Source: Catenuloplanes niger
Lineage (GTDB): Bacteria > Actinomycetota > Actinomycetes > Mycobacteriales > Micromonosporaceae
DNA length: 64,000 bases
NCBI RefSeq assembly: GCF_031458255.1
Contig: NZ_JAVDYC010000001.1
Span: forward strand, 2,675,001-2,739,000
Direction of reading: 5' to 3'
Shown: positions 1-64,000 of the stretch, piece after piece
Numbering within the stretch: position 1 is the stretch's first letter
How the letters are laid out: the number at the start of each line of letters is the position of its first letter
Position numbers and translations under genes: made by a program
Notes under the pieces: model-generated
Databases searched by the model: none
Seen by the model: the letters and a program-made list of their open reading frames with translations, nothing else
Told to the model about the DNA's origin: nothing

Positions 1-2
1 GG

Positions 3-194
3 CCCGGGCCGGACGGCGTCTGGACCGGGCGGGGCGGCTACTTCGACGGTGAACGCATGCGGATCGAGCGGGACGCGTCCGGCGCGGTCACCCATCTGGA
101 CGTCGGTACGTTCGTCTTCACCCGCGAGCCGTACGGCCCGGCGGCCTCGGTCCCCGGCGGGGTCGACCCGGCGGGCTGGCGCGGAACCGACTGA
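3..194 (+). CDS. C-terminal end of a serine hydrolase-type protein (partial)
   Basis: The frame is open from the left edge of the window to a TGA at 192-194 and gives the last 63 residues of a protein whose start lies outside. The tail contains the pattern GYFDGERMRIERD followed by HLDVGTFVFTREPYG. I recall this from the small C-terminal domain (DUF7586-type) that follows the beta-lactamase/serine hydrolase domain in many actinobacterial proteins. The catalytic domain is not visible, so the call rests on the tail alone and the activity cannot be checked here. Confidence 0.5.
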   Translation, partial: PGPDGVWTGRGGYFDGERMRIERDASGAVTHLDVGTFVFTREPYGPAASVPGGVDPAGWRGTD

Positions 195-307
195 TACGAC
201 TTCCGTGCACCCGCCGTCCGCACTTTCCACCGACGCGGCGCGGGCCGGTCCGCTGCGACGCTTTCCGTGTTCCGGCCGCCGTGGCCGGTCGTCGCAAGGG
301 AGTGGAC

Positions 308-691
308 ATGACGTTCTCCGGCTGGTTCACCCGCGCCGCCGCGTATCTCGTCGACTCGGCCGTCGCCGCGCCGTTCTTTTTGGCCGGTGGGCTGCTGGAC
401 GGCAATCGGGCGCTCTACTACGGTCTGGCCGGTCTCGGGTTCGCGGTGTGGGGCTACAACCGGTGGTGGCGCGCCGGGCGCACCGGGCAGAGCTGGGGTC
501 GCGCGCTGACCGGGATCCGTCTGGTGAGCGCGGACACCGGGCAGCCGATCGGCCCGGTGCGGGCCGCCGTGCGGGACCTGGCGCACGTGCTCGACGACGT
601 GATCCTCTACCTCGGTTACCTGCTGCCGCTGTGGACGACGAAGCGCCAGACCCTGGCGGACAAGGTGATGGGCACCGTGGTCGTCCGCTGA
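308..691 (+). CDS. RDD family membrane protein
   Basis: This 127-residue protein has the RDD family layout: an N-terminal FTRAAAYLVDSAVAAPFF segment with the conserved Arg/Asp of the first helix, a second hydrophobic segment near residues 37-50, a GQSWGRALTGIRLV motif, and a final helix ending TLADKVMGTVVV. RDD proteins are small integral membrane proteins, some linked to cation transport; substrate unknown here. ATG 308 is chosen because AAGGGAG sits 5 nt upstream at 296-302. A GTG at 281 would place that ribosome site inside the gene. A hairpin at 700-729 follows. Confidence 0.85.
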   Translation: MTFSGWFTRAAAYLVDSAVAAPFFLAGGLLDGNRALYYGLAGLGFAVWGYNRWWRAGRTGQSWGRALTGIRLVSADTGQPIGPVRAAVRDLAHVLDDVILYLGYLLPLWTTKRQTLADKVMGTVVVR

Positions 692-699
692 CCGGTCGC

Positions 700-729
700 C
701 CCGGTGCGCGGCCGAAACCGCGCACCGGG
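700..729 (+). terminator. Hairpin terminator after the RDD gene
   Basis: Perfect 12-bp arms (CCCGGTGCGCGG at 700-711 and CCGCGCACCGGG at 718-729) enclose a 6-nt loop, 8 nt after the RDD stop codon. There is no T-tract, as is common for actinobacterial terminators. It lies between two convergent genes. Confidence 0.65.
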
Positions 730-794
730 CCGGATCAGCGGACCGGGCCGCCTCAGCACACCGGACCGGATCAGCGCACCGGGCCGGATCAGCG
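723..794. repeat. Four tandem 18-bp units between convergent genes
   Basis: Four consecutive imperfect copies of CACCGGGCCGGATCAGCG occupy 723-740, 741-758, 759-776 and 777-794. The second copy differs at four positions, the third at one. The first copy overlaps the right arm of the terminator hairpin. The last copy contains the stop codon of the MFS gene on the minus strand. Confidence 0.85.
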
Positions 795-2003
795 AACAGT
801 CCGGATGCCGACCACCGCGGCCAGCGCGACCACCACGGTCGCGAAGCCGGCCAGCGCGACCTCGGTCGACACCGCCGCGGTGGCGAAGCCGAAGCCGAGG
901 ATCGGGATGGACAGGCCGAGGTATCCGGCGAGGAACAGCCCGGCCAGCGCCTCGCCGCGGGTGGCCGGCTCGGAGATGCTGAACACCGTACCGATGGAGC
1001 CCTTGAACAGCAGGCCCGCGCCGGCGCCGGCGGTGACGCCGCCGATCAGGAACAGCGGCAGGCTGGGCAGCCACACCGCGGCCGTGGTGGCGATCAGGCC
1101 GAGGCTCAGCGCGACGAGCCCGCCGAACACCTGGCGCCGGGCCGGCATCCGGGCGAACACCAGCTGCGCGGTCACCCCGCTGCCGAACGACAGGAACGCG
1201 ACCAGCCCGGCCAGCGCGCGCGACGGATGTCCCATGGTGCCGCCCACGAAGCCGGGCGCGACGGACGCGAACAGGCCCAGCACGGCGAAGGCGGCGAACG
1301 CACCGATCGCCACGGTGGCGTAGCGGCCACGGGCGGCGGCGGGCACGGCGACGCGCTGCGGCCGGTAGGGCGCCGAGGTCGCGGCCACCGTCTCCGGTAC
1401 CAGCGCGACGCCGGCCGCGACGACGGCCAGCAACACCAGATAGACCACATAGGGGGTACGCAGCGGCGCGCCGGCCCACTCGGCCAGCAGTCCCGAGGTC
1501 AGCGAGCCGACCGCGAAGCCGCCCATGTTCGCGGCCGTGCCGACCAGCTCGGCGAGCGCGCGGCCGGCGCCGGGCCGCGCGGCCGCGTGCAGCTCGACCA
1601 GGTGCGCGGTGGCGGTCGCGGTGATCATGCCGACCGCGGCGCCGCTGAGCGCGCGGCCGGCCAGCACGGCCGGGAACGCGGTCGAGGCGAGCAGCAGCAC
1701 GCCGGAGGCGATCTCGACGAGCAGCGCCGGGAGCAGGACGCGGCGGCGGCCGAGCCGGTCGGAGAGGTGACCGGCGAGGAACAGGCTGATCGTGACGCCG
1801 ACCGCGTACGCGGCGTAGGCGACCGTGACCATCAGCGTCGAGTAGCCGGCCTCGCGCTGGTAGAGGGGCCAGAGCGGGGTGGGTACGACCGTGAAGGCCA
1901 TCGCGACGCCGAACGCGGCCGCGACCACCCAGAAACCGGTGCCGTGGCCGACACCTCGCCGGGCCGCCGTGGCGGGCGCCGGCAGCGTCTGAGCGGACAT
2001 CAT
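789..2003 (-). CDS. MFS transporter
   Basis: This 404-residue hydrophobic protein has the 12-helix size of the major facilitator superfamily. The loop after helix 2 carries HLSDRLGRRRVLL, the MFS A-like motif (GxxxDRxGRR). The substrate cannot be told from sequence; a drug or small-molecule exporter is the usual role of a lone MFS gene beside a divergent LysR gene. Two ATG codons in tandem (2003 and 2000) follow a GAGGAG ribosome site. The LysR gene starts about 95 bp away and is the probable regulator. Confidence 0.85.
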   Translation of the reverse strand: MMSAQTLPAPATAARRGVGHGTGFWVVAAAFGVAMAFTVVPTPLWPLYQREAGYSTLMVTVAYAAYAVGVTISLFLAGHLSDRLGRRRVLLPALLVEIASGVLLLASTAFPAVLAGRALSGAAVGMITATATAHLVELHAAARPGAGRALAELVGTAANMGGFAVGSLTSGLLAEWAGAPLRTPYVVYLVLLAVVAAGVALVPETVAATSAPYRPQRVAVPAAARGRYATVAIGAFAAFAVLGLFASVAPGFVGGTMGHPSRALAGLVAFLSFGSGVTAQLVFARMPARRQVFGGLVALSLGLIATTAAVWLPSLPLFLIGGVTAGAGAGLLFKGSIGTVFSISEPATRGEALAGLFLAGYLGLSIPILGFGFATAAVSTEVALAGFATVVVALAAVVGIRTVR

Positions 2004-2086
2004 GAGCTCCTCACATCGGAAAGGTGACGCTGCACAGCCTTCTGCACCGGGCCCATCGCCGCCAACGATGGTTCATGCTGGGCACT

Positions 2087-2101
2087 ATCATCAATCGTGA
2101 T
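2087..2101. promoter_or_regulatory. Candidate LysR binding site overlapping the LysR start
   Basis: The gap between the MFS and LysR genes contains ATC-N9-GAT at 2087-2101, the classic LysR T-N11-A layout, running into the LysR start codon. That position would suit autorepression. A second inverted repeat, CCATCG-N7-CGATGG, lies at 2053-2071. Sites were found by eye. Confidence 0.45.
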
Positions 2102-2984
2102 GGACCTACGTCACCTCGAGTACTTCGTGGCGGTCGCGGAGGAGCTGAGCTTCACCCGGGCGGCCGCGCGCCTGCACGTGGTCCAGTCCGGCGTCTCCGC
2201 CACCATCCGCGCGCTGGAGCAGCACCTGCGGGCGGAGCTGTTCGAGCGCGGGCCGCAGCGGATCGCGCTGACCGACGCGGGCGCGGCGCTGCTGCCCGAG
2301 GCGCGCGCGGTGCTGGACGCGGCGCAGGGCGCCCGGGACGCGGTGGCACGCGTGCGCGGCGGACTGCGCGGCACCGTGCACGTCGGCGCCATGACGTCCG
2401 TCACCATCCTGGACCTGCCCGGCCTGCTCGGGCGATTCACGGCCGACCACCCGGGCGTGACCGTGCGCATGCGGGCGGCGCCGACCGGGTCGGCCGGGCT
2501 GGCCCAGGCGCTGCTGGACGGCGAGTTCGACCTGGCGTTCCTGTCCGACATCGACCGGGCGCGCACCGGCCTCGACATTCACACGCTGGCCCGGGTACGG
2601 ATGTTCGCGATCGTCCCGGCCGCGTGGCCCGGCCCGAGCGTGACGCTGGAGCGGCTGGCCGAGCGGCCGTTCATCGACTCGCCGGCCGGCTTCGGCAACC
2701 GGGTCGTGGTCGACCGTGCCTACGCGGCCGCGGGCCTGCAACGGCGCGTCGCGCTGGAGGTCGTGGAGATCGGCACCGCTCCCGAGTACGTGCGGCACGG
2801 GCTCGGTGTCTCGATCATGCCGGCGTTCTCCGTACCCTCGGATGATCCTGGGGTCAAAGGCCTGCCGATCGAGGGGGCGGAGCTGTGGTGGACGCTGTCG
2901 CTGGCCACCGCCACCCGGCGCCGGCCGACCGCGGCGACGCGCACGTTCCTGGAGTTGGCGAAGGACTACGTCAGGCTCGGCTGA
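2100..2984 (+). CDS. LysR family transcriptional regulator
   Basis: The 294-residue protein starts MDLRHLEYFVAVAEELSFTRAAARLHVVQSGVSATIRALE, a textbook LysR winged-helix HTH (residues 1-60), followed by the effector-binding domain. Length is typical. An in-frame GTG at 2097 directly precedes ATG 2100. It is divergent from the MFS gene, which it probably controls. Its 3' end overlaps the convergent flavoprotein gene by 14 bp. Confidence 0.92.
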   Translation: MDLRHLEYFVAVAEELSFTRAAARLHVVQSGVSATIRALEQHLRAELFERGPQRIALTDAGAALLPEARAVLDAAQGARDAVARVRGGLRGTVHVGAMTSVTILDLPGLLGRFTADHPGVTVRMRAAPTGSAGLAQALLDGEFDLAFLSDIDRARTGLDIHTLARVRMFAIVPAAWPGPSVTLERLAERPFIDSPAGFGNRVVVDRAYAAAGLQRRVALEVVEIGTAPEYVRHGLGVSIMPAFSVPSDDPGVKGLPIEGAELWWTLSLATATRRRPTAATRTFLELAKDYVRLG

Positions 2985-3519
2985 ACGGGCGCAGCGCCTC
3001 GGTCACCCAGGCCGGCTCGAAGATCGCGCCCGGGTCGCCGCCCAGCTCCGGCGCGACCGGTCGCGGGCCCGGCCGGCCGTTGTGCACGTCCAGCAGCACG
3101 GTGCCGGCCGACTCCAGCAGCGCCAGGTTGCGCCGCCAGGCCGGGTGGCCCCAGAGCTTCTCGTTCACGGTCGGCACCGCCACCACCGGCACCCCCTCGC
3201 CGAGCGCCTCGCAGAGCCGGGCCAGCGCGTACGTGTCCGCGGCACCGCTCGCCGCCTTGTTCAGCGTGTTGAACGTGGCCGGGCAGACCACCACCGCGTC
3301 CGGCGGGCCGCCCTGCTTCGGCTGGTCCGGCGCCCGGAAGTCGAACTGCGGCGGCGCGCCCAGCACGTCGTGCACGGCGGCCGGGTCCAGCCACGCGCGC
3401 GACGCGGGCGTACCGATCAGGATCGGCGTCCAGCCGTCGCCGAGCAGAGCCTTGAGCAGATCGGGCGTACGCACGGTGAGCGGCGCCCCGCAAACGATCA
3501 CTGTCACGTTCCCGGCCAT
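2971..3519 (-). CDS. Flavoprotein of the HFCD/phosphopantothenoylcysteine decarboxylase-like family
   Basis: The 182-residue protein opens with a Rossmann strand (NVTVIVCGAP), has VVCPATFNTLNKAASGAADTYA, matching the PAT(F/A)NT flavin-site motif of the HFCD family, and VPTVNEKLWGHPAWRRNLA, matching the PxMNxxMW substrate clamp. Known members bind FMN and decarboxylate cysteinyl thioenols (CoaC, EpiD). No lantibiotic or CoA genes are nearby, so the substrate is open. In the clamp motif Met is replaced by Val, as in other orphan members. Confidence 0.75.
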   Translation of the reverse strand: MAGNVTVIVCGAPLTVRTPDLLKALLGDGWTPILIGTPASRAWLDPAAVHDVLGAPPQFDFRAPDQPKQGGPPDAVVVCPATFNTLNKAASGAADTYALARLCEALGEGVPVVAVPTVNEKLWGHPAWRRNLALLESAGTVLLDVHNGRPGPRPVAPELGGDPGAIFEPAWVTEALRPFSRA

Positions 3520-3609
3520 GGCCGCACCGTACCTCTCTACCTTCCGATAGAGACCGACGCCCGCCGCACGGGCGATTCATCACACCCGATCCGCCCATAG
3601 ATTCGAACC

Positions 3610-3894
3610 ATGCTGATGAACGAGGAACGTGCGGTCCTGCGGAACGGGAAGCTCGTCGCGGCCGGCGCGGTCACGCTGACCGTCGCGCTCGTCATGGTCT
3701 GGGCCGGCTGGCGGCTCACCGGCATCGGGCACTCCTGGGACGACCTGACCTCCGCCGACCACTGGCTCGGCGTCCTGCTGCGCGGCGGCGGTGCGCTGCT
3801 GCTCGGCAAGACCGGCCTCAAGATCGGTTTCGTGGTGGTCGGCGTGGTGGCCGGCACCGTCATGTGGATGCGCGGACGCCGCCGCCACCACTGA
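3610..3894 (+). CDS. Small two-helix membrane protein
   Basis: The 94-residue protein has a hydrophobic segment near residues 14-32 (LVAAGAVTLTVALVMVWAG), a polar middle containing HSWDDLTSADHW, a second hydrophobic segment near 62-88 and a basic tail RGRRRHH. I do not recognise the family. ATG 3610 is preceded by TAGATT (3598-3603) with 6 nt between, the arrangement of a leaderless actinobacterial promoter, and no good ribosome site is present. ATG 3616 is an alternative. Confidence 0.6.
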   Translation: MLMNEERAVLRNGKLVAAGAVTLTVALVMVWAGWRLTGIGHSWDDLTSADHWLGVLLRGGGALLLGKTGLKIGFVVVGVVAGTVMWMRGRRRHH

Positions 3895-3938
3895 GAACTA
3901 CCATGCAGTCCGGTCGAGCGGACGGGACTGCGCGAAGG

Positions 3939-5228
3939 ATGTCGACATACAGGGCGGCGGCCTGGGTGGACCTCAGCCCGGGTGCGGACGTGGACGCCGC
4001 GCTCGGCGTGCTCCGCACGGACCACCCCGGCGCGCTCCCCGGCGGTCCCGGCGTGCTCTACGCCCGCGTCGTACCGCTGGACCACGACTGGCGGCGCCTG
4101 GAGCTGTCGACCGCGGACGTCGGCCCCGAATTCGCCCACCTGGTCGTGCGGCTGCTGTCGGAGTCGGCGCACGCGGTCCGGGCGTTCATCGCCTACGACT
4201 ACGACGCCGACGGGGCGGAGCAGATCGTGCTCGACGGGCGGCCGGCCGCGGTCTCGCGGGTGCATCACGTGCGGATCCAGCCGCCCGGCTTCGGCTCCGG
4301 CTTCGCCGAACCGCTGATGCTGCGGGACGTGCCGGCCGCCGTGCCGCCCGCGCTGTTCGAACGGCGCGGGCAGTCGCGCAACGGCGCCGGGGCGATCGCC
4401 GCGCTCGCCGACCTCTACGGCGTACCCGCGGACGGCCTGAGACGGGCCCGGCGCCGCGCGCTCCGGCCGGCCCGCCTGCTGGACGACCCCGGCGGCCCGT
4501 TCGCCCCGTGGCTGGACGCGCTGCGCATCCCGTGGACCGCGACGGACGGCGGCCGGCCGGTCAAGCTCCGGCCCGGTCCGGTCTGGCGCGAGGCCGTCGT
4601 CCGCTACGCCCTGCCGTCCCTGCCCGGCCGGTGGCTCGTCTTCGACGAGGAACTCGTCGCCGAACCGGTCGGCCTGATCGCCCGCGCGATCGTCCAGGGC
4701 CAGGCCGTCCTGCACCCGCTCTACCTGCCCGCCGGCCACCCCGGCTGGCGCGTCCACGACGCGCTCGACCTGCGCCTCCCACGCACCACGCCGGCCACCC
4801 GCGAGACCGCCGAGCCGGCCATGCAGCACCTGGCCGAGGCGATCCGGTCCCGGGCCATGCCGCACTTCGCCGCGCACGGCACGCTCGCCGGCTACGTCGA
4901 ACACTGCCGGGCCGTCCCGTCGGACCCGTACCGGCTGCACGCCCAGGCCCTCACCGAGATCGTCCTGGAGCGCTTCGACGACGCCCTGACCACGCTCGAC
5001 GCCATCACCAGCATGGTGACCCCACGCCTGTACGACGGCACCCGCCCGGCCGGCCTCGGCCCGGCCCGCCTCACCGACCTCGCCGCCGAGGCCGACCACT
5101 GGCGCCGCCGCCTCGCCGAGGACCCGTTCGGCGCCCAGGCCGACCTCCTCGCCAACGTCCCCACCCAACGCCACCGCCTCGGCCTCCCGGCCGGAGAGCC
5201 GACGGGGCACGGCAGCGACCCGTCGTGA
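3939..5228 (+). CDS. Conserved hypothetical protein, 429 aa
   Basis: Normal codon use for this genome supports a real gene. No signal peptide or membrane segment is seen, so it is probably cytoplasmic. The N-terminal part (STYRAAAWVDLSPGADVDAALGVL) and an acidic stretch AYDYDADGAEQIVLDG are the most distinctive. Start choice is uncertain: ATG 3939 gives the natural-looking MSTYRAAAW, and ATG 3903 would add 12 residues with a weak GAGAA ribosome site. I cannot assign a function. Confidence 0.6.
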   Translation: MSTYRAAAWVDLSPGADVDAALGVLRTDHPGALPGGPGVLYARVVPLDHDWRRLELSTADVGPEFAHLVVRLLSESAHAVRAFIAYDYDADGAEQIVLDGRPAAVSRVHHVRIQPPGFGSGFAEPLMLRDVPAAVPPALFERRGQSRNGAGAIAALADLYGVPADGLRRARRRALRPARLLDDPGGPFAPWLDALRIPWTATDGGRPVKLRPGPVWREAVVRYALPSLPGRWLVFDEELVAEPVGLIARAIVQGQAVLHPLYLPAGHPGWRVHDALDLRLPRTTPATRETAEPAMQHLAEAIRSRAMPHFAAHGTLAGYVEHCRAVPSDPYRLHAQALTEIVLERFDDALTTLDAITSMVTPRLYDGTRPAGLGPARLTDLAAEADHWRRRLAEDPFGAQADLLANVPTQRHRLGLPAGEPTGHGSDPS

Positions 5229-5234
5229 TGACCT

Positions 5235-5250
5235 TCATCCGATCGGATGA
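5235..5250. promoter_or_regulatory. Perfect 16-bp palindrome downstream of the unknown gene
   Basis: TCATCCGATCGGATGA reads the same on both strands. It lies 7 nt after the preceding stop codon in a relatively AT-rich gap leading to two membrane-protein genes. It could be an operator; a terminator is less likely because there is no loop. Confidence 0.4.
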
Positions 5251-5409
5251 GAATCGTCATGAATACAATTCACCCACGTTATGGAACTTCCATCGGGATC
5301 AGGATTGGCATGCGGGATCGAATGATCCTGCGGCGTGAGCCGAGTCGGCCGGTCCGCTCGAACGTTATCGGAGCGGCCGGTCGACCGAGGCCCGAACGCC
5401 CCACCCGGA

Positions 5410-5424
5410 TGAATGAGTCATTCA
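5410..5424. promoter_or_regulatory. Palindromic candidate operator upstream of the membrane-protein pair
   Basis: TGAATGA-G-TCATTCA is a perfect 7+1+7 palindrome 66 nt before the first membrane-protein gene. Its size and position suit a dimeric regulator site. No regulator gene is adjacent. Confidence 0.4.
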
Positions 5425-5490
5425 AGATCGACGAATCCGCCGGTTAGATCTTGCTAGCGTGGGCGTCATACTGGGTATTCATGAAGCAGG

Positions 5491-5913
5491 ATGACGGACT
5501 TGACGGAAGTTTTGGCGAGCGATCTCTTCAGAATGGTCGCTATTCCAGTGGCCACCGCCGCACTCGGCTGCTTCATCAGATACTTCACCGCGAAAATCCG
5601 AAATGATCCGATCGGCATGGAGATCTTCGTCTTCTGGCCGGAACTCCTGCTCTCCTCGGTGTTCAACCTACTGACGGCAGCGTCCGATCTGGCGTCGAAG
5701 CAACTTCCGGCGGAGGACGTCGCCGACAGCCTCCTGGCGATCATGTCGGCCGGACTCGTCCTCCTTCTGACCCTCTGGCTGGTCTCATTCATGGCGGCAA
5801 TGCCGCGGAGTGGCAGATGGCGCAAAGTCATATGGACCTACGGACTGCCGCACCTCTCATCGGTGATCGCACTGGAGGTTTCACTCCTGCTCGCACTGAG
5901 CTCGAAGACGTAG
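5491..5913 (+). CDS. Small membrane protein with atypical codon use
   Basis: The 140-residue protein has about four hydrophobic segments, near residues 14-31, 44-64, 81-104 and 116-136. I do not recognise it. It uses codons that are rare in its neighbours (AGA, CGA, ATT, AAA, AAT, GAT, CTA), so its composition is lower in GC and suggests a different origin. The start is uncertain: ATG 5491 has AAGCAGG directly abutting, and TTG 5500 is spaced better from AGGA. It is followed after 10 nt by a second membrane protein and is probably co-transcribed with it. Confidence 0.6.
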   Translation: MTDLTEVLASDLFRMVAIPVATAALGCFIRYFTAKIRNDPIGMEIFVFWPELLLSSVFNLLTAASDLASKQLPAEDVADSLLAIMSAGLVLLLTLWLVSFMAAMPRSGRWRKVIWTYGLPHLSSVIALEVSLLLALSSKT

Positions 5914-5923
5914 GGAGGATGCC

Positions 5924-6493
5924 ATGGACGTAGAGGTACTGCTCGGAATCGCCGCCGGAGTGATCATGTCACTGTTCGTGGCCGAATTCGGCGGGTGGGC
6001 TCAACGCGCCGCACTCGCCATCATCCGGCTGGCCGTCAAGGCACTCCCCGAAGGACTTCAGGAACGATATCGGCGGGAACTCTCCGCCGAAGTGCGAAAA
6101 ATACACACCGGCATCGGCAAGCTGCTGTTCGCCCTGGGGATCCTGGTCACCGCACCATCGATCGGACGAGCCATGAGATCCGAGGATCCGCACCGGATAC
6201 GGCGGGAGGAGGTACGCGAGAAGAGACGGTTGCAAGGGCTGCCGATCACGCTGGTGGTCATGAATTCCGTCCTCCTCACCACGCTGGCCGGTGGACTGAT
6301 CTACGCAACCGCCGAGGCCGGGTCACTGCCGTGGCCGAGCGTGGTCGAAGCGCTGGCCGCGAGCGCGGCGCTGGCATCGATGGCCACGTTCGTCTTCGCG
6401 CTGCAGGTCGAACGACGGGCGCAGGGTGGCGAAGGTGGGGACACACCGCGGCGAAAGAGGCGGGCGAAGCACAACGACACGCCTCGGCGGTGA
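5924..6493 (+). CDS. Membrane protein, second of a two-gene unit
   Basis: The 189-residue protein has a membrane segment at residues 5-22, a charged stretch PEGLQERYRRELSAEVRKI, a second segment near 66-84, two more at about 106-127 and 138-160, and a very basic tail (RRKRRAKHNDTPRR). The Arg-Tyr-Arg-Glu-Glu-like stretch before a helix resembles a common but uncharacterised actinobacterial membrane family; this is recollection, not a search. GGGAGG lies 5 nt before ATG 5924. It sits 10 nt after the preceding membrane-protein gene. Confidence 0.65.
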   Translation: MDVEVLLGIAAGVIMSLFVAEFGGWAQRAALAIIRLAVKALPEGLQERYRRELSAEVRKIHTGIGKLLFALGILVTAPSIGRAMRSEDPHRIRREEVREKRRLQGLPITLVVMNSVLLTTLAGGLIYATAEAGSLPWPSVVEALAASAALASMATFVFALQVERRAQGGEGGDTPRRKRRAKHNDTPRR

Positions 6494-6611
6494 AGCCCGC
6501 GTGCGGTGCGATGTCAGTCAGTCAGACAGCCGGGCCGGGGTGAACGGGCGGCGGCCACCGGTTCGGAATTGGCTCTGCGACGACGGTGGTCGGGCGGCGC
6601 AGGATCAGGGG

Positions 6612-7775
6612 ATGAGACCTGAGACCCGTGCTGTGCATCCTCGGCTGCCGGAAGTGGGCGGCAGCCAGCCGATCGTGACGCCGCTGTATGCGGCGTCGAC
6701 CTGGGTGTTCGAGGATCCGGACGTGCTGGCGGAGGCGTTTCAGCGGCCGGACGGGCCGTTTCTGTACTCGCGGATGACGAATCCGACGGTGCGGGTGCTG
6801 GAGACGGCGGTGGCGGATCTGGAAGGTGGGGTGGCGGGGATCGCGACCTCGTCCGGGATGGGGGCCGTCAACCTGGTGCTGCAGGCGCTGCTGCGGAGCG
6901 GCGACCACGTGGTGGCGCAGCGGCGGCTCTACGGCGGGGCCGGCACCGCACTGCGGGATCTGCGGGAGCGGTTCGGGGTCGACGTCGAGTACGCGGACGA
7001 CACCGGCGCGCTCATCGACGCGCTGCGGCCGGGTGACACCAAGGTCCTCTACCTGGAGACCATCTCCAACCCGGCCGGGTACGTGGCGGATCTGCCACGG
7101 CTGACCGCGGCCGCACGGGCGGCGGGGGTGGTGACGGTGGTGGACAGCACGTTCGCGACGCCGGTGCTGTGCCGGCCGATCGCGCACGGCGCGGACGTGG
7201 TGCTGCACTCGGTGACGAAGTATCTGGCCGGGCATCACGACGTGGTCGGCGGGATCCTGGTGTTCGCGGATCCGGCGCTGCACGAGCGGGTCTGGCACCA
7301 CAACGTGGAGTTCGGCGTGGCGGCGGATCCGTTCGCGGCGTGGCTGACGGCGCGGTCGCTGCACACGCTGGCGCTGCGGGTGGAGCGGCACTGTGCGAAC
7401 GCGGCCGTGGTCGCGGAGCGGCTGGCCGCGCACCCGGCCGTGTCGGCGGTGCACTATCCGGGGCTGGCCACGCATCCGACGCACGAGGTGGCCCGGCGGC
7501 TGCTGACCGGCGGGTTCGGCGGGACGTTCGCGTTCGACCTGGCCGGTGGGCGGGATGCCGGGACCGCGTTCAGCAAGCGGCTGCGACTGGCCCGGCTCGC
7601 GCCGTCGCTCGGCGGGACGGTGACCACGGTGATGCATCCGGCCAGCACCTCGCACCGGCAGCTGGACGAGGCGCAGCTGGCCGCGGTCGGGATCGGCGCG
7701 GGGACGATCCGGGTCTCGGTCGGCATCGAGCACGTCGAGGACCTGTGGGCCGATGTGGAGCAGGCGCTGGGCTGA
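6612..7775 (+). CDS. Cys/Met metabolism PLP-dependent enzyme (cystathionine gamma-synthase/lyase family)
   Basis: The 387-residue length, the YSRMTNPTVRVLE motif near the N-terminus, SSGMGAVNLVL for PLP phosphate binding, and HSVTKYLAGHHDVVGG carrying the Schiff-base lysine (K203) place it in the Cys/Met-metabolism PLP family. Members include cystathionine gamma-synthase, gamma-lyase, O-acyl-homoserine sulfhydrylase and methionine gamma-lyase, which sequence alone does not separate. ATG 6612 has AGGA 7 nt upstream. It converges on the chitinase gene, sharing a strong hairpin. Confidence 0.88.
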   Translation: MRPETRAVHPRLPEVGGSQPIVTPLYAASTWVFEDPDVLAEAFQRPDGPFLYSRMTNPTVRVLETAVADLEGGVAGIATSSGMGAVNLVLQALLRSGDHVVAQRRLYGGAGTALRDLRERFGVDVEYADDTGALIDALRPGDTKVLYLETISNPAGYVADLPRLTAAARAAGVVTVVDSTFATPVLCRPIAHGADVVLHSVTKYLAGHHDVVGGILVFADPALHERVWHHNVEFGVAADPFAAWLTARSLHTLALRVERHCANAAVVAERLAAHPAVSAVHYPGLATHPTHEVARRLLTGGFGGTFAFDLAGGRDAGTAFSKRLRLARLAPSLGGTVTTVMHPASTSHRQLDEAQLAAVGIGAGTIRVSVGIEHVEDLWADVEQALG

Positions 7776-7781
7776 GCGGAC

Positions 7782-7826
7782 GATCCAGGCGTCCCGCGCG
7801 GGAACGGGACGCGGGACGCCTGGATC
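7782..7826. terminator. Bidirectional terminator between PLP enzyme and chitinase genes
   Basis: Perfect 17-bp arms (7782-7798 and 7810-7826; left arm begins GATCCAGGCGTCCCGCG) enclose an 11-nt loop. It lies exactly between two convergent stop codons. Confidence 0.85.
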
Positions 7827-7857
7827 CGGCCGGGTGCGGGCCCGGCCCGGCGGAGCG

Positions 7858-9408
7858 TTACGGCAGCGACCGCAGGAACGGCGCGTGCGAGTTCCGGAAC
7901 TCCCAGGAGTAGAAGCGGTCCCAGTTGATGGACCAGGTCATCAGCCCGCGGAAGTTCGGGTTCGTCCCGCTGCGCGGCGTGTAGGACCCGCACGAGACGC
8001 CCTTGACCAGGCAGTTGACCGCATCCTGGATCGCGGCCGGCGGCACGTATCCGTTGCCGGCGCTGACCGACGACGGCGCGCCGAACGCGACCTGGTCCTC
8101 GCGCAGCGCCGGGAACACGTTCGCCGGGTTGCCCGCGACCGGGAAGCCGGCCAGCAGCATGTCGGTCATCGCGATGTGGAAGTCCGCGCCGCCCATCGTG
8201 TGGTAGGCGCCGTCCAGGCCGACGATCGGGCCGGAGTTGTAGTCCTGCACGTGCAGCACCGTGAGGTCGTTGCGCAGGGCGTGGATCACCGGGAGGTACG
8301 CGCCGGAGCGCGGGTCCTGGCCGCCCCACGGGCCGGAGCCGTAGTACTGGTGGCCGAGCTGCACGAAGAACGTCTCCGGGGCCATGGTGAGCACGAAGTT
8401 CGCGCCATACCGGGCCTTGAGCGCCCGCACCGCGGAGATCAGGTTGACGATCGCGGGCGTGGTCGGGTTCCGGAAGTCGGTGTCGCCGGTGTTGAGCGAC
8501 AGCGAGTGGCCCTCGAAGTCGATGTCCAGCCCGTCCAGGCCGTACCGGTCGATGATCGCGGCGACCGAGGTGACGAACGCGTCACGGGCCGCGGTCGTGG
8601 TCAGCTGCACCTGGCCGTTCTGGCCGCCGATCGAGATCAGCACCTTCTTGCCCTGGGCGCGCTTGGCCTGGATCGCGGCCTTGAACTCGGCCTCGGACTC
8701 CACGTTCGGGCACTCCGCGACCGGGCAGAGGCTGAACCGGATGTCGCCGGAGGTGGCCGTGGTCGGCTCGCCGAAGGCGAGGTTGATGATGTCCCACTCC
8801 GCCGGTACGTCGGCCATCCGCAGATATCCGGACCCGTTCAGGAAGCTCGAGTGCAGATATCCGATCAGCGCGTGTTTGGGCAGAGTGCCGGGATTCGGGT
8901 TCGACGGCGAGGGAGACGGCGAGGCGGACGGCGTCGGGCTGGATGTCGGCCGCGGGCTGGACGTGGCGCTCGGGGTCGGCGAGGCCGACGTCGGCCCGGT
9001 GGTCGGTGTCGCCCCGCCGCAGGAGGCGCCGTTGAGCGTGCAGTTCACCGGCGTGCCCGCGCCGTTGGCCAGGAAGCCGAACGACACCGACGCCCCCGGC
9101 GCCACGGTGCCGTTCCACGACCGGTTCGTGAACGTGAAGCGCTGTCCGGAGGAGGTGAGCAGCGCGTCCCAGTAGCTGCCCATGGTGCTGCCGGCCGGCA
9201 GGTCGAACGCCACGGACCAGGACGTGATCGCCGCCCCGGTCCCGTTGGTGATCGTGTACTTGCCCTCCCAGCCGGATCCCCAGTCCGAGGTCTTGGCGAA
9301 CGTCGCGGTGACCGCCGCGGCCGATGCGGGGAGCGCGAACAGCACGGCCGACGCGGCGGCCGCGCACAGGGCGACGAGGGTCAGGGCGATAGATCGAGAC
9401 CGTTTCAC
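7858..9408 (-). CDS. Secreted chitinase, CBM2 plus GH18
   Basis: A signal peptide (KRSRS then a hydrophobic stretch ending ALPASAAA) is followed by a family 2 carbohydrate-binding module (about residues 28-130), a Ser/Thr/Pro linker (about 130-178) and a glycoside hydrolase 18 barrel. The catalytic signature DGLDIDFEG is intact, with D292, D295, D297 and the proton donor E299. It should hydrolyse chitin outside the cell. GTG 9408 is chosen because GGAGG lies 6 nt upstream; the in-frame ATG at 9423 would place that ribosome site inside the gene. It is divergent from the GGDEF protein gene. Confidence 0.95.
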   Translation of the reverse strand: MKRSRSIALTLVALCAAAASAVLFALPASAAAVTATFAKTSDWGSGWEGKYTITNGTGAAITSWSVAFDLPAGSTMGSYWDALLTSSGQRFTFTNRSWNGTVAPGASVSFGFLANGAGTPVNCTLNGASCGGATPTTGPTSASPTPSATSSPRPTSSPTPSASPSPSPSNPNPGTLPKHALIGYLHSSFLNGSGYLRMADVPAEWDIINLAFGEPTTATSGDIRFSLCPVAECPNVESEAEFKAAIQAKRAQGKKVLISIGGQNGQVQLTTTAARDAFVTSVAAIIDRYGLDGLDIDFEGHSLSLNTGDTDFRNPTTPAIVNLISAVRALKARYGANFVLTMAPETFFVQLGHQYYGSGPWGGQDPRSGAYLPVIHALRNDLTVLHVQDYNSGPIVGLDGAYHTMGGADFHIAMTDMLLAGFPVAGNPANVFPALREDQVAFGAPSSVSAGNGYVPPAAIQDAVNCLVKGVSCGSYTPRSGTNPNFRGLMTWSINWDRFYSWEFRNSHAPFLRSLP

Positions 9409-9461
9409 GGCAGCCTCCTCCATCGGCGGCGGTGCAGGTCACCGCGGCCGTTGGAGAATTA

Positions 9462-9474
9462 TTAAGACTCTTAA
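9462..9474. promoter_or_regulatory. Palindromic candidate operator in the chitinase promoter
   Basis: TTAAGA-C-TCTTAA is a perfect palindrome in an AT-rich patch 54 nt upstream of the chitinase start. It is the only strong dyad in the 160-bp divergent region and may control the chitinase gene, the cyclase gene or both. It does not match the direct repeats known from Streptomyces chitinase promoters. Confidence 0.45.
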
Positions 9475-9568
9475 CTGATGATGTCCATGCCCTCGACCCA
9501 CATTTAGGACAGCGATAACGTTTCGGAACGCCGGGACCCGTACCCGCGGGTTCTGAGAGGCTGATCTC

Positions 9569-11572
9569 GTGAACGGGCTGACGATCGGGGTGCTGTCGCC
9601 GTTCGTCGGCGGCGACTACTACGGTGGCCTGCTCGCCGGCGTGACCGAGGCCGCCGCCGCGCGCGGCGGCCGGGTGCTGGCCGTGCAGACGCTCGCGCCC
9701 GGCGCGCGGCGGGCCGACTCCGAGGGCGTCCCGGACTGGGACGCGCCGGTCGGCTGGGCACACGTGGACGCGTTCGTCGTGGTGATCGGCGCGGTCGACG
9801 ACGGCCATCTGGCCCGGCTGCACGCCACCGGCAAACCGGTGGTGCTGATCAGCCACCGGTCCACGGCCCTGCCGCTGCACGCGGTGCTGCCGGACAACCG
9901 CTCGGGGGTACGGGACGCGGTCGCGCACCTGATCGCGCACGGGCACACCCGGATCGCGTTCGCCGGCGCGCTGGACGTGCCGGACATCCGCGAGCGGCAC
10001 GCCGGCTACCTCGCCGCGCTCGCCGACCACGACCTGCCCGAACTGCTCTTCGCCGCGGCGGACAACCACGAGCGTGGCGGGCGGGTCGCGGCGGCGGAGA
10101 TGCTGGCGGCCGGGCTGCCGTGCACGGCCGTGGTCTGCGGCACCGACCGGAACGCGATCGGTGTGCTGGAGACGCTGACCGCGGCCGGGCACCGGGTGCC
10201 GGAGGCGCAGGCGGTGATCGGCTTCGACGACATCCCGGGCGCGCTCTACACCGAGCCCACGCTGGCCAGCGTGGCGCAGCCGCTGCGCCGGATCGGCGCG
10301 GCCGCGGTCGCGGCGCTGGACCGCGGCGACGGCGTCACGTTCGTGCCGACGGTCTTCGTGCCGCGGGAGAGCTGCGGCTGTGACCGGCCCGCGCCGCGGC
10401 CGCCCGACACCGCGCTCGCCGCCCGGCTCGCCGACCCGGCCGTGCCGGAGGCCGCGCTCGCCGCCGAGCTGCGCGGCTGGACGCTCGCGGAGCTGGACGA
10501 GGCGCTGCACGGCCTGGTGACCGAGCAGCGGGCCCGCCGGATCCTGCTGCGGGTGGCGCAGGACCGGGCGCGCGCGCAGTTCGGCGACATCCGCTACCTG
10601 CAGGACACGCTGAACGCGCAGTACCAGCTCGGCACGGAGCTGCTGCGCACGGACGAGCAGGACCCGCGCGCGCTCGGCTGGCTGCGCCGCCTCCCGGTCA
10701 CGGCCGGCTGCCTCGGCCTCTGGCACGGCAGCCCGCGCCGCGATCCCCGCCCGGAGCAGCACCGCGAGAAACGCCGGGGCGCGCTGGAGATCTCCGGCGC
10801 GTTCCACTGCGGGACCACGGGCGGCCGGGTCGACGTCGCGGACTTCCCACCGGCCGGGCTGTTCGACGCGGCGCGGCCGGACACCGGTGAGATCGTCTTC
10901 GTGATCTCGGTGCGCAGCAGCGCGCACGACTGGGGACTGCTGGCCACGGTCGCGCGCATCCAGGACAAGACGCCGCCGGGCCGGGAGCCGATGAACCAGT
11001 CCGGCGCGCTGCTCGCGGTCGCGCTGGACCAGGAGTTCATGCTGCGCTCACTGCGCGAGCAGGAGGAACGGCTGCGCCGGACGGCGCTCTACGACCACCT
11101 CACCGGGCTGCCCAACCGCGGCCTGTTCCTGGACCGGCTGCGGCAGGCGGTGGACCGGGCGCGACGCGAGCCGGCGTACGCGTTCGCGGTGCTCTTCCTG
11201 GACCTGGACGGCTTCAAGGCGGTGAACGACACGCTCGGGCACGCGGCCGGCGATCAGCTGCTGGTGCAGACGGCCGGGCGGATCACGGCGCTGCTGCGCG
11301 AGACGGACACGGCCGCGCGGTTCGGCGGCGACGAGTTCCTGGTGCTGCTGGACGACGTCGACGGGCCGAACAGCGCGGCCGCGGTCGCGGAACGGGCCCG
11401 GGCCGCGCTGGCCCGCCCGTTCGAGCTGGCCGAGGGGACGGCCCGGGTCTCCGCGAGCATCGGCAGCGCGCTCTCCACGGACGGGCACCCGACCGCGGAG
11501 GCGCTGCTGCGCGTGGCCGACGCGGCCATGTACCACGCGAAGTCCGTCCGGCGGGCCGGCATCCGCCGCTGA
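9569..11572 (+). CDS. Diguanylate cyclase with LacI/periplasmic-binding-protein-type sensor domain
   Basis: Residues 1-270 resemble the effector-binding domain of LacI-family regulators (LTIGVLSPFVGGDYYGGLLAGV at the start, GFDDIPGALYTEPTLASVAQP near 216-236, ending VPRESCGCDRP), but there is no HTH, signal peptide or membrane helix. A middle region (about 280-490) precedes a GGDEF domain with G586-G587-D588-E589-F590. The inhibitory-site RETD (577-580) lies five residues before it, so product inhibition is likely retained. It should make c-di-GMP in response to a cytoplasmic ligand, probably a sugar by family analogy. GTG and ATG alternatives upstream are absent. It is divergent from the chitinase. 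Confidence 0.88.
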   Translation: MNGLTIGVLSPFVGGDYYGGLLAGVTEAAAARGGRVLAVQTLAPGARRADSEGVPDWDAPVGWAHVDAFVVVIGAVDDGHLARLHATGKPVVLISHRSTALPLHAVLPDNRSGVRDAVAHLIAHGHTRIAFAGALDVPDIRERHAGYLAALADHDLPELLFAAADNHERGGRVAAAEMLAAGLPCTAVVCGTDRNAIGVLETLTAAGHRVPEAQAVIGFDDIPGALYTEPTLASVAQPLRRIGAAAVAALDRGDGVTFVPTVFVPRESCGCDRPAPRPPDTALAARLADPAVPEAALAAELRGWTLAELDEALHGLVTEQRARRILLRVAQDRARAQFGDIRYLQDTLNAQYQLGTELLRTDEQDPRALGWLRRLPVTAGCLGLWHGSPRRDPRPEQHREKRRGALEISGAFHCGTTGGRVDVADFPPAGLFDAARPDTGEIVFVISVRSSAHDWGLLATVARIQDKTPPGREPMNQSGALLAVALDQEFMLRSLREQEERLRRTALYDHLTGLPNRGLFLDRLRQAVDRARREPAYAFAVLFLDLDGFKAVNDTLGHAAGDQLLVQTAGRITALLRETDTAARFGGDEFLVLLDDVDGPNSAAAVAERARAALARPFELAEGTARVSASIGSALSTDGHPTAEALLRVADAAMYHAKSVRRAGIRR

Positions 11573-11650
11573 GCGCGCGTAGCGGACGCGGGGTGCAGCC
11601 GGGTTGCCGATTGGTCTCAGCCTCGGCGCGAACCGGCCGACATTTCAGAC

Positions 11651-13786
11651 ATGAGCTCTGGAGCCCTCGACGTGGTGGTCACCGGCGGCGGCAGCCCCGC
11701 GGAGCTGAAGGCCACGCTGGAGGCGCTGAAGCCCGCGCTCGGCGTGCGCGACGAGGTGGTGTGCGCGGTGCCGGCCGGCCGCGCGGACCTGGACCGGGTC
11801 GTCGCGGCGCTGCCGTGGGTGCGCGCGGTGCCCGGCGGCCGGGCCGAGGCCGTCGCCGCGACCGGGCGCGACCTGCTGCTCCTCGTCGACGGCGACATGC
11901 TCCTCCCCCGGCACTGGCTGGACGCGGTCCGCGAGGTGCTGGACGACGAGACCGTGGTCGCGGCCGGCCCGCGCTGCATCGGCTCGATCGGCCCGCAACG
12001 CGCCGAGATCCCACCACCGGCGGGGGTACGCCAACTGCGCGACCTGGCCCGGGAGTGGCGCGAGCGGCACCGCGGCCGGCGCTACGACGTGGACCGGCTC
12101 GGCCCGGTCTGCGTGGCGCTGCGGCGGTCCGCGCTGCTCACGGCCGGCGGTCCGACCCCGGACCTGCCCTGGGAACGACTGCGCGACCTGGGCCGGATCG
12201 TGCTGGTCGACGACGCGCTGGTGGCACACACCGGTGCGGCCGGCTGCGGCCTGCGGGTCGTCACCGAGTCACCGCTGCTCGTCTCCGCCAGCATGATCGT
12301 GCGGGACGAGTCGGCCACGATCGGCGCCGGCATCGACGCGGTCACCCCGTTCGTGGACGAGGTCGTCGTCTACGACACCGGCTCGCTGGACGACACGGTC
12401 GCGGTGGCGCGCGCGCACGGCGCCCGGGTGATCGACGGCTTCTGGGACGAGCACTTCGGCGACGCCCGCAACCGGGCGATCGCGCACTGCACCGGGCGCT
12501 GGGTGCTCTGGGTCGACGCGGACGAGACCGCGGTGGGCGACCCGGACGCGCTGCGGCGCCGGCTGTCCGGGCCCGGCGGCCCGGCCGCGTACCGGGTGCG
12601 GCAGGTCAACGAGTACGCGAACGGCACCCAGGTGGTGGTCTTCCCACGGCTGTTCCAGCGGGACGCGGTGCGGCTGGCCGGCCGGCTGCACGAGCAGGCC
12701 GTGGACCGGATCACCGGCGGCCCGGCCGCCGGACCGGAGATCGGCGAGGTGGAGCTGCGGCACGCGGGCTACCAGTTCGCCACGTTCGTCACGAAGGACA
12801 AGGCCGAGCGCAACCGCCGGCTGGCGCTGCGCGCGGTGGAGGACCGGGTGCTGGCCGCGGACGCGCTGGCGAACCTGGCCCGCGCCGAGTTCTCGTCCGG
12901 CAACCTGGCGGAGTCGATCGACGCGGCCCGGCGCGGCCTGGACACCGACACCCGCCGCCCGGTCCGGATCAAGCTGCTGACCACGCTGATCCGCGCCTGC
13001 ACCGCGCTGTCCCGGGTGGACGAGGCGGCCCGCGCGCTGGACGAGCTGCGCACGCTCGCGTCCAAGCAGGTCACCGTGGACCACATGGAGGTGCTCGTCC
13101 GGTACGCCGCGGGCGACGACGAGCGGGTGGTCGAGCTGGTCGCGGCCGTGCCGGAACTGGCCGAGGACGACGGCGCGGTGCTGGTCGCCCGCAGCCAGCT
13201 CACGTCGTACGAGATCCACAGCCTGATCCGGCTCGGCCGCACCGCGGACGCGGCCGAGCGGCTGCGCGCGGAGCTGCGCGCCGGCCGGATCCCGATGCCG
13301 GTCGTCGGGATGGCCGACACCCTGCGCCAGGCCGGTTCGGACGTCGCGGAGATCGCCGCGCACGTGCCGCCGTCCGCGCTGCGCGCCCTGATCCACGAGG
13401 TCGGTCAGGCGCCGGTCTCGCTGGCCGAGCCGCTGGCCGACGGCCTGTGGCAGCGTTTCCCCGGCGACCGGACCGTGCTCGCGCTCGCGGCCTGGCTCGG
13501 GCCGCGGATGCCGGTGCTGCGGGCGCTCGAGTGGTCGTCCCGGCTGCGCCGCGCCGGGCACGAGACGCAGTGCCCGCTGCTCGCCGTGGCGCGCAGCGCG
13601 GACCGCGGCGCGCGGGACCGGTCGCTGGCCGCGGCCGTGGCGTACGAGACGTTCCGGGACCCGGCCGCGATGCCGCTGCTGTCCGCCGCGCTGGACGAGG
13701 TCCCGGCGGACGAGGAGGCCGCGGTGCTGGACGAGCTGCGCCTGATCGCGCCCGGCATCGCGGCCGCGGTGGAGCTGGCCGTCTGA
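11651..13786 (+). CDS. Protein with two glycosyltransferase family 2 domains and a helical C-terminal region
   Basis: The 711-residue protein has an N-terminal GT2-like domain (about 1-200, with LLLLVDGDMLLPRHW) and a second GT2 domain from about residue 205 (LLVSASMIVRDESATIG, then VLWVDADET, the DxD-like metal site). Residues beyond about 390 form alpha-helical, TPR-like repeats. The second domain resembles SunS-type and related glycosyltransferases that act on peptides or cell-surface acceptors. Donor and acceptor are unknown, and the first domain lacks an obvious full nucleotide-sugar motif and may be non-catalytic. Confidence 0.75.
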   Translation: MSSGALDVVVTGGGSPAELKATLEALKPALGVRDEVVCAVPAGRADLDRVVAALPWVRAVPGGRAEAVAATGRDLLLLVDGDMLLPRHWLDAVREVLDDETVVAAGPRCIGSIGPQRAEIPPPAGVRQLRDLAREWRERHRGRRYDVDRLGPVCVALRRSALLTAGGPTPDLPWERLRDLGRIVLVDDALVAHTGAAGCGLRVVTESPLLVSASMIVRDESATIGAGIDAVTPFVDEVVVYDTGSLDDTVAVARAHGARVIDGFWDEHFGDARNRAIAHCTGRWVLWVDADETAVGDPDALRRRLSGPGGPAAYRVRQVNEYANGTQVVVFPRLFQRDAVRLAGRLHEQAVDRITGGPAAGPEIGEVELRHAGYQFATFVTKDKAERNRRLALRAVEDRVLAADALANLARAEFSSGNLAESIDAARRGLDTDTRRPVRIKLLTTLIRACTALSRVDEAARALDELRTLASKQVTVDHMEVLVRYAAGDDERVVELVAAVPELAEDDGAVLVARSQLTSYEIHSLIRLGRTADAAERLRAELRAGRIPMPVVGMADTLRQAGSDVAEIAAHVPPSALRALIHEVGQAPVSLAEPLADGLWQRFPGDRTVLALAAWLGPRMPVLRALEWSSRLRRAGHETQCPLLAVARSADRGARDRSLAAAVAYETFRDPAAMPLLSAALDEVPADEEAAVLDELRLIAPGIAAAVELAV

Positions 13787-13833
13787 GCTCACCCGGGCCG
13801 CGCCGCAGCCCGGCCGTCCACGTCGGCACGCGC

Positions 13834-14289
13834 CTAGGCGCTCGGGTAGCGGAGGAAGTGGGCGTAGTCCGCGCTGGTGCCGCCGCGCCGCTGCCGGGGT
13901 ATCCGGGGCGCCGGCCGCGCGGCGGGCTCACCGATCGAGATCGCGAGGACCGCGGGATCGTGCGTGCGCGCGGCCCGGTCGGTGGCCGGGGCGGTGAAGC
14001 CGGCGCAGGAGTAGAGCACGCCGCGGTCCGCGCCCACGTCCGCCAGCTTCGCCACGAAGTGGTCCACGCACGAGATCCCGACCGGCCGGTGCTGCTGGCG
14101 GCACTCGACCGCGACCGTGACCGGCAGGCCGGCCACCGTCCCGTGGATCATCACCTGCACGTGCCGCGGCGCACCGCTGAGCCGGCCGTGGTGCCGCCGG
14201 TTGTAGACCACCCGGGCGTGGTCGAACGCGGCCAGCAGCCGGGTCAGCGACCGCTCGTACCGCTGGAGCTGAGTGTCGGTGGGGGGCAT
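13834..14289 (-). CDS. Mrr-like restriction-endonuclease-fold protein, degenerate active site (paralogue 1)
   Basis: The 151-residue protein has the core VTVAVECRQQHRPVGISCVDHFVAKLADVGADRGVLYSCAGFT. This matches the Mrr/PD-(D/E)XK pattern, in which an Asp is followed by E-x-K and later by a G-V-L-x-S-x-x-G-F-T strand. Here the usual Asp is Gln45 and the lysine is Arg64, with Glu62 retained. It is therefore probably not an active nuclease. It is the last of three tandem paralogues on this strand. Confidence 0.7.
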   Translation of the reverse strand: MPPTDTQLQRYERSLTRLLAAFDHARVVYNRRHHGRLSGAPRHVQVMIHGTVAGLPVTVAVECRQQHRPVGISCVDHFVAKLADVGADRGVLYSCAGFTAPATDRAARTHDPAVLAISIGEPAARPAPRIPRQRRGGTSADYAHFLRYPSA

Positions 14290-14357
14290 CCGTCGACGCT
14301 ATGAACGTCATTCGTACCGTTGTCGCCCCGGTTGTCCGTCATAGCCCGATCGTGCGG

Positions 14358-14879
14358 TCAGGGCGTCCACAGGTCCGCGGTGCCGCCGAGACGCAGGAAG
14401 AGCGCGAAGTCGGCCTGGTCGACGTCGGTGGAGTCGTGCGGCGGCAGGCCGTCGCGCACCATCCGGCCGTCACCCAGCGTGATGGCCATCACGGGTGGGC
14501 TCTGGGCGTGCGCGGCGCGGGCCCGGGCCCGGTCGGTGAAGCCGGTGCAGGAGTAGAGCACGCCGCGGTCCGCGCCGATGTCGAGCAGCTTGCCGACGAA
14601 GCGGTCGACCGCGCCGACGTCCACCGGCCGGCGCCGGCGCTGCACGCACTCGATCGCGGCGGTCACCCGCACGCCCAGCACGGGACCCTGCACCAGGACG
14701 TCGACGCGGCGCAGCGATCGGCTGAGCCGGCCCTCGACGCGACGGTTGTAACCGACCTCGACGGGTGGTTCGAAGCCACCGAGCAGCCGGCTGATCGAGG
14801 AGTCGAAGAGCGTCAGGCGACGGAGCGTGTCGGGCTCTTCGTCCGGGTCCGGCGGCAGTTCCGCGTCCGCTGGGTGCAC
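14358..14879 (-). CDS. Mrr-like restriction-endonuclease-fold protein, degenerate active site (paralogue 2)
   Basis: The core LRRVDVLVQG...VTAAIECVQRRRRPVDVGAVDRFVGKLLDIGADRGVLYSCTGFT aligns along its length with its two neighbours. Asp60 and Glu77 of the PD-(D/E)XK site are present, but the lysine is Val79. The start is uncertain: GTG 14879 gives 173 residues, and an upstream TTG at 14921 would add 14. It lies 68 bp from paralogue 1 and 82 bp from paralogue 3, so co-transcription is possible. Confidence 0.7.
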   Translation of the reverse strand: MHPADAELPPDPDEEPDTLRRLTLFDSSISRLLGGFEPPVEVGYNRRVEGRLSRSLRRVDVLVQGPVLGVRVTAAIECVQRRRRPVDVGAVDRFVGKLLDIGADRGVLYSCTGFTDRARARAAHAQSPPVMAITLGDGRMVRDGLPPHDSTDVDQADFALFLRLGGTADLWTP

Positions 14880-14961
14880 AACTTTGAGCGTACGGGCGAA
14901 TGGGTGTGGCTCATCGCCCAAATTGTGCGTCTTTGTCGTTAAATCCGGAGAAAAGTTGTCA

Positions 14962-15462
14962 TCAGTCCCCGACGGCGGCGCAGCGCCAGAGGAACATCGC
15001 GAAGTCCGCCTCCGTGATCTCGTCCACGCCGAACGGCGGCAGCGGATCCGCCGCCCGCCGCGGTCGCGGGATCCGTGGCCCGCCGCCCAGCGACACCGCC
15101 ATCACCGCGGGCCAGCGCGCCGCCGCGGCCCGCGCGCGGGCACACCGGGTGAAACCGGACCGCGAGTAGAGCACGCCGCGGTCCGCGTCCACGTCCAGCA
15201 GCTTGCCGATGAACCGCTCGACCACGCCCAGGTCCGCCGCCCGCCGGCTCTGCCGGCACTCCACCGCCACCGTCACGCCCGCGCCGAACACCCGGCCGCG
15301 GACCAGCAGATCGATCTGGCGTGGTGATCCGCTGAGCACGCCCGGCACCCGCCCGTTCACCGCCACCTCGGCGTTGCCGTCGAAGCTGGAGAGAAGCCGC
15401 GTGATGGACAACTCATACCGCTGAAGCGGCGAGACGCGGGGAAAGAGGTCGAAGACGGTCAC
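14962..15462 (-). CDS. Mrr-like restriction-endonuclease-fold protein (paralogue 3)
   Basis: The 166-residue protein starts at GTG 15462. It carries RQIDLLVRG and VTVAVECRQSRRAADLGVVERFIGKLLD, then RGVLYSRSGFT. Asp51 and Glu68 are kept and the catalytic lysine is Arg70, so it is the least degraded of the three. The N-terminal helix (SPLQRYELSITRLLSSFD) is shared with paralogue 1 (LQRYERSLTRLLAAFD), which shows they arose by tandem duplication. Confidence 0.72.
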   Translation of the reverse strand: MTVFDLFPRVSPLQRYELSITRLLSSFDGNAEVAVNGRVPGVLSGSPRQIDLLVRGRVFGAGVTVAVECRQSRRAADLGVVERFIGKLLDVDADRGVLYSRSGFTRCARARAAAARWPAVMAVSLGGGPRIPRPRRAADPLPPFGVDEITEADFAMFLWRCAAVGD

Positions 15463-15550
15463 CCTACGAAACTATGAGCGGGCGTTGGGTGAGCGTCGCC
15501 CAGACTGTGCGACAACGCCCACACGACGCACCCGTAACCCACCGGCCGGG

Positions 15551-16390
15551 TTACAGCGGCACGAAGAACGGTGAGGTGAGCGCCGGGTGCCGGGCCTGGA
15601 GCCGGTCGTAGGCGCGGCACAGGTCGTCGCGGCTGAGCCAGACCGGCGGCGTGGTGTCCAGCCGCTTCAGCCGTTCACCGACCGCGAGCGCGGCCAGGTC
15701 CTCGGCGAGACGGTCCAGCGCGACGCCGCAGTCGAAGCCGTGCGACCCGATCTGGACGCGTTCGAGCAGGTGACGGCCCTCGGGGAGCTCGACCCACGCC
15801 CAGCCCTCCGCCACGCCGTCCGGCATGGTGACGTGCAGTCCCCGGATGATCGGGTCGGCCAGGTCACGGCCGACGTAGGCGTCCACCGCGGCCGCGCGAG
15901 CCAGCGCGCTCAAATCGTTCACGAAGCCGTCGCGGCCGTCGGGGAGCCGGCCGACGATGTCGCGGAACCCGGGGCCGGGCGGCTCCACCGCGTCGTCGAA
16001 CGCGGTGGCGTCCCGGAACGCGCGCGCGTCCAGCAGGTACTCGACGGTCCGGCGGGCCTGCGTGGTGGCGCCGAGGATCGGCGAGACGACGCGCACCCAC
16101 TCCAGGCCGACCGCGCCGCAGACGGCGGCGAGCATCCGGTCGAGCCGCTCGTCCACGCCGGCCGGGTCGGCGAACTGGGCCGCGAAGACCGGCAGCCGGG
16201 TGTCCGGGTCGAGCACGACGAAGTCGCAGCGGGTGCGCAGCGCGGTGTTCCACTGGTTCGGGCTGACGCCCTCCGGCCGGCGCGCGACCAGCTGGCTGAG
16301 CCTTCGGTCAGGCTGGACGACCCAGCGGCCGCGCGCGAAGAGCTGCTCCTCCGCGGTGACGACCGGGCGCAGCGGTGACGGGGTGCTCAT
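15551..16390 (-). CDS. DUF2726-like protein with altered nuclease motif
   Basis: The 279-residue protein contains RCDFVVLDPDTRLPVFAAQFAD followed by a helix and GLEWVRVVS. This resembles the DUF2726 pattern (vDFvl-pv-IElD-G-pllRi), a PD-(D/E)XK-type fold. Asp56 is retained, but the expected Glu and second acidic residue align with Gln72 and Ala74. The assignment is by eye and moderate. It lies 88 bp upstream of paralogue 3 on the same strand and is divergent from lon. A GTAACCC/GGGTTAC stem at 15534-15554 spans its stop codon. Confidence 0.5.
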   Translation of the reverse strand: MSTPSPLRPVVTAEEQLFARGRWVVQPDRRLSQLVARRPEGVSPNQWNTALRTRCDFVVLDPDTRLPVFAAQFADPAGVDERLDRMLAAVCGAVGLEWVRVVSPILGATTQARRTVEYLLDARAFRDATAFDDAVEPPGPGFRDIVGRLPDGRDGFVNDLSALARAAAVDAYVGRDLADPIIRGLHVTMPDGVAEGWAWVELPEGRHLLERVQIGSHGFDCGVALDRLAEDLAALAVGERLKRLDTTPPVWLSRDDLCRAYDRLQARHPALTSPFFVPL

Positions 16391-16483
16391 GACCTACCAC
16401 TGTAGGGACCCGGACCGGCAACACGGGGCCCGCCGAACGTCGTGTCGCGGGTCACTAGCGGGAAGACGGACACGGTGGGCGAG

Positions 16484-16504
16484 GTTGAGTCGGGCAGGCT
16501 CAAG
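16484..16504. promoter_or_regulatory. HAIR element (HspR binding site) upstream of lon
   Basis: GTTGAGT-N7-GCTCAAG matches the HspR-associated inverted repeat CTTGAGT-N7-ACTCAAG with one mismatch in each half and the exact spacing. It ends 13 nt before the lon start codon. In Streptomyces, HspR represses dnaK, clpB and lon through this element. Confidence 0.82.
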
Positions 16505-16517
16505 ATTGGGGTGTCCG

Positions 16518-18803
16518 ATGGCCACACTTCCCGTACTGCCGTTGACCGACGACGTACTGCTCCCCCGCATGGTTACCCCGGTGGAGCTCGACTCCGCCAC
16601 CCAGGCCGCGGTGGACGCGGCCCGCACCAGCGGTGACAAGCGCGTGCTGGCCGTTCCGAGGATCGACGGCGTCTACGGCCCGGTCGGCACCGTGGCCGTG
16701 ATCGAACAGGTCGGCCGGCTGCCGAGTGGCGAGCCGGTGGCCGTGATCCGTGGGCTGCACCGCGCCCGCATCGGCTCCGGCGTGTCCGGGCCGGGTGCGG
16801 CGCTCTGGGTGGAGTCCACCGAGATCGAGGACTCGCCGGTGACCGGGCGGACCCGGGAGCTGGCCCGTGAATACAAGGCGCTGGTCCGCGCGCAGCTGCA
16901 GAAGCGCGGCGCGTGGCAGGTGATCGACGCGGTCGAGCGGATGACCGACCTGCACGAGATCGCCGACTCCTCCGGGTACTCGCCGTGGATGTCGGTGGAG
17001 CAGAAGCGCCGGCTGCTCGACGAGACCGACCTGACCGCCCGGCTGGAGCTGCTGGTCACCTGGATCAAGGAGCACCAGGCCGAGGAGGAGGTCAGCGAGA
17101 AGATCAACTCCGAGGTGCGCGAGGGCCTGGAGAAGACCCAGCGCGACTTCCTGCTCCGCCAGCAGCTCGCCGCGATCCGCAAGGAGCTGGGCGAGGACGA
17201 GCCGGAGGGCGCGGGCGACTACCGCGACCGGGTCGAGAAGGCCGACCTGCCGGACAAGGTCCGAGAGGCCGCGATGCGCGAGGTCGGCCGCCTGGAGCGG
17301 GCCAGCGACGCGTCCCCGGAGTCCGGCTGGATCCGCACCTGGCTGGACACCGTGCTGGAGATGCCGTGGAACGTCACCACGGACGACAACACCGACCTCA
17401 CCGAGGCACGCGCCGTGCTCGACGCGGACCACGCGGGTCTGGACGACGTGAAGGACCGCATTCTCGAATACCTGGCGGTACGGAACCGGCGCGCGGCCCG
17501 CGGGCTGCACGTGGTCGGCGGCCGCGGCTCCGGCGCGGTGCTCGCGCTGGCCGGCCCGCCCGGTGTCGGCAAGACCTCGCTGGGTGAGTCCGTCGCGCGG
17601 GCGCTCGGCCGGAAGTTCGTCCGGGTCTCGCTCGGTGGCATCCGGGACGAGGCGGAGATCCGCGGGCACCGGCGCACCTACGTGGGCGCGCTGCCCGGCC
17701 GGATAGTCCGCGCGATCCGCGAGGCCGGTTCGATGAACCCGGTGGTGCTGCTCGACGAGATCGACAAGATCTCCGCCGGGTACGCCGGCGACCCGGCCGC
17801 CGCGCTGCTGGAGGTGCTGGACCCGGCGCAGAACCACACGTTCCGGGACCACTACCTTGAGGTCGACCTGGACCTCTCCGACGTGCTGTTCCTCGCCACC
17901 GCGAACGTGGTGGAGACCATCCCCGGCCCGCTGCTGGACCGGATGGAGCTGGTCGCGCTGGACGGCTACACGGAGAGCGAGAAGGTGTCGATCGCCCGCG
18001 ACCACCTGTGGCCGCGGCAGCTCGACCGGGCGGGCCTGACGGCGGACGACGTCACGATCACCGACGCGGCCCTGTCGAGGATCGCCGTCGAGTACACCCG
18101 GGAGGCCGGGGTCCGGCAGCTGGAGCGCGCGCTGGCCAAGGTGCTGCGCAAGGTGGCGGTGCGCGGCGGCCCGGTGCACATCGACGACGTGCGGGAGTTC
18201 CTCGGCCGGCCGCGGTTCTTCTTCGAGTCGGCGGAGCGCACGGCGGTGCCGGGCGTGGCCACCGGGCTCGCGGTCACCGGCGCCGGTGGCGACGTGCTGT
18301 TCATCGAGGCCACCGCGATGCCGGGCGAGGGCGGGCTGACGCTCACCGGTCAGCTCGGCGACGTGATGAAGGAGTCGGCGCAGATTGCGCTCTCCTACCT
18401 GCGGTCGCACGACCGGGCCGCGCCGCTGGACGGCAAGCGCCTGCACCTGCACGTCCCGGCCGGCGCGGTGCCGAAGGACGGGCCGAGCGCGGGTATCACG
18501 ATGGTCACCGCGCTCGCGTCGCTGGCGTCCGGCCGTCCGGTGCGTCCCGAGGTCGGCATGACCGGCGAGGTCACGCTGGCCGGCCGGGTGCTGCCGATCG
18601 GCGGTGTCAAGCAGAAGCTGCTCGCCGCGCACCGGGCCGGGCTCACCGAGGTGATCATCCCGGCGCGCAACGAGCCGGACCTGGACGACCTGCCGGCCGA
18701 GATCCGTCAGCAGCTGACCATCCACGCGCTCGCCGACGTGGCGGACGTGCTGGAGATCGCGCTGCGGCCGGCCGAGGCGACGGCGGCGGCGACCGCGGCT
18801 TAG
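16518..18803 (+). CDS. lon: ATP-dependent protease Lon
   Basis: The 761-residue protein has the N-terminal substrate domain (LPVLPLTDDVLLPRMVTPVEL), an AAA+ module with Walker A GPPGVGKTS (K352) and Walker B VVLLDEIDK, and the Lon protease domain with catalytic S657 (KDGPSAGIT) and K700 (GGVKQKLLAAH), 43 residues apart as in E. coli. It degrades misfolded and regulatory proteins in the cytoplasm. A HAIR box just upstream implies heat-shock control by HspR. A 13-bp hairpin follows the stop codon. Confidence 0.97.
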   Translation: MATLPVLPLTDDVLLPRMVTPVELDSATQAAVDAARTSGDKRVLAVPRIDGVYGPVGTVAVIEQVGRLPSGEPVAVIRGLHRARIGSGVSGPGAALWVESTEIEDSPVTGRTRELAREYKALVRAQLQKRGAWQVIDAVERMTDLHEIADSSGYSPWMSVEQKRRLLDETDLTARLELLVTWIKEHQAEEEVSEKINSEVREGLEKTQRDFLLRQQLAAIRKELGEDEPEGAGDYRDRVEKADLPDKVREAAMREVGRLERASDASPESGWIRTWLDTVLEMPWNVTTDDNTDLTEARAVLDADHAGLDDVKDRILEYLAVRNRRAARGLHVVGGRGSGAVLALAGPPGVGKTSLGESVARALGRKFVRVSLGGIRDEAEIRGHRRTYVGALPGRIVRAIREAGSMNPVVLLDEIDKISAGYAGDPAAALLEVLDPAQNHTFRDHYLEVDLDLSDVLFLATANVVETIPGPLLDRMELVALDGYTESEKVSIARDHLWPRQLDRAGLTADDVTITDAALSRIAVEYTREAGVRQLERALAKVLRKVAVRGGPVHIDDVREFLGRPRFFFESAERTAVPGVATGLAVTGAGGDVLFIEATAMPGEGGLTLTGQLGDVMKESAQIALSYLRSHDRAAPLDGKRLHLHVPAGAVPKDGPSAGITMVTALASLASGRPVRPEVGMTGEVTLAGRVLPIGGVKQKLLAAHRAGLTEVIIPARNEPDLDDLPAEIRQQLTIHALADVADVLEIALRPAEATAAATAA

Positions 18804-18812
18804 GAAATCCAC

Positions 18813-18846
18813 GCGGCCCGGGTGCTTTCTCACGCACCCGGGCCGC
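18813..18846 (+). terminator. Terminator of lon
   Basis: Perfect 13-bp arms GCGGCCCGGGTGC (18813-18825) and GCACCCGGGCCGC (18834-18846) with an 8-nt loop start 9 nt after the lon stop. No T-tract. Confidence 0.8.
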
Positions 18847-18926
18847 ACCGTGTCCGCACCCGTCCGGCAACCGGCCACCCGCCTAATTCTCGGCGACAGA
18901 CCCACCGAGAATTTGGGACGAACCGC

Positions 18927-19748
18927 ATGCAGAACCTCCGCCGCCGGGTGCTCACCCCGCTCCTGGCCGCCACCGTCGCCGTCGCCCCCGCGCTCGGCAT
19001 CGTCGCGCCCGCCGCGGCCGCCGCACCCGCCGCGTCCGCCGGTGTGGTCCTCGCCCAGGAGGAGGAGCCGTCCTGGGACTGGAACCCGGCGAGCGTCAGC
19101 GTGACGGCGGTGACGTTCAGCAAGACCGCGTTCACGCTGAGGTCCGGCGAGAAGTGCGCGAACCGCGCGCACATCACCGCCACGCTGAGCGGCCCGCTGC
19201 CGACGGAGAACGTCCTCGCGTCCGCGGTCGGCGTGGACATCCGGCGCAACGGCGCGATCTACGACGCCACGGTCCTGACCAACACCGGCGGCACCACCTG
19301 GGAGGGTGACCTGCTGGTCTGCGGCAAGGACCCGGCCGGCACGTACCGCACGGAGCTGTACGGCGCCTACGTCACCGGCACCGGCCTGGAGGACCCCGAC
19401 CTGGCGTTCTTCCGCACCAACGTGGTGACCGGCGCGTACACGGTCAAGCGCCCGGCGTCCGTGACGCTCAACGCCACGCCGGAGCCGGTCCGCAAGGGCG
19501 CGAAGCTCACCGCGAAGGGCGTGTTCAGCACGGACGGCAAGGCCGGGGCGAACACGAAGGTGCAGATCTGGTTCAAGGCGGACGGCAGCTCCGCCTGGAC
19601 CCGGAAGGCGACCGTGACCACGAACGCCAAGGGCGCCTACAGCGCGAACGTCAAGGCCACCGCGTCCGGTACGTGGAAGGCCGTCGTGCCCGCGACCGGC
19701 TCCCGCAACGAGGTGGTGGCCTACGACGCCGTACCGATCCGGAAGTAA
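18927..19748 (+). CDS. Secreted hypothetical protein
   Basis: The 273-residue protein has a clear signal peptide (MQNLRRRVLTPLLAATVAVA to about residue 45, AAAAPAASA). The mature part is beta-rich: an N-terminal module with VTFSKTAFTLRSGEKC and a C-terminal Ig-like module (about 180-273, PASVTLNATPEPVRKGAKLTAKGVF then TNAKGAYSANVKA). That module resembles the stress/sugar-binding Ig-like repeats of actinobacterial exported proteins. Two cysteines in the first module may form a disulfide. Function unknown. Confidence 0.75.
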   Translation: MQNLRRRVLTPLLAATVAVAPALGIVAPAAAAAPAASAGVVLAQEEEPSWDWNPASVSVTAVTFSKTAFTLRSGEKCANRAHITATLSGPLPTENVLASAVGVDIRRNGAIYDATVLTNTGGTTWEGDLLVCGKDPAGTYRTELYGAYVTGTGLEDPDLAFFRTNVVTGAYTVKRPASVTLNATPEPVRKGAKLTAKGVFSTDGKAGANTKVQIWFKADGSSAWTRKATVTTNAKGAYSANVKATASGTWKAVVPATGSRNEVVAYDAVPIRK

Positions 19749-19762
19749 ATACCATCGTGGCC

Positions 19763-20626
19763 ATGGGCATGGTTCACACCGTCGGGCTGGTGCTTCACCC
19801 GCAACGGGACTCGAAAATCGCGATAGACACGATCGTCGAGTGGGCACGCGCGCGCGGTGTGACCGTGCTCGGCCTGCCGGACGAGATCGCGCGCATCGAC
19901 TGCAGCGCGGTCCCGGCCGGTGAGGTGGAGCTGCTCGACCGGTCTGACCTGTTGGTCAGCCTGGGCGGCGACGGCACGATGCTGCGCAGCATGCGGCTGT
20001 CGGCCGGGCGCAGCACGCCGGTGCTCGGCGTGAACCTGGGCCGGCTCGGCTTCCTGGCCGAGATCGACGTGGAGGAGCTGCCGGAGACGCTGTCCCGGAT
20101 CGACGGGCACGACTTCACGGTCGAGTCCCGGATGGCGATCACCACGCTGCTGCCGAACGGCGCGGAGGTGACCGCGTTCAACGACATCGCGCTGGCCCGG
20201 GTCCCCGGTGAGGGGATGGCCGCCGTGGCGATCTCGGTGCAGGGCGCGCCGTTCGTGCGGTACGCGGCGGACGCGGTGATCGTGGCCACGTCGACCGGCT
20301 CGACCGCGTACAGCTTCGCGGCCGGCGGCCCGATCGTCTCCCCCACCGTCGAAGGTTTCCTGGTCGTGCCGTCGTCCGCGCACTCCAGTTTCAACCGCGC
20401 GCTGGTCCTCTCCGCGGACGAGGAGGTCGTCCTCGACCTGCTGCCGAGCAGCGGCGAGCTGGCGCTCGAGGTGGACGGCATCATCTCCGGCCGGCTTCGG
20501 CCGGGCGACCAGATCTGCGTCCGCGCGCGCCGCGCCGCCGCGAACGTGGTCCGCCTCGGCGGCACCACGTTCTACGAGCGCGCCCGCCGCAAACTCCGCG
20601 TCAACGGCTCCGCCGAGGTGGACTGA
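19763..20626 (+). CDS. nadK: NAD kinase
   Basis: The protein (about 287 residues) has the diagnostic LLVSLGGDGTMLRSMR motif, GVNLGRLGFLAEI, and the NAD-site TSTGSTAYSFAAGGPIVSP. It phosphorylates NAD to NADP in the cytoplasm. Length fits the family. The start is uncertain among GTG 19757, ATG 19763 and ATG 19769, none with a good ribosome site; all begin just before HTVGLVLHP. In many actinobacteria nadK lies beside tlyA and recN. Here it stands alone, 14 bp after the secreted protein gene. Confidence 0.93.
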   Translation: MGMVHTVGLVLHPQRDSKIAIDTIVEWARARGVTVLGLPDEIARIDCSAVPAGEVELLDRSDLLVSLGGDGTMLRSMRLSAGRSTPVLGVNLGRLGFLAEIDVEELPETLSRIDGHDFTVESRMAITTLLPNGAEVTAFNDIALARVPGEGMAAVAISVQGAPFVRYAADAVIVATSTGSTAYSFAAGGPIVSPTVEGFLVVPSSAHSSFNRALVLSADEEVVLDLLPSSGELALEVDGIISGRLRPGDQICVRARRAAANVVRLGGTTFYERARRKLRVNGSAEVD

Positions 20627-20657
20627 GTCCCGGTCCGCCCGCACACCGGCCGCGTCG

Positions 20658-21497
20658 TCACCGGCCGCTGAGGCACTCGCGCGCCTCCCTGATCAACGGG
20701 TTCGGGTCGTCGGCGCGGGCGGCCAGGACGACCGTGCTGGCCGGCGCGTCCCGGATCGGCACGGTGGCCAGGCCCGGGCGGAGCAGGGTGCGCCGGTCGC
20801 TCACCGGCAGCACCGCGATCGCCTGACCGGCTGCGACCAGCTCGAGCTTGTCCTGGAAACCCTTCACCGCCGGGAGCGGGCCGGTGCCCAACAAGCGGTA
20901 CGCGGGCTCGGTCAGCGGGCAGGGCAACGGGTCGTGGCCGGCCAGGTCGGCCATGGTCACCGAGGCGCGCCCGGCCAGGTCGTGGTCGTCCGGCACGAGC
21001 AGGACCCGCTCCTCCGCGTAGAGCGGGCTGATCCGGATCTCGCCGTCGTCGAACGGCAGCGGCGCGCGGGCGACCAGCACGTCGACCCGGCCGTCGGTGA
21101 GCAGCGACATCTCGTCGCAGTCCAGGTGACGGGTGCCGACCTCGGCCTCGGGGTGGCGACGGCGCAGTTCCCGTACCGCGGGCGTGATGATCAGATCTTC
21201 GACGTAGCCGATGGTGAGCCGGGGCGTGGGCGCGTGGGCGCGCGCGGTCACGGTCGCGTCGACGGCGGCCCGCAGCAGCGCGTGCGCCTTCGGCAGGAAC
21301 GCCTTGCCGGCCTCGGTGAGCAGGTTGCCGTGCGGCGTGCGGTCCAGCAGGCGGACGCCGAGGTCGTGCTCCAGCCGCTGGATCTGCCGGCTCAGTGACG
21401 GCTGTGCCAGGTGCAGCTCCGCGGCGGCCCGGCTGAAGTTCAGATGCTCCGCCACCACGGTGAAGTAGCGCACCAGCCGCAGTTCCAGGTCGTTCAC
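20658..21497 (-). CDS. LysR family transcriptional regulator
   Basis: From GTG 21497 the 279-residue protein reads NDLELRLVRYFTVVAEHLNFSRAAAELHLAQPSLSRQIQRLE, a LysR HTH, followed by the effector domain. It is divergent from an MDR oxidoreductase gene and probably controls it; many such pairs respond to quinones or electrophiles. Longer open reading upstream crosses the divergent promoter and is disregarded. Confidence 0.88.
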   Translation of the reverse strand: MNDLELRLVRYFTVVAEHLNFSRAAAELHLAQPSLSRQIQRLEHDLGVRLLDRTPHGNLLTEAGKAFLPKAHALLRAAVDATVTARAHAPTPRLTIGYVEDLIITPAVRELRRRHPEAEVGTRHLDCDEMSLLTDGRVDVLVARAPLPFDDGEIRISPLYAEERVLLVPDDHDLAGRASVTMADLAGHDPLPCPLTEPAYRLLGTGPLPAVKGFQDKLELVAAGQAIAVLPVSDRRTLLRPGLATVPIRDAPASTVVLAARADDPNPLIREARECLSGR

Positions 21498-21518
21498 CGG
21501 TCCCACCGTACCGCCGCC

Positions 21519-21533
21519 ATGCGGTTCCGGTAT
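21519..21533. promoter_or_regulatory. Candidate LysR operator between LysR and MDR genes
   Basis: An inverted CCAT-N11-ATGG repeat (21517-21535) encloses ATGCGGTTCCGGTAT, which contains a T-N11-A LysR box with partial dyad. It lies 20 nt upstream of the LysR start. Confidence 0.42.
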
Positions 21534-21618
21534 GGGGGTGTGCGGACCAGGTCTTGGACGGCCGATCGCGGCGCGGATTGACTCGGAGGCGTACACCGCG
21601 AACGGAAAGAGGAGACAG

Positions 21619-22605
21619 ATGAAGGCGATCCGGCTGCACGAACACGGTGGCCCCGAGGTGCTGCGGTACGAGGACGCGCCGATGCCGGAGCCGAAGCCGG
21701 GCGAGGTGCTGGTTCGCGTGCACGCGGCCGGCATCAACCCGCCGGACTGGTACGTGCGCGACGGCATGACGACGATGCCGGGCGAGACCGAGTCCACGTT
21801 CGCGTTGCCGATGACGCCGGGCACCGACGTGTCCGGCGTGGTCGAGCGCGGGGCGGGCGGCTTCTCCCCCGGCGACGAGGTCTTCGGCATGGTCCGCTTC
21901 CCGAGCTTCACCGGTGGCGGCTACGCCGAGTTCATCACCGCGCCCGTGTCCGACCTGGCCCGTAAGCCGGCCGGCGTCGACCACGTGCACGCCGCGGCCG
22001 TACCGATGGCCGGGCTGACCGCCTGGCAGTTCCTGATCGACGTCGGCCACGACCACCCGTCACCGTTCCAGGCGCACCCGCACCGGCCGGTCCCGCTCGG
22101 CCCGGGCACGACCGTGCTGGTCAACGGCGCGGCCGGCGGGGTCGGCCACTTCGCGGTGCAGCTGGCGAAGTGGAAGGGAGCGCGCGTGATCGCGGTCGCG
22201 TCCGGCCGGCACGGGGAGTTCCTGCGGTCGCTCGGCGCGGACGAGGTCATCGACTACACCGCCACCCGCGCGGCCGACGTGGTGCGCGACGTGGACGTGG
22301 TGCTGGACACCGTGGGCGGTCCGGCGAGCCGGGACTTCCTGGCCACGCTCACGCCCGGCGGCGCGCTGTTCCCGGTCTTCTACGCCGAGTTCGACGCGGA
22401 CGAGGTCGCCCGGCACCGCGTCACGGTCTCGACGGCCCAGGTCCGCTCGAACGGCGCGCAGCTCGCGGAGCTCGGCCGGCTGCTCGCCGGCGGCACCGTC
22501 CGGGCCGCGATCGACGGCACGTTCCCGCTGGCCGAGGCGCGTGCGGCGCACGAGCGGGCGGCGCGCGGGCACCTTCGCGGCAAGATCGTGCTGACGGTCG
22601 CGTAA
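21619..22605 (+). CDS. NADP-dependent MDR oxidoreductase (quinone oxidoreductase type)
   Basis: The 328-residue protein begins MKAIRLHEHGGPEVLRYEDAP and has AGINPPDWYVRDG, PGTDVSGVVE, and the nucleotide-binding VNGAAGGVGHFAVQLAK. It lacks the catalytic and structural zinc cysteines, as in quinone oxidoreductases. It probably reduces quinones or enones with NADPH. ATG 21619 follows AGAGGAG. It is divergent from LysR and convergent with narK. Confidence 0.88.
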   Translation: MKAIRLHEHGGPEVLRYEDAPMPEPKPGEVLVRVHAAGINPPDWYVRDGMTTMPGETESTFALPMTPGTDVSGVVERGAGGFSPGDEVFGMVRFPSFTGGGYAEFITAPVSDLARKPAGVDHVHAAAVPMAGLTAWQFLIDVGHDHPSPFQAHPHRPVPLGPGTTVLVNGAAGGVGHFAVQLAKWKGARVIAVASGRHGEFLRSLGADEVIDYTATRAADVVRDVDVVLDTVGGPASRDFLATLTPGGALFPVFYAEFDADEVARHRVTVSTAQVRSNGAQLAELGRLLAGGTVRAAIDGTFPLAEARAAHERAARGHLRGKIVLTVA

Positions 22606-22651
22606 CGGCGGATCGCGGGAGCTGTCGCTGGATCTGGACGGATGAGACGGC

Positions 22652-22683
22652 GGCCCGCCCGGACCGGCCGGTTCGGGCGGGCC
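22652..22683. terminator. Bidirectional terminator between MDR gene and narK
   Basis: Arms GGCCCGCCCG (22652-22661) and CGGGCGGGCC (22674-22683) enclose a self-complementary ACCGGCCGGT core. It lies between two convergent genes, 6 nt from the narK stop. Confidence 0.78.
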
Positions 22684-22688
22684 CGCGG

Positions 22689-24059
22689 TCAGACGCCGGC
22701 GAGGCGGTTCGCGGACGGGCGGAGGTAGACGAACCAGGTGACGGCGAGGCAGAGCGCGTAGTAGGCGATGAACGCGACGTACGCCGCCTCGGCCGAGCCG
22801 GTGGTCAGGAAGGACTGACGGAACGCGATGTTGACCAGCACGCCGCCGAACGCGCCGATCGCGCCCGCGATGCCGATCAGCGCGCCGGAGAGGCGGCGGG
22901 CCCGGGCCTCGGCGATCTCCGGGGCCGCGTCGCTCAGCGTGCTCTTCGCCTTGAAGATCGCCGGGATCATCTTGTACGTGGAGCCGTTCCCGACGCCGGA
23001 GAAGACGAACAGCAGCACGAAGCCGACCAGGTAGAGCGGCAGCGAGCGGGCGGTCGACGCGTACAGCACCACGGTCGCGCCCGCGCCCATCGCCGCGAAG
23101 TTGAGCATCGTGACGAACGCGCCGCCGAACCGGTCCGCGAGCGCGCCGCCGATCGGCCGGATCAGCGAGCCGAGCAGCGGGCCGAGGAAGGTCAGGTACG
23201 CGGCCTCGACCGGCGTGCTGAACGAGTCCTTGAACTGCACCTGCAGCACCTGCCCGAACGCGAACCCGAACCCGATGAACGACCCGAACGTGCCGATGTA
23301 GAGCACCGACATGATCCAGGTGTGCGGGTCGCGGCTGACCTCGCGCAGCGCGCCCTTCTCGTTCGACGCCACGGTCAGGTTGTCCATGTAGAGCGCGGAC
23401 GCGACCGCCGCGACCACGATCAGCGGGATGTAGATGCCGGCGATCAGGCCGGGCCGCCCGGCGCCGACCGTGGCCAGCACCGCGAGGCCGACCAGCTGCA
23501 CCACGGCCACGCCGAGGTTGCCGCCGCCCGCGTTCAGGCCGAGTGCCCAGCCCTTGAGGCGCTGCGGGTAGAACGCGTTGATGTTCGCCATCGAGGACGC
23601 GAAGTTGCCGCCGCCGACGCCGGCCACGCACGCGATGATCAGCAGCGTGGTGTACGAGACGCCCGGCTGGATCAGGAACGCGGCCAGTCCGGCCGGGATG
23701 AGCAGCAGCAGCGCGCTGATGATCGTCCAGTTCCGCCCGCCGAACGTGGCGACCGCGAACGTGTAGGGCAGCCGCACCACCGAGCCGAGCGCGGCCGGCG
23801 CCGCGGTGAGCAGGAACTTCTGCGCCGGGTCGATGCCGTAGGCGGGCCCCAGGAAGAGCACCAGCACGGACCACAGCGTCCAGATCGAGAAGCCGACGTG
23901 CTCGGAGAAGATCGAGAAGATCAGGTTGCGGCGGGCGATCCGCGCGCCACCGTTCGCCCAGAAGTCCGGGTCCTCCGGCCGCCAGTCGTCGATCCAGCGT
24001 CCGTGCCGCCGCGCCGCTGCGGCAATCGTGTCGGTGGGGGCAAGCGTCGCGGTGCTCAT
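22689..24059 (-). CDS. narK: Nitrate/nitrite transporter NarK
   Basis: The 456-residue protein starts HGRWIDDWRPEDPDFWANGGARIARRNL and has GGGNFASSMANINAFYP and LNAGGGNLGVAVVQL. These are the glycine-rich nitrate-signature motifs of the NNP/NarK MFS family. It should import nitrate (or exchange nitrate and nitrite) across the membrane. It is divergent from the nitrate reductase operon over a 226-bp gap holding candidate GlnR sites. Confidence 0.93.
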   Translation of the reverse strand: MSTATLAPTDTIAAAARRHGRWIDDWRPEDPDFWANGGARIARRNLIFSIFSEHVGFSIWTLWSVLVLFLGPAYGIDPAQKFLLTAAPAALGSVVRLPYTFAVATFGGRNWTIISALLLLIPAGLAAFLIQPGVSYTTLLIIACVAGVGGGNFASSMANINAFYPQRLKGWALGLNAGGGNLGVAVVQLVGLAVLATVGAGRPGLIAGIYIPLIVVAAVASALYMDNLTVASNEKGALREVSRDPHTWIMSVLYIGTFGSFIGFGFAFGQVLQVQFKDSFSTPVEAAYLTFLGPLLGSLIRPIGGALADRFGGAFVTMLNFAAMGAGATVVLYASTARSLPLYLVGFVLLFVFSGVGNGSTYKMIPAIFKAKSTLSDAAPEIAEARARRLSGALIGIAGAIGAFGGVLVNIAFRQSFLTTGSAEAAYVAFIAYYALCLAVTWFVYLRPSANRLAGV

Positions 24060-24090
24060 GATCGACTCCGGTTTCCGCCGTGAAGGATCA

Positions 24091-24105
24091 GTAACACACC
24101 GAAAC
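24091..24105. promoter_or_regulatory. Candidate GlnR site, narK side
   Basis: GTAAC-N5-GAAAC resembles the GlnR half-site pair gTnAC-N6-GaAAC but with one base less in the spacer. It lies 32 nt from the narK start. The idea rests on motif similarity and on nitrate genes being known GlnR targets in Streptomyces. Confidence 0.3.
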
Positions 24106-24224
24106 GTAGGTAGCCGGGATTTCTCCGGAGTTCGAGTCGTGAGTCAGGCCTGCAACGTCGACCTAACCGGCCCTGACCTGCGGAAGTGAGTTCACGATGA
24201 CCATCGGGCGGTGGTGAGAGCCAG

Positions 24225-24240
24225 TTGACACGACCGACAC
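24225..24240. promoter_or_regulatory. Candidate GlnR site, nitrate reductase side
   Basis: TTGAC-N6-GACAC fits gTnAC-N6-GaAAC with correct spacing and one mismatch in each half. It lies 45 nt before the nitrate reductase start. Confidence 0.3.
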
Positions 24241-24285
24241 GGAAGAGACCCGGACGGGAAATCCCGCCTGGCGACGCTTCCGTAC

Positions 24286-26364
24286 ATGACCGATGGCGAC
24301 CGCGTTGAGACGCACTGTCCGTACTGCGCGCTGCAGTGCGGCATGACGCTGCGTACCGACGATGATCTTATCTCGGTCGAGCCGCGCGACTTCCCCACCA
24401 ACCGGGGCGGGCTCTGCCAGAAGGGCTGGACCGCCGCCGAACTGCTGGACCATCCCGAGCGGCTGCTGACCCCCCTGGTGCGCCGGGACGGCGAGCTGAC
24501 GCCGGCCACCTGGGACGAGGCGCTCACGCTGGTCGCCGACCGGATCGAGGACATCCGGCAGCGGTACGACGAGAACGCCGTGGCCGTGTTCGGCGGCGGT
24601 GGGCTGACCAACGAGAAGTCGTACGCGCTCGGCAAGTTCGCCCGCGTCGCGCTGCGCACCCGCAACATCGACTACAACGGCCGGTTCTGCATGTCGTCCG
24701 CGGCCGCGGCCGGCATCCGCGCGTTCGGCATCGACCGCGGCCTGCCGTTCCCGCTCTCCGACGTGGGTGAGGCGGACACGCTGCTGCTGGTCGGCGCGAA
24801 CGTGGCCGAGACGATGCCGCCGTTCGGCCGCTGGCTGGCCGACCAGAAGGCGCGCGGCGGCACGCTGATCGTGGTGGACCCGCGCGCCACGCCGACCGCG
24901 AAGCAGGCCACGCTGCACCTGCAGCCGACGCCCGGCACCGACCTGGCGATCGCGAACGCGCTGCTGCACGTCGCGCTCACCGAGGGCCTGCTGGACAAGG
25001 ACTACCTGGCGGAGCGCACCACCGGCTTCGACGACGTGCGCCGGACCGTGGCGAACTACTGGCCGGCCCGGGTGGAGCGGCTGACCGGCGTACCCGTGGC
25101 GGATCTGGAGGCGGCCGCCCGGGCACTGGCCGGCGGCGAGCGCGTGATCATCCTGACCGCGCGCGGCGCCGAGCAGCACGCGAAGGGCGTGGACACGGTC
25201 TCCGCGTTCATCAACCTGGCGCTCGCGCTCGGGCTGCCCGGCCGGCCCGGTTCCGGCTACGGCTGCCTGACCGGGCAGGGCAACGGGCAGGGCGGCCGCG
25301 AGCACGGGCAGAAGGCGGACCAGCTCCCCGGCTACCGAAAGATCGACGACCCGGCCGCCCGGCAGCACGTGGCGGGCGTGTGGGGAATCGACCCGGACAG
25401 CCTGCCCGGACCCGGCGTCTCCGCCTACGAGCTGCTCGACTCGCTCGGCACCGACGCCGGGCCCAAGGCGATGCTGCTGTTCGGCTCGAACCCGGTGGTC
25501 TCCGCGCCGCGCGCCGGCCGGGTCACCGAGCGGATCAAGAGCCTGGAGTTCCTGGTCGTCGCGGACTTCCTGCTCTCCGAGACGGCCGCGCTCGCGGACG
25601 TGGTGCTGCCCACCGCGATGTGGGCCGAGGAGGACGGCACCATGACGAACCTGGAGGGCCGGGTGCTGCGCCGGCACGCGATCCGCCGCCCGCCCGGCCA
25701 GGCCCGCACCGACCTGCAGATCCTGCACGCGCTCGCGGAACGGCTGGGCGTCGACCGGGGCTTCCCGGAGGACCCGGCCGAGGTCTTCGGTGAGCTGCGC
25801 CGGGCCAGCGCGGGCGGCGTCGCGGACTACGCGGGCGTCACCTGGGAGCGGATCGACGCGAACGACGGCGTCTTCTGGCCGTGCCCGGACACCGACGGGC
25901 CGGACACGCCGCGGATGTTCACGGAGCGCTTCGGCACACCGGACGGACGGGCCCGGATGGTCGCGGTCGAGCACCGGGCCGCGGCCGAGGAGCCGTGCGC
26001 CGACTACCCGCTCTACCTGACCACCGGGCGGGTGCTGGCGCAGTACCAGTCCGGCACGCAGACCCGGCGGGTCGGCGCGCTGCGCAGAGCCGCGCCGCAC
26101 GCGTTCGTCGAGCTGCACCCGGACCTGGCCGGGCGCCTCGGCGTCACGGACGGGGAGTCGCTGACCGTCACCTCGCGACGCGGCGAGGTCACGGCACCGG
26201 CCCGGCTCAGCGACGCGATCCGGGCGGACACGGTGTTCATGCCGTTCCACTGGGCCGGTGCGGGCCGGGCGAACTCGCTCACCAACGACGCGCTCGACCC
26301 GACCTCCCGCATGCCGGAGTTCAAGGTCTGCGCGGTCCGCGTGGAAAGGGCCGAACAACCGTGA
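24286..26364 (+). CDS. Assimilatory nitrate reductase, molybdopterin catalytic subunit
   Basis: The 692-residue protein has an N-terminal [4Fe-4S] site (C11, C14, C18, C44 in HCPYCALQC...GLC), then Mo-bisMGD domains with NGRFCMSSA. C135 there is the likely molybdenum ligand, as in Nap/Nas enzymes. The C-terminal dinucleotide-binding domain includes LYLTTGRVLAQYQSGTQTRR. There is no Tat signal, so it is cytoplasmic and assimilatory (NasA/NasC/NarB type). It reduces nitrate to nitrite. It is the first gene of a four-gene operon and its stop overlaps the next start (GTGA). Confidence 0.93.
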   Translation: MTDGDRVETHCPYCALQCGMTLRTDDDLISVEPRDFPTNRGGLCQKGWTAAELLDHPERLLTPLVRRDGELTPATWDEALTLVADRIEDIRQRYDENAVAVFGGGGLTNEKSYALGKFARVALRTRNIDYNGRFCMSSAAAAGIRAFGIDRGLPFPLSDVGEADTLLLVGANVAETMPPFGRWLADQKARGGTLIVVDPRATPTAKQATLHLQPTPGTDLAIANALLHVALTEGLLDKDYLAERTTGFDDVRRTVANYWPARVERLTGVPVADLEAAARALAGGERVIILTARGAEQHAKGVDTVSAFINLALALGLPGRPGSGYGCLTGQGNGQGGREHGQKADQLPGYRKIDDPAARQHVAGVWGIDPDSLPGPGVSAYELLDSLGTDAGPKAMLLFGSNPVVSAPRAGRVTERIKSLEFLVVADFLLSETAALADVVLPTAMWAEEDGTMTNLEGRVLRRHAIRRPPGQARTDLQILHALAERLGVDRGFPEDPAEVFGELRRASAGGVADYAGVTWERIDANDGVFWPCPDTDGPDTPRMFTERFGTPDGRARMVAVEHRAAAEEPCADYPLYLTTGRVLAQYQSGTQTRRVGALRRAAPHAFVELHPDLAGRLGVTDGESLTVTSRRGEVTAPARLSDAIRADTVFMPFHWAGAGRANSLTNDALDPTSRMPEFKVCAVRVERAEQP

Positions 26365-27788
26365 AGGTCACCATCATCGGGTACGGCATGGCCGGCTCCC
26401 GCCTCGCCGCGGAACTGCGGGCGCGCCAGGCGGACGTGAAGGTCACCGTGCTGGGCGCGGAACCGCATCGCGCCTACAACCGGATCATGCTGTCGAACCT
26501 GCTGGCCGGCAAGGTCGGCGAGGCGGACGTGGAGATCACCGAGGCGGCCGGGCACGGCGTGGACGTGCGACCCGGCGCCACGGTCGTGTCGATCGACCGG
26601 GACGCCCGGACGGTCACCACCGCGTGCGGCGAGATCCACCCCTACGACCACCTGGTGCTGGCCACCGGCGGCGAGGCGATCATCCCGGACGTGCCGGGCC
26701 TGGCCGGGGACCTGCCGGAGCGGGTGGCGGTGTTCCGGACGCTGGACGACTGCCGGCGCATCCTGGCCGTGGCCGAGACCGCGCGCACCGCGATCGTGCT
26801 CGGCGGTGGGCTGCTCGGGCTGGAGGCGGCGCGCGGGTTGACCGCGCGCGGGCTGTCCGTGCGCGTGGTGCACGCGGTGGACCGGCTGATGAACCGGCAG
26901 ATCGACACCGGGGCGAGCGGCGTGCTGACCCGTACCCTCGCGGGTCTGGGCATCGCGTGTGATCTCGGCGCGGAGACCGCGCGCGTGGCGAGCGGCCCGG
27001 ACGGCGTGCGGCTGACCATGGCCGACGGCCGGGTCCTCGCCGCGGACCTGCTGGTGCTGGCGTGCGGGGTGCGGGCCGAGACCGGCCTGGCGCGCGCGGC
27101 CGGGCTGGCGGTGCGGCGCGGCGTGCTGGTCGACGACGCGATGCGCACCTCCGACCCGGGCGTGTCCGCGATCGGTGACTGCGCGGAACACGACGGCGTC
27201 ACCGGCGGGCTGGTCGCGCCGGCCTGGGAGCAGGCGCGGGTGGTCGCGGCGCGGCTGACCGGCGAGGACCCGGACGCGGTCTACCGGCCGCCGGCCGTGG
27301 TGACCCGGCTCAAGGCGGCCGGCATCGACCTGGCCGCGATGGGTGCGCTGACCGGGCCGGAGGAGCTCACGTTCGCGGACCCGGCACGCGGCACGTACGC
27401 GCGGCTGGTCATCGACGGGGACCGGCTGGCCGGCGCGATCATGCTGGGCGACAACCCGGCGATCGGCACCGTCATCCAACTGTTCGACCGCGGCACGCCG
27501 GTGCCGAGCGACCGCCGGGCGCTGCTGCTCGGCCGCGCGCTCGGTGCCGCGCCGGTCACGGTGGCCGAGTCGCCGGCGCTGATGCCGGACGCGGCCACGG
27601 TCTGTCAGTGCAACAACGTCAGCAAGGGCGCGATCGTGCGCTGCTGGCGGTCCGGCGCCCGCTCGGTCGGCGACGTGGTCGCCGCGACGCGCGCCACCAC
27701 CGGCTGCGGGACCTGCAGGGACGCGGTCTGCGGCATCGTCGATTGGCTGTCCGCCGTGGACAGCCCTGCCTCGGAGGTTCTGGCATGA
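26361..27788 (+). CDS. FAD-dependent oxidoreductase with C-terminal BFD-like [2Fe-2S] domain
   Basis: The 475-residue protein starts at GTG 26361. It has an N-terminal FAD motif (VTIIGYGMAGSRLAAEL), an NAD(P) motif (AIVLGGGLLGLEAARGL), SAIGDCAEHDG, and a C-terminal BFD-type iron-sulfur site VCQCNNVSKGAIV...TTGCGTCRDAVCG. Its two cofactor domains match the N-terminal half of NirB without the siroheme part. It probably passes electrons from NAD(P)H to the nitrate reductase encoded just upstream. Start and stop overlap both neighbours by 4 nt. Confidence 0.88.
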   Translation: MKVTIIGYGMAGSRLAAELRARQADVKVTVLGAEPHRAYNRIMLSNLLAGKVGEADVEITEAAGHGVDVRPGATVVSIDRDARTVTTACGEIHPYDHLVLATGGEAIIPDVPGLAGDLPERVAVFRTLDDCRRILAVAETARTAIVLGGGLLGLEAARGLTARGLSVRVVHAVDRLMNRQIDTGASGVLTRTLAGLGIACDLGAETARVASGPDGVRLTMADGRVLAADLLVLACGVRAETGLARAAGLAVRRGVLVDDAMRTSDPGVSAIGDCAEHDGVTGGLVAPAWEQARVVAARLTGEDPDAVYRPPAVVTRLKAAGIDLAAMGALTGPEELTFADPARGTYARLVIDGDRLAGAIMLGDNPAIGTVIQLFDRGTPVPSDRRALLLGRALGAAPVTVAESPALMPDAATVCQCNNVSKGAIVRCWRSGARSVGDVVAATRATTGCGTCRDAVCGIVDWLSAVDSPASEVLA

Positions 27789-30316
27789 AGCGGCTAGTGA
27801 TCATCGGCAACGGGATGGTCGGGCAGCGGCTCGTCGAGGCGGTGCGGGCCCGGGACACCGCGGCCGAGTGGTCGGTCACGGTGCTGGCCGAGGAGAGCCG
27901 GCCCGCGTACGACCGGGTGAAGCTGTCCGCGTTCTTCGACGGTTCCTCCGCGGCGGATCTGAACCTGCACACGCCGGACGACGGGGTCGAGCTCCGGCTG
28001 GGCGAACCGGCGCTCGCGGTGGACACGACGGCCAGGGTGGTGACCACGGCCGCCGGGACCTACGCGTACGACGCGTTGGTCTTCGCGACCGGTTCGTACC
28101 CGTTCGTCCCGCCGGTCGAGGGCAAGGACCTGCCCGGCGTGTTCGTCTACCGCACGCTGGACGACCTGGAGGCGATCCGGGCCTACGCGGCCGGCCGCAG
28201 CGTCGGCGCGGTGATCGGCGGCGGGCTGCTCGGGCTGGAGGCCGCGAACGCGATGCGGCTGCTCGGGCTGTCCACCCACGTGGTCGAGTTCGCGCCGCGG
28301 CTGATGCCGGTGCAGGTGGACGAGGCCGGCGGCGCCATGCTCCGGCGCTACGTCGAGGACCTGGGCGTGACCGTCCACACCGGCACCGGGACGACGGCCC
28401 TCAACGCAGGCGAGGACGGCGCGGTGGCCAGCCTCAGCCTGTCCGACGGTGCGGTGGTCAAGGCGGACATGGTGATCGTGGCGGCCGGCATCCGGCCCCG
28501 CGACGACGTGGCCCGCGCGGCCGGCCTGTCCGTCGGCGCGCGCGGTGGCATCCTGGTCGACGCCACCTGCCGGACCTCCGCGGACGACGTCTACGCGGTC
28601 GGCGAGTGCGCGGCCGTCGACGGCGTCTGCTACGGCCTGGTCGCGCCCGGTTACGCCCAGGCCGAGGTGGTCGCGGACCGGCTGCTCGGCGGCGCGGCCA
28701 CGTTCCCGGGCGCGGACATGTCGACCAAGCTCAAGCTGCTCGGCGTGGACGTGGCGTCGTTCGGTGACGCGCACGGCGCCACCGAGGGCTGCCTGGACGT
28801 GACGTTCACCGACCCGGCCACCCGGGTCTACGCCAAGCTGGTGCTCTCCGACGACGCGAAGACGCTGCTCGGCGGCGTGCTGGTCGGCGACGCCACCGCG
28901 TACCCGACGCTGCGGGCCGGGGTGGGCCTGGAGCTCTCCGCTCCCCCGCTGTCGCTGCTGGCGCCGGCCGGTGCCGACGTCGACCCGGGTGCCGGGCTGG
29001 CCGCGCTGCCCGGGTCCGCGCAGGTCTGCTCGTGCAACGCGGTCACCAAGGACCAGATCGTCTCCGCCATCCACTCGGAAGGGTGCGCGGACGTACCGGC
29101 GATCAAGGCCTGTACCCGCGCCGGGACCAGCTGCGGGTCCTGCGTACCGATGCTCAAGCAGCTGCTGACCCTGGAGGGCGTGGCCCAGTCGAAGGCGCTG
29201 TGCGAGCACTTCGACCACTCGCGGCAGGAGCTGTTCGACATCGTCCGGGTGCGGAACATCCGGTCGTTCTCCGCGCTGATCTCCGAACTCGGCCGGGGCA
29301 AGGGCTGCGACATCTGCAAGCCGGCGGTGGCGTCGATCCTCGCGTCGCTCAACACCGGCTACGTGCTGGAGGGCGAGCAGGCCTCGCTGCAGGACACCAA
29401 CGACCACTTCCTGGCCAACATCCAGCGCAACGGTACGTACTCGGTGGTCCCGCGCATCCCCGGCGGCGAGATCACGCCGGAGAAGCTGATCGTGATCGGC
29501 GAGGTGGCGCGCGACTTCAACCTGTACACGAAGATCACCGGCGGGCAGCGGATCGACATGTTCGGCGCGCGGGTGGAACAGCTGCCGCAGATCTGGAAGC
29601 GGCTGGTCGACGCCGGGTTCGAGAGCGGGCACGCGTACGGCAAGTCGCTGCGCACCATCAAGTCGTGCGTCGGGTCGACCTGGTGCCGGTACGGCGTGCA
29701 GGACTCGGTCGGCCTCGCGGTCGCGCTGGAGCTGCGCTACCGGGGCCTGCGGTCGCCGCACAAGCTCAAGTCCGCGGTGTCCGGATGCGCGCGCGAGTGC
29801 GCGGAGGCGCGCAGCAAGGACTTCGGCATCATCGCCACCGACAACGGCTGGAACCTCTACGTCGGCGGCAACGGCGGCTTCCGGCCCCGGCACGCGGACC
29901 TCTTCGCCACCGACCTGACCACGGAGGAACTGGTCCGGACCATCGACCGGTTCCTGATCTTCTACATCCGCAGCGCGGACCGGCTGCAGCGGACCGCGGC
30001 CTGGATCGAGTCGCTGGACGGCGGGCTCGACCACCTGCGCGACGTGATCGTCCACGACTCGCTCGGTCTGTGCGCGGAACTGGACGACGCCATGGCCCGC
30101 CACGTCACGAACTACGCGGACGAGTGGGCCGCGACGCTCGACGACCCGGACCGCCTCGCGCGCTTCGTCTCGTTCGTCAACGCGCCCGACGCCCCGGACC
30201 CGTCGATCAGTTTCACGGTCGAGCGCGGGCAGCCCGTGCCCGTCTCCGCCGACTCCGTCAACCGCCAGCCGGTGCTGCTCGGCATGCCGGCCGTCACCGA
30301 GGGGAGCCCCGCATGA
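27785..30316 (+). CDS. nirB: NAD(P)H nitrite reductase, large subunit
   Basis: The 843-residue protein contains an FAD domain (LVIIGNGMVGQRLVEAV), an NAD(P)H domain (VIGGGLLGLEAANAM), a BFD [2Fe-2S] site starting C415-S-C417, and the sulfite/nitrite reductase siroheme-[4Fe-4S] cysteines C628, C634, C668 and C672 (C-x5-C-x33-C-x3-C). It reduces nitrite to ammonium with six electrons in the cytoplasm. ATG 27785 overlaps the upstream stop (ATGA). Siroheme biosynthesis genes are not in the window. Confidence 0.96.
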   Translation: MKRLVIIGNGMVGQRLVEAVRARDTAAEWSVTVLAEESRPAYDRVKLSAFFDGSSAADLNLHTPDDGVELRLGEPALAVDTTARVVTTAAGTYAYDALVFATGSYPFVPPVEGKDLPGVFVYRTLDDLEAIRAYAAGRSVGAVIGGGLLGLEAANAMRLLGLSTHVVEFAPRLMPVQVDEAGGAMLRRYVEDLGVTVHTGTGTTALNAGEDGAVASLSLSDGAVVKADMVIVAAGIRPRDDVARAAGLSVGARGGILVDATCRTSADDVYAVGECAAVDGVCYGLVAPGYAQAEVVADRLLGGAATFPGADMSTKLKLLGVDVASFGDAHGATEGCLDVTFTDPATRVYAKLVLSDDAKTLLGGVLVGDATAYPTLRAGVGLELSAPPLSLLAPAGADVDPGAGLAALPGSAQVCSCNAVTKDQIVSAIHSEGCADVPAIKACTRAGTSCGSCVPMLKQLLTLEGVAQSKALCEHFDHSRQELFDIVRVRNIRSFSALISELGRGKGCDICKPAVASILASLNTGYVLEGEQASLQDTNDHFLANIQRNGTYSVVPRIPGGEITPEKLIVIGEVARDFNLYTKITGGQRIDMFGARVEQLPQIWKRLVDAGFESGHAYGKSLRTIKSCVGSTWCRYGVQDSVGLAVALELRYRGLRSPHKLKSAVSGCARECAEARSKDFGIIATDNGWNLYVGGNGGFRPRHADLFATDLTTEELVRTIDRFLIFYIRSADRLQRTAAWIESLDGGLDHLRDVIVHDSLGLCAELDDAMARHVTNYADEWAATLDDPDRLARFVSFVNAPDAPDPSISFTVERGQPVPVSADSVNRQPVLLGMPAVTEGSPA

Positions 30317-30654
30317 TCCTCGACGTTCAGCTGTTCCAGGCCGTCTGCCCGGTGGACCGCCTGGAACCGGACCGCGGCATCGCCGCACTGGTCGACGGCG
30401 TGCAGGTCGCGCTGTTCCGCACGTCGGACGACGAGATCTACGCGGTCGGCAACCAGGACCCGATCTCCGGCGCGTACGTGATGTCCCGCGGCATCGTCGG
30501 CAGCCGCGGCGACGTCCCCACCGTGGCGTCGCCGCTGCACAAGCAGGTCTACGACCTGCGCACCGGCGACTGCTTGGACGTGCCGGGCGTGAACCTGCCG
30601 GCCTATCCGGTGCGGGTGACGGACGCCTCGGTTGTCGAGGTGGCGGTGCACTGA
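30313..30654 (+). CDS. nirD: Nitrite reductase small subunit
   Basis: The 113-residue protein has the Rieske-like fold of NirD (VALFRTSDDEIYAVGNQDPISGAYVMSRGI) but, as usual for NirD, no cysteine-histidine cluster ligands. It partners NirB. ATG 30313 overlaps the nirB stop by 4 nt, so the four genes from the nitrate reductase to nirD are translationally coupled. Confidence 0.94.
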   Translation: MILDVQLFQAVCPVDRLEPDRGIAALVDGVQVALFRTSDDEIYAVGNQDPISGAYVMSRGIVGSRGDVPTVASPLHKQVYDLRTGDCLDVPGVNLPAYPVRVTDASVVEVAVH

Positions 30655-30659
30655 CCAAG

Positions 30660-31166
30660 ATGGGGCGCATGGACCATGTGTTCGGCAACGTCGACGCGCC
30701 GGTGACGGTGCTGGAGTACGGCGACTACCAGTGCCCCTACTGCGCGGGCGCGGCTCCGGTCCTGCGCCGGCTCGTCGAGGAGTCGGACGGTCAGGTGCGC
30801 CTGATCTTCCGCAACTTCCCGCTCTTCGAGATCCACGAGTACGCGCTGACCGCCGCGCTCGCGGCCGAGTCGACGACCGCGGCCGGCGTCTTCTGGGACA
30901 TGCACCACGTGCTGTTCAAGAAGCAGGACCGACTGGAGGACGCGTTCCTGCGCCACTACGCGGAGGCGGTCGGCTCCGACCCGGAGCTGGCCACCGGCGA
31001 GGCGGCCCAGCAGTTCGCCCCGAAGGTCCAGGACGACTACACCACCGGCGTCGCCTCCGGCATCGGCGGCACCCCCAGCCTGCTCATCAACGACATCCCG
31101 TACGAGGGCCGGATCGAACTCCCCGACCTGCGCCGCGCCACCGCCCTCACGCTCCGCCGCGCCTGA
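30660..31166 (+). CDS. DsbA-fold (thioredoxin-like) protein
   Basis: The 168-residue protein has a CPYC redox site in LEYGDYQCPYCAGAAPVLRRL and the later cis-Pro region GIGGTPSLLIN, as in the DsbA/thioredoxin_4 family. There is no signal peptide, so it acts in the cytoplasm, possibly as a disulfide or detoxification oxidoreductase. ATG 30660 lies 5 bp after nirD, so it may be read from the nitrate operon. ATG 30669 is an alternative. Its 3' end overlaps the convergent permease gene by 20 bp. Confidence 0.85.
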   Translation: MGRMDHVFGNVDAPVTVLEYGDYQCPYCAGAAPVLRRLVEESDGQVRLIFRNFPLFEIHEYALTAALAAESTTAAGVFWDMHHVLFKKQDRLEDAFLRHYAEAVGSDPELATGEAAQQFAPKVQDDYTTGVASGIGGTPSLLINDIPYEGRIELPDLRRATALTLRRA

Positions 31167-32490
31167 GCGTTCCGGTGGCCGGGGCGGTCGCCTCATGGTC
31201 GTGCGGTGCGAGCCGCGCGACGGACGCCGCGGCCGGCCGCGGCGCGGTGGGTTTCCGGCCGGCCGGGCCGGCCAGCGTGAGGGCCGCGAGCAGGGCCGGG
31301 GCCAGCAGGAACGCGCCGCAGCAGAGCAGCGCGAGACCGGACAGCACGGTGGCGAGGACGGCGGTGCGGTGTTCGCGGCCGGCCGGGAGCAGGCGCGCGG
31401 CAGCGGCGGCACCCACGAACGTGACCGCGGCCAGGCAGGCGGCGGTGACGCGCAGCAGAAAATCAAGATCGAAATGCAGCAGCACGACGGGTACGGCGCA
31501 GACCGCGCTCATCGCGGCGAGCAGGCCGAGGCTGCGCAGCGGGACCGCGCCGGGCTCGCCGCCGCGGGCGAACCAGCGGGGCAGCACGCCGTCCCGGGCC
31601 AGGGCCGCGCCGAGGCGGGCCGCACCGGCCAGGTAGGTGTTGATGCCGCCGAAGCTGAGCAGCAGCGCGGCCACGGCCAGGATCGGGCGCGCGGCCGGGC
31701 CGATGCCGGTCTCCAGCAGCGCGCCGAGCGCGCCGGGCTGGGCGGCGCGCGGGCCGAGCACGCCGACGGTCACCACGGCCAGCGCGAGGTAGAGCACGCC
31801 GACGATCGCCAGCGCGCCCTGCGTGGAACGGAGCAGCACGCGGCGGCCGTCCCGGTCGGTGGCACCCGCGGCGAAGTCGGCGGACAGGTGGCTGGCCGCC
31901 TCCCAGCCGACGAACGCGAAGAGCAGCACACCGATCGCCGCGGCCACGCCGCCGAGGCCGTGCGGCGCGAACGGTGTGAAGTGCGCGGCCTGCACCTGAC
32001 CACCGGCCGTGACGATCGCGGTGCCGAGCAGGCCGACCAGCAGCGTCAGCAGCCACATCTGCACCCGCCCGGAGGTGCGCAGGCCGGCCGCGTTGACCGC
32101 GAACGCGGCCGCCATCAGCAGGACGGCGACGACCAGCGCGACGCCCCGGCCGAGCCCGAGCGCGGCGGTGGCCGCCTCCGCGCCGACCAGCGCCCCGGCG
32201 AACGTCCCGAGCGGGATGACGCCGTAGAACCAGACCCCCACCACCGCGGCGGTACGGTCGCCGAACGCGCGCCGGGCGAACGCGGCCACGCCGCCGCCGT
32301 CCGGGTAGCGCACACCCAGCACCGCGAACGTGATCGCCACCGGCGCGCTGAGCAGCAGCAGCGCCGCCCACGCGAGGACCGACGCCGGGCCGGCCACCGC
32401 GGCGCCGAGCTGCGGCAGCACCAGCACCCCCGGCCCGAGTACGCCGCCGAGCAGAATAGCCGTCCCGTACCGAATGTTGAGCCGTTTCAT
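31147..32490 (-). CDS. APC family amino acid permease
   Basis: The 447-residue protein starts MKRLNIRYGTAILLGGVLGPGVLVLPQLGAAVAGPAS, the helix 1 unwound Gly region of APC-superfamily transporters, and has about 12 hydrophobic segments. It is divergent from an Lrp/AsnC regulator, which points to an amino acid or related amine as substrate. Reading extends upstream of ATG 32490 but crosses the divergent promoter, so it is not included. Confidence 0.85.
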   Translation of the reverse strand: MKRLNIRYGTAILLGGVLGPGVLVLPQLGAAVAGPASVLAWAALLLLSAPVAITFAVLGVRYPDGGGVAAFARRAFGDRTAAVVGVWFYGVIPLGTFAGALVGAEAATAALGLGRGVALVVAVLLMAAAFAVNAAGLRTSGRVQMWLLTLLVGLLGTAIVTAGGQVQAAHFTPFAPHGLGGVAAAIGVLLFAFVGWEAASHLSADFAAGATDRDGRRVLLRSTQGALAIVGVLYLALAVVTVGVLGPRAAQPGALGALLETGIGPAARPILAVAALLLSFGGINTYLAGAARLGAALARDGVLPRWFARGGEPGAVPLRSLGLLAAMSAVCAVPVVLLHFDLDFLLRVTAACLAAVTFVGAAAAARLLPAGREHRTAVLATVLSGLALLCCGAFLLAPALLAALTLAGPAGRKPTAPRPAAASVARLAPHDHEATAPATGTLRRGGA

Positions 32491-32532
32491 GCCGCCGAAG
32501 CTAGGCACTTCGACCGGCCGAACGGCCCCGCA

Positions 32533-32544
32533 CCGAACGTTCGG
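32533..32544. promoter_or_regulatory. Palindromic candidate Lrp operator
   Basis: CCGAACGTTCGG is a perfect 12-bp palindrome midway between the divergent permease and Lrp starts. The half-site CCGAAC recurs at 32520-32525. Probably bound by the adjacent Lrp protein. Confidence 0.5.
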
Positions 32545-32570
32545 CCGATTTTGCCTGCCATAGTCACGGC

Positions 32571-33032
32571 ATGGACGAACTAGATTCGGCGTTGATCCGC
32601 CTCCTCCAGTCGGATGCGCGGTTGTCCAACCGCGAGCTCGCCCGCCGCCTCGGCATCGCACCCTCGACCTGTCTGGAGCGGGTGCGCGCGCTGACCCGGC
32701 GCGGCGTGATCCGCGGCTATCACGCGGACATCGACCCGATCGCGCTCGGCCGCGGCGTGCAGGCGATGGTCTCCGTCCAGGTCCGCCCGCTGAACCGCGA
32801 CGTGATCAACGCCTTCAAGGCCGCCGCCAGCGAGATGACCGAGGTGCTCAGCGTCTTCGTGCTGGCCGGCGGCGACGACTTCCTGCTGCACGTCGCCGTC
32901 CCGACCCTCGACCACCTGCACGCGTTCCTGCTCGACCGGCTGAGCAAACGCCGCGAGATCACCGACTTCCGCACCTCGATGATCTTCCAGCAGATGCAGA
33001 ACCAGACCCCCGAGCCGCTGGCCTCGCCGTGA
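32571..33032 (+). CDS. Lrp/AsnC family transcriptional regulator
   Basis: The 153-residue protein has the AsnC-type HTH (LDSALIRLLQSDARLSNRELARRLGIAPSTCLERVRAL) and the C-terminal RAM ligand-binding domain. It is divergent from the APC permease and likely controls it in response to an amino acid. The 70-bp dispersed element lies 92 bp after its stop. Confidence 0.93.
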   Translation: MDELDSALIRLLQSDARLSNRELARRLGIAPSTCLERVRALTRRGVIRGYHADIDPIALGRGVQAMVSVQVRPLNRDVINAFKAAASEMTEVLSVFVLAGGDDFLLHVAVPTLDHLHAFLLDRLSKRREITDFRTSMIFQQMQNQTPEPLASP

Positions 33033-33124
33033 TCGCCGGTGTCCGCCCGGCCGGTTCCGCCCGGTGACGCCCACCCCGGTGCCGGCGGACGGCGGGAAGG
33101 GTGGACCGCACCACGCCGGAACCG

Positions 33125-33194
33125 GCAGGGAGGAGCGCCGGCGACGACCGGTGCCCGCGGGAGCGAGCCCGGCTCGAGCCGCCGGAAGCGGGAA
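33125..33194 (+). repeat. Dispersed 70-bp element, copy A
   Basis: This 70-bp sequence matches 52911-52980. The first 40 bp differ at one position and the last 15 bp are identical, while the central 15 bp are unrelated. In this copy the centre contains the inverted repeat GAGCC/GGCTC. The right end has a CCGC-CGGAA-GCGG stem-loop. It lies between the convergent lrp and nhaA genes. Confidence 0.8.
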
Positions 33195-33203
33195 AGCAAT
33201 GGC

Positions 33204-34742
33204 TTATCGCTCGGTGCTCTTCTCCCCCGGCTCGCATCGCCCGGCCGCGTCCTCGGGATCGAGCGTCGCCACGGTCGAGGCCAGGTCCGGCGACGTCGTC
33301 GACGGCAGGGTGTCACGCACGTCCGCCGGGAAGCCGAAACCGGTCGGCCCCGGCCGGTTCGGCGGCACCGGGGCGATCCACGGCAGCGGCGGCAGCGGCG
33401 GCGGCCCGTCGCTGGACGGTGAGCAGAGCGGCGCCCGTTCGCCCATCCACCGGATGACCCAGGCACCCACCACGGCCGCGATGAACGACCCGGCCAGGAT
33501 GCCGATCTTCGCCTGGTCGCGCAGCTGCTCGTCCTCGAACGCGAGTTCCGCGATGAACAGCGAGATGGTGAACCCCATCCCGGCCAGCAGCGAGCCGCCG
33601 AGCAGGTGGCTGTAGCGGACCCGGCCGGGCAGCACGCCGAGGCCGGTGCGGAGCGCGATCCAGGAGGCGCCGAAGATGCCGACCGTGTTGCCGGCCACCA
33701 GCGCGATCACGATGCCGATGGTCAGCGGTGACGACACCGCGTCCCGCACCACGTCGCCGGTCAGGTGGACGCCCGCGTTGGCCAGGCCGAACGCGGGCAC
33801 GACCAGGTACGCCGACCAGGGGTGCAGCCGTCGTTCCATCCGTTCGCTGGCGCTGACGGTCGCGGAGGCCTGCAGGATCGCCTGCTGCACGCGTTCCGCG
33901 CTCTGCGACTCCATCAGCGCGCGGCCGTACAGCGGGATGCGCCGGATCTGTTCCTGGGGCGCGGGCTTCGCCGAGATGGAGAGGCCGATCAGCACGCCGG
34001 CCAGCGTGGGGTGCACGCCCGACTCGTAGACCGCTATCCACATCGCGATGGTGAGCACCACGTACGGCGCCAGCCGCCACACGCCGAGCCAGCGCAGCAG
34101 CAGCACCACGCCGAGCAGGACGGCCGCGACCACCAGCGGGCCGACCCGCACGGTGTCGGTGTAGAAGACGGCCAGCACGCCGATCGCGCCGATGTCGTCG
34201 ACCACGGCGAGCGTGAGCAGGAAGACGCGGAGCTGATCGGGGCAGCGCGGGCCGAAGAGCGCGAGCACGCCGAGCACGAACGCGGTGTCGGTGGACATGA
34301 CGACGCCCCACCCGTGCGCGGCCTCGCCGGACGGGTTGATGGCCAGGAAGATCGCGATCGGCAGGACCATGCCGCCGACCGCGCCGAGCGTGGGGACCAG
34401 CATGGTGCGCCGGTCGCGCAGCTCGCCGGAGACCGCCTCGCGACTGATCTCCAGGCCGAGGACGAGGAAGAAGACGGCCATCAACGCGTCGTTGATCACA
34501 TGGTGCAGGTCCATCTCCAGCGCCCAGCCGCCGACGTGCAGCGAGACGTGGGTGTGCCAGAGCGCGAAGTACGACTCCCACCAGGGGGAGTTGGCCCAGA
34601 CGATGGCGAGCACGGTACCGATCAGCAGAGCGGCGCCGCTGCCCGCCTCGTTGCTCAGGAACGACCTGAGTGCCGGGTTGAGCTGGGGAGTGGGGATGCG
34701 CAGTGCGGGTCCCGGGCGTGGTGGTGCGGTCACGCCGGACAC
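33204..34742 (-). CDS. nhaA: Na+/H+ antiporter NhaA
   Basis: The 512-residue protein has NhaA motifs throughout: GTVLAIVWANSPW in helix 1, FFLVLGLEISREAVSGEL, STDTAFVLGVLALFG, and LAVVDDIGAIGVLAVFYT with the paired aspartates that bind sodium. It exchanges sodium for protons across the inner membrane. It is longer than E. coli NhaA (388) because of N- and C-terminal extensions; the last 60 or so residues are Pro-rich and polar. It starts just after the terminator of the lysine micro-ORF. Confidence 0.95.
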   Translation of the reverse strand: MSGVTAPPRPGPALRIPTPQLNPALRSFLSNEAGSGAALLIGTVLAIVWANSPWWESYFALWHTHVSLHVGGWALEMDLHHVINDALMAVFFLVLGLEISREAVSGELRDRRTMLVPTLGAVGGMVLPIAIFLAINPSGEAAHGWGVVMSTDTAFVLGVLALFGPRCPDQLRVFLLTLAVVDDIGAIGVLAVFYTDTVRVGPLVVAAVLLGVVLLLRWLGVWRLAPYVVLTIAMWIAVYESGVHPTLAGVLIGLSISAKPAPQEQIRRIPLYGRALMESQSAERVQQAILQASATVSASERMERRLHPWSAYLVVPAFGLANAGVHLTGDVVRDAVSSPLTIGIVIALVAGNTVGIFGASWIALRTGLGVLPGRVRYSHLLGGSLLAGMGFTISLFIAELAFEDEQLRDQAKIGILAGSFIAAVVGAWVIRWMGERAPLCSPSSDGPPPLPPLPWIAPVPPNRPGPTGFGFPADVRDTLPSTTSPDLASTVATLDPEDAAGRCEPGEKSTER

Positions 34743-34761
34743 CCTAGCCAGAAAACCGCGC

Positions 34762-34789
34762 GACCGGCCGGATCAAGATCCGGCCGGTC
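34762..34789. terminator. Strong terminator between the lysine micro-ORF and nhaA
   Basis: Perfect 13-bp arms GACCGGCCGGATC (34762-34774) and GATCCGGCCGGTC (34777-34789) are separated by two bases. On the minus strand a TTTTCT run follows 6 nt later. It starts 7 nt after the micro-ORF stop, so the micro-ORF forms its own transcription unit. Confidence 0.82.
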
Positions 34790-34796
34790 CGCGAGG

Positions 34797-34859
34797 TCAC
34801 TTCTTCTTCTTGTTCTTCTTGTCCTTCTTCTTCTTGTCCTTCTTCGACTTCTTCGCCAT
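34797..34859 (-). CDS. Lysine-rich micro-ORF, 20 aa
   Basis: The peptide begins MAKKSKKDKKKKDKK and ends in four lysines: 14 of 20 residues are Lys, all encoded by AAG, the rest Met, Ala, Ser, two Asp and Asn. A strong ribosome site AAGGGAG lies 6 nt upstream and a 13-bp hairpin terminator 7 nt downstream, which supports expression. I do not recognise it as a named family. A nucleic-acid or ribosome-binding peptide is a guess from charge only. It is divergent from gnd. Confidence 0.6.
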   Translation of the reverse strand: MAKKSKKDKKKKDKKNKKKK

Positions 34860-35126
34860 CTGGCTCTCCCTTCGCGCGGTCGTCGGCGGCGGCCTCGGCA
34901 CCTCCGATCGAGGGCCCGGCCTTTCCGCGTACGTTACTTCACCGTTACCTGCAGGGAAGCTTAGCTTCACGGTCGCTCGCCGGAGGGGCGAACTGAACCG
35001 CGAGACGGGCCGGGGCCGTATCGCCGGATAGCCGTCCCACATGCGATGTGAGACACGGACGACGGCCTCCATTCGTGGCAGAGTCGGACCCGAAGACCGG
35101 GCACACACGAGAAGAAGCGAGATCCG
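34860..35126. other. 267-bp divergent intergenic region
   Basis: This gap separates the micro-ORF and gnd starts and must hold both promoters. It includes an AT-richer patch around 34930-34975 with GTTACTTCACCGTTAC, two similar GTTAC-type words in direct orientation. No gene or strong dyad was found. Confidence 0.4.
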
Positions 35127-36575
35127 ATGAGCGAAGAGAAGACCGGCAAGGCGCAGATCGGGGTCACCGGCCTTGCCGTCATGGGGCGTAACCTGGCGCG
35201 CAACCTCGCCCGCAACGGCTTCACGGTCGCGGTGCACAACCGCTCGCCCGAGCGCACCCGCACCCTGGTCGCGGACCACGGCGACGAGGGCACGTTCATC
35301 CCCGGCGAGACGCTGGAGGAGTTCGTCGCGTCGCTGGAGCGCCCGCGCGCCGTGATCATCATGGTCAAGGCCGGCGGCCCGACCGACGCGGTGATCGACG
35401 AGCTGGTCCCGCTGCTCGAAGAGGGCGACATCGTCATCGACTGCGGCAACGCGCACTTCGCCGACACCCGGCGTCGCGAGGAGGCGCTGCGCGCCAAGGG
35501 CCTGCACTTCGTGGGTACGGGCGTGTCCGGCGGCGAGGAGGGCGCGCTGCTCGGCCCGAGCATCATGCCCGGCGGCTCCAAGGAGTCGTACGCGAAGCTC
35601 GGCCCGATGTTCGAGGCGATCTCCGCCAAGGTGGACGGTGTGGCCTGCTGCGTGCACGTCGGCCCGGACGGCGCCGGCCACTTCGTCAAGATGGTGCACA
35701 ACGGCATCGAGTACGCGGACATGCAGCTCATCGCGGAGGCGTACGACCTGCTCCGCGAGGGCCTGAACGCGACGCCGGCGGAGATCGGCGAGATCTTCGA
35801 GACGTGGAACCAGGGCGACCTGGAGTCGTTCCTGATCGAGATCACCGCGCAGGTGCTCAAGCACACCGACGCGGAGACCGGCAAGGGCTTCGTCGACATC
35901 GTGCTGGACCAGGCGGAGCAGAAGGGCACCGGCCGCTGGACCGTGCAGTCCGCGCTCGACCTGGGCGTGCCGATCACCGGCATCGCGGAGGCCACGTTCG
36001 CCCGGTCGATCTCCGGCCACGCGGACCAGCGCGCCGCGGCGGCCCGCGCGTTCGGCTCCTCCGTCGGCTCGCTCGAGGTCACCGACCGGGAGCAGTTCAT
36101 CGAGGACGTGCGCGCCGCGCTCTACGCGTCGAAGGTCGTCGCGTACGCGCAGGGCTTCGACCAGGTGGTCGCCGGCTCGGAGGAGTACAACTGGGGCATC
36201 GACCCGGGCGCGATGGCCACGATCTGGCGCGGCGGCTGCATCATCCGGGCCCGCTTCCTGAACCGCATCCGGGAGGCCTACGACGCCGACCCGAAGCTGC
36301 CGTCGCTGCTGGTCGCGCCGTACTTCGCGGAGGCGGTGCAGAGCGGCGTGGAGTCGTGGCGGCGGGTCGTCGCGTCCGCGGCGCGCGCGGGCATCCCGGC
36401 ACCGGCGTTCTCGTCGTCGCTGGCCTACTACGACGCGCTGCGCCGCGACCGGCTGCCGGCCGCGCTGATCCAGGGCCTGCGCGACAACTTCGGCGCGCAC
36501 ACGTACCGCCGGACCGACCGGGACGGGTCGTTCCACACGCAGTGGGCGGGCGACAAGTCGGAATCCCCCGCCTGA
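35127..36575 (+). CDS. gnd: 6-phosphogluconate dehydrogenase (decarboxylating)
   Basis: The 482-residue protein has the NADP site GVTGLAVMGRNLARNLARNGF, the signature VGTGVSGGEEGALLGPSIMPGG, FVKMVHNGIEYADMQLIAEAYD with the catalytic lysine, and the C-terminal NFGAHTYRR and HTQW. It oxidatively decarboxylates 6-phosphogluconate to ribulose 5-phosphate in the pentose phosphate pathway. Length and motifs match the long, E. coli-type enzyme. An inverted repeat and a zinc alcohol dehydrogenase gene follow. Confidence 0.97.
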   Translation: MSEEKTGKAQIGVTGLAVMGRNLARNLARNGFTVAVHNRSPERTRTLVADHGDEGTFIPGETLEEFVASLERPRAVIIMVKAGGPTDAVIDELVPLLEEGDIVIDCGNAHFADTRRREEALRAKGLHFVGTGVSGGEEGALLGPSIMPGGSKESYAKLGPMFEAISAKVDGVACCVHVGPDGAGHFVKMVHNGIEYADMQLIAEAYDLLREGLNATPAEIGEIFETWNQGDLESFLIEITAQVLKHTDAETGKGFVDIVLDQAEQKGTGRWTVQSALDLGVPITGIAEATFARSISGHADQRAAAARAFGSSVGSLEVTDREQFIEDVRAALYASKVVAYAQGFDQVVAGSEEYNWGIDPGAMATIWRGGCIIRARFLNRIREAYDADPKLPSLLVAPYFAEAVQSGVESWRRVVASAARAGIPAPAFSSSLAYYDALRRDRLPAALIQGLRDNFGAHTYRRTDRDGSFHTQWAGDKSESPA

Positions 36576-36577
36576 CC

Positions 36578-36595
36578 TATGCGTGATCTCGCATA
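36578..36595. promoter_or_regulatory. Inverted repeat between gnd and the alcohol dehydrogenase gene
   Basis: TATGCG-N-GATC-N-CGCATA is an 18-bp dyad in the 59-bp gap, 40 nt before the dehydrogenase start. It is too AT-rich and short to be a good terminator, so an operator is more likely. Confidence 0.45.
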
Positions 36596-36634
36596 AGTGA
36601 CACCGCCTTCATGTTCACCGGCGAGCCTGTGGAC

Positions 36635-39611
<2,977 letters not shown>

Positions 39612-39624
39612 AATCTTCGCCTTT

Positions 39625-39670
39625 GCCCGCCCGGGACCGTCACACCGCGTGACGTCCCGGGCGGGCGTTT
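39625..39670 (+). terminator. Terminator of hpd
   Basis: GCCCGCCCGGGAC (39625-39637) pairs with GTCCCGGGCGGGC (39654-39666). A further GTCAC/GTGAC stem lies inside, and GTTTCTT follows. It starts 14 nt after the stop codon. Confidence 0.88.
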
Positions 39671-39837
39671 CTTAGGAACGGGTTAAGTTCCGCCGGTCAT
39701 CCCCAAATCCATCCGCGGGTTCGATCCGCGGCGGCGTCCGGTGCGTACTGCCGGTTGAGGCCGTGCACGGCCTCGATGCGGGCCGCCCGGCACACCCCTT
39801 CATCGCCGGGCCGGCCCGGTGACGGACGGAGGGCGGC

Positions 39838-42800
39838 ATGGAACGGGCCACGGCCACCGACCTCGAGGCGGGCCAGGCTTCGGCCGGGCAGGCGTTCGAG
39901 GCGGGCCAGGCTTTCCCGGCGGGGCAGACGTTCGCGGCGGGGCAGACGTTCGCGGCGGACCTGGCTTCCGCGGCGGGGAACGACGCGGTACGGGGCCTTC
40001 CGGCCCCGGCCGGCGCGGTCCCGGCGGGCGCGATGCCCGCGGACGCGGTGCCGGCGCAGTCGGCACCGATGTGGGAGGTGCCGGATCGGCCCGGCGAGCC
40101 GCGGGCCGCGATCTTCGGCGGGCCGGTTTCCCCACCCGCGCCGCCACCGCCCGGGACGCCGACATCCGTGGCGAAGCCGGCCCCGATCTCGGGCGGGACG
40201 CCGCCCGCCACGGCATCGTTCGCGACGCCGATGTCCGTGGCGGGGCCGGCCCCGGCGCAGTCGGCCGCGGTCGTGGGCGGGATGCCGCCGGCTACGGCAT
40301 CGTTCGCGACGCCGTCGTCCCCGGCATCGGCCGGGAGCCGGTCGGCGACGCCCGGCGCGGCATCGGCAGGGACGCGGTCGACATCGCCCGGCGCGGCATC
40401 GGCAGGGACGCGGTCGGCGATGCCGGACGCGGCGTCGGCGGATGCCGAGACGGCCGAGTTCGACCCGGAGGCGGATCTGGAGGACCGGTTCCCCGGGGCG
40501 CCGCGCACGAACCGGGACGCCTGGCGCGGGATCGAGACGCCGGGCAGCGTGTCCACCCTGACCAAGCCCGCGGGCCTCGGCACGGCACCGCCGCGGGAGA
40601 ACGAACCGGCCTTCATCGACCTCGGACCGCGAACCGGCTCCGACGAGCCACGCGGCCTACGGGCCATGCTGGCCGGCCTGGTCGGCCGCGCCCGATCCGC
40701 GAAGACCCCCAAAGCGGCCAAGCCGCCCAAGCATCCGCGTAACCGGGAGCGGCCGGGCACCGACGACCAGCCCTGGTCCGCGCAACCCCTCGACGGTACG
40801 GGCCGAACCTGGCCCGCGGCAGCCACACCGCACGACACGACGCCCGTCCCGCACGGCACCGCACCGGCGTCGCCGAACGGCACGACGTCGCCGGACGGCA
40901 CGACGTCACCGGACGGCACGACGTCACCGGACGGCACGACGTCACCGGACGGCGTGGTGCCGGGCCATCGCACCGGCACCCCGGCGGCACCGCACGGCGA
41001 CGTCCCCGGGGGTCCGCGCGGCGGCGTCCCGGCGGGCACGCGCGACGTCGGCGGCGCGGATCAGCCCGGTGCCGCACCGGTCGCCCGCCCGGCGGACCGG
41101 AAGCAGCCGTGGCCGTCGCCGATCCCCCAGGACGGCCTGTCACTGCTGCCACCGGCCGACCTGCCGGCGGCCTGGCCGGCACGGGACGTCCCGGCGACCG
41201 ACGGCTCCACCGGGCCCAGGACCGGCCCCATTGCCGATGCGGAGCCGACGCACACCGGCGCCTTCGGCGGGTCCGCGGGCGTTGACGCCTTCGGCGACAC
41301 TGCCGGAGCCGGCACCCTCGGCCGGACCGCGCGAATCGGCGCCTTCGACGACACCGCGGGGACCGGCGACCTCGGCGGTACCGCAGGGACCGGCGCCCTC
41401 GGCGGCACCGCAGGGGCCAACTCCGTCGGCGGGTTCACCGGAGCCGGTGCCTTCGACGACACCACGGGGACCGGCGCCTTCGGGGGATCCGCGGGAACCG
41501 GCGGGGCCGCCGGGGCCGGCACCGTCGGCGGTCCGGGAGGCGCGCCGCACGGGACCGCGGACAGCGGCGCGTCGGGCGGGTTGCCGGCCGGTGGTATCGC
41601 GGCGGACAACCCCGAGAGCAGCGGCGGCACGCGCAGTTGGGGCAGCCCGGCCTCCTGGCCGTCCACGCCGACACCGCACGCGGGCACTCCCGGCGTGCCC
41701 GCTCCCGCGCCGGTCAGCTGGCCCGACGCCGGTTCCCCGGAGCCGGCCTCGCCGGATTCGGGATTCTTCGCGCAGGCGGCTTCGGACTCGTCGCGGACGG
41801 CGCCGTTCGATCCGGCATCGCGGGCCGAGGTGAAGGCCGGCGACAGCGTCGGGGCACGCCCGCCGGCGGTCGCCGGCACGCCGGGGCCGGTCGCACCGGC
41901 GTCCGGGACCGACTCGATCAGGCCGGCGTGGAACACCGCCGGGTCGGCGGAGGCGGCGTTCGTGCCGGTGGCCGCCGCGGATCCCGGGCCGACCTCCGAA
42001 TGGTTCACGCACGTCGAGCCGCGTCTGTCGGATCCGGCCGCGCCGACGACCCCCGGCCGGGCGGAGCCGCCCACCTGGGCGGTCTCGTCCACCGCCGCGC
42101 ACAACCGGATCGAGGGCACGCCTCCCGACCCGGCGGACCGGCAACCCGAGCCGGCGGACCCGGCCGTCGCGCGCCCACGGGCGGAGACGCCGAGCCAGAA
42201 CGGCTGGGCGGAGCGCCCACCGGTGGTGGACCTCTGGGCCGACGCGGACGGCACGGCATGGACCACGACCCCGACGGCTCAACACCCCACCACGTCGCCG
42301 AGTTCCACCACGTCACCGCAGACCGACGCATCTCCACAGCACACCGCGTCACCGCAGTCCGGCGGGCCCGGGGCATCGCCGCAGTCCGGCGGGTCCGAGG
42401 CATCGCCGCAGTCCGGCACGACCAGCATGTCACCGCAGTCCGGCACGTTCGGCGCGTCACCGCAGTTCGGCGGGTCCGGGGCATCGCCGCAGGCCGGCGG
42501 ATCCGGCACGTCACCGCAGTCCGGCGGGTCCAACGCATCGGCGCAGGCCGACGGGTCCGGCACGTCGGCGCAGTCGAGCGCACCTCCGCATACCGGCAGA
42601 TCACCGCAGACCAGCGCGTCTCCGTATGCCGACGCATCTCAGCAGCCCGGCGGTGCACCGCGGGCAGGCACGTCGCCGCAGTTCAGCCCGGAGCAGCCGG
42701 CGGCCTCGGCGCACCGGTCCGGCCCGCCGCAGTCGGCCGCGTCCGCGCAGGCCGGGGATTCGTGGCTCGTCCCGTCACGGTCGGAGAACGCACCGGACCC

Positions 42801-44229
42801 GGCGGCGCTGTCGGGCCCGGCGGCACCACCGGACCCGGCGACACCACACGACCCGGCCGCGTCGCCGGCGGCCGCGCCCGGCTGGGACGAGCCCGCGCCA
42901 CGCGACGATCCGTACGCGATGTATCGCCGCCCCGCCACCGGGGCGGACGAGCCGGCCTGGGACACGACGCCCTCCTGGGCCTCCCCGTCCCCTTCCCCGG
43001 TCGACCGCGGCACCCGCGAGCAGCCACCGCTGCGCAGCCCGGACGCGGCCGACCCGGGGTGGTCCGGCCGCGCCGACCGGGTCACGGAGGAGTCCGGCAC
43101 GCACGGCGACCTGGTGGACGGCACCCTGACCACCGGTCGCGACCAGGTCCCGGGTCGCGACCGGTCCCAGCCCGACGAGCCGCCGGCCTGGTCGGCCGTA
43201 CCGGCACCGCCGCCCCACCTGGCCACGCCGCCGTCACCCGGCCCGGATCGCGCGGCACCGTCCGGACGCCGGTTCGCCGACCGCCGCGCCGCGTCCGCCG
43301 ACCACCGCGCCGTCGAGCGCGGGCCGGGCGAGCGCAGTCCGGCCGAGCGCAGTCCGGCGGAGCGCAGTCCGGCGGAGCGCGGGCCGGGCGAGCGCGGTCC
43401 CGGCGGACGGCGGTCCGGCCGGCGGGACGCGCGGCCGCGGCACGGCGCCGAGAGCGACGTGCGCGTGCTCAGCACGTACACCGGGGACGAGAGCGAGAAG
43501 CCGCGGCGCCGGGGCGTCGGCATCATGGTGGCCGCCGTCGTGGTGGCGGTGGCGGTCGCGGCCGGCGGGCTGGCTGCGCTGCGCGGCGTGCCGGGGCTGA
43601 ACCTGGCCGCCGCCGGCGACGGCCCGCACGCGATCTCCGCACCGCTGGACGGCCGGGACGCGCTCGTCTTCGACCTGGTCTCCGGCGTCACCTCGGTCAG
43701 CGTGACCAGCGACGACCTGGAGGGCGACCTCTACCGCATCTCGACGCCGCAGGATTCGAACGTGCGGCCGGAGGCGATCGACCAGGGCGACCGGCTGATG
43801 CTGCAGATGGCCGAGACCGGTGCGCGCGGCCCGAGCCTGGTGGAGGTGCGGCTGAGCTCGGAGGTGCGCTGGGACGTACGGCTGACCGGTGGCGCCACCG
43901 AGCACGTGGTCGACTTCAGCGAGGGGCGGCTGTCCGGGTTCGACGTGCTGGGCGGCGCTACGCGGCTGGAGCTGGACCTGCCCGCGCCGGAGAAGTCCGT
44001 ACGCCTGAAGGTCAGTTCCGGTATCAGTCAGTTCGTGCTGCGGACGCCCGCGGACGTACCGTCGCGGCTCCGGTTCGGCGCGGGCGCGGACAGTGTCACG
44101 CTTCTGGGTGACGCGCGCGGGCGGGTCGCGCCGAACTCGCGTTTCACGCCGAAGGCCTGGGAGGGCGCGGACGACCGGTACGACATCGCCATCACCGCGG
44201 GCGTCGGCACGTTCACGCTGGAACAGTGA
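39838..44229 (+). CDS. Giant low-complexity single-pass membrane protein with C-terminal beta domain
   Basis: The 1463-residue frame starts at ATG 39838, 4-5 nt after GGAGGG. Residues 1-1220 are rich in Ala, Gly, Pro, Ser and Thr with almost no predicted fold and several in-frame repeat blocks (TTSPDG units, 9-residue ASPQSGGSG units, ERSPA units). A basic KPRRRG stretch precedes one membrane helix (about 1226-1250, IMVAAVVVAVAVAAGGLAAL). The last 210 residues form a beta-rich outer domain resembling DUF4097/adhesin-like folds (LTGGATEHVVDF, LGGATRLELDL, VSSGISQFVL). The long part should be cytoplasmic. Role unknown; the architecture recalls surface sensors with a disordered inner tail. Confidence 0.75.
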   Translation: MERATATDLEAGQASAGQAFEAGQAFPAGQTFAAGQTFAADLASAAGNDAVRGLPAPAGAVPAGAMPADAVPAQSAPMWEVPDRPGEPRAAIFGGPVSPPAPPPPGTPTSVAKPAPISGGTPPATASFATPMSVAGPAPAQSAAVVGGMPPATASFATPSSPASAGSRSATPGAASAGTRSTSPGAASAGTRSAMPDAASADAETAEFDPEADLEDRFPGAPRTNRDAWRGIETPGSVSTLTKPAGLGTAPPRENEPAFIDLGPRTGSDEPRGLRAMLAGLVGRARSAKTPKAAKPPKHPRNRERPGTDDQPWSAQPLDGTGRTWPAAATPHDTTPVPHGTAPASPNGTTSPDGTTSPDGTTSPDGTTSPDGVVPGHRTGTPAAPHGDVPGGPRGGVPAGTRDVGGADQPGAAPVARPADRKQPWPSPIPQDGLSLLPPADLPAAWPARDVPATDGSTGPRTGPIADAEPTHTGAFGGSAGVDAFGDTAGAGTLGRTARIGAFDDTAGTGDLGGTAGTGALGGTAGANSVGGFTGAGAFDDTTGTGAFGGSAGTGGAAGAGTVGGPGGAPHGTADSGASGGLPAGGIAADNPESSGGTRSWGSPASWPSTPTPHAGTPGVPAPAPVSWPDAGSPEPASPDSGFFAQAASDSSRTAPFDPASRAEVKAGDSVGARPPAVAGTPGPVAPASGTDSIRPAWNTAGSAEAAFVPVAAADPGPTSEWFTHVEPRLSDPAAPTTPGRAEPPTWAVSSTAAHNRIEGTPPDPADRQPEPADPAVARPRAETPSQNGWAERPPVVDLWADADGTAWTTTPTAQHPTTSPSSTTSPQTDASPQHTASPQSGGPGASPQSGGSEASPQSGTTSMSPQSGTFGASPQFGGSGASPQAGGSGTSPQSGGSNASAQADGSGTSAQSSAPPHTGRSPQTSASPYADASQQPGGAPRAGTSPQFSPEQPAASAHRSGPPQSAASAQAGDSWLVPSRSENAPDPAALSGPAAPPDPATPHDPAASPAAAPGWDEPAPRDDPYAMYRRPATGADEPAWDTTPSWASPSPSPVDRGTREQPPLRSPDAADPGWSGRADRVTEESGTHGDLVDGTLTTGRDQVPGRDRSQPDEPPAWSAVPAPPPHLATPPSPGPDRAAPSGRRFADRRAASADHRAVERGPGERSPAERSPAERSPAERGPGERGPGGRRSGRRDARPRHGAESDVRVLSTYTGDESEKPRRRGVGIMVAAVVVAVAVAAGGLAALRGVPGLNLAAAGDGPHAISAPLDGRDALVFDLVSGVTSVSVTSDDLEGDLYRISTPQDSNVRPEAIDQGDRLMLQMAETGARGPSLVEVRLSSEVRWDVRLTGGATEHVVDFSEGRLSGFDVLGGATRLELDLPAPEKSVRLKVSSGISQFVLRTPADVPSRLRFGAGADSVTLLGDARGRVAPNSRFTPKAWEGADDRYDIAITAGVGTFTLEQ
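40881..40952 (+). repeat. 18-bp tandem repeat x4 inside the giant gene
   Basis: Four adjacent copies of CACGACGTCACCGGACGG (the first with one change) encode TTSPDG four times in frame. Confidence 0.9.
42346..42588 (+). repeat. 27-bp degenerate tandem repeat x9 inside the giant gene
   Basis: Nine in-frame 9-residue units of the form (A/T)SPQSGGSG follow one another, with Ser-Pro-Gln conserved in the first seven. Sequence drift between units shows an older expansion than the 18-bp array. Confidence 0.82.
43330..43374 (+). repeat. 15-bp tandem repeat x3 inside the giant gene
   Basis: Three copies of GAGCGCAGTCCGGCG encode ERSPA units in a basic, Glu-rich segment about 70 residues before the membrane helix. 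Confidence 0.8.
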
Positions 44230-44233
44230 CCGG

Positions 44234-44266
44234 GCGGATCGGGGGCGTGTGGCGCCCCCGATCCGC
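44234..44266. terminator. Terminator between the giant gene and a convergent membrane-protein gene
   Basis: Perfect 14-bp arms GCGGATCGGGGGCG (44234-44247) and CGCCCCCGATCCGC (44253-44266) with loop TGTGG, 5 nt after the stop codon. Confidence 0.85.
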
Positions 44267-44289
44267 GCGTCGATCGGAAAAAGCGTCGA

Positions 44290-44859
44290 TCAGTAGAAGT
44301 TGGCCTTGAGCCAGCCCCAGACGTCCATGACCCACCCGGTCTGGGTCAGGTAGCCGATGCCGACCGCGATCAGGAACGCGCCGACGATCAGGTACGACCC
44401 GCGGGCGCTGTGCCGCATCCGGTGCAGCTGACGCTCCAGGACCAGGCGGCCGACCAGCCGGGCCAGCGCGAACAGGCCGACCGCGACGATCAGCGTCACC
44501 ACGTACGTCAGGAACGAGCCGAGGAACGAGCCGCCGTCCGACAGTGCCCAGATGCCCCAGCAGACGAACGAGAAGGCGAGGCCGAGCACGCCCCACTCAC
44601 GGCCGCGGCGCAGCTGCACGCCGAGCGGCACCGCGGGTGGCGGGGGCGGCGAGTCGGGCCAGCCGGTGCCGGTCGGCTCGTGCGGCGCGATCTCGTGGTC
44701 GTCGTGGTGCCGGGACGCCCGGGGCGCCACGGACGCACGGCCCCGCTGGAAGTTGAGCCGTGTCGGGTCGTCGTCGTAACCCGCGTCAGACGCCTGCGGG
44801 TGCATGTCCGGTGGCACCGGCACCGTCCGCTCCGCCCATGACTGCGTCTGATCTGTCAT
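44290..44859 (-). CDS. Membrane protein of unknown function
   Basis: The 189-residue protein has a polar N-terminal half (about 1-85, with a run of five prolines) and about three hydrophobic segments: LGLAFSFVCWGIWALSDG, FLTYVVTLIVAVGLFALARLVG and YLIVGAFLIAVGIGYLTQTGWV. I recognise it as a conserved actinobacterial type but not as a named family. ATG 44859 is preceded by GGGGGAGGAGCT, a strong ribosome site, and is preferred over an upstream start 30 nt earlier. Confidence 0.75.
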   Translation of the reverse strand: MTDQTQSWAERTVPVPPDMHPQASDAGYDDDPTRLNFQRGRASVAPRASRHHDDHEIAPHEPTGTGWPDSPPPPPAVPLGVQLRRGREWGVLGLAFSFVCWGIWALSDGGSFLGSFLTYVVTLIVAVGLFALARLVGRLVLERQLHRMRHSARGSYLIVGAFLIAVGIGYLTQTGWVMDVWGWLKANFY

Positions 44860-44951
44860 AGCTCCTCCCCCTGTCGGGCCCTGCACCATCGAGCGTAGCG
44901 AGCCCGCAAAACGGCTGGCCTACACCGACGCATGTCCGTTACACACGAGAC

Positions 44952-46178
44952 ATGTCGCCCATCCTTCCCGATATCGCCGTACGGCCCGGCACCGAGGCCG
45001 ACCTCGACGCGATCGTCCCGCTGTTGTTCGCGGCGTTCCACGACCCGCCCGACGCCACGCGCGAGGCCTCGGAGCGGTCCAAGACCGAGCCGGCCCGGTC
45101 GGTGGTGGCCGTCGACGGCGAGACGCTCGCCGGCCACCTCGGCTCGTTCGCCCGGGACCTGACCGTGCCGGGCGCGATCGTGCCGGCCGCGCACGTGACC
45201 CAGGTGGCGGTGGCCCCGACCCACCGGCGGCGGGGCGTGCTGAACCGGATGATGCGCCGGCATCTCGCGGACGCGCCGGAGCCGATCGCGGTGCTGTGGG
45301 CCAGCGAGGGCCGGATCTATCCGCGGTACGGCTACGGCCTGGCCGCGCCGCATCTCACGCTGCGGGCGTTCGTGCGTGAGGTCCGGTTGCCGGACGGCCC
45401 CGCCGGCCGGTTGCGCGCCGGACCGCCCGCGACGCTGCGCGAGGAGATGGTCGAGGTCTTCGAGGCCGTGCGTCCGGACCGGCCCGGCTGGTCGAGCCGG
45501 CCGGGCGCGTGGTGGGACCACCGGCTCGACGACGCCGCGTGGGTCCGCGGGTCGGGCACCGCGCTGCGGGCCGTGGTCCGCGAGGGCGCGCACGGCGTCG
45601 ACGGGTACGCGCTCTGGCGCGTCGTCGACGGTGAGAATCCGGACAATCCGCGGGTCTCCGCGACCCTGCAGGTGAAGGAGCTGGTGGCCGCGACGGCCGC
45701 GGCCCGCCTGGACCTGTGGCGGTTCCTGTTCGGCGTCGACCTGACCGCCCGGGTCACCTACCACCACGCGCCGCTCGACGAGCCGCTGCTGTATCTGGCC
45801 GACGACCCGGGCTGGCTGGGCACCCGCTGGGAGCACGGCCTCTGGTTGCGGGTCCGGGACGTGCCCGCCGCGCTGTCCGCCCGGCGCTACGCCCTGCCGG
45901 TCGACGTGGTGCTGGAGGTGACGGACGCGCTGCTGCCGCGGAACGCGGGCCGCTGGCACCTGCGCGGCGGCCCGGACGGCGCGACCTGTGAGCGCACCAC
46001 GGCCCCGGCCGCGCTGGCGCTGGACGTGCGCGACCTCGGCGCCGCATACCTCGGCGGTACGCCGCTGGCCGCGCTGGCCGGTGCCGGGCTCGTCGAGGAA
46101 CGGGGCGCGGGCACGCTCGCCGCGGCGAACGCGGCGTTCGGCTGGCACCGTGCCCCCAGCATGAACGAGACGTTCTGA
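44952..46178 (+). CDS. Eis-like GNAT N-acetyltransferase
   Basis: The 408-residue length and layout match the Eis family: an N-terminal GNAT domain with the acetyl-CoA loop VTQVAVAPTHRRRGVLNRMM, a second GNAT-like domain (PGWSSRPGAWWDHRLDD...), and an SCP2-like C-terminal domain ending in a terminal Phe. That C-terminal carboxylate is the catalytic base in mycobacterial Eis. Known Eis enzymes acetylate aminoglycosides or lysines; the native substrate here is unknown. The intact C-terminal Phe suggests activity. Confidence 0.88.
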   Translation: MSPILPDIAVRPGTEADLDAIVPLLFAAFHDPPDATREASERSKTEPARSVVAVDGETLAGHLGSFARDLTVPGAIVPAAHVTQVAVAPTHRRRGVLNRMMRRHLADAPEPIAVLWASEGRIYPRYGYGLAAPHLTLRAFVREVRLPDGPAGRLRAGPPATLREEMVEVFEAVRPDRPGWSSRPGAWWDHRLDDAAWVRGSGTALRAVVREGAHGVDGYALWRVVDGENPDNPRVSATLQVKELVAATAAARLDLWRFLFGVDLTARVTYHHAPLDEPLLYLADDPGWLGTRWEHGLWLRVRDVPAALSARRYALPVDVVLEVTDALLPRNAGRWHLRGGPDGATCERTTAPAALALDVRDLGAAYLGGTPLAALAGAGLVEERGAGTLAAANAAFGWHRAPSMNETF

Positions 46179-46226
46179 CGGCCGGCGGCGGGACCGTCCG
46201 GCGGCGCGGCGCGATACCGTCGGCTG

Positions 46227-47363
46227 ATGGGAGAGCCCGAGCGTCGCCGCCGCCGACTTCGCCGTCACCGCGCCGAGGAGCCCACCACGCCGGATCCGGC
46301 CGGCGAGCCGGCGGCCGCGCAGCCGACCGCCGATCCGGCCGCAGGGCCGACCAGCGATCCGGCCGCCGATCCGGTTGTGCAGCCGACCAGCGATCCGGTC
46401 GCAGAGCCGACCGGCGATCCGGCCGCGCAGCCGACCACCGGGCCGGCCGCGCAGCCGACCACCGGGCCGGTCGCAGAGCCGACCGCCGGGCCGACCGCCG
46501 GGCCGACCGCCGGGCCGACCGCCGGGCCGACCGCCGGGCCGACCGCCGGGCCGACCGCCGGGCCGGCGGGCGAGGTCGCTCGCGTCGGGCGTGCGCCGGG
46601 GCCGGTCGAGGCGCCGAAGCCGGCACCGCCGACGCCGTCGGTTCGCCGCACGCCGGTGCCCCGGCCCGGGCCACCGGCCGCGGGCCCGCGGCCGGCCGTT
46701 CCGCCGTCCCCGTCGGATCTCGCCCGGTCCGCGCCGGCGGAGCCGGTCAGACCGGTTCCGGCCGACCCGCACCGGCCCTCCCCGGCCGACCTCGCGAAGC
46801 CGATCCCACCGGATGCCGCGAAACCGGCCCGGACGACGCCGGCACCCACCCCGAAGCCGGGTCGGGCGGTTCCGGCACAGTCGGCGCAGGCGACCGCCGG
46901 GAAGGCCGGACAGGCGGATCCGGGCCGGCCGGCACCGGCCGGCGGCCCGCGGCCGACGCCGGCGGACCTGCCGCGGAGCACGCCGGTGCCCACGCCCGGT
47001 CCGTCGCCGGTCCCGCCGCCGAAGCCGGCCGCGCCCAGACCGCAGCCGCCGGTCGCCGAGACGTCACCGGTGCACGATCCGGAGGAGGCCGCGCCGGTGC
47101 GGCAACCGGACGGCCCGCGCGCCACCGGGCCGGGTGACGGGCCGCCGCGTGGCCGGGAGAAGGCCAGCGCCGAGGACCGCGAGGCCGAACGTGGTCTGCG
47201 TGGTCTGGTCGGCTCCGGTTCGTCGCAGGTGAGCGTGCGGGCCGCGATGCGGGCCCGGGACGCGTCCCGGCCGACGGACGAGGATCTGGCGGAGGCCCAG
47301 GAGCGGCTGGTGATCGTGCGCCGCAACTGGATCCCCCGCGAGGAGCTGCCGGCCCGCCGGTGA
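46227..47363 (+). CDS. Pro/Ala/Thr-rich protein with a short conserved C-terminal module
   Basis: The 378-residue protein starts with a very basic stretch (ERRRRRLRRHRAEE), followed by about 280 residues of Pro-, Ala- and Thr-rich low complexity including seven PTAG repeats. The last 60 residues (AERGLRGLVGSGSSQVSVRAAMRARDASRPTDEDLAEAQERLVIVRRNW) look folded and conserved. No membrane segment or signal peptide. Function unknown. It starts 48 bp after the Eis-like gene and may be co-transcribed. Confidence 0.7.
   Translation: MGEPERRRRRLRRHRAEEPTTPDPAGEPAAAQPTADPAAGPTSDPAADPVVQPTSDPVAEPTGDPAAQPTTGPAAQPTTGPVAEPTAGPTAGPTAGPTAGPTAGPTAGPTAGPAGEVARVGRAPGPVEAPKPAPPTPSVRRTPVPRPGPPAAGPRPAVPPSPSDLARSAPAEPVRPVPADPHRPSPADLAKPIPPDAAKPARTTPAPTPKPGRAVPAQSAQATAGKAGQADPGRPAPAGGPRPTPADLPRSTPVPTPGPSPVPPPKPAAPRPQPPVAETSPVHDPEEAAPVRQPDGPRATGPGDGPPRGREKASAEDREAERGLRGLVGSGSSQVSVRAAMRARDASRPTDEDLAEAQERLVIVRRNWIPREELPARR
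46479..46562 (+). repeat. 12-bp tandem repeat x7
   Basis: Seven exact copies of CCGACCGCCGGG encode PTAG seven times in frame. Perfect identity between units suggests recent or ongoing slippage, and copy number probably varies between strains. Confidence 0.92.
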
Positions 47364-47379
47364 CGGGCCGGGTCGCGGG

Positions 47380-47850
47380 CTAGCGGGGCAGGTCGGGCAG
47401 GTCGCCGGACGTCTCGTACGCCGCGACCTGTGCGATCCGCCGGGAGTGCCGCTCGCTGTTGGAGAACGGCGTGGTCAGGAACGCCTCGACGATCGCGGTC
47501 GCCTCGTCCAGCGTGTGCTGCCGGGCGCCGATGCCGACCAGGTTCGCGTCGTTGTGCTCGCGGGTCAGGCGGGCGGTCTCGAGGTTCCAGGCCAGGCCGA
47601 CACGGGTGCCCTTGACCTTGTTCGCGGCGATCTGCTCGCCGTTGCCGGAACCGCCGATCACGATGCCGAGGCTGCCCGGGTCGGCCACCACGCGGGCGGC
47701 CGTGTGCAGGCAGTAGGCGGGGTAGTCGTCCTCCGGATCGAAGACGTGCGGGCCGACGTCGACCACCTCGTACCCCTGCTTGGACAGGTAGTTGACGAGG
47801 TGCACCTTCAGCTCGTAGCCGGCGTGGTCGGCTCCCAGATAAACGCGCAT
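47380..47850 (-). CDS. rpiB: Ribose-5-phosphate isomerase B
   Basis: The 156-residue protein begins MRVYLGADHAGYELK and has YPAYCLHTA, GIVIGGSGNGEQIAANKVKG and RLTREHNDANLVGIGAR, matching RpiB of the RpiB/LacAB family. It interconverts ribose 5-phosphate and ribulose 5-phosphate, downstream of Gnd. Gene order differs, but both pentose phosphate enzymes are in the window. It converges on the Pro/Ala/Thr-rich gene. Confidence 0.95.
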   Translation of the reverse strand: MRVYLGADHAGYELKVHLVNYLSKQGYEVVDVGPHVFDPEDDYPAYCLHTAARVVADPGSLGIVIGGSGNGEQIAANKVKGTRVGLAWNLETARLTREHNDANLVGIGARQHTLDEATAIVEAFLTTPFSNSERHSRRIAQVAAYETSGDLPDLPR

Positions 47851-47926
47851 AACGCGCAGTCTGTCAGCCCGCCGGTGCGGCCGTGGCGGCGGCTGCCAAG
47901 TTTGAGTCCGTCCGCACCGTGCCGCG

Positions 47927-47963
47927 GGCGTCCCCGATGCCGCGGGAACGGCACGGGGACGCC
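47927..47963 (-). terminator. Terminator of the DUF1015 gene
   Basis: GGCGTCCCCG (47927-47936) pairs with CGGGGACGCC (47954-47963), with an inner GCCG/CGGC stem. It lies 20 nt beyond the stop of the DUF1015 gene in its direction of transcription. Confidence 0.75.
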
Positions 47964-47983
47964 TGATGCGGCCGGTGGGACCG

Positions 47984-49180
47984 TCAGATCTCCGCGACGA
48001 CCAGCCCGCCGCGCGCCTTCGGGGTGAACCAGGTGCTCTTCCGCGGCATCTTCCGGCGGGCCAGGTTGACCGCCACGAACTCGTCCATGGTGACCGGCGC
48101 GATCAGCACGGCCAGGTCCGCGCGGCCCGCGTCGACCTCGCCGCGCAGCCACTCGGCCGGGTAGTCGCCGCCGACGTAGACGATGCGCTTGTCGCCGGCG
48201 TCCAGCCCGAGCACCTCGTTGACCAGCACCCGCTCGACGAGCGCGTGGTCCATGCCCTCGACCGGGTCACCGCCGCCGTGCGACGGCAGCTTCACGGACC
48301 AGGTCTCGCCGCCCACGTACAGCTGGATGGTGCCACCGGTCGGCGGGACCGCGGGGCCGCCGGCGGCCGGCTCGGGCTGCAGACCGGCCGCGCGCAGCCG
48401 GTCAGCCAGCTCCCCGGCGGCGATCGGCAGCTTGATCAGCCGGTTGTACGGCGCGATGACCAGCGACTCGGGCGTGGTGATCACGGCGAGGAAGCGCGGG
48501 TAGCCGCCGGTCTGCGCGGCCAGGCTGCGGTGGTTGCCGTCCGCGACGACCAGTTCGCCGGCGCCGGCCAGCGCGCACAGCTCGTCGCGCACGGAGCCGG
48601 CCGGCACGGTCCAGATCGCGTGCACCCGGCCGGCCGGGTCGACGTCGGTCGCGGCGGGCTCCCCCGCGTGCGCGATCGCGTACTCCAGCTCCTCGTGCAG
48701 CCGGTCGCCGGTGCCGGTCTGCAGCAGCAGGACCGGGGAGAGCAGGTTCCGCAGCGTGTTCGCCAGGTCGACCCGCTCGCGGACCTTCTCGATGAACACG
48801 TCCTCGTTGCGGATGACCAGGCCCGGCTCGTCCGGGCTGGTGGAGATCTGGTCGGTGTCCACCATGCAGTACATGCCGTAGGCGGCGTTGCCGCCGTCCG
48901 GATCCGCGATCCGGTAGAGGACGATCACCTGCTCGGCGGAGGCGTAGCTGCCGGCCGCCTTCGCCTCGGCCAGCCGCTCGGCGGCGGCCGGCAGTGAGTC
49001 GGCGAAGGAACGGCCCAGCGTCTCTGGCGCGAGGTGCGGCATCTCGACGGCGAGAGCGCTTCGCGGGTTGTCGGCGATGATTGCGGTGATCTCGGCGTCG
49101 TCCGCGAACTCGTCATAGTTCTGCGCGCCGGTGCCACCGGTCGTGATCCAGGCCCGGTCGATCGGGTGCACGATCGTCAT
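47984..49180 (-). CDS. DUF1015 family protein (SerK/SbnI-like)
   Basis: The protein (398 residues from ATG 49180) has NYDEFADDAEI near the start and ELVVADGNHRSLAA, the ADG(H/N)HR motif of DUF1015. The family includes free-serine kinases SerK and SbnI of Thermococcus and Staphylococcus; whether this protein phosphorylates serine is not known. An upstream TTG at 49186 would add two residues; neither start has a clear ribosome site. Confidence 0.85.
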   Translation of the reverse strand: MTIVHPIDRAWITTGGTGAQNYDEFADDAEITAIIADNPRSALAVEMPHLAPETLGRSFADSLPAAAERLAEAKAAGSYASAEQVIVLYRIADPDGGNAAYGMYCMVDTDQISTSPDEPGLVIRNEDVFIEKVRERVDLANTLRNLLSPVLLLQTGTGDRLHEELEYAIAHAGEPAATDVDPAGRVHAIWTVPAGSVRDELCALAGAGELVVADGNHRSLAAQTGGYPRFLAVITTPESLVIAPYNRLIKLPIAAGELADRLRAAGLQPEPAAGGPAVPPTGGTIQLYVGGETWSVKLPSHGGGDPVEGMDHALVERVLVNEVLGLDAGDKRIVYVGGDYPAEWLRGEVDAGRADLAVLIAPVTMDEFVAVNLARRKMPRKSTWFTPKARGGLVVAEI

Positions 49181-49266
49181 GTGCAATCACGGTACCGACG
49201 CCCGGCACCCGCCGTTTGCGCACCCCAGAACGGTTCCAGGCGGTGGTACGGGTAACCTCCCGCGGA

Positions 49267-49431
49267 TCAGCTCGCGCCGACCGGAACCGCCTCGACGACC
49301 ACCACCGGCGCCAGCATCGCGGCGTCCTCCGCGGAGAGCCCGGGGCACACGTCCGCCCAGTCGTCCGCGCGCACGGCCCAGTAGGCGCGCTCCAGGGCCT
49401 CATCACTCGTGGTAACGATCTGCTGTTCCAT
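49267..49431 (-). CDS. Small hypothetical protein, 54 aa
   Basis: ATG 49431 is preceded by GGGAG with 5 nt spacing. The peptide reads MEQQIVTTSDEALERAYWAV, continues RADDWADVCPGLSAEDAAML and ends in a Val-rich tail. It is acidic, with one Cys and no membrane segment, and has coding-like GC at third positions. It lies upstream of the DUF1015 gene on the same strand. I do not recognise it. Confidence 0.6.
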   Translation of the reverse strand: MEQQIVTTSDEALERAYWAVRADDWADVCPGLSAEDAAMLAPVVVVEAVPVGAS

Positions 49432-49757
49432 AGTTACTCCCTATTCCCCGGTTCTCAGCGCCTCAACCAGCCATAACGCAGATGTCGCGCACATCGCAAC
49501 GACACTGTCGGTGACCGGTCACGCCCACGCCCTCATCCTCGGTCATCTCGGGCTGCTGAACGGTTGCGAAAAGAAGAGTTAACGAGTTGCTGACATGGCA
49601 TCGCCGACCCGAAAATTCGGACCCGCGCCGCAACCCGGACGTAATCCCCGCCACGGGTGGACCGGCACACCCGTGATCGACGTCGACGTGAAACACTTAC
49701 TGCGGACTTTTCCGCCCCACCGGCGCCCGGCCGTGCGGGCTGGGCACCGGATGGAGA
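49432..49757. other. Divergent intergenic region with two palindromes
   Basis: This 326-bp gap precedes pepN and the 54-residue gene. GATGT-N5-ACATC lies at 49481-49495 and the perfect palindrome GTGACCGGTCAC at 49511-49522. An AT-richer stretch (GAAAAGAAGAGTTAACGAG) at 49567-49585 may hold a promoter. I see no convincing gene in it. Confidence 0.5.
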
Positions 49758-49763
49758 GTGATC

Positions 49764-52298
49764 GTGGCCGGAGTGCGCAATCTCACCCAGGTCGAGGCGG
49801 CCGAGCGTGCCCGCGTGCTGGACGTGACCTCGTACGACATCAGGCTCGACCTGACGGGCGACGTCTCGTTCCGGTCGGTGACCACCGTCGAGTTCACCTC
49901 CCGCGAGCCCGGCGCCACCACGTTCATCGAGGTCGCCGCGGAGCGTCTGCACACGGCCACGCTGAACGGCGCGCCGGTCGACACGTCCGGCTGGTCCGCC
50001 GAGCGCGGGCTCACGCTGACCGGCCTCGCGGCGGAGAACACGCTGGTGGTCGAGGCGGAGTTCCCGTTCTCGCACAGCGGCCAGGGCCTGCACCGCAGCG
50101 TCGACCCGGTGGACGGCGAGGCGTACCTCTACAGCCAGTTCGAGACCGCGGACGCGCAGCGGGTCTACGCCGCGTTCGACCAGCCCGACCTGAAGAGCGT
50201 CTACACCTGGCACGCCACGGTCCCGGCGCACTGGCGCGTGGTGTCGAACATGCCGGTCGACCGCGAGGAGCCGGCCGGCGAGGGCGCGAAGACCGTGCAC
50301 TTCACCCGGTCCGCGCGGATGAGCACGTACATCACCGCGCTCTGTGCCGGCCCGTTCCACGAGGTGCAGTTCACCCACGACGGCATCGACATGGGCTACT
50401 TCTGCCGGGCCAGCATGGCGCAGTACTTCGACGTCGACGACCTGCACAAGGTCACCGTGCAGGGCTTCGACTTCTTCCACGACAAGTTCGGCATCCGCTA
50501 CCCGCTGCCGAAGTACGACCAGGTGTGGGTGCCCGAGTTCAACGCGGGCGCGATGGAGAACTTCGGCTGCGTCGTGCACGCCGAGGACCACTACATCTTC
50601 CGCTCGCAGGTCACCGACTTCGAGTACGAGCAGCGCGCGAACACGATCCTGCACGAGCTGGCCCACATGTGGTTCGGCGACCTGGTCACCATGCGCTGGT
50701 GGAACGACCTGTGGCTGAACGAGTCGTTCGCCGAGTGGGCCAGCCACTGGTGCAACGCGGAGGCCACCCGGTTCAGCGACGCGTGGACCACGTTCCTGTC
50801 CGTGCGGAAGAACTGGGGCTACCGCCAGGACCAGCTCTCCTCCACCCACCCGGTCTACTGCGAGATGCCCGACCTGGAGGCCGTCGAGGTCAACTTCGAC
50901 GGCATCACGTACGCGAAGGGCGCCAGCGTCATCAAGCAGCTGGTGGCGTACGTCGGGCTGGACCCGTTCCTGGCCGGCCTGCGCTCCTACTTCGCGGCGC
51001 ACGCCTGGGGCAACGCGACCTTCGACGACCTGCTCACCGAGCTGGAGTCGTCGTCCGGCCGGGAGCTGCGCAAGTTCGCCGCGCAGTGGCTGGAGACCGC
51101 GCAGGTCAACACGCTGCGCCCGGAGGTGACGATCGCCGAGGACGGCACCTACACCTCCGTCGCCGTGCTGCAGGAGGCCCCGGCCGACTACCCGACGCTG
51201 CGCACCCACCACATCGGCGTCGGCCTCTACGACGTCACCGACGGCAAGCTGGTCCGCCGCCGGATCGTCGAGGTGGACATCGCCGGTGAGCGCACCGAGC
51301 TGGCCGAGCTGGCCGGCCTGCCCGCCGCCGACGTGCTGCTGCTCAACGACGACGACCACAGCTACGCCAAGCTGCGGCTGGACGAGCGCTCGATGGCCAC
51401 GGTCGTGCACCACATCGACGGCCTGGACTCGTCGCTGGCCCGCGCGCTGGTCTGGGCGGCCGCGTGGGACATGGTCCGCGACGCCGAGCTGTCCACCCGC
51501 GACTACATCGCGCTGGCCACCTCCGGCCTGCCGAACGAGCAGGACATCAACCTGGTCACCGCCACGCTCCGGCAGGCCGCCACGGCCATCGCCAGCTACG
51601 CCGACCCGGAGTGGGCGCCGACCGGCTGGGCGCAGCTCGCCGGGACCGCCCGCGACGCGCTCGCGGTGGCCGAGCCGGGCAGCGGCTTCCAGCTCGCCTG
51701 GGCCCGCGCGTACGCGTCCGCGTCCCGCTCCGCCGAGGACCTGGCCGTGCTGCGCGGCTGGCTGACCGGGCAGAACGTGCCGGCCGGCCTGACCATCGAC
51801 ACCGAGTTCCGCTGGTCGCTGTTGCAGACGCTGATCGCCAAGGGCGCGGCCGCCGCGGAGGAGATCGACGCCGAGCTGGCGAACGACCGCACCGCCGGCG
51901 GTGAGCGCGAGGCCGCGCTGGCCCGCGCGCTGCTGCCGACCGCGGAGAACAAGGCCCGCGTCTGGGACGAGCTGACCTCGACGCAGGCGCTGCCGAACTG
52001 GCGCAACCGGGCGCTGCTCCAGGGCTTCCAGCACCCGGCACAGGTGGAGCTGACCGCGCCGTTCGCGGACCGTTTCTTCGCGGAGGCGGCCACCGTGTGG
52101 GCGAGCCGGGACAGTGAGCCGGCGCAGGACTTCGCGCTCTTCGCGTACCCGTCCTACCAGATCACCGAGGCCACGGTCGCGGCCACGGAGTCCTGGCTGG
52201 CCGGCACCGGTCAGCCGGCCGGGCTCCGCCGCCTGGTCGCGGAGGGCCGCGACGGCGTGGTGCGCGCGCTGGCCGCCCGCGCCAAGGACCGCGGCTGA
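49764..52298 (+). CDS. pepN: Aminopeptidase N (M1 family)
   Basis: The 844-residue protein has the GAMEN exopeptidase motif and the zinc site HELAH (H297, E298, H301) with E320 in NESFAEW, 18 residues later as required. N-terminal beta and C-terminal helical domains fit the actinobacterial PepN type. It removes N-terminal residues from peptides in the cytoplasm. GTG 49764 is chosen because GGAGAG lies 5-6 nt upstream; an in-frame GTG at 49758 overlaps that site. A textbook terminator follows. Confidence 0.96.
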   Translation: MAGVRNLTQVEAAERARVLDVTSYDIRLDLTGDVSFRSVTTVEFTSREPGATTFIEVAAERLHTATLNGAPVDTSGWSAERGLTLTGLAAENTLVVEAEFPFSHSGQGLHRSVDPVDGEAYLYSQFETADAQRVYAAFDQPDLKSVYTWHATVPAHWRVVSNMPVDREEPAGEGAKTVHFTRSARMSTYITALCAGPFHEVQFTHDGIDMGYFCRASMAQYFDVDDLHKVTVQGFDFFHDKFGIRYPLPKYDQVWVPEFNAGAMENFGCVVHAEDHYIFRSQVTDFEYEQRANTILHELAHMWFGDLVTMRWWNDLWLNESFAEWASHWCNAEATRFSDAWTTFLSVRKNWGYRQDQLSSTHPVYCEMPDLEAVEVNFDGITYAKGASVIKQLVAYVGLDPFLAGLRSYFAAHAWGNATFDDLLTELESSSGRELRKFAAQWLETAQVNTLRPEVTIAEDGTYTSVAVLQEAPADYPTLRTHHIGVGLYDVTDGKLVRRRIVEVDIAGERTELAELAGLPAADVLLLNDDDHSYAKLRLDERSMATVVHHIDGLDSSLARALVWAAAWDMVRDAELSTRDYIALATSGLPNEQDINLVTATLRQAATAIASYADPEWAPTGWAQLAGTARDALAVAEPGSGFQLAWARAYASASRSAEDLAVLRGWLTGQNVPAGLTIDTEFRWSLLQTLIAKGAAAAEEIDAELANDRTAGGEREAALARALLPTAENKARVWDELTSTQALPNWRNRALLQGFQHPAQVELTAPFADRFFAEAATVWASRDSEPAQDFALFAYPSYQITEATVAATESWLAGTGQPAGLRRLVAEGRDGVVRALAARAKDRG

Positions 52299-52309
52299 CC
52301 GTTTCGTCC

Positions 52310-52349
52310 AGCGCCCCACCGGCCCGCACGGCCGGTGGGGCGCTTTTTT
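52310..52349 (+). terminator. Rho-independent terminator of pepN
   Basis: A perfect 15-bp stem (AGCGCCCCACCGGCC at 52310-52324, GGCCGGTGGGGCGCT at 52330-52344) with a 5-nt loop is followed by a run of T. Confidence 0.95.
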
Positions 52350-53139
52350 GTGCCTCCGCACCCGTGCCAGCACAGAAACCGCACAAAAGCCACACATGAC
52401 GCGTCTGTACGACGTTTGCTCTGCTTACCGTGCCATGGCGATCTGCTTGTTGTTCTAGATCGGTGTTTTCGAATCCGTACCAAAAGTACGTTGTACCAGT
52501 CGGCCTTCCCGCACCGTGAAGATCGACTCACGGCTTTCGCGCCGGCCGGCGACTCGGTGGGTCGGAGAGTCGGCAACAAAGATCGCGTCGCGGGAGACGG
52601 CTCGGGAGACGTGTGCCCACGGGGGCGGCCGCTGCGTCGCCCGCGGCGGAAATGACAGCGCGGTCATGAAGGCGTCCGCGCTCCCCGATGAGCAGGGCAC
52701 CGCACCTCGCACGGCCTGGAACGCACCACGGATCTACAGGACGCGTCGCGGGACGTCGTGCGGGCGCGGCGGAACCTCACTGGGAAGCGTCACGGGACCG
52801 TGTGCGGACGCGCCGCCGAGACGCGCGGGCGCGCTGCCGGAGCGGGACGCGTCGGGGGTCGAGGCGACCTGCCGTTGCGCTGTGGATGCGATCTTGCGGC
52901 CACGGATGCCGCAGGGAGGAGCGCCAGCGACGACCGGTGCCCGCGGGAGCATGCGGAACCCGGCCCGCCGGAAGCGGGAACATCCGGTTCTGCGCGAAGA
53001 GCGCCGGTTGTCGGCTCCTGCGTCATGGGTACGCGAAACGGCCGGCCCGACTGGGACCGGCCGTTCGGAGGCGGAAGACGGCCAGAGCCGCTGTCACGGG
53101 GGGTCCGCGCCGCAGCCGGCCGTCCCGGTGAAACAGGTG
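52350..53139. other. Gene-poor 790-bp stretch
   Basis: Long frames exist on the plus strand, but their Arg/Gly/Ala-heavy translations, lack of ribosome sites and overlap in several frames argue against coding. The first 150 bp (52360-52510) are less GC-rich than the surroundings. Copy B of the 70-bp dispersed element lies at 52911-52980. I see no RNA gene. Confidence 0.55.
52911..52980 (+). repeat. Dispersed 70-bp element, copy B
   Basis: This is the partner of 33125-33194: first 40 bp identical except one base, last 15 bp identical, central 15 bp different. The right end forms CCCGC-CGGAA-GCGGG. Here it lies inside a gene-poor stretch rather than tightly between genes. Confidence 0.8.
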
Positions 53140-53580
53140 CTAGGCGCGACCCGCGTGCGTCGCGAGCTGGTCGAGGCCGTGGATGACGCCGCCGGCCAGG
53201 TCGCCGCCCGCGAAGGCCGCGGCCATCGAGAGGCAGGCCAGCTTCGCGTCGCGGTCCGGGATCCGGCGGCGGGCCTCGGCGCCGGTGACGACCTCGAGGA
53301 TGCGCTGGTTCGGCGAGAACGCGATGAGCACGGACCGGTCCGGGTCCGCGAGCTGTCCGTGGAGCTTCTCGGCGGCGGCGCGCTGCGGGTCGGCGAGGTC
53401 ACCGACGTACACGCTGAACGTCAGGCCGGTCTCCCGGTCCGCGATGCGCAGCGCCTCGTCGATGTGCAGCAGCTGCCGCGTGGAGAACGGGCCGTCGAGC
53501 ACGTCCGGCTGCGTCTCCGCGGCCAGCGTCTCGCCGCCCGGGTGGTCGAGGTGGGTCAGGGCCTGCTCACCAGCGGTCAC
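53140..53580 (-). CDS. DUF5130 family protein (TPM-like fold)
   Basis: The 146-residue protein has FSTRQLLHIDEALRIADRETGLTFSVYVGDL and VLIAFSPNQRILEVVTGAEARRRI, as in the actinobacterial DUF5130 family, related to the TPM/TLP18.3 phosphatase-like fold. Catalytic activity is not established. Its start overlaps the end of the CtaJ-like gene by 14 bp, so the two form an operon, which hints at a role near the respiratory chain. Confidence 0.8.
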   Translation of the reverse strand: MTAGEQALTHLDHPGGETLAAETQPDVLDGPFSTRQLLHIDEALRIADRETGLTFSVYVGDLADPQRAAAEKLHGQLADPDRSVLIAFSPNQRILEVVTGAEARRRIPDRDAKLACLSMAAAFAGGDLAGGVIHGLDQLATHAGRA

Positions 53581-53839
53581 TTGCGCCTCCCGTCGGGCCG
53601 TGCGGGTTCCCGGCGGCGGCGTCGCCCGCGGGGTCGGAGGAGGTGAGCGCGAGCCGCCCGGCCAGCTGACCGGGTGAGGAGAGGAACCAGACCGGCGTGA
53701 ACTCGAACGGCCGGCCGGGCCGGTAACGCTTCTCCTTGGTGCGGCGGTCTCCTCCGGGCAGCGTCAATGCTGCGAGGACACCGACGACGGCGAGCGGCGC
53801 GACAACGAAGACGAGTGCGACTTCTAACGGTTGCACGGT
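53567..53839 (-). CDS. ctaJ: Putative aa3-type cytochrome oxidase subunit CtaJ-like protein
   Basis: The 90-residue protein has one membrane helix (LEVALVFVVAPLAVVGVLAALTLP) followed by KRYRPGRPFEFTPVWF, matching the YRPGxxWxxxPVWW pattern of CtaJ, a small accessory subunit of the actinobacterial cytochrome bcc-aa3 supercomplex. GTG 53839 is preferred over an in-frame TTG at 53851. Codon 4 is TTA (leucine), very rare in such genomes and read by the bldA-type tRNA. It overlaps DUF5130. Confidence 0.65.
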   Translation of the reverse strand, partial: TVQPLEVALVFVVAPLAVVGVLAALTLPGGDRRTKEKRYRPGRPFEFTPVWFLSSPGQLAGRLALTSSDPAGDAAAGNPHGPTGGASDRW

Positions 53840-53858
53840 GAACGCCCCCAACGTGGCA

Positions 53859-53873
53859 AGACACTCGGTGTCT
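53859..53873. promoter_or_regulatory. Palindrome upstream of the CtaJ-like gene
   Basis: AGACAC-TCG-GTGTCT is a 15-bp dyad, 20 nt before the GTG start, in the gap to the divergent surface-protein gene. An operator or leader hairpin is possible. Confidence 0.38.
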
Positions 53874-54033
53874 GGGCGGTCTGATAGGTACTGATGCTTC
53901 TCTCACGGTAGCGGAACGTGGGTCCCCGCAGATCATCGGGGCGTACTCCGGCGGGATGAGTCCGTCTCGCGAAATTTCGGCCGTCACGTGCGAAAATCGA
54001 CCTCAGCACTCCCCCACGTCCGATGGGAGGACC

Positions 54034-54552
54034 ATGCGCAGCCTTCTCCGACTCGCGGTGCCGCTCGCGCTGGTGGCCGCGGTGCTGAGCACGCTGGTGG
54101 CCGCGGTGCTGAGCGCGCCGGGCGTGGCCCGGGCGAGGGCGGACGTGTTCGTCGAGGTGAACCCGAGCACGATCGCCGCCGGCGGCGAGGTGAGCGTCCG
54201 GGCCAGCTGTACGGAGAACGTCGACGGCGCGGTGGTCCGGTCGGACGCGTTCGGTGAGCTCCGGGTCGCCCCGGAGTACGGGTTCCTGACCGGCCGGACC
54301 GAGATCCCGGCGGGTACGGCCGCGGACGACTACCGGGTGGAGCTGGTCTGCACCGGTGGTGGCCGCGCGCTCGGGACGCTGCGGGTGGTGGCCGACACGC
54401 GTCCGTCGCGGGGCCCGGCGACCGGGTTCGGCGGCCTGGCGGGCGCGGGTCCGGACGCCGGCGGGCTGGCACTGCTCGGCGCCGGGCTGGCCGCGACGGC
54501 CGCGGGTGCCGCGTTGCTCGTGTTCCGGCTGCGACGCCGCCGGCTGGGGTGA
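54034..54552 (+). CDS. Surface protein, probable sortase substrate
   Basis: The 172-residue protein has a signal peptide (MRSLLRLAVPLALVAAVLST to about residue 37), a beta-rich ectodomain with two cysteines (RASCTEN, ELVCTGG), then RGPATGFGG, a hydrophobic segment and the basic tail RLRRRRLG. This is the order of a cell-wall sorting signal, with GPATG in the place of LPxTG. ATG 54034 follows GGGAGG. Its stop overlaps the sortase start, so both are made together. Confidence 0.72.
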   Translation: MRSLLRLAVPLALVAAVLSTLVAAVLSAPGVARARADVFVEVNPSTIAAGGEVSVRASCTENVDGAVVRSDAFGELRVAPEYGFLTGRTEIPAGTAADDYRVELVCTGGGRALGTLRVVADTRPSRGPATGFGGLAGAGPDAGGLALLGAGLAATAAGAALLVFRLRRRRLG

Positions 54553-55289
54553 GCGTCGTGGGCGCGCACCGGTACTCGCCGCTGGCCCGGCACGCGGGGG
54601 TGCGCTTCCCGCCGGCCGGGTCGCCCGGCCGGCATCGTGCTCCGGTGCCGCCCGCGCCCGCGGCGTACCCGCGCCGGGGTCCGGATCTCGGCTTTCTGGC
54701 CGTGGCGCTGCTGGTGGTGGGCGTGTTCGCGGCCGGCGCCGGGCTCGGGCAGCTGACCGGCGTGCGCCTGCCGTCGTGGTTCGACCGCCCCGGCGAGCCG
54801 CCGCCGCGCGAGTTCCCGGTGCTGGCCGCGAGCCGCCCGACCCGGGTGACCATCCCGGCGATCCGGGTGGAGGCGCCGGTCCGGCAGGTCGGGCTGGCCG
54901 CGGACGGCTCGATAGACGTGCCGCCGCCGGGCGAGCACGACGTGACCGGGTGGTACCGGGACGGGCCGACGCCCGGCGAGTTCGGCTCCGCCGTGATCGT
55001 CGGTCACGTCGACAGCCGCACCGGCCCGTCGGTCTTCGCCGGCCTGCCGGACCTGCATGCCGGCGACACCATCGAGGTCAGCCGCGAGGACCGCACCACC
55101 GCGGTGTTCCGGGTGCTGTCCGTCGAGCTGTTCGACAAGGCGCGGCTGCCGGTCGACCGCGTCTACGCCGACTTCACCCGCCCGCACCTGCGCCTGATCA
55201 CCTGCGGTGGCCGGTGGACCGGCGGCACCACCGGCTACCGCGACAACGTGGTCGTCTTCGCGACGCTGGTCGGGACCGCGGACCGCTAG
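54549..55289 (+). CDS. Class E/F sortase
   Basis: The 246-residue protein has an N-terminal membrane anchor (about 48-68), then a sortase barrel with catalytic H153 (VIVGHVDS), C219 (LITCGG) and R231 (YRDN). It is a membrane-bound transpeptidase acting outside the cell. GTG 54549 overlaps the stop of the surface-protein gene (GTGA), which marks that protein as its likely substrate. Its last 4 bp overlap the convergent HNH gene. Confidence 0.9.
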   Translation: MSVVGAHRYSPLARHAGVRFPPAGSPGRHRAPVPPAPAAYPRRGPDLGFLAVALLVVGVFAAGAGLGQLTGVRLPSWFDRPGEPPPREFPVLAASRPTRVTIPAIRVEAPVRQVGLAADGSIDVPPPGEHDVTGWYRDGPTPGEFGSAVIVGHVDSRTGPSVFAGLPDLHAGDTIEVSREDRTTAVFRVLSVELFDKARLPVDRVYADFTRPHLRLITCGGRWTGGTTGYRDNVVVFATLVGTADR

Positions 55290-55834
55290 GCGGCCGCGGC
55301 CGCGGTCTCCGGCAGCGGGATGTCGAGCCAGTCGGCCCAGCGGGGGTCGGGGAGGCGGTGGCCGAGGACGCGCCAGGCCTGACCCTTGGGCGCGGCCGGC
55401 GCGCCGCCGTGCAGCCGCCAGCCGAGCTCGGCCGGCGTCTTGTCGCCCTTGGTGTGGTTGCACTTGGCGCAGGCCGCGACCACGTTCTCCCAGGCGTGCA
55501 GGCCACCGCGGCTGCGGGGGAACACGTGGTCGATGGTCTGGGCCGGCCCCCGGCAGTAGGCGCAGCGCCAGCCGTCCCGGGCGAAGATCGCGCGGCGGGA
55601 CAGCCCGACGTGAGTGCGGTACGGCACACGCACGTAGCGTGTGAGACGAATCACGGACGGTACCGGGATCTCGTCGCGGGCGGAGTGCAGGATGCCGTCC
55701 CCGTCCGTGACCAGGGCGGCCTTACCCGAAAGGACGAGAATCGCGGCTCGACGCACTGAGACGACGCACAGCGGCTCGTAGGTCACGTTGAGCACCAACG
55801 CTCCGGAGCCCACCGTGGGTCGTATGTCAGGCAT
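55286..55834 (-). CDS. HNH endonuclease
   Basis: The 182-residue protein has the zinc-bound HNH motif CAYC...TIDHVFPRSRGG...WENVVAACAKCNHTKGDKT. This is the common actinobacterial stand-alone HNH type with an N-terminal LVLNVTYEPLCVVSVRRA segment. Biological role unknown. ATG 55834 has AGAAGGG 8 nt upstream and is preferred over GTG 55843. Confidence 0.88.
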   Translation of the reverse strand: MPDIRPTVGSGALVLNVTYEPLCVVSVRRAAILVLSGKAALVTDGDGILHSARDEIPVPSVIRLTRYVRVPYRTHVGLSRRAIFARDGWRCAYCRGPAQTIDHVFPRSRGGLHAWENVVAACAKCNHTKGDKTPAELGWRLHGGAPAAPKGQAWRVLGHRLPDPRWADWLDIPLPETAAAAA

Positions 55835-56133
55835 CGCGATCACCCTTCTGGTCGGTCTTTCGGCACTCCCTGTCGCGTTCCACCCGCCTCGGGCCGCGCG
55901 TCACCGTCCGGCCCCACGCTGGCGGATCACCAACGTCCGTGCGCCAATAGTCCCTGATAGGTGACCAAATTGCACGCACTAATCGGGGCCGCCTCGTGAA
56001 GTTCAGGTGACTCGTGCGAGGATGCCCGGTTCGGAACCATCGCCCGTGACCCCGGAATCGGCGCTCACAGGCGGATGCGATACGAACGTTCCAGACAGCC
56101 CGCACCCGCAACCCGTGGAGCTCGAGTCCCACC
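55835..56133. other. 299-bp divergent intergenic region
   Basis: This gap separates the HNH and MscS starts. A relatively AT-rich patch (55948-55982, CCTGATAGGTGACCAAATTGC) may contain promoters. No gene or strong dyad was seen. Confidence 0.4.
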
Positions 56134-57183
56134 GTGATAGCACCAGTGACACCCAATCCCTCGCCCTCCGACCTCGTGCCGTCCGTCGACGCCAGCTGCG
56201 AGACCGACCGGCTCTGCAGCCAGCTGCTCGACCTCGGCGTCGACAGGTGGATAGCCGAGGGCGGCTACTGGGTGATCATCAAGCCGCTCCGGATCCTGGC
56301 GATCATCGCGATCGCGATGCTGATCCGGTTCCTGATCGCGCGCACGATCACCAAGCTGGTCACGACCACGTCGAACACGGCGATGCCGTCGATCCTGAAG
56401 CCGCTGCACGAGAAGGTGCCGACCGCGCTGCTGGACGCCGGCACGGTCTTCCCGGAGCGCCGGCGGCAGCGGGCCGAGGCGATCGGCTCGGTGCTGCGCA
56501 GCTTCGTCACCGCGATCGTGCTCGGCGTCGCCACCCTGATGGTGCTGGGCGAGCTCGGCTTCAACGTGGCTCCGCTGCTGGCCAGCGCCGGCATCGTCGG
56601 CGTCGCGCTCGGTTTCGGCGCGCAGAGCCTGGTCAAGGATGTGCTGGCCGGCCTGTTCATGCTGATCGAGGACCAGTACGGCGTGGGCGACACGGTCGAC
56701 CTGGGCGAGGCGATCGGCGTGGTCGAGTCCGTCGGGCTGCGCGTCACCACGGTCCGGGACGGCCGCGGCGTGCTGTGGTACATCCGCAACGGCGAGGTGA
56801 TCCGGGTCGGCAACAAGTCGCAGGGCTGGGCGATGGTCGTGATCGACATGCCGATCGGGTTCGTGAACAGCGAGGAGGCCACGGCCGTGCTGCGCGAGGC
56901 GGCCGCCGCGGTCGCCGCCGACCCGGAGCTGGCCACCGGCCTGCTCGAGCCGCCGGACGTGATCGGTGTGGAGCAGGTGACCGTGGACGGCGCGGTGATC
57001 CGGACCGTCGCGAAGACCACCGCGGACGGGCAGCTCACCGTGTCGCGGGAACTGCGGCGCCGGCTGACCGAGGCGCTGGAGACCTCCGGCATCGCGGACC
57101 GGATCGCGGCGGCCCGGCTCTTCCCGCGGCCGGCGGCGCCACCCGGCGGGAGCACGGACCCGGGCCGCGGCGGGGCGACGTAG
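56134..57183 (+). CDS. MscS family mechanosensitive channel
   Basis: The 349-residue protein has about three membrane segments and the MscS pore-lining helix region PLLASAGIVGVALGFGAQSLVKDVLAGLFMLIEDQYGVGDTV with its Gly/Ala packing pattern, then the beta domain (LRVTTVRDGRGVLWYIRNGEVIRVGN). It should release solutes on hypo-osmotic shock. GTG 56134 lacks a well-spaced ribosome site (GGAG is 13 nt upstream), so the exact start is uncertain. Confidence 0.92.
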   Translation: MIAPVTPNPSPSDLVPSVDASCETDRLCSQLLDLGVDRWIAEGGYWVIIKPLRILAIIAIAMLIRFLIARTITKLVTTTSNTAMPSILKPLHEKVPTALLDAGTVFPERRRQRAEAIGSVLRSFVTAIVLGVATLMVLGELGFNVAPLLASAGIVGVALGFGAQSLVKDVLAGLFMLIEDQYGVGDTVDLGEAIGVVESVGLRVTTVRDGRGVLWYIRNGEVIRVGNKSQGWAMVVIDMPIGFVNSEEATAVLREAAAAVAADPELATGLLEPPDVIGVEQVTVDGAVIRTVAKTTADGQLTVSRELRRRLTEALETSGIADRIAAARLFPRPAAPPGGSTDPGRGGAT

Positions 57184-57346
57184 GAACCGTCACGCGTCGA
57201 TCGCTGTCAAAAATTTACCTCGGCCGATCACCCTAGCCACCGGTCAGACTATCGGGCAGAATTCACTCAGCCGAATATTCCGGGGGGATGGCACCGGCCG
57301 AGTGGGGAGCAGCGATCCGTGAGGGACCTGGCTGAGGGGTCGTCCG

Positions 57347-58624
57347 GTGACCTCCGCTGATCAGGACCGTCCCGCGACATATCGTGAGGTCTTCTCGCAC
57401 TCCGAGTTCCGCGTCGTCTACGGCGCGGTTGCTCTCTCCAACCTCGCCGAGCCGATGGCCAAGGCCGCGATCACGCTGCTGGTCTTCCAGAAGACCGGTT
57501 CGGTCGCGCTCTCCGCGCTCGCGTTCGCGGTCAGCTACCTGCCCTGGCTGATCGGCGGCCCGCTGCTGAGCACGCTCGCCGACCGCTATCCGTATCGCAC
57601 GGTCATCGGCGTCACGCTGGTCTTCCGGGCCGCGCTCTTCCTGATCGTCGCGCTCTTCCACTGGCCGGGCGGGGTGCTGGTCGCGGCGCTGTTCCTCAGC
57701 ACGCTCTCGGCCGCGCCGGAGCAGGCCGCTCGCTCCGCGCTGCTGCCCCGCGCGCTGCCGAAGGACCGGCTCGTGGTCGGCCTGTCGCTGATCGGCGGCC
57801 TCAACCAGATCACCCAGATCGTGGGGTACGTGGTGGGAGCCGCGCTCGCCGGGATCAGCACCCACCTGGTGCTGTTCGTCACGGCCGCGCTCTTCGGCGG
57901 CGCCGCCACGATCGTGCTGTTCGGCCTGCGCGGCTGGTCCGCCACCGGCACGGACGCGCATCGCGGCACCCTGCTCGGCGGCATGGGCCAGGGCTTCTGG
58001 CTGGTCTTCGGCCGTGCCGAGCTGCGGTCGATCGCGATCCTGCTGTTCTGCGCGATGTTCTTCGTGGCCGTGCCGGAGGGGCTGGCCGCGGCCTGGGCCA
58101 GCGAGCTGGTCGCGGACGACGAGCGCGGCCTCACCCAGGGCCTGATCATGGCGGCCACGCCGCTCGGGTTCGTGGCCGGCAGCCTGATCGTGGGCCGGCT
58201 GATCCGGCCGTCACGGCGGCGCGCGCTGATCCGGCCGGCCGCGATCGTGGCGCCGTTGACGCTGGTGCCGGCGTTCTTCGAGCCGTCCGTGGTGGTGGTG
58301 ATCCTGATGGTGGCGGCCTGCGGCTTCGCGGTCGGTGGCGTGCTGCCGCCCGCGCAGGGCCTGTTCGCCATGGTGGTGCCGGACGGGTTCCGCGCCCGGG
58401 CGTACGGCGTGATGCAGACCGGCGTGACACTGATGCAGGGCGCGGGCGTGGCGCTGACCGGTCTGCTGGCCGATCGTTTCCCGCTGCCCGGCGTGGTCAG
58501 CTCCTGGAGCCTGGCCGGCGTGCTGGTGATGGTCGCGGTGAGCCTGCGCTGGCCGACCGAGCAGCGTTTCGAGGCGGCGATCGCGGCCGCGGCCGAACGG
58601 GAGCCGCAGCCCGGCCGCGTCTGA
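57347..58624 (+). CDS. MFS transporter
   Basis: The 425-residue protein has 12 hydrophobic segments. STLADRYPYRTVIG after the second resembles the MFS A motif, with Tyr-Pro-Tyr in the usual Gly-Arg-Arg region. Its N-terminal region (YREVFSHSEFRVVYGAVALSNLAEPMAKAAITLLVFQKTGS) resembles actinobacterial MFS exporters of the Bcr/EntS-like type. Substrate unknown. It starts at GTG 57347 with GAGGGG 7 nt upstream. Confidence 0.85.
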   Translation: MTSADQDRPATYREVFSHSEFRVVYGAVALSNLAEPMAKAAITLLVFQKTGSVALSALAFAVSYLPWLIGGPLLSTLADRYPYRTVIGVTLVFRAALFLIVALFHWPGGVLVAALFLSTLSAAPEQAARSALLPRALPKDRLVVGLSLIGGLNQITQIVGYVVGAALAGISTHLVLFVTAALFGGAATIVLFGLRGWSATGTDAHRGTLLGGMGQGFWLVFGRAELRSIAILLFCAMFFVAVPEGLAAAWASELVADDERGLTQGLIMAATPLGFVAGSLIVGRLIRPSRRRALIRPAAIVAPLTLVPAFFEPSVVVVILMVAACGFAVGGVLPPAQGLFAMVVPDGFRARAYGVMQTGVTLMQGAGVALTGLLADRFPLPGVVSSWSLAGVLVMVAVSLRWPTEQRFEAAIAAAAEREPQPGRV

Positions 58625-58644
58625 GACAGTGGCATTCTTGGACC

Positions 58645-59034
58645 GTGGCTACCGGTGAAGAGACAAGCTTCTACGAGGCGGTCGGCGGCGAGCCGACGTT
58701 CCGGAAGCTGGTGGACAGGTTCTACGAGGGCATCGCGACCGACCCGCTGCTCCGGCCGATGTACCCGGAGGGCGACCTCGGCCCGGCCTCGGACCGCATG
58801 CGGCTGTTCCTGATGCAGTACTGGGGCGGCCCGACGACCTACTCGGAGGAGCGCGGCCATCCCCGGCTGCGCATGCGGCACGCGCCGTTCGTGGTGGACG
58901 CGGCCGCCCGGGACGCCTGGCTGCGGAACATGCGGGTGGCCGTGGACTCGCTCGACCTGCCGCGGGAGCAGCACGACCAGCTCTGGCAGTACCTGGAGCG
59001 GGCCGCCTACTTCATGGTCAACAAGATGGATTAG
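58645..59034 (+). CDS. glbO: Group II truncated hemoglobin (GlbO-like)
   Basis: The 129-residue protein reads SFYEAVGGEPTFRKLVDRFYEGIATDPLLRPMYPEGDL then MQYWGGPTTYSEERGHPRLRMRH. This matches group II truncated globins, including the proximal His region and the Trp-Gly pair. It binds haem and oxygen and may help oxygen handling or NO/peroxide detoxification. It starts at GTG 58645, 20 bp after the MFS gene. Confidence 0.93.
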   Translation: MATGEETSFYEAVGGEPTFRKLVDRFYEGIATDPLLRPMYPEGDLGPASDRMRLFLMQYWGGPTTYSEERGHPRLRMRHAPFVVDAAARDAWLRNMRVAVDSLDLPREQHDQLWQYLERAAYFMVNKMD

Positions 59035-59138
59035 GACACATCGGCCGATCGGCTGGTTTAGCCGCGAACCGCACTTCCGGCCTCATACTGCCTCGTTGAT
59101 CGGGTGAGTCCACGCCACCCTTCGAGAGGTATCCCTCC

Positions 59139-60395
59139 ATGCGACGCCGTCTGCTCGCCGCGCTCGCGCTGGCCGCTTTCACCACGGCCGCCGGCATGAT
59201 GCCGGCCAGCGCCGACATGGCCCAGCCGGCCGTGGTCTCGGCCGACCCGGTCGACTACACCCCGCACATCAAGGACGGCACGGTCTGGTCGGCCGTGGTG
59301 GTCGGCGACACGGTGGTGGTGGGTGGCAACTTCACCACGGTCACCGACCGCACCGGCAAGCGGACCTACCCCCGGCGGCACCTCTTCGCGTTCGGCCTGC
59401 GCGACGGCGTGGTCCGCGACTTCGCACCGCAGGTCGACGGCCCGGTCTACGCGGTCACGGCCGGCGCGGACGGCAGCATCTACCTGGGCGGCGCGTTCAA
59501 GAGCGTCAACGGCGTGGCGCAGCGCGGGCTCGGCAAGGTCGCGCTGGCCACCGGCCGGACCGTGGCCGGCTTCAAGGCCGCCATCAACTGGGGTGACGTG
59601 CGCTCGCTCGGGCTGGCCGGCGGCCGGCTCTACGCCGGCGGCACGTTCTCCGCGATCAACGGGGTGCCGCGGACCGCGCTGGCCCGGATGAGCCCGTCGA
59701 CCGGCGCGGTCGACAAGGGCTTCGACGCGAAGCTCTCCGCACCCGGCAAGGACCGGACCCGGGTGGAGTACTTCGACATCTCGCCGGACGGGCGCAAGCT
59801 GGTCGCGGTCGGCGTGATCGGCCGGGCCGGCGTCCGGGACCGCACGCAGCTGGTGATGCTGGACGTGGCCGGGCCGAGCGCGGTCGTCAGCGACTGGTAC
59901 ACCGACTCGTTCAAGCCGAGCTGCCGGAACGGCTTCCAGACCTACATGCGCCAGGTCAAGTTCTCGCCGGACGGCAGCTACTTCGTGGTGGTGACCACCG
60001 GCCGGGAGAACCACCGTCAGAAGCTCTGCGACACCGCGAGCCGCTGGGAGACCGCCGGCACCGGCCGTCGCGTGCCCACCTGGCAGAACCACACCGGCGG
60101 CGACTCGCTGTACGCGGTCGCGGTGACCGGCAGCGCGGTCTACGTCGGCGGGCACCAGCGCTGGATGAGCAACCCCGGCGGCCACGAGTTCGCCGGGCCC
60201 GGCGCGATCAAGCGGGAGGGTATCGCGGCCCTCGACCCGCGCACCGGCCGCACGCTCCCGTGGAACCCCGGCCGTGACCGCGGCGTCGGCGTCCGCTCGT
60301 TCGTCTCCACGAACGCCGGCCTGCTGGTCGGTTCCGACACCACCCGCCTCGGCGGCGAGTACCACGGCCGGATCGGCCTGTTCCCCCGCTCCTGA
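59139..60395 (+). CDS. Secreted beta-propeller-like protein
   Basis: The 418-residue protein has a signal peptide (MRRRLLAALALAAFTTAAG to about ASA) and repeated blades of the type VVVGGNFTTV, IYLGGAFKSVNG, LYAGGTFSAINGV and VYVGGHQRW. Each begins with a short strand ending GG(N/A/T)F, typical of delta-60/Kelch-like secreted propellers of actinobacteria. Likely extracellular; ligand unknown. Three cysteines are present near 255-295. Confidence 0.82.
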   Translation: MRRRLLAALALAAFTTAAGMMPASADMAQPAVVSADPVDYTPHIKDGTVWSAVVVGDTVVVGGNFTTVTDRTGKRTYPRRHLFAFGLRDGVVRDFAPQVDGPVYAVTAGADGSIYLGGAFKSVNGVAQRGLGKVALATGRTVAGFKAAINWGDVRSLGLAGGRLYAGGTFSAINGVPRTALARMSPSTGAVDKGFDAKLSAPGKDRTRVEYFDISPDGRKLVAVGVIGRAGVRDRTQLVMLDVAGPSAVVSDWYTDSFKPSCRNGFQTYMRQVKFSPDGSYFVVVTTGRENHRQKLCDTASRWETAGTGRRVPTWQNHTGGDSLYAVAVTGSAVYVGGHQRWMSNPGGHEFAGPGAIKREGIAALDPRTGRTLPWNPGRDRGVGVRSFVSTNAGLLVGSDTTRLGGEYHGRIGLFPRS

Positions 60396-60414
60396 CCGGC
60401 CACCGGGTCGAGGT

Positions 60415-60446
60415 GTCCCGCGCGTCGCCGGAACGACGTGCGGGAC
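60415..60446 (+). terminator. Terminator of the secreted propeller gene
   Basis: GTCCCGC-G-CGTCG pairs with CGACG-T-GCGGGAC around a 6-nt loop (60428-60433). It starts 20 nt after the stop codon. Confidence 0.78.
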
Positions 60447-60455
60447 GACACACCC

Positions 60456-60510
60456 AGGGCGTGTTTGATGGACCGCGCCGCAGGCCGTCCGGATGCGTCG
60501 AACACGCCCT
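60456..60510. mobile_element. 55-bp MITE-like inverted-repeat element
   Basis: AGGGCGTGTTTGA (60456-60468) and TCGAACACGCCCT (60498-60510) are inverted repeats with 12 of 13 bases paired, enclosing 29 bp. The ends resemble terminal repeats of IS5-group elements in actinomycetes, but no transposase or clear target duplication is present. A second hairpin terminator for the convergent genes is an equal possibility. Confidence 0.4.
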
Positions 60511-60521
60511 AGATGTACTGC

Positions 60522-61100
60522 CTAGAGCAGTGCGCCCTCGTCGTGCAGCCAGTCGACGAAGGAGGTGGCGACGGCCGCGCCGCAGTCCAGCATCTCGACC
60601 AGCAGGGCGTCGTGGGCGCCGGAGCCGAGCGGCACCTGCAGCTCGGCGTAGATCGGCAGCTGCCCGCGCTCGGTGGGATCGCCGACGTACGCCTTGCAGA
60701 AGCGGCGGGTGTGGTTCCACTCGTTGACCACCCGGTACGCCCGGTCGGCCCAGTCCGGCGGGACGGTGGAGTGCGGGCGGGCGCGCATCACCAGGATCTC
60801 GTCCTCCGGGCCCTCCAGCGTGAACAGCACGGCGTGCCGCTCCCACATGGCCAGCAGGCTGCCGTCGCCGTCGGCGAGGTAGCGGATGTCGAGCATGTCG
60901 AGCGCGTCGCCGACCCGGCGCAGCGTCACGGGCGCGACCGCGGGCGCCAGCTCGACGGTGGGGACCGGGGCTAACCGCTCCGGCTCTCGCTGGGCCGGTG
61001 GGGTGACACCCACCCGGACCTTGCTGTCCGTCGACGTTCCACCTCGGGACTCCGGCTCGCCGCCACCGGCGTGACCGGGGCGCCATGACCACCACGGCAT
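60522..61100 (-). CDS. YbjN domain-containing protein
   Basis: The protein (192 residues from ATG 61100; start uncertain, no ribosome site) has a disordered first 50 residues. Then follows a YbjN-type domain: VTLRRVGDALDMLDIRYLADGDGSLLAMWERHAVLFTLEG, later ADRAYRVVNEWNHTRRFCKAYV and VPLGSGAHDALLVEMLDCGAAVATSFVDWLH. The fold resembles type III secretion chaperones. Its role in actinobacteria is unknown; regulation or chaperoning is inferred. Confidence 0.75.
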   Translation of the reverse strand: MPWWSWRPGHAGGGEPESRGGTSTDSKVRVGVTPPAQREPERLAPVPTVELAPAVAPVTLRRVGDALDMLDIRYLADGDGSLLAMWERHAVLFTLEGPEDEILVMRARPHSTVPPDWADRAYRVVNEWNHTRRFCKAYVGDPTERGQLPIYAELQVPLGSGAHDALLVEMLDCGAAVATSFVDWLHDEGALL

Positions 61101-61231
61101 CGCTTGCGCACCTCACTCCCCAGCGGATCCGGCCGCCTACGTTGCGTTGGACCCGAGGCCCGACGCTACCCGGATCGTCGCCTGAGGTCATCCCCCCAAC
61201 GCCCGCACAAAACCAAACGGACCATCAAGCA

Positions 61232-61915
61232 TCAGCCGAACGTACGAGGAGTGGCCGGTCGGAGGCCGAGCTGATTCGCTGCTGGAAGCCAGGCTGCGCC
61301 GTACGGAGCGGCCAATCCGACCCATCGTCCGGCGATCCGAACGTGCACATCAGACAGATCGGACTCTTCGGATGACGGCCGTCCACCCAGAAAGCCCATG
61401 CGCGTAACACCCTGGACAAGACGTTGAGATATTTCGATACGCTCCGTGCTGTCCGTTGTGACCACGATTGCGACGTGATCGAGCAACGCGTCGCGCAGCG
61501 CCCGCTCGCCGACCGGCTGCCCGCCGACGCCGTGCGCGGTCGCGTCCCGCAGCGTCCCGGCCGCGGCCTCGGCGACCCGGTGCAGCTCCGCCGAGGGCAG
61601 CCGCTCCACCGACCGGGCGCCGTCCGGCGGCAGGCCCCAGCGCCAGTCCGAGTCGCGGCGCACCGGCAGCGAGCGGCCGCCGCGGGCCAGCTGGGTGAGC
61701 AGATCCGCGGCCACCACCGTGGCGTCGCCCGGGCCCGCGCCGTCCACCGAGCGGGAGACCAGCACGTTCCACGGCAGCCGGGCCCACAGCTCGGTCCGGC
61801 CGTGGTGCGAGCGAAGGCGCACCACCGCGCCCGGGTCGAGCCGGGTCAACCGGACCAGGAACGCGCCCGCGTCCTGCGCGCCGGTCACGCCGTGGCCGGC
61901 CACCGGCGCGCTCAC
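61232..61915 (-). CDS. Hypothetical protein co-encoded with a thioesterase
   Basis: The 227-residue protein starts at GTG 61915, overlapping the thioesterase stop (GTGA), so the two are translationally coupled. It has FLVRLTRLDPGAVVRLRSHHGRTELWARLPWNVLVSRSV and a helical region with a conserved-looking SDWRWGLPPDGARSVERLP. No membrane segment. I do not recognise a named family. Confidence 0.72.
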   Translation of the reverse strand: MSAPVAGHGVTGAQDAGAFLVRLTRLDPGAVVRLRSHHGRTELWARLPWNVLVSRSVDGAGPGDATVVAADLLTQLARGGRSLPVRRDSDWRWGLPPDGARSVERLPSAELHRVAEAAAGTLRDATAHGVGGQPVGERALRDALLDHVAIVVTTDSTERIEISQRLVQGVTRMGFLGGRPSSEESDLSDVHVRIAGRWVGLAAPYGAAWLPAANQLGLRPATPRTFG

Positions 61916-62349
61916 GCGGCGACCTCGTACCGGCTCAGGAAGTCGCGTTCCCACTCCGTCATCCGGCGCGGCCGCTGCCCGGCCAGGTCGAAGAGCACGC
62001 AGACGGTACGGGCGCGGCTGGCCAGCAGGTCGCCGTCGAACAGCTCGTAGGCCACGGTGAACTGGGCGCCGCGGACCTTCTCGGTCCACAGCTCGATGCG
62101 CACGTGCGGCGGCGGTGGCGGCGCCTCGCTCGCGTGCGTGCGGTAGACCACCGGCCGCAGGTAGTCGATCTCGTGGCGGGCGATCACCGTGCCGTCGTCG
62201 ACGAGCGACGGGCCGCCCCGCTCCTTCGCCAGGACGTAGATGAACGCGACGCGCGCCTCCTCGTACAGCGTCAGGAAGCGCGTGTTGTTGACGTGGCCGT
62301 AGGCGTCCATGTCCGACCAGCGGAGCGCGCAGTGGTGGACGAAGCGCAC
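61912..62349 (-). CDS. Acyl-CoA thioesterase (4HBT hotdog family)
   Basis: From GTG 62349 the 145-residue protein reads RFVHHCALRWSDMDAYGHVNNTRFLTLYEEARV. This is the 4-hydroxybenzoyl-CoA thioesterase motif, with the catalytic Asp (SDMDAYGHVNN) and a hotdog helix. It hydrolyses an acyl-CoA of unknown identity. An in-frame TTG at 62373 is possible but less likely than GTG with GGGGG upstream. Confidence 0.88.
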   Translation of the reverse strand: MRFVHHCALRWSDMDAYGHVNNTRFLTLYEEARVAFIYVLAKERGGPSLVDDGTVIARHEIDYLRPVVYRTHASEAPPPPPHVRIELWTEKVRGAQFTVAYELFDGDLLASRARTVCVLFDLAGQRPRRMTEWERDFLSRYEVAA

Positions 62350-62415
62350 GCCCAACCCCCGTTCTGATGGCAAGGGCGCCCGGCGACCGCCGGACGCCCT
62401 CGAGACGGCCGGATC

Positions 62416-64000
<1,585 letters not shown>

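What the first reader, a model, noticed from the sequence alone, without database searches (positions are those of the whole stretch)
13834..16390. Tandem cluster of three degenerate Mrr-like nuclease paralogues plus a DUF2726-like protein
Three adjacent minus-strand genes share the same PD-(D/E)XK-type core, but each has lost the catalytic lysine (Arg64, Val79, Arg70), and paralogue 1 has also lost the Asp (Gln45). A fourth upstream gene resembles DUF2726 with Gln/Ala at the acidic positions. Retained folds with altered catalytic residues in a tandem array suggest DNA-binding or decoy roles, possibly in defence or repair, rather than simple decay: the strand motif GVLYSxxGFT is kept in all three.
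Basis: partly seen in the sequence, partly recalled or inferred. Interest (0 to 1): 0.72.

Follow-up and report, generated by a model that had tools for sequence, protein, structure and literature searches.

The report
Family of dead nucleases sharing promoters
A soil bacterium carries a small family of proteins built like DNA-cutting enzymes that seem to have lost the cutting machinery yet are kept intact by evolution, and nearly every one of their genes is preceded by the same promoter-like signal, found before no other gene in the five related genomes searched.

Summary
P1, P2 and P3 (13834-15462, minus strand) are paralogues of the Mrr_cat domain (PF04471); the catalytic lysine is R, V and R, and P1 also has Q for the Asp. 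A fourth copy lies elsewhere. All five genomes of the genus (Catenuloplanes, by contig identity of one) carry P1-P3, with 20 family members in all. None has both Asp and Lys; the Lys site drifts (R, V, L, C, D, H, one K); the beta-3 Glu is invariant. dN/dS is 0.14-0.35 (two control genes 0.13-0.28), so this is not decay. A confident model has the PD-(D/E)XK fold. The two closest outside relatives keep D...E-C-K, but 5 of 19 outside relatives read have E-C-R.

New here: a shared box, CG[CG]ACA-N4-GGGCGA[CT], about 20 bp before TANNNT and a leaderless-type start. Box plus -10 occurs 18 times in the five genomes, always before a family member (18 of 20); reversed-pattern control 0. The DUF2726-like gene is separate, present in half the bacterial family; within the genus its Gln is seen only here. 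Best reading: a co-regulated set of non-cleaving, probably DNA-binding proteins. Autoregulation is possible but unproven.

The parts
13834..14289 (-). P1: dead Mrr_cat paralogue (Asp site Q45, Lys site R64), 151 aa
14296..14301 (-). -10-like element TAGCGT of P1, 6 nt before the ATG (leaderless geometry)
14322..14338 (-). box CGGACAACCGGGGCGAC of P1
14358..14879 (-). P2: dead Mrr_cat paralogue (Lys site V), start placed at GTG 14879 because the TTG at 14921 lies inside the box
14887..14892 (-). -10-like element TACGCT of P2, 7 nt before GTG
14913..14929 (-). box CGCACAATTTGGGCGAT of P2
14962..15462 (-). P3: dead Mrr_cat paralogue (Lys site R70), 166 aa; AlphaFold2 model
15469..15474 (-). -10-like element TAGTTT of P3, 6 nt before GTG
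15495..15511 (-). box CGCACAGTCTGGGCGAC of P3
15551..16390 (-). P4: DUF2726-like gene, neighbour only, not part of the set (no box)

Best explanation
P1-P3, with a fourth copy elsewhere in the genome, are a family of single-domain Mrr-type PD-(D/E)XK proteins found, in the genomes searched, only in this genus. None of the 20 members has the full nuclease motif; the duplications that made the family precede the split of the five genomes, and the proteins have been under purifying selection since (shown). Nearly every copy has its own leaderless-type promoter with one common upstream box that, together with a -10, occurs in front of no other gene in these genomes (shown as sequence; promoter activity inferred). 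Most likely mechanism (inferred): one regulator reads the box and switches the copies on or off together, and the proteins then bind nucleic acid without cutting it, P2 and P3 perhaps with a metal held by the kept Asp/Glu pair.
For: Fold: 9-sequence AlphaFold2 model of P3, pLDDT 84.0, pTM 0.80, order of elements a-b-b-b-a-b-a-b. Nearest solved structures are AF1548 1y88 (Foldseek E 5.1e-6; Z 12.0, rmsd 3.8, 115 aligned) and the modification-dependent nucleases AspBHI and MspJI. Catalytic loss: the Lys site is R in 5 of 5 P1; V in 4 and L in 1 of 5 P2; R in 4 and C in 1 of 5 P3; R, R, D, K in the 4 fourth copies; H in the fifth copy of G097. The Asp site is Q in P1 and the fifth copy, E in the fourth copies, D in P2 and P3. 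The beta-3 Glu is kept in 20 of 20. Selection: NG86 dN/dS P1 0.24-0.35, P2 0.14-0.29, P3 0.15-0.21 against Lon 0.13-0.17 and a neighbouring glycosyltransferase 0.18-0.28. Age: each of P1, P2, P3 and Q4 is one clade with starred support. Promoters: box plus -10 matches 18 times in five genomes, control 0, all 18 before family members. Bases around the box agree only 0.27-0.34 between paralogues of one genome, while the -10 positions T, A and T, which were not used to find the box, agree 1.00, 0.89 and 0.89.
Against: No binding, expression or cleavage data exist. K-to-R alone does not prove loss of activity: 5 of 19 outside relatives read have E-C-R at this place, so Arg recurs there and may be tolerated; PMC1189080 (passages) lists active sites with Gln, Asn or acidic residues for the Lys and migrated Lys residues. 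A helix lysine (Nocardia K85) is kept in 19 of 20 and could in principle help, though the intact Nocardia homologue has it as well. One fourth copy (G097) has K with Glu at the Asp site. The 100% agreement of 10 box columns is forced by the search pattern used to align them; the genome scan is the real test of specificity. The same pattern marks one conserved site in another genus. The nucleic-acid-binding step rests on fold alone.
Confidence: 0.57

Rival explanations
1. Autoregulation: the proteins themselves bind the box, so the family is a set of nuclease-derived transcription factors that control their own and each other's promoters.
For: Box plus -10 is private to this family in five genomes and stands out from diverged flanks. 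A regulator of many genes would leave other sites. The fold is that of DNA-binding nucleases.
Against: No binding data. The same pattern (box plus TANNNT) stands at one look-alike site in 61 of 67 genomes of another genus of the bacterial family (g4), before an alpha/beta-hydrolase gene in the loci read, and no g4 genome had a family match at E <= 1e-5. If that is the same element, the binder is some other, older protein; if it is coincidence, the argument falls. A private box is also what a dedicated separate regulator would give.
Confidence: 0.2
2. Still nucleases: the Arg, or the kept helix lysine, does the work of the lost lysine, at least in P2 and P3, which keep the Asp and the Glu.
For: Asp and Glu are kept in 10 of 10 P2 and P3 proteins; the helix Lys is kept in 19 of 20. 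E-C-R is found in 5 of 19 outside relatives. Unusual active sites are on record (PMC1189080, passages).
Against: In P2 the position is V or L, and in P3 of G097 it is C, so a basic residue is not required; P1 has lost the Asp in all five genomes. The helix Lys is also present in the intact homologue.
Confidence: 0.15
3. Decoys or sensors in defence: dead copies bind an anti-restriction protein or modified phage DNA and protect or trigger an active nuclease elsewhere.
For: Inactive enzyme copies as decoys are proposed for conflict systems (PMC7159879, passages) and inactive REase domains occur in others (PMC10853773, passages). The genome has one canonical Mrr-type protein with D...Q-x-K at 914133.
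Against: Between the glycosyltransferase and lon the window has only P1-P4 as likely genes. Only weak PADLOC hits of the Mrr domain, no homologue found in phages or viral contigs. A P-loop-like gene lies between P4 and P3 in one of five genomes only (G098).
Confidence: 0.15
4. Plain decay: duplicated nuclease genes on the way out.
For: Motif residues vary between copies and strains; the fifth copy in G097 is very long-branched.
Against: No internal stop in the 20 matches (the one TAG listed for P1 is its own stop; none). dN/dS 0.14-0.35 for P1-P3, shared promoters.
Confidence: 0.03

Closest known systems
Mrr-type restriction endonuclease domain, Pfam PF04471 (Mrr_cat)
   Same: Sequence match above the curated cut-off, same fold
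   Different: Asp and/or Lys of the active site lost; stand-alone 150-190 aa domain without a DNA-reading partner domain; three to five copies per genome with a common promoter box
Stand-alone Mrr_cat protein of Nocardia exalbida (L007)
   Same: Closest relative found outside the genus; 39-46% identical to P1-P3 over 116-170 aligned residues; similar length and C-terminal part
   Different: Intact E...D...E-C-K site; no box in the stretch read upstream
Inactivated PD-(D/E)XK domains (COG1395 of archaea, NA-iREase1 PF22722, RPB5 of RNA polymerases)
   Same: Nuclease fold without the active site, kept for binding or structure (COG1395: PMC1189080 passages; RPB5 found as fold match; that RPB5 is a dead member is recalled)
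   Different: Those are domains of larger proteins or complexes (recalled for RPB5 and NA-iREase1); NA-iREase1 score is 11.5-12 bits against a cut-off of 27
SfsA of E. coli
   Same: PD-(D/E)XK domain in a DNA-binding protein linked to gene expression (PMC1189080 passages)
   Different: SfsA keeps a typical ID-EVK motif and has an OB-fold domain

Membership tests
Mrr_cat (PF04471) | Profile score above curated cut-off | tested here: met
   27.6, 29.7, 27.6 bits against 21; 20 of 21 rows of A2 (20 family members plus Nocardia) match at E <= 0.01
Active Mrr-type nuclease | D ... (E/Q)-x-K active site | tested here: not met
   0 of 20 family members have both D and K
PD-(D/E)XK fold | a-b-b-b-a-b core, similarity to solved members | tested here: met
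   P3 model
NA-iREase1 (PF22722) | Profile score above cut-off | tested here: not met
   11.5 and 12 bits against 27 for P2 and P3; no hit for P1
DUF2726 (PF10881), for P4 | Profile score above cut-off | tested here: inconclusive
   P4 21.1 bits against 24.7; 9 of 9 aligned relatives (P4 included) hit at E <= 0.01, best 1.2e-9; single-sequence model failed, pLDDT 39.8
Sequence-specific transcription regulator | Binds the box and changes transcription | not testable with these tools
   only box distribution was tested

The most novel reading that the evidence does not exclude
A restriction-nuclease domain has been turned, by losing its catalytic residues, into a stand-alone family of transcription factors that bind a 17-bp box in their own promoters and regulate each other: a closed, self-contained regulatory circuit made only of dead nucleases.
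Probability: 0.18. Interest if true: 0.75.

Novelty: new variant of a known kind. Interest (0 to 1): 0.5.

Why it matters
Dead nuclease domains are usually seen as parts of larger proteins (recalled). Here a whole stand-alone family appears to live on without catalysis, with a private, conserved promoter-like signal that makes the function testable: whatever reads the box, and whatever turns it on, tells what the proteins are for. If the proteins read it themselves, this is a route from nuclease to transcription factor.

Tried and rejected
Structure of P4: single-sequence AlphaFold2 gave pLDDT 39.8 and was not used. Solved relatives by sequence: none credible for P3 alone or for the profile A2. 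Viral and phage homologues: none; plasmids: 5 weak hits under 35% identity over 46-59% of P3. Lysine migration to the helix lysine was considered and set low, as that lysine is also in the intact homologue. The other matches outside the genus (L012-L016, one in each of 5 genomes) are more distant Mrr-type proteins, read; four of the five keep E-C-K or D-C-K and L016 has E-V-N; they were not counted as family. The G096 match L028 (read as L036, D-C-K intact) was likewise dropped from the count of 20. Of the 18 outside rows, 12 have K, 5 have R (L043, L047, L065, L066, L067) and 1 has N; with Nocardia that is 13, 5 and 1 of 19. Only 10 or 8 of the first-look candidates were scored per genome, so distant members may be missed, and searched samples (397 and 396 genomes) of larger groups. 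The alpha/beta-hydrolase gene of genus g4 has no relative at E <= 1e-40 in the five genomes of the window's genus. In relatives of it from five other genera no box with up to one mismatch was seen except one inside the gene of L136, so a common ancestral site could not be shown. dN/dS script stopped with an error after four gene sets; the rest was run with GT from 3 and Lon from 4 of 5 genomes, Lon cut by locus ends in some. The P2 set began at the upstream TTG (ATG in G098), so it includes 14 (21) codons or so that I now take as promoter. One search was an empty script.

Full report
What is there. The three genes at 13834-15462 are real and related: open frames with the expected codon-position G+C pattern, 50 and 53% identity of P2 and P3 to P1, and PF04471 Mrr_cat matches above the curated cut-off. 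The genome (9.74 Mb, one contig) holds a fourth copy, here Q4, at 4204655-4205122 and one further Mrr_cat protein, outside this family, at 914133 with a D...Q-x-K motif.

Distribution. Of 354 genomes of the bacterial family, ten had a profile match at E <= 1e-5: the five of the window's genus with four or five matches each, and five more with one weak match each. After dropping one intact Mrr-type protein of G096 (L028, read as L036), the family has 20 members: 4, 4, 3, 5 and 4 in G000, G095, G096, G097 and G098. P1-P3 stand in one array beside P4 and lon in G000, G095 and G096; in G098 one gene with a P-loop-like sequence is inserted between P4 and P3; in G097 the pieces are rearranged over about 16 kb. 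Samples of the order (397 genomes) and phylum (396 genomes) gave, outside the genus, 7 and 7 genomes with one match each at E <= 1e-8, one genome being in both; the best is G415 with an intact E-C-K.

Active site. In alignment A2 (21 rows) the Nocardia exalbida protein, the closest outside relative found, has E15, D49, E66 and K68. In the family the Lys site is R (P1, 5 of 5), V or L (P2, 4 and 1), R or C (P3, 4 and 1), R, R, D, K (Q4) and H (fifth copy of G097). The Asp site is Q in P1 and the fifth copy, D in P2 and P3, E in Q4. The first-helix acid is E, Q, D, H or R. The beta-3 Glu is kept in 20 of 20 and the residue after the Lys site is Gln in 19 of 20. No member has both Asp and Lys. 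So loss of the motif is a property of the genus, not of this strain, and the Lys site drifts in P2, P3 and Q4. Against over-reading this: of 19 outside relatives read (18 and Nocardia), 13 have K, 5 have R and 1 has N at this place, so an Arg there is not unique to this family and may not by itself abolish activity.

Fold. The P3 model from nine sequences (window plus L005-L007) has pLDDT 84.0 and pTM 0.80, with ten-residue blocks at 90-97 from residue 11 to 120. Foldseek ranks AF1548 (1y88), AspBHI and MspJI first; VIA-align gives 1y88 Z 12.0 (rmsd 3.8, 115 aligned), CRISPR ancillary nucleases Z 8-11, and RPB5 of RNA polymerases about Z 8-9. This supports a PD-(D/E)XK fold.

Selection and age. 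Pairwise NG86 dN/dS between orthologues is 0.24-0.35 (P1), 0.14-0.29 (P2), 0.15-0.21 (P3) and 0.17-0.43 (Q4); P4 0.10-0.35, Lon 0.13-0.17, the neighbouring glycosyltransferase 0.18-0.28. P1 is thus somewhat less constrained than the controls. P1, P2, P3 and Q4 are each one clade with starred support in a tree of 27 proteins, so the duplications precede the split of the five genomes; the order of the duplications and the place of the outgroups are not resolved.

Promoters. Reading upstream of every copy showed a common element: CG[CG]ACA-N4-GGGCGA[CT], then about 20 bases, then TANNNT, then 6 or 7 bases to the start codon. TANNNT 7-12 bases before the transcript start is the main -10 motif of Mycobacterium tuberculosis (PMC3898074, passages), so the geometry suggests leaderless messages (inference). 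It also moves the start of P2 to GTG 14879, as the TTG at 14921 lies inside the box. The pattern GSACANNNNGGGCGAY-N18-22-TANNNT occurs 18 times in the five genomes and its reversed control 0 times; by position all 18 stand before family members: 4 of 4, 4 of 4, 3 of 3, 4 of 5 and 3 of 4. The two misses are variants: Q4 of G098 has GGGCGGC, and the fifth copy of G097 has extra bases inside the box. The 17-base box without the -10 occurs 43 times in the five genomes (control 16); none of the 25 extra sites has a -10 in the allowed range. In 19 upstream regions aligned on the box (fifth copy left out), the 40 bases before the box agree between paralogues of one genome at 0.27-0.32 and the spacer at 0.34, while the -10 positions T, A and T, which were not used for the alignment, agree at 1.00, 0.89 and 0.89. 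The full agreement of 10 of the 17 box columns in that call is forced by the pattern that found them; what counts is that all 19 had it. The intact Nocardia gene has no box in the stretch read, though it too has a -10-like TAGATT six bases before its ATG.

A result against the private reading. In the whole bacterial family, 78 of 354 genomes have a match to box plus -10. Twelve of 282 genomes outside the window's genus and g4 have one each, a background level like the control. But 61 of 67 genomes of one other genus, g4, share one look-alike site. In 6 of the 8 loci of this type that I read (of 61) an alpha/beta-hydrolase gene was called right after it, and in the other two the following DNA is alike; a PAS-domain gene was called in 6 of the 8 (Pfam checked on one protein of each). 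No g4 genome had a match to the nuclease family at E <= 1e-5, and the five Catenuloplanes genomes have no close relative of that hydrolase. Either one conserved promoter of g4 matches by chance, or an older regulator reads both. The second would speak against autoregulation. I cannot tell.

The DUF2726-like gene. P4 has relatives in 181 of 354 genomes of the bacterial family, nearly always one. In 15 loci outside the genus (with up to about 1.5 kb of flank), lon lies beside it in one, and none encodes P1-P3. Its Glu site is E in the four other Catenuloplanes and Q here; in the 15 outside relatives it is E in 10, Q in 2, and A, T and K in one each. It has no box. It is a neighbour, not part of the set.

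Mechanism. Shown: family, fold, loss of the motif, selection, shared box. Inferred: the promoters work, one regulator reads the box, and the proteins bind nucleic acid without cutting. Autoregulation (0.18-0.2), remaining activity (0.15) and decoy or sensor roles (0.15) stay open.

Novelty. Inactive PD-(D/E)XK domains are known (PMC1189080, PMC7159879, PMC10853773: passages only). I found no paper on this family: the search 'Catenuloplanes' with 'restriction endonuclease' gave two papers, which by title and abstract start are about other matters, and a search for inactive Mrr-type regulators gave three, seen only as listings in that call. These cover open-licence PMC papers only.

Noticed in passing
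window 39838-44229 (+): Very large Ala/Pro/Gly/Ser/Thr-rich open frame (1463 aa) with no Pfam hit at E <= 1e-5, with repeats such as SPDGTT.
   Followed up: partly
window 9569-11572 (+): Fusion of a LacI-type sugar-binding sensor domain with a GGDEF diguanylate cyclase domain; similar genes lie near the array in related genomes.
   Followed up: no
L126-L129, L132-L135 (genus g4): Conserved promoter-like site GGACA-N4-GGGCGATGTG...TATGGT before an alpha/beta-hydrolase gene, in most followed by a PAS-domain gene (RsbQ/RsbP-like by recall), in 61 of 67 genomes; resembles the box of the dead nucleases.
   Followed up: partly
L033:2429-3748 (-): In G098 a gene with a P-loop-like sequence (GPRSVGKSTV) is inserted between P4 and P3, and splits the array from lon.
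   Followed up: no
L032:8328-8879 (-): Fifth, very diverged copy in C. japonicus (E-R-H in place of E-x-K) with a box carrying extra bases.
   Followed up: partly
L043, L047, L065, L066, L067: Distant Mrr-like proteins of other actinobacteria with E-C-R in place of E-C-K: Arg at this site recurs and may mark a separate, possibly still active, variant.
   Followed up: no
window 7858-9423 (-): Secreted-looking protein with a cellulose-binding CBM_2 and a glycosyl hydrolase family 18 (chitinase-type) domain.
   Followed up: no
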